Positions 1 to 49,903 of a DNA stretch of 49,903 nucleotides are shown one piece after another. Under the pieces are notes generated by a model. The model ran no database searches, was not told the DNA's origin, and worked only from the letters and a program-made list of their open reading frames with translations. The translations under genes and the position numbers were made by a program. The DNA lies in assembly GCA_023300105.1 (NCBI GenBank), contig JALZWM010000022.1:1-49903 (forward strand). Direction: 5' to 3'. Source of the DNA: Hellea sp. GTDB lineage: Bacteria > Pseudomonadota > Alphaproteobacteria > Caulobacterales > Maricaulaceae. Each line of letters opens with the position of its first letter. The first letter of the stretch is position 1.

Positions 1-44
1 GCTAGTTACTTACATGTTAGCTGTGTTTAAGTAATGTAGAAAGT

Positions 45-3000
45 CTATTTTTTCTTACCGAATAAGCCACCCAATAAGTCTTCGACATTAGGTTCTTTTT
101 TCTTAGGCTGTGCTGGCTGTTGTTGCGTGCCTTGTTGTGGAGCAGGGGCTTGTTGAGTGCCACCCAAAACACCGCCAAGAATACTTCCTATATTACCACT
201 TTGTGAGGATTGTTCAGTGCCGCCAACAACGCTACCTAGAATATTTCCTATACCGCCACCTTGTGATGATGGTTGGTTGCCACCCACGACGCTACCAAGA
301 ATGTTTTCTATACCGCTGCCTTGTGATGATGGTTGGTTGCCACCAATGACGCCGCCAATAACATTACCGAGGCTACTTCCTCCTAATTGTTCCGTAATTA
401 AACTTGCCGCTTTAGCGCGCGCGCGTTCAGCAATTATATCGCCCAGCACGTTCGTATCTAGACCAACTTTAACATTCCCAAAATTACCTTTGGCCTGTAT
501 TGGAATACCAAAGGCGGCTATGTCATTTGCGTTTTTACCTGTCAAACGTGGGCGCAAATTAAAGTCTATATATTGATTGCCTAGGTCAATGCTACCGCCA
601 CCTTCGGCCAATACCCCTGCGCCGCCTAAAGAGAATTTGTTTACATTTGCAACGCCGTTTGTAATCGTAAATAGACCTGAAAGATCACTGAAACGCGTAA
701 CATGTGTAGGGCCAACACCTTCAGGAACAGCTCTGGTGGCGATAGCTTGATCTATTCCGTTTAACATGGCTTGGAGATCTACGCCCCTAATTTGACCATT
801 TAACATTCTGAAGTCACCGCCGCCAGCAAGAGATTTCATAATGGCCGCTTGAGAGCGCCCGCTTCCTTGAATTTTAAAGGCACTACCGATTTCACCCGTG
901 GCGCCTGTAAAGCCCGCCGCAGCATCAAAAAAGCTCTCTGAATTTACTTTTTTCATGCCCATATCAAGTGAAACTGAAGGCACAGAGCCTGACCCGTTTA
1001 GAACTACGTTCATGCTGCCTGCACCGCCATATAATGACATGTTAGGAAGGTTAGCCACCATGCGGCCATTGCGAAGTTTAGCGTCAATCGTTGTTTGTCC
1101 TAAGGACATACGGCTCGTCACGACATCAGGTGTGTTGAATATAAAAGTCCCGTTGAAGGCTTTGAGAGGGGCCATATCAATTGGGGCTTCGCTCCAAGGT
1201 TCAATTGTGCCTGTTGGTTTTTGAGCAGAATAAGCAGCCATATAAGGACGTACGTCCAAACCACTCATATTCATTGTTGCATTCATTTCAGGCGTAGCGT
1301 TCTTAAGATCAATCTTAAAGTCCCCCGTGCCTTTTAAAGCGTCGAGTTCAATGGCGGCCGATTTGAATGTGATTTCTGCGGGGTTGCCTTGAACTTTACC
1401 CGCGACTGAAAATCGCTCATAAATAGGGCCAGCACTTGTACTTGGTGGTAAGCTGTTATTACCTGTTGTTTCCGCGAGGTTACGTAGGGATGGGATGTCA
1501 GCAGACAGGTCGCCATCTAGATTAAATCCGTTATTCATTGAGGCAGAACCTGTGAATTTACCATTAATCTGACCATCAGTTAAAGAGGCGTCTAACGATG
1601 ACAACTTGAGGCTTTCCCCTTGGCCAAAGATATTGCCTTTGACGTTTACGGTGCCAACCGCATTAGCATAGGGGACTTCGATATTAGAGCGCTTTGAGAT
1701 TTCACTTAAAGAGCTAAGGGTTGCTGTAAAGTTGCCGTCATACCCTGTGACGTCGCCTATCTTGGCGCTACCATTATATTGTCCATTAATGATGTCACCT
1801 TGTGTCTTGGCAGCAAGGTCAGTGATTGAAGCATTTTTTCCAGCTACATTTACACGTCCCGTTGCGTTAAGGCTTCCAACAAGGTTGGCAGCATCAATTT
1901 TCAAATCGGCAACTTTATTTGCATTTGCTACGGAAGGAATATCGACTGAGAATTGTCCTGTGAGAGCAGGGGCCCCATCCGTCATTTTTACATCGCCTGT
2001 ATATTGCCCGCTGACAATATCGCCTTGTGTCTTAGCGACAAGCTCAGAGATTGAAATGTTTTTCCCAGCGAGATTTATCCGTCCTGTTGCATTGAGATTG
2101 CCAACCATATTCGCGGCATCAATTTTCAAATCAGCAACTTTATTAGCTTGGGCTACGGATGGAATATCGACTGAGAATTGACCGTTCAAGGCAGGGTCAC
2201 CTTTGGTGATCGTTGCGTTGCCGTTATAAGACCCCGTGACGGGACCACCATTGGTCTTTATATCTAAGGCGCTAAGTGAGATAAGGTCTTTGCTGTAATT
2301 TAGACTTCCCTTGGTGTTTATGCTTTCAACAAGCGCGGCTTGGGGAATATCCATTTCAAGAGATTTAAGTAGGGTTGGAACAGATGCGGCATCAGCGGAG
2401 AATGATCCTGTCGCTGTAATGTCATCCGCAATATTGGCAGAGCCAGTATAGCTCGCCGCAAGACCCTCGCCTAGAACGTTTGCATCTATATTATTTGCGG
2501 CAAAGCCTTTATCTAGTGCTTTTAGGTCAGCTGCAAATTTTGCAGTTTGAATTAGCTCCAGACCTTTGATGTCTTGATTGAGAGCTTTCGCGAGGGCTTG
2601 TACATCTCGTGCGTCCAATGACACACGGCCGTCAAATACAGGAGGTTGAGCAAGTGTTGCGCCGCCTTTGAAGCCTGCATCAAAACTTGTACCTGCAAGA
2701 GAGATGTTGGCATTTTTTGCCGTGAATACCTTGCCATCATAATTATAATTCCCTGCGAGTTTTATCTCTTTGGCAAGGTCCGCATAAGGAACTTCGACAG
2801 GCGAAAACCTAACAAGTTGTTTCACATCAGAAACGTCTCCGTCTAAGTCCAAGTTAAACTGAATGTCTTCGCCTGCTAAAAACTTACCTTTAGCCGAAAT
2901 ATTCGTGAAATCAGTTTTAATCACAAGAGAGACGGGCGCTTCTTTACCATCTAGGAATGCGCGAATGCTATTAAGCTTTAAATCAATATCGGCGGGCATG

Positions 3001-3611
3001 TTTTTATACATAAGGTCACCGTCGATTTCCAAAGGCGCTGCCAAGCTTGCCAAGGCGAAGTCTATATTTACGTCACTTAAGTTATAATCATGGCCTGCGA
3101 CCTTATCTGAAAAATTAATTGTTCCATTCTCTAATGAGAACTTACCGATTGAAGGGTCCACTGTATCGAAGCGGCCATCGCGTTTAAATGGACCCGAGTC
3201 AGTTTTTTCAACTTTGCTTGCGGGGTCCCCGAAAGCCCAATTTGCTTCACCACTCGCATTTTTCTCTAGGTTAATAATTGGATTTTTCAAAGTGAATGCA
3301 GCAATTTCAACTTTCTTGGAGAACAATGGCGCCAGTTTTACACGTGCGCTCATCCCATCCATAGAGGCAAATTGTGTGTCCTTAAATCCCTCAGGGTTAT
3401 CAATTTCTACGCGGCCAGCATTGGCTTTTATGACAGGGAATACGCTGAGTTTAATATCGCCGATGACACGAACATCACGCTCTAATTCTTTGGAAAGTTG
3501 CGTCTGTATTTTTTCTTTATAGACGTCTGAGGGTATAAGAGAAGGGAGCACGACCATGCCGATGACAAGGACAACAGCGAGACCGCTGACTCCAATTAAA
3601 AGTTTTTTCAT
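45..3611 (-). CDS. AsmA family envelope protein
   Basis: This 1188-residue protein starts with a signal anchor (about residues 4-28) and the usual AsmA N-terminal block that continues into 'NPEGF'. The middle is made of repeated beta-rich units of the form GxLNxxG...ISLxxLxAKTxG...GxYxG, and the C-terminal AsmA domain (about 830-1080) is followed by a Gly/Gln/Ser-rich tail. AsmA-like proteins sit in the inner membrane, span the periplasm and are linked to outer-membrane assembly or lipid transfer; the role here is inferred. AGGAG lies about 9 bases before the ATG. It is divergent from the M48 protease gene. Two kinds of internal tandem repeat show that the protein grew by duplication. The family assignment is firm; the precise substrate is unknown. 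Confidence 0.9.
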   Translation of the reverse strand: MKKLLIGVSGLAVVLVIGMVVLPSLIPSDVYKEKIQTQLSKELERDVRVIGDIKLSVFPVIKANAGRVEIDNPEGFKDTQFASMDGMSARVKLAPLFSKKVEIAAFTLKNPIINLEKNASGEANWAFGDPASKVEKTDSGPFKRDGRFDTVDPSIGKFSLENGTINFSDKVAGHDYNLSDVNIDFALASLAAPLEIDGDLMYKNMPADIDLKLNSIRAFLDGKEAPVSLVIKTDFTNISAKGKFLAGEDIQFNLDLDGDVSDVKQLVRFSPVEVPYADLAKEIKLAGNYNYDGKVFTAKNANISLAGTSFDAGFKGGATLAQPPVFDGRVSLDARDVQALAKALNQDIKGLELIQTAKFAADLKALDKGFAANNIDANVLGEGLAASYTGSANIADDITATGSFSADAASVPTLLKSLEMDIPQAALVESINTKGSLNYSKDLISLSALDIKTNGGPVTGSYNGNATITKGDPALNGQFSVDIPSVAQANKVADLKIDAANMVGNLNATGRINLAGKNISISELVAKTQGDIVSGQYTGDVKMTDGAPALTGQFSVDIPSVANANKVADLKIDAANLVGSLNATGRVNVAGKNASITDLAAKTQGDIINGQYNGSAKIGDVTGYDGNFTATLSSLSEISKRSNIEVPYANAVGTVNVKGNIFGQGESLKLSSLDASLTDGQINGKFTGSASMNNGFNLDGDLSADIPSLRNLAETTGNNSLPPSTSAGPIYERFSVAGKVQGNPAEITFKSAAIELDALKGTGDFKIDLKNATPEMNATMNMSGLDVRPYMAAYSAQKPTGTIEPWSEAPIDMAPLKAFNGTFIFNTPDVVTSRMSLGQTTIDAKLRNGRMVANLPNMSLYGGAGSMNVVLNGSGSVPSVSLDMGMKKVNSESFFDAAAGFTGATGEIGSAFKIQGSGRSQAAIMKSLAGGGDFRMLNGQIRGVDLQAMLNGIDQAIATRAVPEGVGPTHVTRFSDLSGLFTITNGVANVNKFSLGGAGVLAEGGGSIDLGNQYIDFNLRPRLTGKNANDIAAFGIPIQAKGNFGNVKVGLDTNVLGDIIAERARAKAASLITEQLGGSSLGNVIGGVIGGNQPSSQGSGIENILGSVVGGNQPSSQGGGIGNILGSVVGGTEQSSQSGNIGSILGGVLGGTQQAPAPQQGTQQQPAQPKKKEPNVEDLLGGLFGKKK
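132..371 (-). repeat. 60-bp tandem repeat in the AsmA C-terminal tail
   Basis: Four adjacent 60-base units (312-371, 252-311, 192-251, 132-191) encode 20-residue repeats of the type IGNILGSVVGGNQPSSQGGG. The middle units are most alike and the last is divergent, grading into a Gln/Pro-rich end. The pattern suggests slippage or unequal crossing-over in a low-complexity tail. Confidence 0.8.
1734..2183 (-). repeat. 225-bp tandem duplication inside the AsmA gene
   Basis: Two head-to-tail 225-base units (2183-1959 and 1958-1734) encode 75-residue repeats that both begin GQFSVDIPSV and share KVADLKIDAAN, NATGR and AKTQGDI. They are far more alike than the other AsmA repeats, so this duplication is relatively recent. 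Confidence 0.8.
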
Positions 3612-3673
3612 TTGAATCTCCTAAATGGCGCTCGAATTATCTTTGAACGAGTCCATTAATCCAGTTATTACAC

Positions 3674-3710
3674 TACATCTGAACTCAATATAAACGGAGT
3701 TTCGGATGTA
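3674..3710. repeat. Inverted repeat between divergent AsmA and M48 genes
   Basis: The left arm 3674-3686 (TACATCTGAACTC) pairs with the right arm 3697-3710 (GAGTTTCGGATGTA) through about 13 pairs including one G-T, with one bulged base and a 10-base loop. No T-run follows on either strand, so it does not look like a terminator. It may be an operator or a hairpin in the AsmA leader. Confidence 0.6.
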
Positions 3711-3781
3711 ATCATTAGCAGGCAATAAACAGCAATTAATAAAATGACAGTGTGCCCCTGTCTTTTTGCACAAATTCCAGT

Positions 3782-3787
3782 TATAAT
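3782..3787 (+). promoter_or_regulatory. Candidate -10 box before the M48 gene
   Basis: A perfect TATAAT lies 58 bases before the start codon at 3845. The hexamer 17 bases upstream (TGTCTT) is a poor -35 box, so any promoter here would be weak or need an activator. Confidence 0.35.
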
Positions 3788-3844
3788 GATTTTATCAATA
3801 TGTGTAATCACGTCTAATCACGTTGTGCTTTATGGAGAAAAATT

Positions 3845-4789
3845 ATGTGGTGTAATCATGACCATCATCAGCCTGAAGAAGGGTGTTCTTCAGAAGAAAA
3901 ACAACTGTTGGAACGCAGAAGTCTTATTCAAGGTTTAGCGGCAGGTGGAATGCTAACCGTTGCAGGGACATCCATAACAGGGTGTGCAACGAATGCCGAA
4001 ACAGGTGCAAGACAACTTTTATTGGTTGGTGAAGGCCAACTAAACCAAATGGCGGCAGCGTCTTGGGATGATGCGAAGCAGAAAACTCCTGTTTCAAAAG
4101 ACCCTCGCTACACGAATCGTCTACGTAATATTGGTGGACGCATTTCACGTGGCGCGAATAAAGAAAACGAGGCTTGGGATTATGAAGTCTTTGATCAAGA
4201 TACTAAAAATGCCTTTGTGCTGCCTGGTAACCGCGTTGGTTTTTACAAGGGCATGATGGACTTTACAGATAATGATGACCAAGTGGCCGCCATTATGGGC
4301 CATGAAGTTGGTCATGTGACGGGTAAACATGCGGCGGAACGTGTAAGTACTCAAATGGCAGGGCAGCTTGCCGTGGTTGGCGGTACGATTGTCGGAGCGT
4401 CACAAATGGGTAAAAAATGTAGGTCTTTGACGGGGCGGGAAGCTTCTAACTGTGAACAATCTGCCGCGCGCAACACACAGCTTTTAAATGGCGCTTTGGG
4501 CATGGGCTTTCAGCTGGGAATTTTAATGCCGTTTTCACGTCGTCATGAGAGTCAGTCAGATTTACTTGGCGCGAAATATATGCACAAGGCAGGGTATGAT
4601 GCCCATCAAGCTGTTAAACTTTGGGAGAAAATGGCGGAAAATAGTCCGAACCGTCAACCTGAGTTCCTATCGACACATCCTGACCCTAGCCGCCGTGCGC
4701 GAGATTTACATAATTATATTCGGTATCAAGAAACATTAGGTTCACAAGGCTGGCAGTCCATTAAGTTGCCAAAGATAAAAAAAACGTAA
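3845..4789 (+). CDS. M48 family metalloprotease, Tat-type lipoprotein
   Basis: This 314-residue protein carries the zinc-protease motif HEVGH (His153 onward) and a downstream ESQSD that supplies the third zinc ligand, as in the BepA/LoiP-like M48 family that degrades or assists misassembled outer-membrane proteins. The N-terminus has twin arginines (24-25), a hydrophobic stretch and a lipobox ending at Cys47 (SITGC), which predicts export by the Tat route and lipidation. GGAGA lies 6 bases before the ATG. The tail before the twin arginines is unusual: it begins MWCNHDHH and has a further Cys14. A strong terminator follows. The enzyme class is clear; the substrates are not visible. Confidence 0.9.
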   Translation: MWCNHDHHQPEEGCSSEEKQLLERRSLIQGLAAGGMLTVAGTSITGCATNAETGARQLLLVGEGQLNQMAAASWDDAKQKTPVSKDPRYTNRLRNIGGRISRGANKENEAWDYEVFDQDTKNAFVLPGNRVGFYKGMMDFTDNDDQVAAIMGHEVGHVTGKHAAERVSTQMAGQLAVVGGTIVGASQMGKKCRSLTGREASNCEQSAARNTQLLNGALGMGFQLGILMPFSRRHESQSDLLGAKYMHKAGYDAHQAVKLWEKMAENSPNRQPEFLSTHPDPSRRARDLHNYIRYQETLGSQGWQSIKLPKIKKT

Positions 4790-4815
4790 TTCTATCCAAT
4801 AACGGACTTGAAGAA

Positions 4816-4850
4816 GGGCGGTGCTTAGTCTAAAGCCCGCCCATTCTTTT
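4816..4850 (+). terminator. Intrinsic terminator after the M48 gene
   Basis: The stem GGGCGG(t)GCTT / AAGCCCGCCC has one bulged T and a 6-base loop, and is followed by ATTCTTTT. It separates the protease gene from tRNA-His. Confidence 0.75.
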
Positions 4851-4854
4851 AGAA

Positions 4855-4931
4855 GCCGCCTTAGCTCAGCTGGTTAGAGCGCTGGTTTGTGGAACCAGAG
4901 GTCCTCAGTTCAAGACTGAGAGGCGGTACCA
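4855..4931 (+). tRNA. tRNA-His (anticodon GTG)
   Basis: A full cloverleaf is visible: acceptor GCCGCCT/AGGCGGT, D stem GCTC/GAGC, anticodon stem CTGGT/ACCAG with loop TTGTGGA (anticodon GTG), T stem CTCAG/CTGAG, and an encoded CCA at 4929-4931. The first pair is G1-U72, the discriminator is A73 (4928), and the base before position 1 is A, not G. Most bacterial tRNA-His have an encoded G-1 facing C73; its absence together with A73 is the known alphaproteobacterial form read by a divergent histidyl-tRNA synthetase. Confidence 0.97.
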
Positions 4932-4934
4932 TTT

Positions 4935-4965
4935 CCCCCACATCACGAATATATCGTGGGGTTTT
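4935..4965 (+). terminator. Intrinsic terminator after tRNA-His
   Basis: CACGA (4944-4948), loop ATATA and TCGTG (4954-4958) are flanked by CCC/GGG pairing and followed by TTTT at 4962-4965. Confidence 0.65.
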
Positions 4966-5072
4966 GCCTAAATTGAGGCGAGTTAAAAGTTCGGCAGCTA
5001 ATCCAACAGAAAATTAACGTAGCAATTCGATAGTGTGACTTGGCAAATCACGCAAAAAGGTTAGTGTATGCT

Positions 5073-6491
5073 ATGATTAAAAAACTGACCCTTTCAATTG
5101 CACTTGCGTTATTTGTTACCGCTTTATCCATGCCTGTTCACGCACAAGTGAGAGGTGTCCCTGATGGCTTCTCAGTTCTAGCCAAGCAATTATCTCCATC
5201 CGTTGTCAATATATCCACCGCCCAGACGGTTGAAGTTAATACGGATGACGCACCAGCTTTCCCGAAGGGCTCTCCTCTAGAGCGGTTTAATGACTTCTTT
5301 GGCGGCGGCGCTAATCAAAATGGCCGGGTGTCTAAGTCATTAGGCTCTGGCTTTGTTGTTGATAAAGGCGGCTTTATTGTCACCAATAACCATGTCATCG
5401 AAGGCGCTGACCTTATCGAAGTCGCTTTCCCTAACGGTGATACTTATGAAGCTGAACTTTTAGGGCGTGATCCGGCAACTGATATTGCGCTTTTGAAGAT
5501 AGATGCGGGCAAAGACCTACCTTACGTTAAGTTCGGTGATTCTGACAAAGCTGAAGTCGGTGAGTGGGTTATGGCCATCGGAAATCCATTTGGTTATTCG
5601 GGCTCTGTCGCTGCGGGTATTATCTCTGCTCGAAATCGCGATATCTCTCATGGATCATATGACGATTTTATTCAGACTGATGTTGCGATTAATAAAGGCA
5701 ACTCGGGCGGACCTCTATTCAATATGGCTGGTGATGTTGTTGGCGTGAATACGGCTATTATCTCGCCTACAGGCGGTAGCGTAGGAATTAGTTTTTCGGT
5801 TTCAGCCAATCTTGCAAGTTCTGTTGTAGATCAGTTGCGTGAATATGGCGAAACACGTCGTGGGTATCTTGGTGTACGCCAACAAAAAGTTAGCCCCGCT
5901 ATTGCCAAGAGCTATGGCTTGGATGGCGCTTATGGTGCGTTAATCACGTCAGTTGTTAAAGAATCACCAGCTGATAAAGCGGGACTTAAGAAGGGTGATT
6001 TGATTACCGAGCTTGGCGGCGAGAAGCTGGAGAAATCCAAATTACTATCGCGTAAAATCGCAGAGGCTAAAATCGATGAGGTTCTAGACATAACGTATAT
6101 TCGTCGCCGGAAAACAAAAACGGCTAAAGTCACGATTGAGCGCCTAAAAGAAAAAGTCACTGAAGACGAAAAAAAGCGCCTTGAAAAAGAAGAGGCCGAA
6201 GTAGATCGTGTTGCAATGGGTATATCTGTTGAAGCTTTATCTGATGAAAACCGTAAGAAATATAGAATAAAGGACGAAGTCGAAGGCGTCCGTGTTGTGA
6301 AGGTCGATAAAAATGCCGAGGCGAGTGGTAAAATTCTAACGGGCGATATCATCGAAGAAGTTGGGTTCGAACCCGTTGCGTCACCTAAGGCCTTTGAAGA
6401 GGCGATGGAGGCCGCCAAAAAGCTTGATCGTCCTGTAACCATCCTCATTAATCGTCGTGGTAATTTTGTTTTCTACGCGCTCACGATTTGA
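5073..6491 (+). CDS. degP: Do/DegP-family periplasmic serine endoprotease
   Basis: This HtrA-type protease has a signal peptide (MIKKLTL... to PVHA), a trypsin-like domain with the triad His107 (NNHVIEGAD), Asp137 (DPATDIALL) and Ser211 (GNSGGPLF), and two C-terminal PDZ domains (about 260-350 and 375-470). Such proteases degrade or chaperone misfolded envelope proteins. The reading frame opens upstream with TTG at 5040, but the ATG at 5073 gives a clean signal peptide and has AAAAAGG about 12 bases before it, so I use it (472 residues). It is followed 34 bases later by serB and is probably co-transcribed. DegP versus DegQ cannot be separated by eye. Confidence 0.93.
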   Translation: MIKKLTLSIALALFVTALSMPVHAQVRGVPDGFSVLAKQLSPSVVNISTAQTVEVNTDDAPAFPKGSPLERFNDFFGGGANQNGRVSKSLGSGFVVDKGGFIVTNNHVIEGADLIEVAFPNGDTYEAELLGRDPATDIALLKIDAGKDLPYVKFGDSDKAEVGEWVMAIGNPFGYSGSVAAGIISARNRDISHGSYDDFIQTDVAINKGNSGGPLFNMAGDVVGVNTAIISPTGGSVGISFSVSANLASSVVDQLREYGETRRGYLGVRQQKVSPAIAKSYGLDGAYGALITSVVKESPADKAGLKKGDLITELGGEKLEKSKLLSRKIAEAKIDEVLDITYIRRRKTKTAKVTIERLKEKVTEDEKKRLEKEEAEVDRVAMGISVEALSDENRKKYRIKDEVEGVRVVKVDKNAEASGKILTGDIIEEVGFEPVASPKAFEEAMEAAKKLDRPVTILINRRGNFVFYALTI

Positions 6492-6525
6492 TCTGACGAT
6501 TTAAGCTGACTAAACGAGTAGATAG

Positions 6526-7404
6526 ATGACCCAAATAAAACGTGTGGTTAGCGTCGTGCTAGCTGAAAAGAACGCTAATCCGTTCGAAGCCGCTCTGGGT
6601 ATTTTGCCTGATTTAACAGGTTTAAAAATTCTATCAGAACATAAGGCCTTTGAAGGTTTTGTGCCTGCTAGCTTATCTTATAATGGCCTTGTGGAGTCGT
6701 TTAACGCAGCCAATATAAAAGTGGATATATGTCTGCAAGATGATGTTGACCGCCGCAAGGGACTTTTAATTTGTGATATGGATAGCACTTTGATTGGCCA
6801 AGAGTGTATTGATGAACTTGCTGACTTTGCAGGTGTAAAAGACCGTGTTAGCGCGATTACAGAGCGGGCCATGCAAGGCGAGATCGGATTTGACGGAGCG
6901 CTAAAGGAACGCGTTGGCTTGCTCGAGGGGCTGGAGTTATCTGTTCTTCAAAGATGTTTCGATGAACGTATTCAGCTTAATCTGGGCGCGCGGACCTTAT
7001 GTCAAACGATGAAAGCTAATGGCGCTAAAACAGTAATTGTTTCTGGTGGATTCACTTTTTTCACAGGTAAGGTTGCACAGGCCTGCGGTTTCGATGCCCA
7101 TCAGGCCAACACATTGATTGAAGACGGGACGAAATTGTCAGGTAAGGTCGGTCTCCCTATTTTGGGACGCGAAGCTAAGCTTGACGCTATGAAACATTAT
7201 AGCTCTGATATGGGCGGTCCAGCCAATGCTGTCGCTATAGGGGACGGCGCAAATGACCTTGCGATGATAACGGCTGCTGGCCTTGGCGTGGCTTATTATG
7301 CGAAGCCCGCAGTCGCTGCAGCGGCGCATTGCGCTATAAAACATACGGATTTGTTGAGCGCTCTCTATTTTCAAGGCTATACCGAATCAGAGTTTGTGTA
7401 TTAA
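6526..7404 (+). CDS. serB: Phosphoserine phosphatase
   Basis: This 292-residue HAD-superfamily enzyme performs the last step of serine synthesis, phosphoserine to serine. Motif I is DMDST (Asp84 as nucleophile, Asp86 as acid/base), motif II is VSGGF, and motif III/IV is GDGANDLAM. The N-terminal ~80 residues form the ACT-like extension common in proteobacterial SerB. It lies between the Do protease and miaA with short gaps (34 bases on each side), the usual alphaproteobacterial neighbourhood. Confidence 0.95.
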   Translation: MTQIKRVVSVVLAEKNANPFEAALGILPDLTGLKILSEHKAFEGFVPASLSYNGLVESFNAANIKVDICLQDDVDRRKGLLICDMDSTLIGQECIDELADFAGVKDRVSAITERAMQGEIGFDGALKERVGLLEGLELSVLQRCFDERIQLNLGARTLCQTMKANGAKTVIVSGGFTFFTGKVAQACGFDAHQANTLIEDGTKLSGKVGLPILGREAKLDAMKHYSSDMGGPANAVAIGDGANDLAMITAAGLGVAYYAKPAVAAAAHCAIKHTDLLSALYFQGYTESEFVY

Positions 7405-7438
7405 ATTATGAAGTCACTCAGTTTATGAAGTTGGGTCT

Positions 7439-8356
7439 ATGAAACCGGTTGTTTTCATCGCGGGACCTACGGCGAGCGGGAAAAGTGCGTGGGCTGTCAA
7501 AATAGCTAAGAAGTACGGCGGCGAAATTATTAATGCCGACTCTATGCAGGTTTATAGTGATCTCCAAATATTGTCGGCTAGACCAACTCTCTCAGAAATG
7601 GAGGGCGTACCCCATCATTTGTTCGGGCATATCGCGGGTAGTGTGCGCTATTCTACCGGGCAGTGGATGCGTGAAGTTCAACCCGTTATTCTCGATTGTT
7701 TGGCGAGGGACGTTATGCCGATTTTAACTGGAGGAACAGGGCTTTACTTTAAAGCATTGCTTGAAGGTTTAGCCGAAATTCCTGCGATATCAGAGCAAAC
7801 ATTTAAGTATGTTCAAGTTAAACTTGAACAACACGGCATTGATTATTTAAGGGCTGAGGCTGACCGTGTTGATTCTGTCGCAGCGGCGCGAGTGCTGGGC
7901 AATGACCCTCAAAGGTTATCTAGAATTCTGTGCGTACATAAAGAGACTGGGAAAACCTTAACCGAGTGGCAATCTCGCACACGGCCTATAATACCAAAGC
8001 AGTTCTGTGCTTGTGCGGTGCTTATGCCCGACCGCTCTGCGCTTTATGAGCGTATCAATACCCGCTTTTCAAATATGATGAATAATGGTGGTCTTACTGA
8101 GGCTGAAACTGTCTTTCTGAAAGGCTTTGATTCATCTTTGCCGATCATGAAGGCCATAGGTTTGCAGCAATTAGGACCTTATTTTGAAGGCCGTATAACC
8201 TTGAGTAAGGCTGTTGAATTGGCGAGCCGAGATACGCGGCGTCTTGCGAAGCGACAATACACTTGGTTTAGGGGGCAAGTTGAGTATTGGCAAAGTGTAA
8301 CAAATAATTCTGATAAAGAATGGTTTGAGGCAAGAATATATCAAAAAATGAATTGA
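7439..8356 (+). CDS. miaA: tRNA dimethylallyltransferase
   Basis: MiaA transfers a dimethylallyl group to A37 of tRNAs that read codons beginning with U. The 305-residue protein has the P-loop GPTASGKS (8-15), the family signature INADSMQVY, the GGTGLYFKAL motif and the C-terminal RRLAKRQYTWFR block. Length is normal. It is the last gene of a likely degP-serB-miaA transcription unit; a hairpin and a strong terminator follow. Confidence 0.96.
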   Translation: MKPVVFIAGPTASGKSAWAVKIAKKYGGEIINADSMQVYSDLQILSARPTLSEMEGVPHHLFGHIAGSVRYSTGQWMREVQPVILDCLARDVMPILTGGTGLYFKALLEGLAEIPAISEQTFKYVQVKLEQHGIDYLRAEADRVDSVAAARVLGNDPQRLSRILCVHKETGKTLTEWQSRTRPIIPKQFCACAVLMPDRSALYERINTRFSNMMNNGGLTEAETVFLKGFDSSLPIMKAIGLQQLGPYFEGRITLSKAVELASRDTRRLAKRQYTWFRGQVEYWQSVTNNSDKEWFEARIYQKMN

Positions 8357-8369
8357 AGTCTTAATAAAA

Positions 8370-8419
8370 GGTAAGTGATGCTTGTGTGTTCCTTTTGGTG
8401 CAATGTGCATAAACTTACC
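8370..8419 (+). repeat. Hairpin and direct repeat downstream of miaA
   Basis: GGTAAGT (8370-8376) pairs with ACTTACC (8413-8419), and inside it ATGC (8378-8381) can pair with GCAT (8407-8410). An 11-base direct repeat TTTTGGTGCAA occurs at 8393-8403 and 8421-8431. Together with the terminator downstream this could be a structured 3' end or a small RNA. Confidence 0.5.
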
Positions 8420-8429
8420 ATTTTGGTGC

Positions 8430-8463
8430 AAGATGTTTTTCTTCGAAGAAGCATCTTTTTTTT
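8430..8463 (+). terminator. Intrinsic terminator after miaA
   Basis: AAGATG (8430-8435) pairs with CATCTT (8452-8457), with the inner palindrome TTCTTCGAAGAA, followed by a T-run to 8463. Confidence 0.8.
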
Positions 8464-8511
8464 GCTTTAATTTCATTATTCATCTGACTGTTTTCACTAT
8501 ATGTTCGGTTT

Positions 8512-9228
8512 ATGAAAGTTATTTGGGCCTTTATTACACAAATGGATAAGCAGGCTTTTAGGGCGCTAGCCGCCGTTTTAACTATGTTTCTAACAGTGGT
8601 TTTGATTTTGTTGATTGGGAAAGAATTTATGGCTTTGCCTGAATCAGACTTTTACACAGTCTTTAATTCTGTGAAGGATTCTGGTTTTGGCTTACCAGTT
8701 ACAATTTTAATATTCGTACTAGCAGCCTTTATTGGCGTTCCTCAGTGGGCGCTTATCGCGGGTGTCGTCCTTGCCTTTGGGCCTGTAAGCGGCGGGATAT
8801 ATTCATGGATTGCAACAATGTGCTCAGCGTCTCTTGATTTTTGGCTCGGACGATGGATGGGGGCTGAGAGGTTGCAGCGATATGGCGGGGATCTCGTAAA
8901 CCGTATTATTAGCCTTGTTCGGGACAACGGTCTTGCTACTAGCTTTGCGATTAGGTTCGTTCCTACAGGGCCTTTTGTCCTTATAAATATGGCCGCAGGC
9001 GTTGCGAGAATGAAGTTTGCATCCTTCGCGCTTGGGACTGGTTTTGGGATTATTCCAAAAATAACTGTTGTGGCTCTGGTCGCGCAAGGCGTTGTTTCAA
9101 GCGCGGATGGTAAAAAAATAACGGCTATTTTTATTGCACTGGCTTTGACTTTGGTCGTTGCTATGTTTTTTGCCCGCAAACGCTTGAAGGAAAAATTTAC
9201 ACTTAATTCAAAAAAAAGCAGTAAATGA
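8512..9228 (+). CDS. TVP38/TMEM64 family (VTT domain) inner-membrane protein
   Basis: This 238-residue polytopic protein has an N-terminal membrane segment (about 17-40) and the VTT/SNARE-associated core, including 'FIGVPQWALIAGVVLAFGP' and a later 'RFVPTGPFVLINMAAG', which matches the family's RFxPxxPF motif. A basic C-terminal tail follows the last membrane helix. Proteins of this superfamily are implicated in lipid scrambling or flipping; the role here is inferred. It sits alone between the miaA terminator and mreB. Confidence 0.8.
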   Translation: MKVIWAFITQMDKQAFRALAAVLTMFLTVVLILLIGKEFMALPESDFYTVFNSVKDSGFGLPVTILIFVLAAFIGVPQWALIAGVVLAFGPVSGGIYSWIATMCSASLDFWLGRWMGAERLQRYGGDLVNRIISLVRDNGLATSFAIRFVPTGPFVLINMAAGVARMKFASFALGTGFGIIPKITVVALVAQGVVSSADGKKITAIFIALALTLVVAMFFARKRLKEKFTLNSKKSSK

Positions 9229-9260
9229 TGACATCAGGGCAATAATGGTTCGCTTTTTTA

Positions 9261-9288
9261 TTGCTAGAACGTGATTTAGCGTTATTAA
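9261..9288 (+). promoter_or_regulatory. Candidate promoter of the mre operon
   Basis: TTGCTA, a 16-base spacer and TATTAA resemble a housekeeping sigma promoter, about 60 bases before the mreB start. Read by eye only. Confidence 0.35.
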
Positions 9289-9313
9289 CCACTATGCTGC
9301 TTCGAAACGCTGA

Positions 9314-10387
<1,074 letters not shown>

Positions 10388-10425
10388 CCTGTCACGTTGA
10401 AATAAAGGCCTGCAGGTGAACTCTC

Positions 10426-11352
10426 ATGTATCGGAATGATCCTGATAGTACGAATAGAGTTACAATAGCCCTTATTGTTGCTTTTGTACTAGCCACTGTA
10501 ATCTTTATTACTGATAAAAATAGTAACCGAGCTTTTCAAAAGTCAAAATCAATGACTGATCAGACGGCGGCGCCAGTTCTTAGCGCTTTATCTACTCCTA
10601 TACGCGCTACTGAAGATTTCTTTTCCAGGTTTAAGGACCGTAGGCGGGCTTTGGAGGAAAATATTGTTCTAAAACAAGAGCTATACCAATTACGAGAAGC
10701 GAAAGATCGAGCCAATATTATGGCCATGAAGTTGGCTAGGTTTGAACAAATATTAAAAGCTGATATTGGTACCGATATTCCTACGAAAAAAATTTCAGCA
10801 AGAGCCGTAAGCGAAATTGATGGGCCTTTTGTAAGAGCAGCGCTTATTAATGCGGGTACCCATAAAGGTATCAAAATTGGGCATCCTGTTATGACAGTTG
10901 ATGGCTTATATGGACATGTTGTGCGCGCAGGTATAAATTCTTCTCGGGTCTTACGTCTTGGTGATTTGAATAGCCGGATAGCCATAATGTCATCTAATAG
11001 TCAGGCAACAGCTATTTTGGCTGGAAATAATAGTGACTTCCCAGAAATTTCTTTCATGTCTGATGCCAGCGCTTGGGCGGTAGGAGATGTTGTTATTACA
11101 TCTGGGGATGACGGTGTGTTGCCAAGGGGGTTACCCATTGGGACCGTAATACGAAGAGCAAAAAACACATTAGGTGTAGAGCTAAATGTTGAACGTAAAC
11201 CCATTGATTGGGTTTGGGTCTACCCATTTGATCCTATTGCGGTGCCAGAAGAGTCCTTAAATGAAACAGAATTAATCTTAGACGGAGTAAATGAAGCTGA
11301 AACGGTTCAGACAGAAAACAATAGTTTAGTACAGCCTGCAGGTAATCCGTAA
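10426..11352 (+). CDS. mreC: Rod-shape-determining protein MreC
   Basis: This 308-residue protein has one N-terminal membrane helix (about 11-29), a coiled-coil stretch (about 65-105) and the periplasmic double beta-barrel domain with the typical GTHKGIKIGHPVMT...GLYGHVV. MreC links MreB to PBP2 in the periplasm. The acidic/Gln-rich C-terminal tail is variable. Its TAA stop overlaps the mreD start (TAATG). Confidence 0.95.
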   Translation: MYRNDPDSTNRVTIALIVAFVLATVIFITDKNSNRAFQKSKSMTDQTAAPVLSALSTPIRATEDFFSRFKDRRRALEENIVLKQELYQLREAKDRANIMAMKLARFEQILKADIGTDIPTKKISARAVSEIDGPFVRAALINAGTHKGIKIGHPVMTVDGLYGHVVRAGINSSRVLRLGDLNSRIAIMSSNSQATAILAGNNSDFPEISFMSDASAWAVGDVVITSGDDGVLPRGLPIGTVIRRAKNTLGVELNVERKPIDWVWVYPFDPIAVPEESLNETELILDGVNEAETVQTENNSLVQPAGNP

Positions 11353-11873
11353 TGGCTGGTCAATATTCTTCTAGTCCAAACGCGCGAGGGAAAACGATTC
11401 GGGCTGTTTTTATTTTGTTCTTTTTGACAATTTTAGCTGCATTAAATTTAAACATTCTAGGCCAATCAGTTGCTCTGAGTTTGCTTCCTCTCATAGGAAT
11501 TTGCTTATGGCCGCGTTATGCTCATCCCGTAATCTCAATCATTGTAATATTTCTATTTGGACTTCTGTTAGATTTTTTAACAAATGATGCCTTGGGATTT
11601 AGAACCCTTATTTATCTGATAATTTTTTCTGTGTTTAGACCTGATACGCGGTCTAAACAGCACACATTTGGAACGGCTTTTGTACAATGGCTAGGGATAA
11701 TCATATTAGCTTTGGTAGCTGTTTACTTTCTGGGATGGGTCGGTCGCAGCGTTAGACCTGACCTTTTGTCCCTTGGGTATCAGGCTTTATTGACAACGAC
11801 ATTGTTCCCGTTGATTTATTTTATACGACATATCTTTAGGTATTTCCTTATTGATCCAGATGATCGTTATTGA
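11352..11873 (+). CDS. mreD: Rod-shape-determining membrane protein MreD
   Basis: This 173-residue, very hydrophobic protein has about five or six predicted membrane segments and a conserved-looking 'LFGLLLDFLTNDALGF' motif typical of MreD. Sequence conservation in the family is low, so position between mreC and pbp2 is the strongest support. It overlaps mreC by one base and shares TGATG with the pbp2 start. Confidence 0.88.
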   Translation: MAGQYSSSPNARGKTIRAVFILFFLTILAALNLNILGQSVALSLLPLIGICLWPRYAHPVISIIVIFLFGLLLDFLTNDALGFRTLIYLIIFSVFRPDTRSKQHTFGTAFVQWLGIIILALVAVYFLGWVGRSVRPDLLSLGYQALLTTTLFPLIYFIRHIFRYFLIDPDDRY

Positions 11874-13732
11874 TGAAGTTGCAATCTGAAAATATAGACT
11901 CAGCTGTAATTACGCGCCGCACGGCTTTCTTAGGACTAGGCGTTGTCGGCGGCTATGGCATTTTAGCAAGCCGGCTTTATTATCTGCAGGTGACGAAGGC
12001 GGAAGATTACCGAACTTTGTCTGATAACAATCGTTTTAATTATAATATAACATTGCCATCACGCGGTAGAATTCTTGATAGGAACGGTGAAGCTTTAGCT
12101 ATTAACCGCCAAGATTACCGTCTTATTTTAATTCCTGAACAAGTGAAAAATCTTGATGCTACACTTGAAAAAATATCTGAAATTTTACCGTTACAAGCTA
12201 AAACGATAAAACGTATAAAAACTGATATTAAAGAAAATGCGAGTTTTGTTCCTATTTTAATCGATGATCACTTAAATTGGAAAACTTTCGCAGCGTTAAA
12301 TTTAAAAACGCCTAAACTGCCAGGCGTTATTCCCGAAGTCGGTGAGGGACGCGCTTATCCTAATGATGGAGTGTTTGCTCATACTTTGGGGTATGTTGGA
12401 AGGGCGGACAGCAAAGACGTTGCCAATGATAAAGATCCACTCCTACGTCAACCTACGTTTCGCATAGGAAAGCTTGGTGTAGAGTCGGCTGTTGACAAAA
12501 CTCTGCGAGGTAAATCTGGGAAGCTTAAGGTCGAAGTTAATGCTGTCGGGCGTATTGTCCGTGAATGGCCCGAGCCCAACGCCGCTGCAGAGCATGGTAA
12601 CGACGTCTGGTTAACTTTAGATGCCGAACTACAAAGATATGGTGCTGAGCTTTTTGAAGAAGATAGTGGAGGTCTTGCGGTCATTGATGTTGTGACAGGG
12701 GAGCTTAGAACATTGCTTTCTATGCCTTCATATGATGGGAACCTTTTCGTATCGGGTCTTACGCAAGAAGATATGAATAAGCTCAATACTGATGAACGAC
12801 GCCCCCAATATAATAAAGTTTTAAGCGGAGGGTATCCGCCAGCCTCAACATTCAAAATGGTTGTTATGCTTGCGGCCTTGGAAACAGGACTTGTTAACCC
12901 TGAAGATAAGGTTTTTTGCGTTGGTAAGCTGCGTTCTGGGAATAGAGATTTTCATTGCTGGAAAAGACGAGGGCATGGACCGATGGATATGCGAGCCGCC
13001 TTAAAGAATTCATGTGACGTATATTTTTATGATCTCGCTCAGACCATTGGGATTGAAAAAATTGCAGAAATGGGCCGAAAACTGGGGCTTGGAGAAAAAT
13101 TTGATATTGGAATTTCAGGTGTAAAATCGGGCATTGTTCCTGATGCTGCTTGGAAACAATCAAAACTGGGCGCAGCTTGGAGAGGCGGAGATACATTTAA
13201 CGCATCTATCGGTCAGGGTTTTGTTTTGACAACACCTTTACAGCTGGCCGTGATGGCAGGTCGAATAGCTAATAGTGAAAAAGCTTTGCAACCACATTTA
13301 ATCATTGGTGAAAACCTATCTGAAGCTGGTGATTTAGGCATAGATCCAAGTCATTTGGCCTATGTTAAGGAGGCAATGTGGTCTGTGTGCGAAGAACCTG
13401 GAGGCACTGCTTACAAACCTAATGGTTTAGGTATTAAGGGCTTGGAAATGGCCGGAAAGACAGGCACAGGTCAGGTCCGAGGGATTTCAGCTTCCGAACG
13501 CCGAGATAGAATTCGTAAGAATAAGGAACTGCCTTGGAAGTTAAGAGATCACTCTGTTTTTGTTGGGTTTGCGCCCTATAATGCACCTCGTTTTGCGGTT
13601 GCCTGTCTTGTTGAGCATGGTGGATCTGGAGCAAAGAGGGCGGCTTCGATAGCTCGTGCAATGCTCGGGCGTGCTTTAGAACGCGATGGTATGGCGGAGC
13701 CTATTGCTACGGCAAGAGAGGCGCCATTATGA
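11873..13732 (+). CDS. mrdA: Penicillin-binding protein 2, elongasome transpeptidase
   Basis: This 619-residue class B PBP cross-links peptidoglycan during side-wall growth. It has one N-terminal membrane helix (about 18-38), a dimerisation domain that starts with 'PSRGRILDRNGEALA', and a transpeptidase domain with the active-site motif STFK (in PPASTFKMV), SCD (KNSCDVYFY) and KTG (GKTGTGQ). The frame opens with TTG at 11870, but the ATG at 11873 overlaps the mreD stop as TGATG and is the natural start. Its stop overlaps the rodA start as ATGA. Confidence 0.97.
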   Translation: MKLQSENIDSAVITRRTAFLGLGVVGGYGILASRLYYLQVTKAEDYRTLSDNNRFNYNITLPSRGRILDRNGEALAINRQDYRLILIPEQVKNLDATLEKISEILPLQAKTIKRIKTDIKENASFVPILIDDHLNWKTFAALNLKTPKLPGVIPEVGEGRAYPNDGVFAHTLGYVGRADSKDVANDKDPLLRQPTFRIGKLGVESAVDKTLRGKSGKLKVEVNAVGRIVREWPEPNAAAEHGNDVWLTLDAELQRYGAELFEEDSGGLAVIDVVTGELRTLLSMPSYDGNLFVSGLTQEDMNKLNTDERRPQYNKVLSGGYPPASTFKMVVMLAALETGLVNPEDKVFCVGKLRSGNRDFHCWKRRGHGPMDMRAALKNSCDVYFYDLAQTIGIEKIAEMGRKLGLGEKFDIGISGVKSGIVPDAAWKQSKLGAAWRGGDTFNASIGQGFVLTTPLQLAVMAGRIANSEKALQPHLIIGENLSEAGDLGIDPSHLAYVKEAMWSVCEEPGGTAYKPNGLGIKGLEMAGKTGTGQVRGISASERRDRIRKNKELPWKLRDHSVFVGFAPYNAPRFAVACLVEHGGSGAKRAASIARAMLGRALERDGMAEPIATAREAPL

Positions 13733-14862
13733 TTGGCTTTGCAAATTCTCGTGTGAGTTTTACCGCTAAGCTTTTTGAAATTAACTGGCTTTTAGTTGTC
13801 TTAATTTTTTTAGTTGGCTTGGTCGGCGTTATAATGATTTTCGCGGCGACAGACGGTGTGTGGTCTAGTGGTGCATCTCAACATTTTACGCGTTTAATCG
13901 TTTTTGGGATAGTCATGTTAGGTGTTGCGTTGGTCGACACGAAAGTTTGGTATGATCTCGCTTATCCTGCATATGCTGTTGCGTTACTTTTATTAGTGGG
14001 CGTCGAGTTTTTTGGAGTAAGTGTGAACGGATCTCAAAGGTGGTTGGATTTAATTTTCATTCGCTTGCAACCATCGGAGATCATGAAGCTAGCAATTGTA
14101 TTGGCTTTAGCGAGATATTTTCATGACTTACCTCAATGGCGCGTTTCACGTGTTTCCGGCTTGTTCGTGGCTTTAGTCTTTATAATTTTACCTATGTCGT
14201 TGATCCTTAGACAACCTGATTTGGGCACAACTTTACTTGTCGGCGCTACAGGGATTACACTAATTTTTTTAGCGGGCGTAAACTGGAAAATTATATTGTC
14301 AGCCTTAGCAACGAGTTTAATAGCAGTCCCTCTTTTCTTTCGTTTTGGTCTTAAAGAGTACCAACGTGCTCGTATACGAACTTTTCTTGACCCAACAATA
14401 GATCCAACAGGGGCAAGCTATCATATTACGCAGTCAAAAATTGCGCTGGGTAGCGGCGGCGTGTCTGGCAAAGGATTTATGAACGGAACACAGAGGCAAT
14501 TAGAGTATGTGCCTGAAAACAGAACTGATTTTATTTTTACCGTGATAGGTGAAGAGTTTGGTTTAATCGGTAGTTTAATGACAATGGGGCTTTATTTTGC
14601 GGTAATCGCTTTGTGTGCTTGGTTGTCCTATCAGTGCAAACATGTGTTTTCACGGTTGATGATACTAGGGATTACAACGACCTTTATACTGTATATTTTC
14701 ATAAACCTTGCGATGGTGATGGGGCTTGTCCCGGTTGTAGGTGTGCCTCTGCCACTGATTTCATATGGGGGAACAGTTATTATGACTGTGATGTTTGGGT
14801 TTGGTCTTATTCTATCCGCACATCTTCATCGGCAAAATGACTTACCTAAGAGTCATGTTTAG
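13729..14862 (+). CDS. rodA: RodA, peptidoglycan glycosyltransferase (SEDS)
   Basis: This 377-residue SEDS-family protein with about ten membrane helices polymerises lipid II together with PBP2. Recognisable blocks are 'GSQRWLDLIFIRLQPSEIMKLA', 'RQPDLGTTLLVGATG', 'QSKIALGSGG', 'VPENRTDFIFTVIGEEFGL' and 'VGVPLPLISYGGT'. It ends the mre/rod operon, and its last 17 bases overlap the 3' end of the convergent receiver-Hpt gene. Confidence 0.97.
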   Translation: MIGFANSRVSFTAKLFEINWLLVVLIFLVGLVGVIMIFAATDGVWSSGASQHFTRLIVFGIVMLGVALVDTKVWYDLAYPAYAVALLLLVGVEFFGVSVNGSQRWLDLIFIRLQPSEIMKLAIVLALARYFHDLPQWRVSRVSGLFVALVFIILPMSLILRQPDLGTTLLVGATGITLIFLAGVNWKIILSALATSLIAVPLFFRFGLKEYQRARIRTFLDPTIDPTGASYHITQSKIALGSGGVSGKGFMNGTQRQLEYVPENRTDFIFTVIGEEFGLIGSLMTMGLYFAVIALCAWLSYQCKHVFSRLMILGITTTFILYIFINLAMVMGLVPVVGVPLPLISYGGTVIMTVMFGFGLILSAHLHRQNDLPKSHV

Positions 14863-15631
14863 AGATAAGAATTTTAAGTCTGGTAAGTTGATTACACTTG
14901 CTTGCCTTCGCGCACTTTTGAATATCATCCACAAGAGGTAAAATATATTCTGGGGCTGCATTTTGGAGATTGCCAGATATCGTTTCTAAACGTTTCAATG
15001 CTAGCATTGCAGAAGAGCCTTTCAGAACATGAGCGTTTTGTCGTAATATATTTAAACTTTGCATATTCGCTTGGCTGGCTTGAAGCTTATTTTCATTGAG
15101 TACGACTATGTGTCTGTCTGCACTTTTCCAGAACTTCGTCGTTATGGATATCAGCTTTTCTAAGGATGTCTCTTGTTTGATTTTCTCCCAATAGTGCTGG
15201 TCGATTAAATCGTGTTTAAAGGTCTCTTTTTTGTCTGATACTTTATCAAGAGGAATTACATAAGTGGATTTGTTTTGATAAGCGCGCCACGCAAGCTCGA
15301 CATCCTTTTGGGATAATGGTTTTGAAAGAGTAAATGCAAATCCAGCTTGTTTAAACATACGGCTATCAGAAGGAGAACTGTAAGCTGTTAGAGCAAATAC
15401 GGGTGTTTGGACGTTCCGCCCATTCCTCTGACGCAGTTTTCTTAGTGTCTGGATGCCATTCATTCTTGGCATTAGAATATCTAGGAGTATTAAATCAAAC
15501 TTAACACCGAAACACTCTTCTAAAGCTTTTTCGCCGTCCGAAGCGGTTACTGCGATATGCCCGTCTTTTTCGAGTATTAATTGTGCTAAAATTCGATTGG
15601 CTTCATTGTCATCTACGATCAGAATGCGCAT
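14846..15631 (-). CDS. Response-regulator receiver with C-terminal Hpt domain
   Basis: This 261-residue protein has an N-terminal receiver domain (about 1-120) with the acidic pair Asp7/Asp8, phospho-acceptor Asp51 (LILLDILMP), the conserved Thr in FALTAYS and Lys in LSKPL. After a linker, residues about 160-255 look like a histidine phosphotransfer domain, with the signature NAHVLKGSSAML carrying the likely phospho-His near residue 207. There is no DNA-binding or kinase domain, so it probably relays phosphate between a kinase and another regulator. It overlaps the rodA 3' end. No partner kinase is in the window. Confidence 0.85.
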   Translation of the reverse strand: MRILIVDDNEANRILAQLILEKDGHIAVTASDGEKALEECFGVKFDLILLDILMPRMNGIQTLRKLRQRNGRNVQTPVFALTAYSSPSDSRMFKQAGFAFTLSKPLSQKDVELAWRAYQNKSTYVIPLDKVSDKKETFKHDLIDQHYWEKIKQETSLEKLISITTKFWKSADRHIVVLNENKLQASQANMQSLNILRQNAHVLKGSSAMLALKRLETISGNLQNAAPEYILPLVDDIQKCAKASKCNQLTRLKILISKHDS

Positions 15632-15639
15632 CAGCTTTC

Positions 15640-15682
15640 CTTAAGTGCGAATTGGATGTGTATTTATATTTTACCACTTAAG
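15640..15682. promoter_or_regulatory. Inverted repeat CTTAAGTG...CACTTAAG upstream of the receiver-Hpt gene
   Basis: Arms at 15640-15647 and 15675-15682 are perfect inverted copies 27 bases apart, just before the gene's start at 15631. The right arm also begins a near match to the CtrA box: TTAA, 7 bases, TTAT (15678-15692). It may be an operator. Confidence 0.4.
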
Positions 15683-15727
15683 ATTTAATTATTATTCAAA
15701 ACTATTCTTATTAATTCAAAGTCCTGC

Positions 15728-15755
15728 TTGACCCTTCTTTCGAAAGCACTAACTT
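15728..15755 (+). promoter_or_regulatory. Candidate promoter of the sodium symporter gene
   Basis: TTGACC, a 16-base spacer and TAACTT resemble a housekeeping promoter about 60 bases before the ATG at 15789. Confidence 0.35.
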
Positions 15756-15788
15756 GCGCCAAAATTAGAACTAAGTTTAGGGGATATC

Positions 15789-17159
15789 ATGGCAGCTGTC
15801 GGCACCGCACAATGGTCATCAAAATTTGCATTTATTATGGCAGCTGTAGGCTCGTCGGTTGGGCTTGGAAACCTTTGGCGATTTTCTGCTGAATTAGGAA
15901 CTAATGGCGGCGCAGCTTTCTTAGTTGTTTATATTGCCTGTATCTTCTTTGTTGGCATCCCTGTTCTTATGAGTGAATTCATGATTGGCCGGGCAGGGCA
16001 AGCTTCCAGTGCTGTTAACTCGCAAATCGACCTAGCGAACCGCAGTGGTGTTTCTAAGGGATGGAGTGCAGGCGCTTGGTTCGGGATGATTGCATCATTC
16101 CTGATTGTCAGTTTTTACTGTGTCGTCGCGGCTTGGGTATTAAATTACTTGGTACGTTTTCTCGGAAATGGTTTTAAAGGTTTATCCGTAGATGAAATTG
16201 CAGCGATATTCCCTGCAATGATTGAAGACCCTATAAATCTATCGAACCCTATACAAGCCGTTTGGCCTTATTTCTTTATTTTTGCGGGTTTAACAACATG
16301 GCTTGTCGCTAGAGGCGTTAATGCAGGTATCGAGGCGGCTGCAAAGCTCTTGATGCCGCTATTCTTTGTTCTGCTTGTTGGATTATCTCTTTATTCTATT
16401 ATTAGCGGCATGAGTTCAGGCGGCACAGCAGAAGCCGTGCGCTTTATGTTTTCGCCTGACTTTTCAAAAATAACGCCTCAAGTTGCGGTTTCAGCACTTG
16501 GGCAAGCTTGTTTTTCTATCGGTATCGGTAATGCAATTATGATTACTTACGGATCTTATTTGCCGAAAAATGTCAGCATACCAAAAGCGGCAGTCGGTAT
16601 TAGTGTTGCGGATACATTGGTTGCGATAACGGCCGGTCTTGCAATTTTCCCAATTGTATTTGCAAATAATCTCGATTTTAGTGCGGGCGCTGGTATCTTC
16701 TTCCAGACGCTTCCAACCGCCCTTGCTGAGTATTGGTATATCGGTGCAGCCTTCTTCTTCTTAGCGTTCTTCGCCGCGATTACGTCTTCTGTATCTCTGC
16801 TTGAGCCTTCAGCGGCTTACGTGGCTGAGAAATTTAACATGTCAAAAGCTAAAGCGGCCTTGGTTACTGGCGGAGCTATAACTGTGGTTGGGCTTGGGTC
16901 CCTTATGTCTCCAGCTTTCTTTGACTTTATCGATACGGGCTTGGCAGGACCAATATTGGCGCCGCTTTCCGCGCTATTAATTGTGCTCTTTACAGGTTGG
17001 CGCTTAGATAAAGCGATTGTGAACGGAGAAATTGCAGGTGATGATGTAACGCTTGGACGATTCATTATGGTATTTACGAAGTGGGTCGCGCCAGTCTTTA
17101 TGGGCTTAGTTTTGATTTTAGGAACATACTCAAAATGGATTGCGCCTCTTATAGGCTAA
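15789..17159 (+). CDS. Sodium:neurotransmitter symporter (SNF/NSS) family transporter
   Basis: This 456-residue inner-membrane protein has about eleven or twelve helices. The first helix carries the family sodium/substrate motif 'GSSVGLGNLWRFSAELGTNGG', as in LeuT/MhsT-type amino-acid symporters, and a later helix has 'SALGQACFSIGIG'. It probably imports an amino acid or similar solute with sodium, which fits a marine habitat; the substrate cannot be read from sequence. GGGG lies 7 bases before the ATG. No terminator is evident downstream. Confidence 0.92.
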   Translation: MAAVGTAQWSSKFAFIMAAVGSSVGLGNLWRFSAELGTNGGAAFLVVYIACIFFVGIPVLMSEFMIGRAGQASSAVNSQIDLANRSGVSKGWSAGAWFGMIASFLIVSFYCVVAAWVLNYLVRFLGNGFKGLSVDEIAAIFPAMIEDPINLSNPIQAVWPYFFIFAGLTTWLVARGVNAGIEAAAKLLMPLFFVLLVGLSLYSIISGMSSGGTAEAVRFMFSPDFSKITPQVAVSALGQACFSIGIGNAIMITYGSYLPKNVSIPKAAVGISVADTLVAITAGLAIFPIVFANNLDFSAGAGIFFQTLPTALAEYWYIGAAFFFLAFFAAITSSVSLLEPSAAYVAEKFNMSKAKAALVTGGAITVVGLGSLMSPAFFDFIDTGLAGPILAPLSALLIVLFTGWRLDKAIVNGEIAGDDVTLGRFIMVFTKWVAPVFMGLVLILGTYSKWIAPLIG

Positions 17160-17265
17160 GTGAATTACAAAGAAGTCATACATGTTTTGATCACTTGCGA
17201 CGTTAATTAGTGTGCCGTAAGAAAATCTTAATACTAATTGTTCAGCTAATGTTCAATATACTGTG

Positions 17266-17296
17266 ATTAAAGGAGGGCATGAATAGCTCCTTTGAT
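17266..17296 (+). promoter_or_regulatory. Hairpin enclosing a ribosome site and start codon
   Basis: ATTAAAGGAG (17266-17275) pairs with CTCCTTTGAT (17287-17296) over 10 pairs with one G-T. The 11-base loop contains the ATG at 17279, and the paired left arm contains the AAAGGAG ribosome-binding sequence. Folding would hide the site for the small ORF that starts there. No poly-T follows, so it is not a typical terminator. Confidence 0.5.
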
Positions 17297-17341
17297 TATA
17301 ATAATCTCGGGGCGCCACTTGGGAATTTTAATGAGCTTTAG
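17279..17341 (+). CDS. Possible 20-residue leader peptide
   Basis: This small ORF begins with ATG at 17279 behind AAAGGAGGG and ends with TAG at 17339-17341. It overlaps the first 11 bases of the downstream lipoprotein gene in another frame, an arrangement that could couple their translation. The peptide (MNSSFDYNN... to NFNEL) resembles nothing I know. The strong purine tract is only 2-5 bases from the ATG, which is closer than ideal, so translation is uncertain. Confidence 0.3.
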   Translation: MNSSFDYNNLGAPLGNFNEL

Positions 17342-17939
17342 GCTTACAATTGCGTTAGTATCTTGCTTGTCGATGTCAGCTTGCGCGACGGTTGACCTCG
17401 ATGCGATGGCCGCGGCGAATAACACGTCTAAGGCTAAATTTGTCGATGCCAATGTTGTTCAACGTGCAGCTGCCAAGCTCTATGCAGCTTTCACGAATAA
17501 AGGTTTTGTTGCCAAAACGTCCCAAAAGCGCGTGCAATCCGCCGCTCATATCCTCTTGAAAGGTCTTGAAGACCAAGAGATAAAAACGAGTGAAATTGGG
17601 TACGCTTCAACGGCTGTAGACCCTCTTACTGTTTTAACAGATATTAGAACGGCCTCTCATCATGTTGAACAAACAACAAAGGCTGCGGAAGTTTATCTCG
17701 CAATCGCACCCGCAGGAAAATCTGTGCGGGAAGAACTAGACAGTCTTGAAGAGGTTTTGTTGGCATCACGCGCTGTTGAAACAGTTTTTGAAGAAGCACT
17801 CATGAATACAGGTGGTTCTTTGACGTCACTTGAATTTACAAGCTATAATATGCATGTTGGCGAACTTAAAAACGTGACTAACGCATTTGGTGATAGAGTG
17901 CGGGAAAGTACTTCAACCCGCCTAGCCGCGCTTAACTAA
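17331..17939 (+). CDS. Unrecognised lipoprotein
   Basis: I do not recognise this 202-residue protein. From the ATG at 17331 it has a short signal peptide ending in the lipobox LSMSAC, then a predicted helical, mostly soluble body with no visible catalytic motif. The reading frame can be extended to a TTG at 17292, but that would place 13 odd residues before the signal peptide and run through the hairpin. Its 3' end overlaps that of the convergent epimerase gene by 4 bases. The overall composition (Ala/Thr/Glu-rich helices) could suit a periplasmic structural or scaffold role, but that is a guess. Confidence 0.7.
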   Translation: MSFRLTIALVSCLSMSACATVDLDAMAAANNTSKAKFVDANVVQRAAAKLYAAFTNKGFVAKTSQKRVQSAAHILLKGLEDQEIKTSEIGYASTAVDPLTVLTDIRTASHHVEQTTKAAEVYLAIAPAGKSVREELDSLEEVLLASRAVETVFEEALMNTGGSLTSLEFTSYNMHVGELKNVTNAFGDRVRESTSTRLAALN

Positions 17940-18922
17940 CCCCAGAAATCTCGTGGTGCGGGCGCTATCTTAGGCCCTGTATACGTTAAGCCTCCGTCTC
18001 TATCCTTTGCTAAAAGAAGCGGACCATCTAAATCTATATAGTTTGCAAAACTTTCTAAGACCATCATGGGCGCCATGGCCAATGAGGTTCCTACCATACA
18101 TCCTGCCATTATAATGAACCCTTGCGTCTTTGCTGCGCGCATAAGTTTTAGCCCAGCTGTTATCCCTCCGCATTTATCAAGCTTTACATTTACAGCCCTG
18201 TAACCAGCGGCCCATAACTTGGATAAATCCTCGGCTGTGTGCAGTGATTCATCTGCGCAGAAAATCGGGAGAGTTGAGGGTGTGTTGGGAATACTATCGA
18301 ATGCTTTGTCAGCAACTGGCTGTTCAATCATAACAACGGGCAGGGCGCTCAGCCTGTCTCTAAACGTTGTAACGTCTTTTGCTTCGAGCGCTTCGTTTGC
18401 ATCTATTATAAGTTCGGCGTCAGGACGCGCCTCCATAATTGCGAGGCAAGCGTCTAATCCGCTCATGTCGCCAATCTTTATTTTCAGGAGTGGATATTTT
18501 TTCGCCTTTAGCGCCGCCGAGCGCATGTTGTGAGGCGTATTAATTGACAATGTATAGGCTGTTAACCGTTCTCGCGGCGCCGGGAGCTCCAATAATTCTG
18601 AAATAGATTTACCTGTGAGTTTCGCTTTTAAATCCCACAGAGCGCAATCAACTGCATTCCTCGCGGCGCCAGCAGGCATTAAATCTTGTAGCTCATCCAT
18701 GCTTATACCATTTTCAATATCGAATCTTAGAGCCTCTATTTGCGCGGTGACGCTATCTGCGGTCTCATTATAGCGCGGGTAGGGGCGACATTCCCCGCGC
18801 CCTTGCGTGCCGTTTTCTCGTATCTCAACGGTTACAACTGTAATTTCCTTAAGAGAGCTACGCGCAATTATAAACGAACCTGCAACAGGCCAAATCTCAG
18901 TTTTTAAAATTAACTCACGCAA
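17936..18922 (-). CDS. Enolase-superfamily dipeptide (L-Ala-D/L-Glu-type) epimerase
   Basis: This 328-residue protein matches the muconate-lactonising/dipeptide epimerase branch. The active-site pieces are LKIKIG (Lys-x-Lys base), the metal ligands in IIDANEAL, MIEQP and CADES, and the opposite base Lys in NVKLDKCGG. Such enzymes epimerise dipeptides, classically L-Ala-D-Glu released from peptidoglycan, in murein recycling; a related alphaproteobacterial group is described as N-acetyl-D-Glu racemase, and I cannot separate the two. It is divergent from the Mla operon with about 49 bases between starts. Confidence 0.88.
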   Translation of the reverse strand: MRELILKTEIWPVAGSFIIARSSLKEITVVTVEIRENGTQGRGECRPYPRYNETADSVTAQIEALRFDIENGISMDELQDLMPAGAARNAVDCALWDLKAKLTGKSISELLELPAPRERLTAYTLSINTPHNMRSAALKAKKYPLLKIKIGDMSGLDACLAIMEARPDAELIIDANEALEAKDVTTFRDRLSALPVVMIEQPVADKAFDSIPNTPSTLPIFCADESLHTAEDLSKLWAAGYRAVNVKLDKCGGITAGLKLMRAAKTQGFIIMAGCMVGTSLAMAPMMVLESFANYIDLDGPLLLAKDRDGGLTYTGPKIAPAPRDFWG

Positions 18923-18971
18923 AACGAATTCCTAGCTTGACCTTAGCCTCCATGGTTTGCACCTTATGTAA

Positions 18972-20105
18972 ATGAACTCAAGTGCTGCTTCGTATAAAAT
19001 AACTCAGTCGGGCCGAACTATCTCATTTCGCGCTATTGGTGGATGGACGCGTGACAATGCAGGCGCATTAGATACATGCTTAAAGGAGGATTTGGATGCC
19101 CTTGATTATGATCTTGTCGAGTATAATTTTTCTGAAGTTGAAAGTCTTGATACTGTAGGTGCCTTTTTATTCGCGCGGGCTATTCGAATTGGCCCGGGGC
19201 AAAGACATAACTGGTCGGTCTCTGATGGTACTGAAGGGCAGAAAACTCTGATGCAAGCTGCAGCCGATGCTGTTTTAGGTCAGCCGCCAACGGTCACGCG
19301 CCCATGGTATGACGCGCTGTCGAGAGTCGGGCTAGCGACCGAGCGCTTTTTTATTGAATGTGTGGAAACGCTCGATTTTGTTGGGCGGTTCTTTGTTGTA
19401 ATATTTAAGCTTCTTTTGACGCCTACTAAAATTCGCTGGAAATCCGTCGTCGCTTTAATCGAAGAAATTGGATTCAATGCCGTACCTATTGTTATGCTTT
19501 TGAGTTTCTTTATCGGGGCGGTTATCGCTTATATGGGGGCTAACTTACTCGCCACCTTCGGCGCGACTGTCTTTATGGTTGATTTGGTTGGCGTGGCTGT
19601 CCTGCGCGAACTCGCACCAATCATTACAGCCATATTGCTTGCGGGTCGATCTGATTCTGCATTCACAGCTCAAATCGGAGCGATGAAAATGCGTCAAGAA
19701 ATTGACGCTATGACGGTGATTGGGCTGGATACTTTTGAAGTGTTAGTTGTCCCTCGGGCTTTAGCGGCGCTTGTTTCGGCCCCAATTCTAACCTTCCTTG
19801 CGATGTTGTCAGGTATATTTGGCGGGATGTTAGTGGCTTGGCTTGGGTCTGCAGATCTGTCTCCTATTTTATTCGTTACACGCTTGCAGAGTTCTGTTGG
19901 TACAATTCATTTATGGGTTGGCCTTGTTAAAACGCCGTTCTTTGCCCTTATTATAGCTATCATAGGCTGCCGTCAGGGATTAGCAGTGACGGGCAGTGTC
20001 GAGTCTCTGGGGACAAGAACAACGACGAGTGTTGTTCAGGCTATTTTTGCAGTTATCGCTGTCGACGCAATATTCGCCATACTATTTTTTCAAATAGGAG
20101 TATAG
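18972..20105 (+). CDS. mlaE: MlaE-family permease with fused STAS domain
   Basis: This 377-residue protein carries an N-terminal STAS-like domain (about 1-110, with 'LVEYNFSEVESLDTVGAFLFARAI') followed by the MlaE permease domain (about 130-375, five or so helices, 'LAPIITAILLAGRSDSAFTAQIGAMKMRQEIDAM'). In E. coli the STAS protein MlaB is separate; here it is fused. Together with the next three genes it forms an MCE phospholipid transporter that works between the inner and outer membranes. The ATPase start follows 3 bases after its stop. Confidence 0.93.
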   Translation: MNSSAASYKITQSGRTISFRAIGGWTRDNAGALDTCLKEDLDALDYDLVEYNFSEVESLDTVGAFLFARAIRIGPGQRHNWSVSDGTEGQKTLMQAAADAVLGQPPTVTRPWYDALSRVGLATERFFIECVETLDFVGRFFVVIFKLLLTPTKIRWKSVVALIEEIGFNAVPIVMLLSFFIGAVIAYMGANLLATFGATVFMVDLVGVAVLRELAPIITAILLAGRSDSAFTAQIGAMKMRQEIDAMTVIGLDTFEVLVVPRALAALVSAPILTFLAMLSGIFGGMLVAWLGSADLSPILFVTRLQSSVGTIHLWVGLVKTPFFALIIAIIGCRQGLAVTGSVESLGTRTTTSVVQAIFAVIAVDAIFAILFFQIGV

Positions 20106-20108
20106 GGA

Positions 20109-20894
20109 ATGCCAGTAGATAAGACAAAACCGCCTCTTGAAGCTCGAGGTATTCGCTCACAGTTTGGTTCGAATGTTATCCATGAAAATCTGAACTTTAC
20201 CGTCAGGCGCGGGGAAATAGTTGGCTTAGTTGGCGGGTCAGGCGCGGGCAAGTCAGTTCTTATGAATACATTGCTTGGCTTAAAAGAACCTGAAGCGGGC
20301 GTCATTCAGTATTTTGGACAAAATAGGCGGAATCTCTCCAAGGTCGAACGACGAGAGATAAATAACGAAATGGGTGTTTTATTTCAAGGTGGGGCTTTGT
20401 TTTCTTCTATGACAGTGCGGCAGAATATTATGGTGCCGTTACGTGAGCATACTGACCTTCCTGTAAAACTCATGCGTGAACTCGCGGATATGAAAATTCA
20501 TATGGTTGGCTTATCTTCCGAGGCCGCAACTTTGTATCCATCAGATTTATCAGGCGGGATGAAAAAACGTGCAGGGTTGGCGCGCTCATTAGCTTTGGAC
20601 CCTGAAATTTTGTTTTTGGACGAACCAACTGCGGGGTTGGATCCGATTGGCGCGAATGCTTTTGATGAACTTATCTTAGGCTTAAGAGAGGCTATGAATT
20701 TCACTGTATTAATGGTTACACATGACCTTGATAGCTTATATGCCATTTGTGATCGTGTGGCTGTATTAGTTGACAAACATATTGCGATTGCCGACACGCT
20801 CCCTAAAGTGCTGGAATATGATCACCCTTGGGTGAAGGAATATTTTGGCGGACCAAGATCGCGAGCCGCAATGAGCGCAGGATTAAAGGCATAG
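20109..20894 (+). CDS. mlaF: MlaF-type ABC ATPase
   Basis: This 261-residue ATPase powers the MCE lipid transporter. It has Walker A GGSGAGKS, Q-loop LFQGGALF, signature LSGGMKKR, Walker B ILFLDEPT and the switch His in VTHD. The LSGGMKKRAGLARS form is typical of the Mla/Ttg2A group. It lies directly between the permease and the MCE gene. Confidence 0.95.
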   Translation: MPVDKTKPPLEARGIRSQFGSNVIHENLNFTVRRGEIVGLVGGSGAGKSVLMNTLLGLKEPEAGVIQYFGQNRRNLSKVERREINNEMGVLFQGGALFSSMTVRQNIMVPLREHTDLPVKLMRELADMKIHMVGLSSEAATLYPSDLSGGMKKRAGLARSLALDPEILFLDEPTAGLDPIGANAFDELILGLREAMNFTVLMVTHDLDSLYAICDRVAVLVDKHIAIADTLPKVLEYDHPWVKEYFGGPRSRAAMSAGLKA

Positions 20895-20903
20895 GGCTAT
20901 AAA

Positions 20904-21881
20904 ATGGAAAACAAAGCACATTATGCTTTGATAGGAACTTTTGTTTTGGTGGCATTATTTGCCATAATTGCATTTGTTGCATGGTTGTCGAATGCACAAT
21001 TCGATCAACAATTTGATGAGTATGAAGTTACATTCAGCGGAGCTGTCAGGGGGCTTAGTCAGGGAAGTGAAGTTCGCTTTAACGGCCTGAAAGTTGGCGA
21101 AGTCTCTCGCCTTCGGCTAGATCCGCAGAACAGTAGTTCAGTGTTAGTTGATATACAGGTGGCCAATGACACACCCGTCGATACAAAAAGCTTTGCACGG
21201 TTAGAACCGCTTGGCCTGACGGGTCTTAATTATATTCAAGTTTTTGCTGGAGGCGATGATTTTCCTTTAATTAAAGATTTGCCGGGCAAAGGGCCTCGCC
21301 GTATTGAAGGCCAAATGAGTCAGTTAGACACGTTTTTAGATGGCGGTGGTTCTATCATAGAGTCCGTTCAGACAGCCCTAAATCGCGTCAATGTGGTCAT
21401 GTCCAATGAGGCTATTACAGACTTTCAATCAATCTTGAGTAACATTAATCAAATAACTGAAAACTTGAGAGATACTGATATTGATGAGGACCAAGTAAAT
21501 CAAACGCTTGTAGCGATTGAAAAAGCTGCAACAGATGTCTCAATCGCAGCACTTGCTGTTGATGTGGCCGCCAATGATTTTGATGCGTTGGTAGCCAGCG
21601 AGATACCCGATGTAATTGCGAGGGCAGAACTTTCTATGGCAGAGCTTGATAAAACTTTAGGGTCAATCGGCATTGCGGCTGATGGTGCAGGCGTACTCAT
21701 GACTGATTCGACGGATGCAATTAACCGCCTCTCAAATTCAGGCCTTAGAGATATAGAAGAAACTCTTGATGGAATCCGGCGTATGGTTGCCACATTAGGG
21801 CGAATTACCCAGAGTATTGAACAACACCCACGCGGGTTTATTGCTGGGGAAGAGAAAGAGGTTGTGGAGTTACCCCAATGA
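20904..21881 (+). CDS. mlaD: MlaD-type MCE domain protein
   Basis: This 325-residue protein has one N-terminal membrane helix (about 8-28) and a single MCE domain (about 38-120, 'VRGLSQGSEVRFNGLKVGEV' and 'PLGLTGLNYIQV'), then a long helical C-terminal part with predicted coiled coil. MCE proteins form hexameric rings that carry lipid across the periplasm. It is longer than E. coli MlaD (183 residues), as is common for alphaproteobacterial forms. Its stop overlaps the next start as ATGA. Confidence 0.93.
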   Translation: MENKAHYALIGTFVLVALFAIIAFVAWLSNAQFDQQFDEYEVTFSGAVRGLSQGSEVRFNGLKVGEVSRLRLDPQNSSSVLVDIQVANDTPVDTKSFARLEPLGLTGLNYIQVFAGGDDFPLIKDLPGKGPRRIEGQMSQLDTFLDGGGSIIESVQTALNRVNVVMSNEAITDFQSILSNINQITENLRDTDIDEDQVNQTLVAIEKAATDVSIAALAVDVAANDFDALVASEIPDVIARAELSMAELDKTLGSIGIAADGAGVLMTDSTDAINRLSNSGLRDIEETLDGIRRMVATLGRITQSIEQHPRGFIAGEEKEVVELPQ

Positions 21882-22492
21882 AAGTTGTTAAATTAAGCCT
21901 GCTCTCAACTCTATTTACGTGCCTAACGGGATGCGTATCGTTACTACCTGATTCTGTTCCTGCAGGAACAGTCTATAGATTGAGTACGGCGAAGGAAAAT
22001 GTGCCTCAGTCTCCAAACCCATTTGTTATTAGAATTGACCGTCCAAGTGTTTCCAGTGTGTTCGAAACGACAGATATTATTGTTTCGCCAGATGGCCGAC
22101 GGCTAGCGTCTGCGGGCGGAGCTGAATGGGCTGAAGTTATTCCCGTCATGATTCAGGGCAGTTTTGTCGATCTAATGGGGCAGTACCCTAATCTTGTGGG
22201 CATTAGTCCCTCTTCGGGAGCGCGAACTGACACGCGCTTACATCTCACTGTGAAGAGCTTTGAGGCGCAATTTGATCAAGGAGAAGAGACTCCGCCATTG
22301 GCTACGGTTCATTATGGCGTTACTCTTTTAAACGCATCTAACCGTAATTTGCTCGGTTCATTCGATGTGAAGAAGACAATACGAGCAGACGAAGTACGTG
22401 TGTCCTCAATTGTAAAGGCGATGGATAATGCGAACCAACAAGCCTTGGAAGACGTTATCCTCTGGTTAGAGCAGTCTAAAAATAGAAGTTAA
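21878..22492 (+). CDS. ABC transport auxiliary lipoprotein (PqiC-like)
   Basis: This 204-residue lipoprotein has a signal peptide ending in the lipobox LTGC (about residue 19) and the fold/sequence pattern of the ABC-type transport auxiliary component family (PF03886, PqiC/YmbA type), beginning 'VYRLSTAKE' and with 'IRIDRPSVSSVFETTDIIV'. It is translationally coupled to mlaD. In related operons this family supplies the outer-membrane partner of the MCE ring; that role is inferred. Its 3' end overlaps that of the convergent DedA gene by 4 bases. Confidence 0.85.
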   Translation: MKVVKLSLLSTLFTCLTGCVSLLPDSVPAGTVYRLSTAKENVPQSPNPFVIRIDRPSVSSVFETTDIIVSPDGRRLASAGGAEWAEVIPVMIQGSFVDLMGQYPNLVGISPSSGARTDTRLHLTVKSFEAQFDQGEETPPLATVHYGVTLLNASNRNLLGSFDVKKTIRADEVRVSSIVKAMDNANQQALEDVILWLEQSKNRS

Positions 22493-23046
22493 GTTTTGTC
22501 GGGTTGGCTTGAGATTTTACGTTTCAGTATTTGAAACCCAATAAATAATAAAGCCAGAGAAACAACAATGATGGGTAAAACCCACGCGTAACGCTCACCT
22601 ATCGCTTCTCCAACCCAGTAGATAATTGTAAAAACTACCGTAGTATAAACCGTGGCCGTTAAGGCTATGATGAGGCAAAACTTCCAATAGGGAACTTTAA
22701 AATATCCGCATGCAACATAGGCTGGTATCCGGGCAAGCGGAACAAAACGGGCCGCAAATAATGTTGCCAACGTGTATTGTTGTACTTTGACTTGCAACGT
22801 TGCGATATGTTTTTTTTCGGTAAAAGCCCGTGCTTTGGGGTTACTCAAAGCCGCCCAACCTATCCAATATTTCCATATATCAGAGAAAAAAAGTCCTGCT
22901 AAAATGACAAAAAATAGAGTTGGGAAGTAGGGGGGATTGTTAGCCGATAGGCTTGCTGCGTATAAAACCGCAGCATCTTCCTGAACAAAGGGGCCAAAAA
23001 ATACACTTAAATAAATTGGAAGAGACGAATCTGTCAAAAAAATCAT
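22489..23046 (-). CDS. DedA family membrane protein
   Basis: This 185-residue protein with four or five membrane segments has the DedA/VTT features: a reentrant-like N-terminal region with 'FVQEDAAVLYAASLSA' and the later 'LFAARFVPLARIPAYVACGYFKVPYWKF', matching the family's RFxPxxR motif. DedA proteins are thought to flip phospholipids or undecaprenyl phosphate. It is the second VTT-type protein of the window (see 8512-9228), and it lies tail-to-tail with the Mla operon. Confidence 0.87.
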   Translation of the reverse strand: MIFLTDSSLPIYLSVFFGPFVQEDAAVLYAASLSANNPPYFPTLFFVILAGLFFSDIWKYWIGWAALSNPKARAFTEKKHIATLQVKVQQYTLATLFAARFVPLARIPAYVACGYFKVPYWKFCLIIALTATVYTTVVFTIIYWVGEAIGERYAWVLPIIVVSLALLFIGFQILKRKISSQPDKT

Positions 23047-23160
23047 GACTATGTGGGCCTAATTCTCAATAAATGATGCATATTTAGTCATAACTTGCTC
23101 TTTGAAGCTGGAATGGCAAGTAAACAGTGAAGTTTTGCGAAATTTCCCGATTAACAGGCG

Positions 23161-23189
23161 TTGCCAATGAATAATCAGCGTGACATAAG
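23161..23189 (+). promoter_or_regulatory. Candidate tig promoter
   Basis: TTGCCA (5 of 6 to TTGACA), a 17-base spacer and CATAAG (4 of 6) form a plausible housekeeping promoter. Transcription would begin near 23196, just before the hairpin. Confidence 0.4.
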
Positions 23190-23205
23190 GCGCGAAATTT
23201 AACTG

Positions 23206-23249
23206 ACAGTTTTGGGGTGCTAAGCGTGACGCTTCTGCACCTTTACTGT
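23206..23249 (+). repeat. Three-stem hairpin in the tig leader
   Basis: ACAGT/ACTGT (23206-23210, 23245-23249), GGTGC/GCACC (23216-23220, 23237-23241) and AAGCG/CGCTT (23222-23226, 23230-23234) stack into one long imperfect hairpin ending 21 bases before the tig ATG. No T-run follows, so it is more likely a leader structure than a terminator. Confidence 0.5.
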
Positions 23250-23270
23250 TTAAGACGATGGACCAACGTC

Positions 23271-24611
23271 ATGGTGATAAAAGAATTAAAAAAAGAGGGT
23301 TTGAGCCACACATATGCTGTGACAGTCCCCAAAGAAGATTTAGCGGTTAAGCTAGAGGCTAAAATCAAAGAGATGCAGCCTCAGGTGACACTCAAAGGGT
23401 TTCGCCCCGGCAAAGTACCTGTTGGACATATTCGTAAAATGTTCGGGCAGTCTATCATGAAGGACCTCGTTGAAGAGATTGTTAATGAAACGTCTCAAAA
23501 GGCTATCAATGACAATAAAATCCGTCCAGCGGGCCAGCCTAAAATTGACCTTCGCGCAAATGGTGAAGATGTTACCAAAGGGGATGCCGACCTTGAATAT
23601 CAATTAACAGTTGAAAGCATTCCAGAATTTGATCCGGTTGATCCCGCGACATTGAAGTTTACACGGCTTAAGCACAAAGCTGATGATAAAGAAATTGACG
23701 CTGAAGTTGCTAAATTAGCTGAAGGTCAAAAGTCTTACAAGAAGAAGGCTAAAACAGCTAAAGCCAAAAAAGGTGATGCCGTCCTTATTGATTTTGTAGG
23801 TAGTGTTGACGGTGTACCGTTTGATGGCGGCGCGATGGAAGGGCATCAACTTGTTCTTGGTTCTGGTTCATTTATCCCAGGCTTCGAAGAAGAGCTTGTC
23901 GGCGTTAAAGCTGGTGATGAGAAAGACGTTAAAGTCACATTCCCAGAGCCATACCAAGCGGCTGACTTAGCGGGTAAAGACGCTATCTTCGCAACGAAGG
24001 TTATTGAGGTTCAGGGCGAAGTTGACGCCGTGATTGACGATGAGTTTGCTCAGAAGTTTGGTGTTGCCGATCTTGAAGCTTTAAAAGCGGCTGTTAAGAC
24101 GCAGTATGAAGGGCAACTTGAAATGCAAACGCGCATGAAATTAAAGCGCGCTATTCTCGATGAGCTTGACAAAAAACATAAATTTGAGCTTCCGCCGCTT
24201 ATGGTTGAAGCTGAATTTGGTAATATCTGGTCACAAGTACAGGCTGAAAAAGAAGCCGGTCAACTTGACGAAGATGATGCTAAGAAGACTGATAAGGCGC
24301 TTGAAAAAGATTACCGGAAAATCGCCGAGCGTCGCGTTCGTCTTGGTCTCGTACTTGCGGAAATGGGTCAAAAGCAGGAAATCCAAATTTCTAATGAAGA
24401 AATCCAGCAAGCTATGATTGCTGAAGCGCGTCAGTATCCTGGGCAAGAACAGCAAGTTATTGAGTTCTATCAGAAGAACCCACAAGCTATCGCTCAGCTC
24501 CGCGCGCCTATCTATGAAGAAAAGGTTGTCGATTTGATTATCGAAAAAGCGAAAGTTACCGACAAAAAAGTTGATAAAGACACGCTGTTTGAAGAAGACG
24601 CAATGATTTAG
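23271..24611 (+). CDS. tig: Trigger factor, ribosome-bound chaperone/peptidyl-prolyl isomerase
   Basis: Trigger factor binds nascent chains at the ribosome exit. The 446-residue protein has the N-terminal ribosome-binding domain with GFRPGKVP (the L23-contact signature), an FKBP-type isomerase domain (about 150-245, 'GDAVLIDFVGSVDGVPFDGG' and 'FIPGFEEELVG') and a long helical C-terminal chaperone domain. The reading frame opens 18 codons earlier at 23217, but only the ATG at 23271 gives the canonical start (MVIKELKKEGL) and leaves the leader hairpin untranslated. A terminator separates it from clpP. Confidence 0.97.
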   Translation: MVIKELKKEGLSHTYAVTVPKEDLAVKLEAKIKEMQPQVTLKGFRPGKVPVGHIRKMFGQSIMKDLVEEIVNETSQKAINDNKIRPAGQPKIDLRANGEDVTKGDADLEYQLTVESIPEFDPVDPATLKFTRLKHKADDKEIDAEVAKLAEGQKSYKKKAKTAKAKKGDAVLIDFVGSVDGVPFDGGAMEGHQLVLGSGSFIPGFEEELVGVKAGDEKDVKVTFPEPYQAADLAGKDAIFATKVIEVQGEVDAVIDDEFAQKFGVADLEALKAAVKTQYEGQLEMQTRMKLKRAILDELDKKHKFELPPLMVEAEFGNIWSQVQAEKEAGQLDEDDAKKTDKALEKDYRKIAERRVRLGLVLAEMGQKQEIQISNEEIQQAMIAEARQYPGQEQQVIEFYQKNPQAIAQLRAPIYEEKVVDLIIEKAKVTDKKVDKDTLFEEDAMI

Positions 24612-24639
24612 TTTCGTAAGCGAGACATAATTTTTAAGG

Positions 24640-24666
24640 GCCCGCATGAAAATGCGGGCTTTTTTT
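24640..24666 (+). terminator. Intrinsic terminator after tig
   Basis: GCCCGCAT (24640-24647), loop GAAA and ATGCGGGC (24652-24659) are followed by seven T. This is the clearest terminator of the window. Confidence 0.93.
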
Positions 24667-24687
24667 ATAGAGATATGCAGACTGCCC

Positions 24688-24719
24688 CTTGAATGATTCA
24701 TATAAGATATCAATATAAA
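24688..24719 (+). promoter_or_regulatory. Candidate clpP promoter
   Basis: CTTGAAT (24688-24694) is followed by an AT-rich stretch with TATAAA at 24714-24719, about 65 bases before the clpP start. The -35 resembles both heat-shock and housekeeping forms; the spacing is not ideal for either. Confidence 0.3.
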
Positions 24720-24784
24720 CGTAACACTTTTCAGAGATGTTGGTTTAGACATATCCCAATTTTTCGCCCTCTAAGGACAAAATT

Positions 24785-25408
24785 ATGATTCATGACCCAC
24801 AAGACGTTTTAACTAACTATCTTATCCCGACAGTTGTAGAGCAGTCCAGCCGCGGCGAACGCGCTTTTGATATTTACTCACGGCTATTGCGTGACCGCAT
24901 CATTTTCCTCTCAGGCGTAGTTGAAGATGGCATGGCGGCGTCTATTACGGCGCAGCTTTTATTTCTTGAATCAGAGAACCCAAAAAAAGAAATTTCGATG
25001 TATATCAACTCCCCGGGTGGCGTTGTGACGGCTGGTATGGCGATTTATGATACAATGCAGTACATCAAGTCTCCTGTGTCTACAGTCTGTATGGGCCAAG
25101 CCTGCTCTATGGGCTCGCTGCTTTTAGCCGCTGGCGAAGCTGGTAAGCGTGTCGCTCTGCCGAATGCTCGCGTTATGGTTCATCAGCCTTCTGGTGGCTT
25201 CCGTGGTCAAGCGTCAGATATTCAGCGTCATGCTAACGATATCCTTGCGATGAAAAAGCGTTTGAATGAAATATACGTTCATCATACAGGTAAAAAATAT
25301 GCGACGATTGAAAAAACGCTCGACCGAGATCACTTTATGACGGCAAAAGAAGCGCAAGACTTTGGAATAGTTGATCACGTTTATGAAAAACGCGGTCAAG
25401 ACGAATAA
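24785..25408 (+). CDS. clpP: ATP-dependent Clp protease proteolytic subunit
   Basis: ClpP forms the double-heptamer protease chamber served by ClpX. The 207-residue protein has the catalytic triad Ser108 ([11 protein letters not shown]), His133 (VMVHQPSGG) and Asp182 (LDRDHF), and the N-terminal '[20 protein letters not shown]' conserved across ClpP. Length is normal. It lies between tig and clpX in the usual order, with its own upstream terminator and likely promoter. Confidence 0.98.
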
Positions 25409-25430
25409 AGTAAGCTACTAACGTGTTAAG

Positions 25431-25457
25431 CTGGCGAGATAAAAAATAACTTGCCAG
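25431..25457 (+). repeat. Hairpin in the clpP-clpX gap
   Basis: CTGGCGAG (25431-25438) pairs with CTTGCCAG (25450-25457) over 8 pairs with one G-T and an A-rich 11-base loop. Only three T follow, so it could be a weak terminator or an mRNA-end structure. The gap (25409-25597) holds no gene. Confidence 0.4.
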
Positions 25458-25597
25458 TTTACAAAGAAAAGTGTTCCTTTGAGGGAAACGGTAAGGGCGT
25501 TTTAATGAAACTGTCATATTACTGGACAAAATAAGCCAATATTTTCGGCACCGCCTTTGCATAGAGTGGCGGGTTGTAGGTGTGAAACGGATAAAAA

Positions 25598-26860
25598 ATG
25601 AGCAAAACCACAGGCGAGACAAAGAACACACTTTACTGCTCATTCTGCGGTAAAAGTCAGCATGAAGTCAGAAAGCTGATTGCGGGGCCAACTGTATTTA
25701 TCTGTGATGAATGCGTTGAGCTTTGTATGGATATCATCAAAGAAGAGGGCAAGGGCTCTATTGCTAAGTCTCAAGAAGGCGTCCCGACTCCGCAAGAGAT
25801 TTGCGATACACTGGATGATTACGTTATTGGTCAAAAATATGCCAAAAAAGTGCTCTCTGTGGCCGTTCACAATCACTACAAGAGACTCAATCACGCCACA
25901 ACGAACCAAGACGTTGAGCTGGCGAAGTCAAATATTCTTCTCGTTGGCCCAACAGGTTGTGGTAAAACTCTTCTCGCGCAGACATTAGCGCGTATTCTAG
26001 ATGTTCCGTTTACTATGGCTGATGCGACGACGCTTACTGAGGCGGGCTATGTCGGTGAAGATGTTGAAAACATTATCCTGAAATTACTTCAAAGTGCAGA
26101 TTACAACGTTGAGCGTGCGCAGCGTGGAATCGTCTATATTGACGAAGTCGATAAAATTAGCCGTAAATCAGACAACCCGTCCATCACACGCGATGTTTCG
26201 GGCGAAGGCGTTCAGCAGGCTCTACTCAAGATTATGGAGGGTACAGTCGCATCTGTACCGCCGCAGGGAGGCCGCAAGCATCCACAGCAAGAGTTCTTGC
26301 AAGTTGATACGACGAATATCCTTTTCGTCGTTGGAGGCGCATTTGCAGGGCTTGATAAAGTTATTTTGAACCGAGGCGAGGGTGCCTCAATTGGTTTTGG
26401 TGGCAAAGTCAAAGAACTTGATGATCGCCGTGTTGGTGATATTCTTGAGGGTGTTGAACCTGAAGATCTTACGCGTTTCGGTCTTATCCCTGAGTTTGTA
26501 GGACGGCTGCCCGTTATTGCAACTTTGACTGATTTGGACGAAGAGGCTTTAATCATTATCCTGACAAAGCCTAAAAATGCATTAGTCAAGCAATATCAAG
26601 CCTTATTTGAAATGGAAGACGTTCGTCTTTCCTTCTCTGATGATGCTTTGAAAGCTATTGCGAAGAGAGCCCTAGACCGTAAGACTGGTGCGCGTGGACT
26701 TCGTTCTATTATGGAAAATATTCTACTCGATAGTATGTATGATCTTCCTGCTTATGAAGGCGTGGAAGAAGTTGTTATCAATGGTGAAGTGGTCAGTGGG
26801 CAAGCAAAACCGCTACTTATTTACTCTGATAAAAAACAGACTAAAGAAAAAGCCTCTTAA
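25598..26860 (+). CDS. clpX: Clp protease ATP-binding unfoldase ClpX
   Basis: ClpX unfolds tagged substrates and feeds them to ClpP. The 420-residue protein has the N-terminal four-cysteine zinc domain (CSFCGKS ... CDECVELC), Walker A GPTGCGKT, pore loop GYVGED, Walker [10 protein letters not shown] and the conserved RGLRSIMEN sensor-2 region. In Alphaproteobacteria ClpXP degrades cell-cycle regulators such as CtrA, which is relevant to the CtrA-type box seen at 30479. Confidence 0.98.
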
Positions 26861-26905
26861 AGGCTGAATTTATGCAGTTAATAGGTGGTTTTGAGGATGT
26901 GATGT

Positions 26906-26934
26906 CTTGAAACAAGGCCTGTGTCATCCCACCT
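26906..26934 (+). promoter_or_regulatory. Candidate heat-shock (sigma32/RpoH) promoter of lon
   Basis: CTTGAAA (26906-26912), a 14-base spacer and TCCCACCT (26927-26934) closely resemble the sigma32 pattern CTTGAAA-N11-16-CCCCATNT. Start of transcription would fall near 26941, giving a leader of about 45 bases that holds the next hairpin. lon is a classical heat-shock gene, which supports the reading. Confidence 0.5.
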
Positions 26935-26943
26935 GTAAATGAT

Positions 26944-26965
26944 TAGGCGCATATGAATGCGCCTA
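26944..26965 (+). repeat. Perfect 9-bp hairpin in the lon leader
   Basis: TAGGCGCAT (26944-26952), loop ATGA and ATGCGCCTA (26957-26965) form a perfect stem ending 20 bases before the lon start. No T-run follows, so it is not a normal terminator. Upstream, 26883-26934 can fold as nested arms AGGTG/CACCT, GGATG/CATCC and CTTG/CAAG. Confidence 0.6.
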
Positions 26966-26985
26966 TAGATTGAATGAGATGATAT

Positions 26986-29385
26986 ATGTCTGAAACACAT
27001 TTATTCCCGATTTTGCCACTGCGCGATATCGTAGTTTTCCCTTTTATGGTTGTCCCGCTATTCGTTGGTAGGGAAAAGTCCATTAAGGCATTAGAAGATG
27101 TGATGGAGCAGGATAAGCGCATCCTATTGTTAACGCAAAAAAATGCTGAATCTGATGATCCTACTCAAGACGACATCTATCACCGTGGCTGCGTCGCGAA
27201 AATTCTACAGCTCTTGAAATTACCAGATGGGACAGTCCGTGTCTTAGTTGAGGGACAGGACCGCGCTGTTGTTGATGCGTTCACAGATAAAACTGAGTTT
27301 ATAGAAGCATATGCGGAAACAACGCCTTCAAAGTTTAGCGAGCCTGCGCTTATTAAAAAACTAGCAAAGCAAGTGACAGATACTTTTGAAACTTATGGAA
27401 AACTGAATAAGAAAATTGCAGAAGAAGTCGTGACTTCAGTTACTGAAACATCTGAGCCGTCTAAACTATCCGATGTTATTTCCGTTCATTTGAATGCTCA
27501 AATCGCAGAGAAGCAAATGCTCTTAGCTGAGGAAGAAGTATCTGTAAGGCTTAAGACAATTTTGGATTTAATCAACGGCGAAACGAGTGTTCTCAAAGTT
27601 GAGAAGAAAATCCGTGGCCGCGTGAAGCGTCAAATGGAAAAAACACAACGGGAATATTATTTGAATGAGCAAATGAAAGCTATTCAGACAGAGCTCGGCA
27701 ATGGCGATGCGCCTGATGAGTTTGCCGAACTTCAAGGTAAAATTGAAGAGACGAAGTTTACGAAAGAAGCCAAAGATAAAGTCGATGCGGAGGTTAAAAA
27801 GCTCAAGCAAATGAGCCCGATGTCGGCTGAGGCGAATGTATCACGTAACTACCTTGATTGGATGTTATCTGTGCCGTGGGGCAAGAAAAAGCGCATACAG
27901 CGTGACCTTAAGAAGGCACAAGAGATACTGGACGCAGATCATTATGGTCTCGATAAAGTTAAAGAGAGGATCATCGAACATCTAGCCGTTCAGACGCGTA
28001 CGAAAAAAGTTAAAGGGCCTATTATTTGCCTTGTGGGCCCTCCAGGCGTTGGTAAGACATCATTGGGTAAGTCAGTTGCCCGCGCAACGGGCCGTGAATT
28101 TGTACGCGTGTCTTTAGGGGGCGTTAGAGACGAGTCTGAAATACGGGGGCACCGTAGAACTTATATCGGGTCTATGCCGGGCCGTATTATCCAGTCGATG
28201 AAAAAGGCCAAATATAATAATCCATTGTTCTTATTCGATGAGATTGATAAAATGGGCTCAGATCACCGTGGGGACCCATCGTCTGCGCTGCTTGAGGTCT
28301 TGGACCCTGAGCAAAATGATACGTTCAGCGATCATTACCTGGATGTTGATTATGATTTGTCTGATGTAATGTTTATTACAACGGCTAATTCCTTAAATAT
28401 GCAGCAACCTCTTTTGGACCGCATGGAAATTATTCGTATTCCTGGATATACAGAAGACGAGAAAATTGAGATTGCGACCCGCCACTTACTGCCTGAGACA
28501 ACAACAGAGCATGGCTTTAAAAAAGGCGAGTTCACCGTCAAAGAGGAGGCTCTGCGCGATATCATTCGTTATTACACGCGTGAAGCAGGGGTTCGGAGTT
28601 TAAAACGTGAAATCTCACAACTCGCGCGTAAGGCCCTTAAGAAGATTGTGTCTGATGAGGCGAAGAAAATTACCGTGTCTTCTAAGAACATCGAAGACTT
28701 TCTTGGCGTCAAGAAATTCAGATTTGGGCAAACTGATACGGAGGATCAAGTTGGTATCGTTACTGGCCTTGCTTGGACATCCGTTGGTGGAGACATATTG
28801 ACAATAGAATCCGTTTCTATGCCGGGTAAGGGCAAGATGACGGTTACCGGTAACCTTAAAGATGTTATGAAAGAATCGATTTCTGCCGCGAATAGCTATG
28901 TTCAATCGCGCGCGCCCGAGCTTGGCATTAGCCCGCGTCAATTCCGCAGTACGGATATACATGTTCACATGCCTGAGGGCGCGGTACCAAAGGATGGTCC
29001 AAGTGCGGGTGTTGGTATGGTCACGGCTATGGTGTCTGTTCTTACGGGTATTCCTGTGCGTAAAGATATCGCGATGACAGGCGAGATAACTTTGCGCGGA
29101 CGCGTGCTGCCAATTGGGGGACTTAAGGAGAAGTTATTAGCCGCATTACGGGGGGGTGTTGTGACGGTTTTGATTCCCCAAGATAATGCGAAGGACTTGG
29201 CAGACATCCCTGATAACGTTAAAAATGCACTTGAAATCATCCCTGTAAGCACCGTGGATGAGGTTTTGAAGCATGCACTGACGTCTAAACCTAAGAAGAT
29301 TAAATGGACCGCTACTGACGAAGCTGCATTAGCGGGAATTATTATGAATGAAGGTGTTGACCTTGGCGGAAAATCTGCGCATTAA
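26986..29385 (+). CDS. lon: ATP-dependent protease Lon
   Basis: Lon degrades misfolded and regulatory proteins in the cytoplasm. The 799-residue protein has the N-terminal substrate domain (1-~200), helical linker, AAA+ module with Walker [10 protein letters not shown] and Walker [11 protein letters not shown], and a C-terminal protease domain with the Ser-Lys dyad Ser673 ([10 protein letters not shown]) and Lys714 ([13 protein letters not shown]). Length fits the LonA family. A tRNA-Val gene begins 17 bases after its stop with no terminator between. Confidence 0.98.
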
Positions 29386-29402
29386 GCGCGCATATTATGA
29401 AG

Positions 29403-29478
29403 GGGCGGTTAGCTCAGCTGGTAGAGCATCTCGTTTACACCGAGAGGGTCAGCGGTTCGAACCCGTTACCGCCCACCA
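29403..29478 (+). tRNA. tRNA-Val (anticodon TAC)
   Basis: Acceptor GGGCGGT/ACCGCCC, D arm GCTC..GAGC, anticodon stem TCTCG/CGAGA with loop TTTACAC (anticodon TAC), T arm AGCGG/CCGTT with TTCGAAC, discriminator A and encoded CCA (29476-29478). It lies so close to lon that it may be cut from the lon transcript. Confidence 0.97.
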
Positions 29479-29594
29479 TAATTTTGATTATAACGTGTAT
29501 TTCTTAGCGTATTTCCCTCAACGTATTTAGTGACTTAAAAAGAAATTCAACCAAATTACTCGTTATGCCCTTTGGTTAAGTAATATGAGTTTTA

Positions 29595-29622
29595 GACTTC
29601 TTTAATTGACTTAGAAGAGGTC
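29595..29622 (+). repeat. Weak hairpin downstream of tRNA-Val
   Basis: GACTTCTTT and its partner AGAAGAGGTC can pair over about 9 positions with two G-T pairs, followed by only TTT. It could be a poor terminator for the tRNA transcript. The rest of 29479-29650 shows no gene. Confidence 0.25.
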
Positions 29623-29652
29623 TTTAGGTTCATCACTCACTAAAATCGATAA

Positions 29653-29735
29653 TACGCAACAGTTGGTGCCTTAGCTGCATTGCATCATCGCGAGAAAACA
29701 GGTGAAGGGCAAGTTATAGTCCATTTTATTGCCGC
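29653..29735 (+). pseudogene. Remnant of a CaiB/BaiF (family III) CoA-transferase gene
   Basis: In the plus frame starting at 29653 the DNA reads YATVGALAALHHREKTGEGQVI, which closely matches the GxLAALxxRExTGxGQ-VID signature of family III CoA-transferases (CaiB/BaiF/formyl-CoA transferase). A stop codon lies immediately upstream (29650-29652), two more stops occur within 15 codons, and the match fades after the VI. Neither the flanks nor the nearby genes continue the family. It looks like a decayed fragment of about 28 codons left by deletion. Confidence 0.55.
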
Positions 29736-29802
29736 TAATCAGGATATAATTTCTCTAGGTTGTCGGATGCTAAAGGGCCATTTATGCGTCATTTCTAATC
29801 AT

Positions 29803-30255
29803 TTATCTTGGGCGCGAAATAACTGAGTAATCTGTGAAAGGGTGAGGTGATTGTCCTGACCTTTCGTGGTGAAAGGCAAGGCCCATTTGCAAGCTTTGAG
29901 CAATGCGGTGCGCCATAGCCTTGACCTCATGTGCATGCGCATCAATCAGGGTTTCGTCGGCGGTGAGTTCGAATATCTCTAACCAAAGTTTGAAATGATG
30001 TGGGGTTATACCCGGCAATGCGATGTGCTTTAGCATAGGATTGCCTGTGAAGCGTTTAGTCTTAAGGAGAACTGACGACCAAAAGTCTTCGATATGCTTC
30101 GAATGGACAGCCCAAGAACTATCGGTTTCCCCAATTTTACCAATAAATACAGGCGACAAAGTTGGATCGCGTCGCACACGGGCATAAAATAACTGTACGA
30201 GTTTGGTTATGTCGTCTTCAGTCAGTGACCTTTCGGGGGACTCCGTGGATTTCAT
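29803..30255 (-). CDS. Group III truncated haemoglobin
   Basis: This 150-residue protein matches bacterial group III 2-on-2 haemoglobins: 'KLVQLFYARVRRDPTLSPVF' (helix B with the conserved Tyr and Phe), 'HIEDFWSSVLLKTKRFTGNPMLKHIAL' and 'ITPHHFKLWLEIF', where one of the histidines (HHF) is the likely proximal haem ligand. Such globins bind O2/NO and are linked to redox or nitrosative stress; the role here is inferred. It stands alone, on the strand opposite to its flanking genes. Confidence 0.85.
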   Translation of the reverse strand: MKSTESPERSLTEDDITKLVQLFYARVRRDPTLSPVFIGKIGETDSSWAVHSKHIEDFWSSVLLKTKRFTGNPMLKHIALPGITPHHFKLWLEIFELTADETLIDAHAHEVKAMAHRIAQSLQMGLAFHHERSGQSPHPFTDYSVISRPR

Positions 30256-30478
30256 GATTATCTAAACTCTAAAAACGGCAGATAGGCAAAACAAGAAGAT
30301 ACGCAAACAATAACGCACAATATCTAATGCGGCCCTATCACACACAGGTCAAGCCTCCAAAGGGTAGGGCATATTTGCGCGGGAATATCTAAGCAATTGC
30401 TTGCGATTATTGCCTATTAGTTGTGGCAGGTGTCTTATGAAACCATTCAGTGCCTCTTTTCTTCTCTAATTGACCTTA

Positions 30479-30493
30479 TTAAGCCCTAATTAA
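30479..30493. promoter_or_regulatory. Perfect CtrA-type box before the atp operon
   Basis: TTAA (30479-30482), seven bases GCCCTAA and TTAA (30490-30493, followed by C) match the alphaproteobacterial cell-cycle regulator CtrA consensus TTAA-N7-TTAAC exactly. It is about 160 bases before the atpH start and 223 bases from the haemoglobin start. A chance match is possible in AT-rich DNA. Confidence 0.4.
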
Positions 30494-30567
30494 CTGCCTG
30501 CCAAAACGCCGCACTCCAATCGGACTTGGCATTTGTGAAGGCTCATGTTACAGCCCGCGCGAGTTTA

Positions 30568-30593
30568 GTTTAACGATGTTGTACTCGTTAAGC
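30568..30593. repeat. Inverted repeat upstream of atpH
   Basis: GTTTAACGA (30568-30576) pairs with TCGTTAAGC (30585-30593) over 9 pairs with one G-T and an 8-base loop. It may be an operator or a hairpin at the start of the atp leader. Confidence 0.45.
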
Positions 30594-30653
30594 TGTCGTC
30601 ATGTTTAAGCGGTGAAATTTACTTTTGACCCGCACAATTACGGACCTTATATA

Positions 30654-31211
30654 GTGTCAAATACTGAAGTCATTACTGGGGAAGCGCCATCCCGATATGC
30701 CTTAGCTTTGCTTGAGCTTGCTGAAGAGTCTAAGTCATTGAAAACAATAGAAAAAGACGCTAAGACATTGAAAGAGACATTCGAAAAGAGTGTTGATCTT
30801 CAACGTCTTGCGAGCAGCCCAGTGTTTTCTATCGAGCAAAAAGTGTCCGGTCTAACGGCTGTTGCCAAGAAGGCGAATCTTAGCCAGTTGATGATGCAAT
30901 TTATCGGAACTGTAACAGAGAATCGCCGCGCGGGTGAGCTTCCTGCCATACTTTCTGCATTCGAAGGACTGTTGGCACAGCGTAAAGGCTCTCAAATTGC
31001 AAAAATTACAAGCGCGCAAAAGCTATCATCTGATCAGCTAGCGTCGCTTAAAGAGAATTTGAAGAAATCTCTTGGCCGTCCGGTCGAAGTAGAAACTCGT
31101 GTCGATCCAGACTTGCTCGGTGGCTTCATCGTGCGTGTTGGGTCAAAACTTTATGACAGCTCTCTCAAGACTAAGCTTGATGATCTAAAAATCGCGCTCA
31201 AAGAAGCATAA
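30654..31211 (+). CDS. atpH: F1F0 ATP synthase delta subunit
   Basis: The delta subunit links F1 to the peripheral stalk. The protein shows '[14 protein letters not shown]', the family's N-terminal block, and the C-terminal '[26 protein letters not shown]'. The frame opens with GTG at 30612, but the GTG at 30654 gives a 185-residue protein of usual length, with GGA about 9 bases before it; I prefer it, with some doubt. It is the first gene of atpHAGDC; the F0 genes are elsewhere, as usual in Alphaproteobacteria. Confidence 0.93.
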
Positions 31212-31222
31212 GAGGAAAAATC

Positions 31223-32755
31223 ATGGATATTCGTGCTGCGGAAATTTCCAATATTCTGAAGAAGCAAATTAAAGGCTTTGGAACAGAAGCTAAAGTCTCA
31301 GACGTCGGACAGGTTCTATCTGTCGGTGATGGTATCGCCCGTATTTACGGTCTTGATAACGTCGGCGCTGGCGAGATGGTCGAATTCCCAGGCGGAATTA
31401 AAGGCATGGCGCTTAACCTAGAAAGCGACAATGTCGGTGCTGTTATCTTTGGTGATGACCGCGGTATTAAAGAAGGCGATACAGTTAAACGTCTCGGCGA
31501 AATCGTTGACGTTCCTGTCGGCATGGGTCTTTTGGGTCGTGTTGTGAACCCGCTGGGTGAGCCAATTGATGGTAAAGGTCCTATTAAATCAACTGAACGC
31601 CGCCGCGTTGACGTTAAAGCGCCGGGCATCATGCCTCGCCAAGGTGTCCATGAGCCTGTTCAAACAGGTATCAAGGCGATTGATGCGCTTATCCCAGTTG
31701 GCCGTGGACAACGTGAGCTTATTATTGGTGATCGCCAAACAGGTAAGACAGCTGTCGCTGTTGACGCGATCTTGAACCAAAAAGCTGCTTTTGATGAAGA
31801 CCGTGATAACGACAAACTCTACTGTATATATGTTGTTATCGGCCAAAAGCGCTCAACTGTGGCTCAGCTTGTTAAAACACTCGAAGAAAATGGCGCTATG
31901 GAATATTCAATCATCGTCGCAGCGACGGCCTCAGAGCCTGCGCCTCTTCAGTTCCTTGCACCTTTTGCAGGTTGCGCCATGGGCGAATATTTCCGCGATA
32001 ACGGCATGCACGGCCTGATTATTTATGATGATCTGTCCAAGCAAGCGGTCGCTTATCGTCAAATGTCACTTCTTCTGCGTCGTCCTCCGGGCCGTGAAGC
32101 TTATCCTGGTGATGTTTTCTATCTTCACTCCCGTCTTCTCGAGCGTGCGGCGAAACTCAACAAAGAAAATGGCGGCGGGTCTTTGACTGCGCTCCCGATT
32201 ATTGAGACGCAAGGCAACGATGTTTCAGCCTTTATTCCGACGAATGTGATTTCGATTACAGATGGTCAGATTTTCTTGGAAACTGATTTGTTCTTCCAAG
32301 GTATCCGTCCAGCACTAAACGTTGGCCTTTCTGTGTCACGTGTGGGGTCATCTGCTCAGATTAAAGCGATGAAACAAGTTGCTGGTCCTATTAAAGGTGA
32401 ATTAGCCCAGTACCGTGAAATGGCGGCCTTTGCTCAGTTTGGTTCAGATCTTGATGCGTCAACACAGGCATTGCTTGCTCGTGGTGAGCGCCTGACAGAG
32501 CTTCTTAAGCAACCACAATTCTCTCCGCTTCAAGTGGAAGAGCAAGTGGCTGTTATCTATGCGGGTACACGTGGTTATCTAGATGGTATTCCTGTGAAAT
32601 CAGTGCAGAAATATGAGAAAGAGCTTCTCGCCAATCTGCATGCGAACCACAGTCAACTCTTAGCTGATATAGCGTCACAGAAAAAGCTAACGGATGATAT
32701 CGAAAGCCACCTCAAGTCGGCTCTCGAATCTTTCACAGCGAACTTTGCCGCTTAA
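31223..32755 (+). CDS. atpA: F1 ATP synthase alpha subunit
   Basis: This 510-residue non-catalytic subunit alternates with beta in the F1 head. It has the P-loop GDRQTGKTA, '[15 protein letters not shown]' and the ATP-synthase signature region '[17 protein letters not shown]'. GAGG lies just before the ATG. Normal length and placement between atpH and atpG. Confidence 0.99.
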
Positions 32756-32767
32756 GGAACCTGACCA

Positions 32768-33694
32768 ATGGCGTCTTTAAAAGAGCTTCAAAACCGGATC
32801 AAAAGCGTTAAAAATACGCAGAAGATCACCAAGGCCATGCAAATGGTTGCGGCGGCCAAATTGCGTAAAGCGCAAGAGGCTGCGGAGAAGTCACGTCCCT
32901 ATTCCGAGCGCCTTTCTGGTGTTATCTCAAACCTAGCCTCGTCTATGACGGGCGCAGGGGACGCACCTGAGCTTTTGGTAGGAACTGGCTCGTCCGAGAC
33001 TGTTCTCTTGATTGTGGCCTCTGCTGACCGCGGGTTATGCGGCGGGTTTAATACTAATATAGTGCGTAAAGCGCGCGAAGAAATAGTTGCACTCGAAAGA
33101 GCAGGCAAAAAAGTCAAACTCTTCCTGATTGGGAAGAAAGGCTATGATCAGCTAAACCGTCTTTATGATGACCGTGTGGTAGAATATATCTCACTCAAAG
33201 AGGAGCGTAAGCTTCATGCAGGCATTGCGCAACGTATCGGTGAACAAATCACAGCTATGTTTGAGCGCGGTGAATTTGATGTATGTAAACTTGTTTTCTC
33301 TGAATTTGAAAATGTTATGTCGCAAACACCTGTCTCGCAGACACTTATTCCTGCTATGCCTGATTTTGGAGATAACTTAGGTGCTGATGCACAAGATAGG
33401 CCTGCTGTTGAAACGGCTGGAGGGCCAGATCTCGGCGGAGCTATCTATACATATGAGCCAGATGAAGCAGGCATGCTTCGCGTGCTTCTGCCACGTAACA
33501 TCAATGCGCAAATCTTTGGTGCTTTGCTTGAAAATCAAGCGGGCGAGATGGGCTCTAAAATGGCGGCTATGGATAACGCGACGCGTAATGCGGGCGACAT
33601 GATTGATAAGCTAACGCTTACATTTAACCGAACACGTCAGGCACGGATTACATCCGAACTGATTGAAATTATTTCAGGCGCGGAAGCGCTTTAA
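32768..33694 (+). CDS. atpG: F1 ATP synthase gamma subunit
   Basis: Gamma is the central rotor shaft. The 308-residue protein has the N-terminal coiled coil 'LQNRIKSVKNTQKITKAMQMVAAAKLRKAQ' and the C-terminal signature 'MDNATRNAGDMIDKLTLTFNRTRQARITSELIEIISGAEAL'-type block. It is slightly longer than the usual ~290 residues because of an acidic/Gly insertion near residues 205-225 (QDRPAVETAGGPDLGG). Confidence 0.98.
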   Translation: MASLKELQNRIKSVKNTQKITKAMQMVAAAKLRKAQEAAEKSRPYSERLSGVISNLASSMTGAGDAPELLVGTGSSETVLLIVASADRGLCGGFNTNIVRKAREEIVALERAGKKVKLFLIGKKGYDQLNRLYDDRVVEYISLKEERKLHAGIAQRIGEQITAMFERGEFDVCKLVFSEFENVMSQTPVSQTLIPAMPDFGDNLGADAQDRPAVETAGGPDLGGAIYTYEPDEAGMLRVLLPRNINAQIFGALLENQAGEMGSKMAAMDNATRNAGDMIDKLTLTFNRTRQARITSELIEIISGAEAL

Positions 33695-33700
33695 AGCTAG

Positions 33701-35188
<1,488 letters not shown>

Positions 35189-35270
35189 AACTCATAACTC
35201 GGCTATCGAAGGTTTAAACAAGAGCGTATATTAGGTATAACAAAAGAAGCTTCCGTTTCGGAGAAAAATA

Positions 35271-35660
35271 ATGACTGATAAACTTACATTCTCATTGGTT
35301 TCCCCCGAAGCAGAACTCTTTGCTGGTGATGTTGACCAAGTTGACATTCCTGGCACAGAGGGCGACTTCTCTGTTTTGCCTAAGCATGCACCTTTCATGG
35401 CGGCTATTCGCACGGGGACGATTATCGTTCGTGTTGACGGGGTTGAGACGCAGTATTTTGTACAAGGTGGTTTCGCCGATGTCACGCCTGCGGGTCTTAC
35501 TGTTTTGGCTGAGAAAGCATCATTGCTGTCAGAGCTAAGTGCAGAGACAATTCAAGCCGAAGTTACGGCGGCGACAGCTGCATTGGCTAACCTAAACGGC
35601 GACGCCGCTTTGGCGATGCAACAAAATCTTGACGGTCTTAAAGCTCTCGCGAGCGCGTAA
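35271..35660 (+). CDS. atpC: F1 ATP synthase epsilon subunit
   Basis: This 129-residue protein has the epsilon beta-sandwich domain ('LTFSLVSPEAELFAGDVDQVDIPGTEGDFSVLPKHAPF') and a short C-terminal helical part. Epsilon couples and regulates rotation. GGAG lies 8 bases before the ATG. The MOSC gene starts on the very next base after its stop. Confidence 0.97.
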   Translation: MTDKLTFSLVSPEAELFAGDVDQVDIPGTEGDFSVLPKHAPFMAAIRTGTIIVRVDGVETQYFVQGGFADVTPAGLTVLAEKASLLSELSAETIQAEVTAATAALANLNGDAALAMQQNLDGLKALASA

Positions 35661-36206
35661 ATGACGACCCAGACGGTTATCGCTGTCGCCTCTGACGCAG
35701 GTCATAATTTTTCGAAAATAACTAAGCCCGTAATCACTGTGATTGCGGGTTTTGGCGTTCAAGGTGACGCACATGGCGGGGCCACGGTTCAGCATCTCTC
35801 GGATAAAAAGAAAAATCCTGACGCGCAGAACTTGCGCCAAGTCCATCTGATACATGCTGAGCTTTTTGATGAACTCGCTGCGAAAGGCATAGACGTTAAG
35901 CCCGGGCAAATGGGCGAAAATATTGTCACGCGCGGGATTGACCTTTTAGGTCTGCCTCGCGGCACAGAGTTTCGTTTTCCTAGCGGGGCCATTATTCAAA
36001 TCACAGGCCTACGTAGCCCGTGCCTTAAGCTCAATACTATTCATCCTAATTTGCTAAAAGCCGTTGTCGAAAAACGTGCAGATGGGTCTGTGAATAAGAA
36101 GTCGGGCGTCATGTCGATTGTTGTGACAGGGGGCGATATCAACACGGATGATATGATTGATGTTGTCCTGCCAGAGGGTGAACATCTCGCTCTGGAGTGT
36201 GTTTAA
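35661..36206 (+). CDS. MOSC domain protein
   Basis: This 181-residue protein has the MOSC (molybdenum cofactor sulfurase C-terminal) domain: 'FGVQGDAHGG', 'QVHLIHAELFDEL', 'GQMGENIVTRGIDLLGLPRGTEFRF' and the conserved cysteine in 'RSPCLKLN'. Stand-alone MOSC proteins are thought to handle molybdenum cofactor or sulfur, or to act like YiiM in detoxifying N-hydroxylated compounds. It follows atpC with no gap, so it is probably translated from the atp mRNA, though the functional link is unclear. Confidence 0.88.
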   Translation: MTTQTVIAVASDAGHNFSKITKPVITVIAGFGVQGDAHGGATVQHLSDKKKNPDAQNLRQVHLIHAELFDELAAKGIDVKPGQMGENIVTRGIDLLGLPRGTEFRFPSGAIIQITGLRSPCLKLNTIHPNLLKAVVEKRADGSVNKKSGVMSIVVTGGDINTDDMIDVVLPEGEHLALECV

Positions 36207-36265
36207 GGCTAATACTGCCGCAATCAGGTAATAGTTTCGACATACTCAAGGTTTAACCCGCAGTT

Positions 36266-37102
36266 ATGTCTCGTGTTATTAAAATATTTGCGGCCTTCGT
36301 TACTCTCGGAGTTCTGTGTTTACTCTATGGGTTTTTCATCGAACCTCGAATACTTAAGGTTCGGCACATAACGGTGCAATCCAGTCACGTTCGCACAGTC
36401 CATAAAATCGTTTTACTCTCAGATATTCATATTGGCGGGTTTCATGTCGGGTCATCGCGCGTTGAAAAAATCGTGAAAGCGGTCAATGCTTCGCAGCCTG
36501 ATATTGTTCTGATTGCGGGGGACTTCGTCGATGGGCATGAGCGCCGTGAAAACCATAACGCGAAATTTAATAATAAAATTTCAGACGGCATAACTCATCT
36601 CGCCGCGCTCCAATCTAAACTTGGTGTTTTCGCGAGCATCGGTAATCATGATGTTTGGTATGATGCCGAATATGTAGAGGCGGCTCTGACCGAAAATAAC
36701 GTCACTGTCTTAGCGAATGACGCCGTTGATATTGACGGCTCGATTTGCCTCATTGGTCTAGCGGATCATGATACGCAAAAAGAAGATATATCCGTTTTTT
36801 CAAAATGCGAGGGTAAAGCTATTATTGCGATGATGCATTCACCCGACAGTTTTGAGTACCTGCGGTCCGATACGGCGTTAGCCGTAGCGGGGCATACGCA
36901 TGGCGGGCAGATTAATATCCCCCTGATTGGCCGCCGCGTAACAGCTACCGCCGCGGGGCGTAAATATGCTTATGGCCTTGTGAGTGCGAACGGTATTCCG
37001 GCCTTTGTTACGTCTGGAATTGGCACATCTGTGCTGCCTGCGCGGTTTCGGGCACCGCCGGAACTTGTCGTGATAGAGCTAATGCCACATTACGAGAATT
37101 AA
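36266..37102 (+). CDS. Membrane-anchored metallophosphoesterase (YaeI/YkuE-like)
   Basis: This 278-residue protein has an N-terminal membrane helix (about 5-25) and the calcineurin-like phosphoesterase motifs DIHIGG, GDFVDG, GNHD, MMHSPD and GHTHGGQI, which bind two metals. Relatives hydrolyse lipid-linked phosphoesters, for example UDP-diacylglucosamine in LpxG, or other phosphodiesters. Which substrate is used here cannot be told by eye. Confidence 0.87.
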   Translation: MSRVIKIFAAFVTLGVLCLLYGFFIEPRILKVRHITVQSSHVRTVHKIVLLSDIHIGGFHVGSSRVEKIVKAVNASQPDIVLIAGDFVDGHERRENHNAKFNNKISDGITHLAALQSKLGVFASIGNHDVWYDAEYVEAALTENNVTVLANDAVDIDGSICLIGLADHDTQKEDISVFSKCEGKAIIAMMHSPDSFEYLRSDTALAVAGHTHGGQINIPLIGRRVTATAAGRKYAYGLVSANGIPAFVTSGIGTSVLPARFRAPPELVVIELMPHYEN

Positions 37103-37153
37103 ATGTTGTGATTGCGGCTTATCGTCTATGGTGAAGCGAAGAGGAATATCACA

Positions 37154-37648
37154 ATGAAGAAGGCTGCTATAATATTGGTCTCTGTAATGAGCCTTGGATT
37201 ACTTTCAGCCTGTTCAAGTGATGTGACAAGCGCGCCACATAAAACTGAGGTTAAAATGACGAAACAAACTGTGACTTATGTAAGCCAGCACAATCTTACG
37301 GAAACCGTATCGCGTCTTAAACAAGCTTTAGCTACGCGTAATTTAAATGTGTTTACCGAAGTCGATCATGCCAAGGGTGCTCAAAAGGCAGGTTTAGAGC
37401 TTAGTTCGTCGCATTTAATTCTTTTTGGTAATCCCAAAGTTGGCACAGTTTTGATGCAAAAGAACATCGAAATGGGTATTGATCTTCCTATGAAGGCGCT
37501 TGTCTTTGAACAAGATGGTCAAATCAAAGTGAGAATGACGGATATCAAAGCCTTGGCAGAAACCCATGGTTTGGATGCATCTGTTCCCCCCGTGTCTAAA
37601 GTGGCTGGCGTCTTAAATGCTATAGCGCTTGAAGCAACGCAGAAATAA
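37154..37648 (+). CDS. DUF302 domain lipoprotein
   Basis: This 164-residue protein has a lipoprotein signal peptide (MKKAAIILV... to LSAC) followed by one DUF302 domain ('YVSQHNLTETVSRLKQALATRNLNVFTEVDHAKGA', 'LILFGNPKVGTVLMQKN', 'PMKALVFEQDGQIKVRM'). Function of the family is unknown. The frame opens at TTG 37112, but GAGG about 9 bases before the ATG at 37154 and the clean signal peptide decide the start. It lies tail-to-tail with the MFS gene 12 bases away. Confidence 0.87.
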   Translation: MKKAAIILVSVMSLGLLSACSSDVTSAPHKTEVKMTKQTVTYVSQHNLTETVSRLKQALATRNLNVFTEVDHAKGAQKAGLELSSSHLILFGNPKVGTVLMQKNIEMGIDLPMKALVFEQDGQIKVRMTDIKALAETHGLDASVPPVSKVAGVLNAIALEATQK

Positions 37649-37660
37649 TGAGTATCTAAA

Positions 37661-39010
37661 CTAGCTTTTCGGTTTCTGTTTTGAACCACTGGATTGAGTT
37701 TTTGTATTAAATCGCCTATCTTCTGCGTTTGTCACGAAAGCAAACACTGCAAAGGCAATGATGGCCATGGCTGCCGCCATTAAAAATGGCGCGCCGGGGA
37801 TGTAGGGAATGCTTATGTCTGTGGCTAAATGTTTCCCAATTTGGATGACGTTAGATGGGAATGTAGAGAGGCCAGAAGCGCCTTTTAATTCGGTATTACC
37901 GAAATAATAAAACATACCGGCCATAGCAAAAGGACCGATCATGAGCGCGAGGCCTTGAGCCGCGCCAATCGCACCTTGGAGTTCGCCTTGTTCTGATTCA
38001 GACACGCGGGAGCTCATCATATTTGTTAGGGCAGGACCATAAAGCCCAGCAAAAGCCGCAAATGGACCTGCAGCATAAATAATCCACGCCTTATCTGCAC
38101 TCCCCATCATGCCATAGGCGATAACAGCAGAAATCATACCAATAACACCTGCCCAAAACATACCAATCTTTGGGATGATGATGCGGATCAGCCCGCCTTG
38201 AACAATCATACTGGCAATCCCGAACGCACCAAGTGCATAGCCAATATCCCCAGGCGTCCAGCCAAGGCCTTCTTGTGTCGAGAAGGCAAACGTTGTGGGA
38301 TACACCGTATGGGCCATGGCTAATAGAAACAATACGAAGATAAGGCCCTTTACGCCTTTAATCCGTCCAAGGGACTTAATTGACCCGAAAGGATTAGAGC
38401 GCTTCCACTCAAAGGGGCGGCGTTTATTAAGCGGCAATGTTTCGGGCAGAAAGATAAAGCCATATATGACATTGAGCAGTGATAGACAGCCTGCCGCGAT
38501 AAATGGAGCCCTTGGACCGAGCTGATCGCCAATTAACCCGCCGACCACAGGACCGAGCATGAAGCCAACGCCAAATGAGGCTCCAACTAATCCAAAGTTT
38601 TGCGCACGCGTCTCAGGCGGGCTTATATCGGCGATATAGGCGTTAGCTGTGCTGAACGTCGCGCCGAATGCGCCTGCTATGATGCGGCCTACAAAGAGAA
38701 AGGCGACGGTCGGGGCAAACCCCATAATGAAATAGTCGATCCCGAGGCCGAAGAGGGAAAGCAGCATGATGGGCCTACGTCCAAACTTATCTGATAATCC
38801 GCCGACGATAGGCATGCAGATGAATTGAAAAAGTGCAAACACAAAGGTAAGCCACATGCCATAAATAACGGCTTGATTGTTAGGGAGGCTAGTCAGTTCT
38901 TTAAGAAGGTCTGGCAGGACAGGAATCATAATGCCAAAGCCAATCGAATTAATCATCACAGTGATTAAGACGAAGAGCATTGCGTTTTTACTATTTGGGT
39001 TTCCGGCCAT
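37661..39010 (-). CDS. TetA-like MFS efflux transporter
   Basis: This 449-residue protein with 12 predicted helices belongs to the major facilitator superfamily. The loop 2-3 motif is [14 protein letters not shown] (motif A), and the helix 5 region '[21 protein letters not shown]' is the antiporter motif C. Overall resemblance is to the TCR/Tet proton-antiport group, but many chromosomal members do not confer tetracycline resistance. It is the last gene of the minus-strand series, 13 bases after rppH. Confidence 0.87.
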
Positions 39011-39023
39011 AGCTTGCGTTAAG

Positions 39024-39524
39024 CTAGTTTATGGGTTTAGCAAAGCGTTCAAATTCAGATGCCAGCTGTTCATAAACTTTGCGTTTAAAAGGCACAATCA
39101 AATTAGGCGTGTTGGCAAGTTCACCCCATGTCCATTTCGAAAACTCTTGAGGGCCGTGGGCTTTGAGGTCTATTTTTGATGCGTCGCCGTGAAAGCGAAA
39201 TGCGAACCATTTTTGGCGTTGACCGCGCCAGTTTTTGGTAGCTTTTTTGCCAGTATACTCAGGTGGAAAATCGTAAAACAGCCAGTCATCAATTTCGCCA
39301 ATGGGCGTTACCATCTCTAGCGAAATACCCGTTTCTTCCCAGAGCTCTCTGGCGGCGGAGACTTCAGGAATTTCACCAGCGTCCATGCCGCCTTGGGGCA
39401 TCTGCCACGCATAAGGCCCTGTTTGACCGAGACGTGCTCCAAGCCATACTTTGCCATCTTTATTAAAGACAGCCACCCCAACACAAGGGCGGTATTTAGA
39501 AATATCATCAGTAGGTTTGGGCAT
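39024..39524 (-). CDS. rppH: RNA pyrophosphohydrolase (Nudix)
   Basis: RppH removes pyrophosphate from mRNA 5' ends to start decay. The 166-residue protein begins 'YRPCVGVAVFNKDGKVWLGAR' and has a full Nudix box GGMDAGEIPEVSAARELWEETGI, and 'WRGQRQKWFAFRF' typical of RppH. Its ATG overlaps the stop of the preceding deacetylase gene as TAATG. Confidence 0.95.
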   Translation of the reverse strand: MPKPTDDISKYRPCVGVAVFNKDGKVWLGARLGQTGPYAWQMPQGGMDAGEIPEVSAARELWEETGISLEMVTPIGEIDDWLFYDFPPEYTGKKATKNWRGQRQKWFAFRFHGDASKIDLKAHGPQEFSKWTWGELANTPNLIVPFKRKVYEQLASEFERFAKPIN

Positions 39525-40798
39525 TAACGTAAATTGTGAGAGGCGGGCGCCAGGGTTAAACCTTGAGAGCTCAGTGAGTTCGCCCAGCGTTTTACGGTCA
39601 CGATTGTTTCTGAATATGTGAACCCAACCCCTATGGGCTGAGCGCCTAATTTAGCGCTCTGGGTAAGGCGTGAAAGCTCGTTCTCAATAATTTGGCTATC
39701 GGGCTGTGTATCTATGAGATTATAACCCGCTGCATAAGGTAGGCGTGCTGATGAGGCTATTGCAGAGAGGCTTGGCGCAGATGTTGAGCCATCAAAGATA
39801 AACCCTATGCCTGTCTTAGCAAGTTTTTCTAAAAGTGGCGCAACAGCATCAGCGCGGTTGAGGAAGAGATCTCCGTTATAATTCGTCACGCCAAATGCAC
39901 CTTGAGCGCGGCTGAGCAGCCAGTCCAGATTGCGCGGATTGGCACGAATATTACGGGTCGCCATAAGGGCACGGCTCGCCCCCGGTTCACTGGCGTCAAA
40001 CTCATTTGACTCCATAGGTATTTCTATAAGGACTTCATGACCTTTGGCGCGGGCTTTATTGACCCAGCCCTGAAGACCCGAAGAATGAGCCGCGAATGAC
40101 AGCGTCACAGCTGCGGGTAATTCGTTAATGGCTTGTTGGGTGAGGGTTCGGTTGACACCGAGGCCGCCAATAATAATCGAGACTGTTTGGGTGCCACTGA
40201 CGGGTGTGAAAGGCCGTTTATAGGCTGAAAGCGGTGTTACGCCTGTGGATGAAATGGCGGGGACTTGCCCATATGAGCTTATTTTTGTTAGACCTGATAT
40301 AGGCGCAGGCACGAGTGCACTGCTGCTACCATCAATGGGTTTGCCGTCAATCGTAATAACCCGCGGGCCAGTTGTTGAAACGGACTGCCCAGATGATGAG
40401 GGCGTAAGTGTTATGGGGGAGGCACTAAAATCGAAGTTTTGAGAGTTAGGTGTTGACGATATAGGGTTGCCCAAAGCATCGGTTGTTGCAAGGGGAACTG
40501 TATTGGTTACTGCAAGGCTATTGGTCGGATTGACATTCTCATTGACTTCTCCTGCAAGGAGGTCTGGCAAATTACCACTATTGGCCTCTAATGTATCAAA
40601 GACAGGCGGCTGTGGTGGCGGCGAGATAGCTATGACCCCAGCACTGCGCGCATCATCCACGCGGCCCATAAAGTTTGTGATAATAAAAGTCGTACCAATA
40701 ATAACGGCTAATGTACAAGCCACGAGAAGTACATGCTTCCTACGTGAAGGAAGAGGCTGCATGTAACGACGTTTAATATGAGGCGAATTTTGTGACAT
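39524..40798 (-). CDS. Divergent polysaccharide deacetylase family protein (YibQ-like)
   Basis: This 424-residue protein has one N-terminal membrane helix (about 24-44), a long Ser/Thr/Pro-rich low-complexity linker (about 60-200) and a C-terminal divergent polysaccharide deacetylase domain ('VSIIIGGLGVNRTLTQQAINELPAAVTLSFAAHS', 'HEVLIEIPMES', 'GVTNYNGDLFLNRADAVAPLLEKLAKTGIGFIFDGS'). The domain is thought to act on envelope glycans. Position beside envC and ctpA is conserved, pointing to peptidoglycan. Confidence 0.88.
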   Translation of the reverse strand: MSQNSPHIKRRYMQPLPSRRKHVLLVACTLAVIIGTTFIITNFMGRVDDARSAGVIAISPPPQPPVFDTLEANSGNLPDLLAGEVNENVNPTNSLAVTNTVPLATTDALGNPISSTPNSQNFDFSASPITLTPSSSGQSVSTTGPRVITIDGKPIDGSSSALVPAPISGLTKISSYGQVPAISSTGVTPLSAYKRPFTPVSGTQTVSIIIGGLGVNRTLTQQAINELPAAVTLSFAAHSSGLQGWVNKARAKGHEVLIEIPMESNEFDASEPGASRALMATRNIRANPRNLDWLLSRAQGAFGVTNYNGDLFLNRADAVAPLLEKLAKTGIGFIFDGSTSAPSLSAIASSARLPYAAGYNLIDTQPDSQIIENELSRLTQSAKLGAQPIGVGFTYSETIVTVKRWANSLSSQGLTLAPASHNLR

Positions 40799-40831
40799 GA
40801 TTCACCTGTTAGGATAATTTGATTCAAAAAT

Positions 40832-42172
40832 CTATGGAGTCTTATAACGAGATGACTGTTCTGTGAGTAAAGTTTTATAGCGTGAACTCTTCAAAGTATT
40901 CACAGCTTTATCGAGTTGAAAGTCCTTCGTTATTGGCCAGCTTTCAGGCGGATACATTATATCATCATAGTTTTCTTCATAATCACTATCATCTGGGTTT
41001 AGGAGTGAGTTTGGAAGGCTATCCTCACGGAACCGCTTTTGAACTTCTCCTGTATCCTTAACTTGTGAAACTAGAAGGTCCGGTAGAATACCTCGGCCTT
41101 GAATGGATTTGCCTGAGGGCGTGTAATATCTCTGAGTCGTCATGCGGAGTGCGCCACCTTTTGCAAGAGGTATAACGGATTGAACAGACCCTTTACCAAA
41201 TGAACGGCGTCCAATTACAATGGCGCGTCCGCGGTCTTGTAACGCGCCAGCAACGATTTCTGCAGCTGAGGCCGACCCACTATTCATCAAAATAACGATA
41301 GGCATACCGGGATAGAGCTCACCAGCCTTGGCATTATATCTTTCAGTATCCGTTGGAAGCCGGCCACGCGAAGATAGGACTTCGCCACCATCTAAAAATA
41401 AGCTGGAAACATCTACAGACTGATCTAATAAGCCGCCGCGGTTATTGCGCATATCTATAATCAGGCCCGGAATAGTGCCGTCTAATGAGACTTCTAATGA
41501 TTTCAATGCTTTTTCTAAATCATCCGTCAGGCGCGTATTATTAAACGTCTCGATAAAGACATAGCCAAGACCTCGTTCAACACGGTGACGGACGGCTCTG
41601 CCTCTGACGACTTGCCTGACAACAACAACGTCCTTTGCGTCTTTTCCTGGACTTAAAACTGTCACTGTAACCGGGTCGCCTGCAAGTCCGCGCATGCCTT
41701 CTACAGCTTCATCCAACTCTTTTCCGCGCACGCTTATACCGTCCACAGCTGTAATATAATCACCACCTCTGAGACCTGCTGCATAGGCTGGTCCGTCTTC
41801 GATGGCATGATTAACTTTGACTAAGCCGGCTTCCATTATAACTTCGATACCAAGGCCCCCGTATTCACGTTTATTCGCTTCTCTTTGTTCTTCAAACTCG
41901 GTCGGAGCGACATAAGATGAGTGAGGGTCAAGCGAGGAGAGGGCACCGTTTAGCGCATAGCCTATCAACTCTTTATCCGAAACTTCAGTAACATATTCTG
42001 CCCTTACACGGGCAAAAACATCGGCAAATAACTCAAGTCTTTCCAGTGTCTCTTTATCTTCTTCAGGCTGTGGTTTTGCAGATATAACAGGAGACCAGAG
42101 TGCGAAAGCGGTTCCGAGACATAAAGCGGCTGAAAGTTTTTTAATCCATGAAGGCATAGTTATATAATCCAC
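40832..42172 (-). CDS. ctpA: S41 family C-terminal processing peptidase, copy 1
   Basis: This 446-residue protease has a signal peptide, a PDZ domain (about 100-180) and the S41 catalytic core with the serine in 'NSGSASAAEIVAGALQDRGRA' and lysine in 'SFGKGSVQ'. Tail-specific proteases cut periplasmic proteins, including peptidoglycan hydrolases and their regulators. The extreme C-terminus repeats SSRYKT twice. It lies 16 bases downstream of a paralogue (42188-43519); normally one ctpA occupies this place. The symbol follows family use. Confidence 0.92.
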   Translation of the reverse strand: MDYITMPSWIKKLSAALCLGTAFALWSPVISAKPQPEEDKETLERLELFADVFARVRAEYVTEVSDKELIGYALNGALSSLDPHSSYVAPTEFEEQREANKREYGGLGIEVIMEAGLVKVNHAIEDGPAYAAGLRGGDYITAVDGISVRGKELDEAVEGMRGLAGDPVTVTVLSPGKDAKDVVVVRQVVRGRAVRHRVERGLGYVFIETFNNTRLTDDLEKALKSLEVSLDGTIPGLIIDMRNNRGGLLDQSVDVSSLFLDGGEVLSSRGRLPTDTERYNAKAGELYPGMPIVILMNSGSASAAEIVAGALQDRGRAIVIGRRSFGKGSVQSVIPLAKGGALRMTTQRYYTPSGKSIQGRGILPDLLVSQVKDTGEVQKRFREDSLPNSLLNPDDSDYEENYDDIMYPPESWPITKDFQLDKAVNTLKSSRYKTLLTEQSSRYKTP

Positions 42173-42187
42173 CAGATATTTTTGTGA

Positions 42188-43519
42188 CTAATCTGCATTA
42201 GCTAAGAGTTCTGGGTAAGAACCACTCTTGAGAAGTTCGATCGCCTTTTGCAATTGGTAATCATCAGTAATTTCAAACCCCTCTGGTGGATAATCAACCT
42301 TGATTTCTTCTATCTCTACGTCTGCATTATCTTCAATGTCTTCGCCTTCATTTTCGTTCTTAATGGCGTTTGGAAGATCAGCTTCGCTACGAATTTTATG
42401 TTCTTTTCCATCATCAGGAATAGCCGATACATAAATATCTGGGTCAATGCCCGTTCCTTGAATAGAGCGTCCTGACGGCGTGTAATAACGTTGTGTTGTT
42501 AATCGTAATGCGCCGTCACGACCACCGCGTAGCGGTATAACTGATTGAACAGAGCCTTTACCAAAAGACGTCATGCCAACAACTAAGCCGCGGCCTCTAT
42601 CTTGGACAGCCCCTGCAACGATTTCAGAGGCGGATGCCGCCGCGCCGTCAATCAAAACGACAAGTGGTATGCCTTTCGCAAGTTGCCCCGCTTGGGCATT
42701 ATAGCGTTCGGTATCATTGGCTGAACGTCCGCGTGTTGAGACAACTTCACCGCCGTCTAGGAATACACTACTGACACTCACTGATTGAGTGAGAAGCCCG
42801 CCGGGGTTTCCACGTAAATCTAAAATAATACCTGGCATTGAGTTGCCCAATTCTTTTTTAAGAGCTTTTATAGCCTTTATCAGGCCATCATGAGCCTTCT
42901 CATTAAATTGAGCGATACGGACATAACCAATACCGTCTTTTACTTCATGTTTTACAGTTTGTCGTTTAATCACTTCTCTGACGATTGTGTATTCTGTTGA
43001 CTCTTCGTCTTCTCGGGCAATGGTAATGGTAATGGGTTCGCCGGGTTTCCCACGCATACGTTTTACGGCATCAGACAAAGCAACGCCAATGATGCTTTCA
43101 CCCTCAATTTCAGTAATATAGTCACCGGCTTTAATGCCCGCCTTCTTCGCAGGTGTGTCATCAATAGGGGTAATAACTTTTACAAAGCCTTCTTCGGTGG
43201 TGACTTCCATACCAAGGCCGCCGTACTGACCTGACGTATCGATTTGCATTTCCCGAAAACCTTCAGGATTGACGTAACTGGAATGTGGGTCGAGCGATTG
43301 CAGCATGCCATTGATGGCATCTTCGATAAGGTCTCCGTCTTCAACATCAACAACATAATCGCTCCGCACACGAGCCAAAACATCTGCAAATAGTTCAAGC
43401 TGCTTGAACGTCTCGTCATGTGATGGCCGTTCAACGGCGAACGCTGAATGGTTTGTATTGGATAAAGCAAAAAGTGAAACAGCAGCGACAGCACCGAGTG
43501 TTGGCAGTATATATTTCAT
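42188..43519 (-). CDS. ctpA: S41 family C-terminal processing peptidase, copy 2
   Basis: This 443-residue paralogue of the neighbouring protease has a signal peptide (MKYILPTLGAVAAVSLFAL...), PDZ domain (about 95-175), the catalytic serine in 'GAAASASEIVAGAVQDRGRG' and lysine in 'SFGKGSVQ'. The acidic linker near residues 375-405 (NENEGEDIEDNADVEIEEIK) is longer than in the other copy. It comes first in transcription after envC and is probably the ancestral copy, but that is not proven. The two look related by an old tandem duplication (clearly alike through the core, different at both ends). Confidence 0.93.
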   Translation of the reverse strand: MKYILPTLGAVAAVSLFALSNTNHSAFAVERPSHDETFKQLELFADVLARVRSDYVVDVEDGDLIEDAINGMLQSLDPHSSYVNPEGFREMQIDTSGQYGGLGMEVTTEEGFVKVITPIDDTPAKKAGIKAGDYITEIEGESIIGVALSDAVKRMRGKPGEPITITIAREDEESTEYTIVREVIKRQTVKHEVKDGIGYVRIAQFNEKAHDGLIKAIKALKKELGNSMPGIILDLRGNPGGLLTQSVSVSSVFLDGGEVVSTRGRSANDTERYNAQAGQLAKGIPLVVLIDGAAASASEIVAGAVQDRGRGLVVGMTSFGKGSVQSVIPLRGGRDGALRLTTQRYYTPSGRSIQGTGIDPDIYVSAIPDDGKEHKIRSEADLPNAIKNENEGEDIEDNADVEIEEIKVDYPPEGFEITDDYQLQKAIELLKSGSYPELLANAD

Positions 43520-43534
43520 TTTAGGCTCCGTATT

Positions 43535-43554
43535 CGCGATGTAACAAAATCGCG
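43535..43554. repeat. Small inverted repeat between envC and ctpA
   Basis: CGCGAT (43535-43540) pairs with ATCGCG (43549-43554) across an 8-base loop, just before the ctpA copy 2 start. Function unknown; too short to read as a terminator. Confidence 0.35.
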
Positions 43555-43614
43555 TAAATAGTTATGTATCGCGGCGAATGCCGTCTTTCCAGTCATTTTA
43601 TATGAAATTTACTG

Positions 43615-44805
43615 TTATCCGTTTCTTGCAAGAGCTGGGCCTAGCCAAGGTTGAGGATTGACAGTTGTACCGCTTTTTCTAAATTCTATATACAAATTAG
43701 CTGTTCCTTTCGCCTTAAAAGGTAGTAACCCTAAAGGTTCGCCCGTTCTAATGTTTTCACCTGTCTCAACATAAGTTTCGCCGAGTCCAGTTAAAAGGAT
43801 AAAATACCCCTCGCCAACGTTGATAATCACGACATCGTCATAATTTTTAAAAGCACCTGCGAACTCAATACGTCCAGCGTAGGGAGCGATGACTTGTGAT
43901 TTTGACCGCCCGCCGATTGTCATGCCTTTTTCGCCGCTGCCGTATTTTCGTATGACGCGGCCAGAAATAGGGGCTTTTAGCTTACCTTTTGCTTTTGCAA
44001 ACTTCGTGACACCTTTCGGTAGTTTTACAGGTTTAGCCGCAATTGATGTGCGTTTGCTTGATGTTCCTGTTTCTGTTCCAGGTTTCACACGGGGAGCAAC
44101 ATTTAGGGCTTCAGCCTCAAAAGAGTCTATGAGGTCTCTGAGTGTTTTAGCCTCTGAAGCTAGTTTGTCGACCTTACGGCTTGCATTGGCTTGGTCTTTT
44201 GAAACGGTTTTTTCTAGCTCTGTCTTCTTTTGGACAAGTCCTGATATTTTATTTCGTCTTTTGGAAAGTGTTTTTTCATTTGCTGATAAGCTTTGATGCT
44301 TAGAGATGATCTCGTCTCTAAGGACTTGGGCGTCTTTTAAGCGCTCACTTAATTCATCAGCACGTGTATGAAGCGCAGCACTAAGGGAAGCCATAAGAGT
44401 TTCTGTGCGGGCTGCTTCTGCCGCGTCTTTTGGCCGAATAGCTAACGGGGGGGGCGGGTTGTTTTCAATGCGTTGAAGAGCGCCAAGTAATTGCATTAAA
44501 GATTGACGATCGCCATAAATTTTATCTTTTAGGGTTTTTTCTTTCTCGTCTAAAGAGGCAAGTTTACGCTCAAGAGTAAGGCCTTCTTTTTCATAGCTAG
44601 CGGCTTCAGAGGCGGTTTTGACTAGTTGTTTTTTTAGGCTATCAATTTCACTTTGAATGTTTTTTCGTTTTTTAGAAAGCTCGGCCTCTGTGCGGCGAGC
44701 ATCTTCTTCAGCCTTGGTTAGGCTTTCGAGTTTTTTTGGATCTAGGGTTTGCGCGAAAGCAGGCGTTCCCCATATCAGAATCAAAGTAAGAATGAGCGAT
44801 CGCAT
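43615..44805 (-). CDS. envC: EnvC-like murein hydrolase activator (degenerate M23)
   Basis: This 396-residue secreted protein has a signal peptide (to PAFAQ), a long coiled coil (about 25-235) and a C-terminal LytM/M23 domain (about 275-390). The zinc ligands of active M23 enzymes are absent: the HxxxD site reads 'GMTIGG' and the HxH site reads 'LYIEF'. Such degenerate LytM proteins do not cut peptidoglycan but activate N-acetylmuramoyl-L-alanine amidases at division. It is placed between rlmH and ctpA as in many Alphaproteobacteria. Confidence 0.92.
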   Translation of the reverse strand: MRSLILTLILIWGTPAFAQTLDPKKLESLTKAEEDARRTEAELSKKRKNIQSEIDSLKKQLVKTASEAASYEKEGLTLERKLASLDEKEKTLKDKIYGDRQSLMQLLGALQRIENNPPPPLAIRPKDAAEAARTETLMASLSAALHTRADELSERLKDAQVLRDEIISKHQSLSANEKTLSKRRNKISGLVQKKTELEKTVSKDQANASRKVDKLASEAKTLRDLIDSFEAEALNVAPRVKPGTETGTSSKRTSIAAKPVKLPKGVTKFAKAKGKLKAPISGRVIRKYGSGEKGMTIGGRSKSQVIAPYAGRIEFAGAFKNYDDVVIINVGEGYFILLTGLGETYVETGENIRTGEPLGLLPFKAKGTANLYIEFRKSGTTVNPQPWLGPALARNG

Positions 44806-44825
44806 GGTGTTACCCTAAGCCAATT

Positions 44826-45296
44826 TTAATCGCGATGGTAGGGGGTGCCTGCTAGAATTGACAGCGCGCGGTAAATTTGTTCAGCGGCCATAACTCTTAC
44901 CATTTTATGAGGCCATGTTTGCGGACCAAAGGCCCAGCGTGTTGTGCCTGCAGGAATATAATCAGGTTCAAATCCGTCTGCTCCACCGATCACGAAAATG
45001 AGCTGCGTAACCCCGTCATTACGCCACTCTGATATATGCTGTGATATTTTTCGAGACGTCGGAGTTTTTCCGCGTTCATCAAAAATAACTAGTTTGGCCC
45101 CAGCGGGTAAATTATGAAGCAGAGTTTTGGTTTCATCAAAGCGTGATTTAGCACTGCGCAGATCAACTTGTTGCTCGTCTATAGAAGTAAAGCCCGTTCC
45201 GCGTGCAAGACCGCTGGCGCGTTTCAGGTAATCATCAATTAAGTCTCGTTCTGGTCCAGAGCGAATAACTCCGCCCGCCCGTAGACTTATTTTCAT
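44826..45296 (-). CDS. rlmH: 23S rRNA (pseudouridine1915-N3)-methyltransferase
   Basis: RlmH is a SPOUT methyltransferase that modifies helix 69 of 23S rRNA. The 156-residue protein has 'LVIFDERGKTPTSRKIS', 'FVIGGADGF' (SAM-binding knot) and the C-terminal 'EQIYRALSILAGTPYHRD', which closely matches family ends in PYHR. It overlaps rsfS by 4 bases. Confidence 0.96.
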   Translation of the reverse strand: MKISLRAGGVIRSGPERDLIDDYLKRASGLARGTGFTSIDEQQVDLRSAKSRFDETKTLLHNLPAGAKLVIFDERGKTPTSRKISQHISEWRNDGVTQLIFVIGGADGFEPDYIPAGTTRWAFGPQTWPHKMVRVMAAEQIYRALSILAGTPYHRD

Positions 45297-45688
45297 TCTT
45301 CAGGGGCTGCTTCGACTATGGCTTCTAGGCCTTCAGGAAGGGGGACTGACCAAATTTTTTCAATGTTATAAAAAACACGGACTTCAGGACGAAAGAGATG
45401 AACAATAACATCACCAACATCAATCAGGACCCAATCACAGCCTTCAAGACCTTCAATACCGAGGTCTTTATGACCCTGCTCTTTAAGACCGCGCAGCACA
45501 TAGTCAGCCAAGGCCCCGACATGGCGATTAGATCGGCCAGATGATACAATCATGTAATCCGCTACGGATGATTTTCCGCGCACATCTATTTCAATAGTGT
45601 CCTGCGCTGAATTTTCATCAAGTATAGATAATATCTGTTCGGATACAGCTTTGGAGGCTTTATCGTCTTCTTGTGAGGGCATGCTCAC
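45293..45688 (-). CDS. rsfS: Ribosome silencing factor
   Basis: RsfS binds ribosomal protein L14 and blocks subunit joining when nutrients are low. The 131-residue protein has 'DIDVRGKSSVADYMIVSSGRSNRHVGALADYV'-type core and 'DWVLIDVGDVIVHLFRPEVRVFYNIEKIW', the hallmark of the family. The frame opens with GTG at 45688; an ATG two codons later (45682) is equally possible. It lies between nadD and rlmH. Confidence 0.95.
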   Translation of the reverse strand: MSMPSQEDDKASKAVSEQILSILDENSAQDTIEIDVRGKSSVADYMIVSSGRSNRHVGALADYVLRGLKEQGHKDLGIEGLEGCDWVLIDVGDVIVHLFRPEVRVFYNIEKIWSVPLPEGLEAIVEAAPEE

Positions 45689-45750
45689 TTCGGCTGCTTC
45701 GGTCAGGGGAGTCTCCTATAGGTCTGACGAGTCTCTTTATAACATAGTTA

Positions 45751-46332
45751 TCATTTATTAGCCAAGGCTTTGCGTAACGCTGTCGAGGAGAGGCTATTTA
45801 ACGGCGGTGTCAGAAATGTCCAGCACGGAGGCTGTAAAAAGGATAATATATGCGATTGCTCTTCTGAGAGACGAAAATCTGCAAGCATACGCGCCGCTTG
45901 AGAGAGCCGCGGCTTCAAGCCGTCCCCAGGACGTGAGATAATAGCTATAGGCACGCGGGCAACAATTTCTTGCCAGTCTTTCCAGAGGGGCAGCTGTGCA
46001 AAATTATCTGCCCCCATTAGAAAGACAAAGCGCGTTGTTGGATTACTTCTTTGAACACGGCGTATGAGATCAATTGTGTATTGAGTGCCGTAGTCACGTT
46101 CTGCGTGACTGACTTCCATACGGGCAGGCAGACCTAGCTCATAGACTGTTTTTATGCGGCTTTGATAGCTTGGCTGTTTAGGCTTTAAAGGGTTTTGCGG
46201 ACTAACCATCCACCAGATACGGTCAAGACCAACATTTCTGAGGCCGCATTCTGCGACGTGCATATGACCCGCGTGAGCTGGATTAAAAGAGCCGCCAAAA
46301 AGGCCAATCGATTGATTATCATAGAGCCGCAT
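45751..46332 (-). CDS. nadD: Nicotinate-nucleotide adenylyltransferase
   Basis: NadD makes deamido-NAD from nicotinate mononucleotide and ATP. The 193-residue protein has the nucleotidyltransferase motif 'GLFGGSFNPAHAGHMHVAE' (HxGH), 'MGADNFAQLPLWKDW', 'ISRPG' and the C-terminal SSTALRKAL (the ISSTxIR motif). Length is normal. It follows proA by 27 bases. Confidence 0.95.
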   Translation of the reverse strand: MRLYDNQSIGLFGGSFNPAHAGHMHVAECGLRNVGLDRIWWMVSPQNPLKPKQPSYQSRIKTVYELGLPARMEVSHAERDYGTQYTIDLIRRVQRSNPTTRFVFLMGADNFAQLPLWKDWQEIVARVPIAIISRPGDGLKPRLSQAARMLADFRLSEEQSHILSFLQPPCWTFLTPPLNSLSSTALRKALANK

Positions 46333-46359
46333 TAGGATATCCGTATCATGAAAACCACA

Positions 46360-47649
46360 TCAGGGACGAATTTGACCGCTACTTTGAACGGTATATTTAT
46401 AAGTGGTGAGATGTTGCGCGCCCACAGGACCGCGGGCATGGAGCCGTCCTGTCGAAATACCAATTTCCGCGCCAAAACCAAACTCTCCGCCGTCGGCAAA
46501 TTGGGTTGAGGTATTATGCATACAAATCGCGCTATCTATGTCTCTGAGGAAACGCGTGGCGATGTCGTTATCTTCGGTTAGAATACAGTCGGTATGTCCG
46601 CTGCCATAGGTATCTATGTGCGCCAGTGCCATGTTGATGTCGTCAACGATGCGCATGTTTACGATGGCTGCCAGGTGCTCTGTGAGGTAATCCGTATCGG
46701 TCGCTGGAATAATGTGTGTGCTAAGGTCTCGGCAATCCGTATCACCGCGCATTTCACAGCCTGCGGCGTTAAGCGCATCTGCAAGTTTCGGTGTAAATAC
46801 TTCCGCAATGGCGCGGTCTATTAAGACGGTTTCTGTTGAGCCGCATACACCTGTTCGCCGCATTTTCGCATTGAGAATGATCTTCAAAGCCATTGTTTCT
46901 TCGGCTGCGGCATGAACATAGGTATGACATAGGCCTTCGAGATGGGCGAGGACGGGGATGCGTGCGTCAGATTGCACGCGCTTAATCAGGCTTTTCCCTC
47001 CGCGAGGGATAATCAAATCAACATCATTGTTGAGCCCTGTCAATAAATGCCCAACGGCTGCGCGGTCTATCGTCGTAATAAGTTGAATGGCATCTGAGGG
47101 CAGTCCGGCGATTTCAAGTCCCGCCGTTAAAGCGCGGTGGATGGCGTGATTAGAATTGCTACTCTCAGAGCCGCCTCTGAGAATACAGGCATTACCTGAT
47201 TTTAAACATAAAGCGCCAGCATCTGCCGTAACATTTGGGCGGCTCTCATAGATCATCCCAATTACACCAATGGGTACTCTGACCTTAGAGAAGGTCAAGC
47301 CATTAGGTTGCGTCCATGTTTCGTCAACAGAGCCAACAGGGTCCGGCAGGGCGGCGATGGCCTCTAAGCCTACTGCTATGCCTTCGATGCGATCTGAGTT
47401 TAGCTCTAGGCGGTCAAGCATTGCTCCTGATAAGCCTTTAGAGTGTGCAACCTTCATATCAAGGGCGTTGGCGTTTAAGATATCATTTGATACTGTGCGA
47501 ACCTCTTTGGCCATTTGGCTTAAGGCTAATGATTTTGTTTTAGCGTCAGCTAAACGCAAAGCCCTGGAAGCCGCACGGGCCTTTTTACCCAAGTCGAACA
47601 TGTAACTTTCTAGATTCGTGTCTAGAAGATGTGTTTCAGATTGTGTCAT
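46360..47649 (-). CDS. proA: Glutamate-5-semialdehyde dehydrogenase
   Basis: ProA reduces glutamyl-5-phosphate, the second step of proline synthesis. The 429-residue protein has 'PIGVIGMIYESRPNVTADAGALCLKSGNACILRGG' and the catalytic cysteine in 'RRTGVCGSTETVLID'. Its ATG follows the proB stop with no gap, so the two enzymes that pass on an unstable intermediate are made together. Confidence 0.97.
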   Translation of the reverse strand: MTQSETHLLDTNLESYMFDLGKKARAASRALRLADAKTKSLALSQMAKEVRTVSNDILNANALDMKVAHSKGLSGAMLDRLELNSDRIEGIAVGLEAIAALPDPVGSVDETWTQPNGLTFSKVRVPIGVIGMIYESRPNVTADAGALCLKSGNACILRGGSESSNSNHAIHRALTAGLEIAGLPSDAIQLITTIDRAAVGHLLTGLNNDVDLIIPRGGKSLIKRVQSDARIPVLAHLEGLCHTYVHAAAEETMALKIILNAKMRRTGVCGSTETVLIDRAIAEVFTPKLADALNAAGCEMRGDTDCRDLSTHIIPATDTDYLTEHLAAIVNMRIVDDINMALAHIDTYGSGHTDCILTEDNDIATRFLRDIDSAICMHNTSTQFADGGEFGFGAEIGISTGRLHARGPVGAQHLTTYKYTVQSSGQIRP

Positions 47650-48765
47650 TTAAAGCATCACCAAATTATCTCTATGAATGAGAGCTGCGCCGTTATCATA
47701 ACCGAGGACTTTGATAATGTCGCCTGAGTTTAATCCCAATAATTTTACGGCTTCAGTCGCGTCATAGGCGGCTAACCCGCGCGCTAATTCTTGGCCGCGG
47801 TGTGTTTCAACGCAGACAGCGTCCCCTTTGCGGAAACTCCCGCTCAGTTTTGTTACGCCAGCCGCTAATAGGCTTTTACCGTTCATGAGGGCCTTGGCGG
47901 CCCCCGCGTCTATTGTGAGAGTTCCGCTAGGCTTAAGCGTGCCTGCAATCCATTGCTGGCGAGCCTTCTTGGGGTTATCCAAAGGCTCGAACCATGTGCA
48001 TGTCTCTCCCTCGGTAAGGCGCGTGAGAGGGCTCTCGTCTCGTCCGTCCATAATACACATACGACAACCAGCCTTTGTCGCGATTTTTGCGGCGGCGAGC
48101 TTTGTTGCCATACCGCCAGAGCCGACAGAAGCTTGCGCGTTAACGCCGCCACCCATGGCCATAATGTCATCAGTAATATTTGAGATAACGGGGATGTGCT
48201 GTGCGGTGTTATCTTTACGTGGGTCTGCTGAATATAAACCATCAATATCGGAGAGTAAAATGAGGGTATCAGCCGCCAACATTTGCGCGGCACGCGCGGC
48301 GAGGCGGTCATTGTCGCCATATCTAATTTCGTCCGTGGCAACCGTATCATTCTCATTTATAATCGGGATGGCGCCAAGCGTGACCAAGGTTTCAAGTGTT
48401 GAACGCGCATTAAGCCAACGGCGGCGATCTTCTGTATCATTAAGCGTTAAAAGAGCTTGGGCCGTAGTAATGTTGTGACTGTCCAAAACATCTTCATAGG
48501 CACGTGTAAGAAGAGATTGCCCCGCTGCTGCGCAGGCTTGTTTCTCTGCCAAAGATAAATTGCGTCCTAGAAGGTTGAGCCGTGCCCGTCCAAGTGCAAT
48601 AGCGCCTGAGGACACGATGATGATATCTTTGCTCTGTTGTTTAAGTGTCGCAACATCTTTGGCTAATGAGGCGAGCCATGGATGTCTGAGTGTCCCATCT
48701 TTAGGATTAACCAGTAAGGCCGAGCCGATTTTTACAACAATACGTTTAGAATCAGTGAGGGACAT
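47650..48765 (-). CDS. proB: Glutamate 5-kinase
   Basis: ProB phosphorylates glutamate, the first and feedback-regulated step of proline synthesis. The 371-residue protein has the amino-acid kinase domain ('RIVVKIGSALLV', 'IVSSGAIALGRARL', 'IPIINENDTVATDEIRYGDNDRLAARAA', 'GSGGMATKLAAAKIA') and a C-terminal PUA domain (about 275-360). Proline is a common osmoprotectant precursor. It directly abuts obgE upstream and proA downstream. Confidence 0.97.
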   Translation of the reverse strand: MSLTDSKRIVVKIGSALLVNPKDGTLRHPWLASLAKDVATLKQQSKDIIIVSSGAIALGRARLNLLGRNLSLAEKQACAAAGQSLLTRAYEDVLDSHNITTAQALLTLNDTEDRRRWLNARSTLETLVTLGAIPIINENDTVATDEIRYGDNDRLAARAAQMLAADTLILLSDIDGLYSADPRKDNTAQHIPVISNITDDIMAMGGGVNAQASVGSGGMATKLAAAKIATKAGCRMCIMDGRDESPLTRLTEGETCTWFEPLDNPKKARQQWIAGTLKPSGTLTIDAGAAKALMNGKSLLAAGVTKLSGSFRKGDAVCVETHRGQELARGLAAYDATEAVKLLGLNSGDIIKVLGYDNGAALIHRDNLVML

Positions 48766-49872
<1,107 letters not shown>

Positions 49873-49903
49873 TCATGACGATGTTTAGATCAGAACGCAA
49901 TGG

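Follow-up and report, generated by a model that had tools for sequence, protein, structure and literature searches.

A predicted heat-shock promoter and a candidate 5′-terminal stem-loop between clpX and lon in an alphaproteobacterium

A gap of 125 bp separates the clpX and lon genes in the stretch of DNA analysed here (49,903 nt, referred to as the window). The question raised by this locus is whether lon can be expressed separately from clpX and, if so, what a short and apparently structured leader could contribute to its message.

The promoter of lon

The gene order is clpP (24785–25408), clpX (25598–26860, forward strand, stop codon at 26858–26860), lon (26986–29385, forward strand, ATG start codon at 26986) and a tRNA-Val gene at 29403. 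The NCBIfam clpP and clpX models identified the first two genes (for clpX, together with the ORF table), and lon, encoding endopeptidase La of 799 aa, matched NF008053 and TIGR00763, both above the cut-off. The host is an alphaproteobacterium and, among the matches listed, the nearest named lon genes are those of Hellea sp. MAG-168 (76 %) and Robiginitomaculum sp. NORP39 (75 %). The sequence of the gap is single-copy in the genome. An intrinsic terminator for clpX, namely a G+C-rich hairpin with a run of T after it, was not found on the forward strand between clpX and lon, nor was a sigma-70-like promoter found within 26500–27300.

The initial annotation had proposed a sigma32 promoter made up of CTTGAAA and TCCCACCT (26927–26934), and all of the stretches that it quoted lie where it placed them. 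The motif and its conservation beyond chance support a promoter of this type, but the proposed frame was one base off. The better frame is CTTGAA-N16-CCCACCT (26906–26934), in which the predicted −35 element CTTGAAA (26906–26912, forward strand) is followed after 15 nt, or 16 nt when counted from CTTGAA, by the predicted −10 element CCCACCT (26928–26934, forward strand). The 9 lon loci recovered from the genus all have the form CTTGAAA-N15-CCCAC(C/T)T, with an identical −35 element and either CCCACCT or CCCACTT at equal spacing.

The full lon set was drawn from these 9 genomes (10 were searched), 62 other members of the family and two named loci. One locus with a partial lon lacking the start (L173) was dropped, leaving 72 that were scored. 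The motif CTTGAA, a spacer of 14 or 15, and (C/T/G)CCAC(C/T)T scored at least 14 in 66 of the 72 upstream regions, where the 99th percentile of shuffled sequences was 12.0; these scores are optimistic, as the matrix was trained on the lon set that it scored. All 66 have a spacer of 14 or 15, and this near-constancy further backs the promoter. The loci scoring below 14 were L002, L118, L121, L125, L126 and L172, and the gaps of L002 and L125 are identical. A genome-wide scan with CTTGAAN{15,17}CCCAYNT gave five hits, compared to one for the reversed pattern. Three of the five precede lon, hrcA (assigned from a 104 aa fragment matching TIGR00331) and an interrupted hsp20, and the other two are L177, which falls inside a reading frame, and L178. 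With the spacer set to 15–16, there were 39 matches in 10 genomes of the genus and 7 for the reversed pattern.

The consensus for RpoH1 of Sinorhizobium meliloti, as quoted in PMC4843759, is CTTGAA-N15-16-CCTATAT. Like this and other alphaproteobacterial RpoH (sigma-32) promoters, the candidate lon promoter has the same −35 element, a spacer of 16 and a CC-rich −10 element, and it precedes a known heat-shock gene. Unlike the S. meliloti consensus, its −10 element is CCCAC(C/T)T, and its dependence on the sigma factor is a prediction. In Caulobacter, PMC8119881 describes a sigma32-dependent increase in Lon expression and no sigma32 induction of clpX. On sequence grounds, it is very likely that lon has its own RpoH/sigma-32-type heat-shock promoter. 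Such a promoter is expected, and it explains how lon could be induced without clpX. Dependence on RpoH is a prediction for this organism, as is the start site: transcription probably begins at 26941–26942 on the forward strand, 7–8 nt past the end of the −10 element, as judged from the −10 element and from where hairpins start in dnaK and lon leaders.

Inverted repeats overlap lon promoters both in the window and in other genera. In the window, nested arms spanning 26883–26934 (forward strand) enclose it, pairing AGGTG with CACCT (26883–26887 and 26930–26934), GGATG with CATCC (26895–26899 and 26925–26929) and CTTG with CAAG (26906–26909 and 26913–26916). The arms had been put forward as part of the structure before lon, and they are present at these positions. 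However, their stability is at chance level (z −1.27, a value equalled or exceeded in stability by 22 of 200 shuffles), and as they hold the −35 and −10 elements of the promoter itself they would be absent from the RpoH transcript. They were rejected as a leader structure on both counts. Among six congeners, the arms out-pair 93 % of permutations, and this is driven by four of them (L084–L087), in which about 10 pairs or more can form.

In other genera (for example L153, L144, L164, L146, L158, L115 and L135), a strong inverted repeat holds the TTGA of the lon −35 element in its loop. The repeat has 9 pairs in L153, where it is perfect, and in L164, and its sequences are unrelated across genera. 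It folds equally on both strands (−0.76 and −0.83), unlike the leader stem described below, and 16 of 65 lon loci have a value below −1.64. One role for it was considered and rejected. It was not linked to the absence of a clpX terminator for which it might substitute (p 0.51; canonical terminator in 8 loci, none in 38, and the clpX end unplaced in 19 of 65). A separate idea, in which read-through from clpX would hide the lon ribosome site, was dropped because the effect was too small (mean unpaired 0.43 versus 0.48, the difference having the predicted sign in 17 of 24 loci).

The stem-loop in the lon leader

Between the promoter and lon is a perfect 9-bp stem, TAGGCGCAT/ATGCGCCTA, with the loop ATGA (26944–26965, forward strand). 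It ends 20 nt upstream of the lon ATG. A weak Shine–Dalgarno-like sequence, TGAGATG (26975–26981, forward strand), in which GAGA is invariant in the 9 rows from the genus, is outside the stem, and the ribosome site lies 9 nt beyond it. The first paired base is 10 nt past the end of the −10 element, about 2–4 nt inside the predicted transcript, and because of this an RpoH transcript should open with the hairpin. In folding predictions, the 31 nt at 26938–26968 reach −14.3 kcal/mol (z −5.2), with none of 200 shuffles equally stable, and a segment of 34 nt starting at the predicted transcription start gives z −5.0. A small hairpin is thus the probable 5′ terminus of the lon mRNA. The window contains 3 perfect stems of at least 9 bp against 1.4 expected; on its own the 9-bp stem would attract little notice, and its position and covariation are what set it apart. 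The other two perfect stems, of 9 and 10 bp, are at 7810–7830 and 11632–11659.

The initial annotation had suggested looking for compensatory changes in the clpX–lon gap of relatives, and these are present in six congeners (L082–L087). The stem core of the six, aligned by hand, takes forms such as GGCGCAT/ATGCGCC, GGCGTAT/ATACGTC and GATACGT/GCGTATC, among others. Five of the 7 core pairs are altered on both sides, and standard pairs are found in 40 of 42 cells, the failures being an A–C in L086 and a G–A in L085. The arms of each sequence out-pair 98 % of the 720 permuted pairings (p 0.019, for six related sequences; all p values in this work are uncorrected). Judged from these sequences, the stem changes between close relatives and its pairing is mostly kept. 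In the more distant congeners L088–L090, the left arm is partly kept and the stem is weak or absent.

Over the whole family, 17 of 65 lon leaders had a 5′-end fold with p<0.05 (L127, which is too short, was left out), compared to 1 of 61 control segments taken upstream of the −35 element. The earlier description of the leader as short and structured is therefore borne out by the two-sided changes in the six congeners and falls short in L088–L090 and in the 48 of 65 leaders that are not significant. When the leaders were aligned at the −10 element (again 65, with L127 kept and L001 left out), the fold profile peaked at +11, with a mean z of −1.03, 30 % of leaders below −1.64 and a genus mean of −0.94 (se 0.20). 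A second signal at −37, around the −35 element, is equal or stronger (genus mean −1.32, se 0.32), and the 37 longer leaders give a third, at +53 (mean z −0.98). In the 64 leaders used to count first paired bases and to compare strands, the start of the significant stems is scattered, with 9 of 15 lying 9–12 nt after the −10 element, and the transcribed strand folds slightly better than its complement (−0.88 versus −0.66).

Hairpins after other heat-shock promoters

In the genus, a hairpin also comes directly after the promoters of dnaK, groES and hsp20. Significant hairpins were found in all 6 groES leaders, all 5 hsp20 leaders and 1 of 3 clpB leaders. These counts exclude a groES locus with a misread start (L180) and a second groES paralogue (L186), and, for hsp20, a locus without a promoter (L202), one with a misread start (L206) and the interrupted copy (L208). 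One clpB locus (L201) was kept, with its start misread and its promoter in place. As 5 of the 6 groES promoters and 1 of the 5 hsp20 promoters score low (5.9–7.7) with the matrix trained on lon, these were identified by their position and by CTTG.

The clearest signal was obtained for dnaK. In 74 leaders from 18 genera of the family (a locus with no start found, L267, a partial gene, L196, and two paralogues, L197 and L198, were left out), there is a sharp peak at +8, where the mean z is −1.91 and 65 % of leaders are below −1.64, compared to 1–24 % at offsets away from the peak. The hairpin is significant in 40 of the 74, and in 35 of these 40 the first paired base is 9–12 nt past the end of the −10 element. 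The inverted-repeat signal at the −35 offset was not seen in the dnaK profile. For seven dnaK stems from the genus, the arms of each out-pair 99.7 % of 5040 permutations. The transcribed strand folds better than the complement for dnaK (−1.91 versus −1.22) and groES (−5.56 versus −4.43), as it does slightly for lon, which points to an RNA structure that includes G–U pairs. The strands do not differ for hsp20 (−2.79 versus −3.04) or clpB (−2.03 versus −2.09), and the hsp20 hairpins retain much of their sequence.

The CIRCE operator, TTAGCACTC-N9-GAGTGCTAA, is bound by HrcA before groESL and is known for its kept sequence. The groES hairpin is CIRCE-like in 4 of the 6 leaders, and CIRCE has another function. 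The remaining two (L179 and L181) have lost CIRCE, and in its place stands an unlike hairpin of 10 pairs, some of them G–U.

Leaders behind a different type of promoter served as a control, namely 44 EcfG-type sites found by pattern alone at 30 nepR loci, on both strands, in the same family. At +11, these have a mean z of −0.57 (se 0.22) with 20 % below −1.64, and there is a similar dip at −31. The excess over this control is decisive for dnaK; for lon it is modest and not decisive. The hairpin is also confined in other ways. The promoter is present before hslV, hrcA and a glutaredoxin gene, all named from fragments, with 12, 24 and 28 nt, respectively, from the −10 element to the first ATG, and the stretch after it shows no clear hairpin, folding at −0.3 to −3.5 kcal/mol (calculated without a shuffle test). 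A search of 144 genomes at the level of the class gave a dnaK match in 134 (137 places), of which 27 places were left out and 110 upstream regions were analysed. The promoter exceeded the 99th percentile of shuffles in 81 of the 110, and these 81 leaders from outside the family show no 5′ hairpin peak (immediately downstream of the promoter the mean z is −0.35). On this evidence, the hairpin habit belongs to the family and does not extend to the class.

The only HSP20 match found in the genome, on contig C18 (63051–63332, reverse strand), has an internal TAG and a TAA and looks like a pseudogene. It keeps an RpoH-type promoter at 63561–63588 (L174, L208). Of the 10 genomes of the genus, only 3 gave a ClpB match with an E value of at most 1e-200, and this genome is not one of them.

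Possible roles of the stem-loop

We consider it about an even chance that the lon leader carries a 5′-terminal stem-loop of a kind that shields some heat-shock mRNAs from decay initiated at the 5′ end, and is one case of a habit of the family. Heat or protein damage would raise lon separately from clpX via the RpoH promoter in the gap. The transcript, starting at about 26941, would fold immediately into the 9-bp stem-loop, leaving 2–3 unpaired bases at the 5′ end. An end paired in this way would be a poor substrate for the 5′-pyrophosphohydrolase and for 5′-tethered RNase E, and the message would be longer-lived. PMC3997798 and a review (PMC7509114) attribute the stabilizing effect of 5′ structure to the dependence of RppH and RNase E on single-stranded 5′ ends. 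The stem-loop before lon would then most likely act like the stabilizing 5′ stem-loops of ompA and papA in E. coli, which it resembles in being short, in lying a few nt from the (here predicted) 5′ end and in leaving the ribosome site outside. It differs from them in that hairpins of unrelated sequence recur on several genes of one regulon. The protective role fits because the stem is 2–3 nt from the 5′ end and the ribosome site is 9 nt beyond it. The initial annotation had also raised an RNase site, and the very 5′ position suits protection better than cleavage. The structure itself is supported; from it we infer protection from decay and a benefit under heat.

An RNA thermometer had also been suggested, in which the heated leader would melt and expose the lon ribosome site. 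ROSE and FourU are RNA thermometers, and the lon leader is like them in being structured and on a heat-shock gene, besides being short; when 30 nt of coding sequence are included, the region from the Shine–Dalgarno sequence to the ATG pairs with early lon codons and its mean unpaired probability is 0.38 at 10 °C and 0.55 at 50 °C. This change at the start codon is only gradual, however, and its level at 37 °C varies from 0.42 to 0.79 among the six congeners. Unlike in ROSE and FourU, the ribosome site is outside the 9-bp stem, and the stem is too stable in silico for melting under heat shock, keeping 8.4 of its 9 pairs at 70 °C. A scan of the window with Rfam at gathering thresholds found two tRNAs and no other RNA family. 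The suggestion is not upheld, and we regard a thermometer as very improbable. A DNA operator, in which the stem would be a palindrome that a heat-shock repressor binds in the manner of CIRCE at groESL, is also unlikely. What recommends an operator is the CIRCE-like palindrome before groES of four congeners, with much the same spacing from the promoter, together with the hsp20 hairpins, whose sequence is largely retained and whose two strands fold equally well. The lon and dnaK stems are like CIRCE in being inverted repeats that follow RpoH-type promoters of these genomes with similar spacing. A protein-binding site should keep its letters, whereas the stem before lon, TAGGCGCAT-ATGA-ATGCGCCTA, is not CIRCE and differs in sequence between close relatives with its pairing kept, as the dnaK stems also change. 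The better folding of the transcribed strand for lon and dnaK and the single occurrence of the gap sequence in the genome count against an operator too.

An effect of the hairpin on transcription itself, through promoter escape or through less pausing or fewer R-loops, could account for its tight placement in dnaK (35 of 40 significant leaders at 9–12 nt), but protection of the 5′ end would require equal placement, and we think such an effect improbable. Somewhat unlikely, finally, is that the hairpin arose by chance or neutral drift and only the promoter matters. The number of perfect stems in the window (3 against 1.4 expected), the weak or missing stem in three congeners and the modest signal for lon relative to the EcfG control would all be accommodated by chance; against it stand the changes on both sides of 5 of 7 core pairs, a stem that lies close to the promoter and the strong peak that dnaK leaders show across the family.

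The family habit would take in dnaK, groESL, hsp20, lon and perhaps clpB, with hairpins of unrelated sequence at about equal distance from the promoter. A more general rule is a tentative proposal, and we think it somewhat less likely than not: in this family, RpoH transcripts for the major chaperones and Lon might begin with a stem-loop at a near-fixed distance, its shape kept and its sequence free, that shields or labels these messages while bulk mRNA decays under heat. Terminal stem-loops are known on single mRNAs, and one common to several transcripts of a stress regulon, at a near-fixed position, would add a simple post-transcriptional layer to heat-shock control. Our literature search, which covered the titles and opening lines of open-licence papers, returned no report of a shared 5′-terminal hairpin on alphaproteobacterial RpoH transcripts. 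A hairpin before groESL of A. tumefaciens is reportedly described in an older paper.
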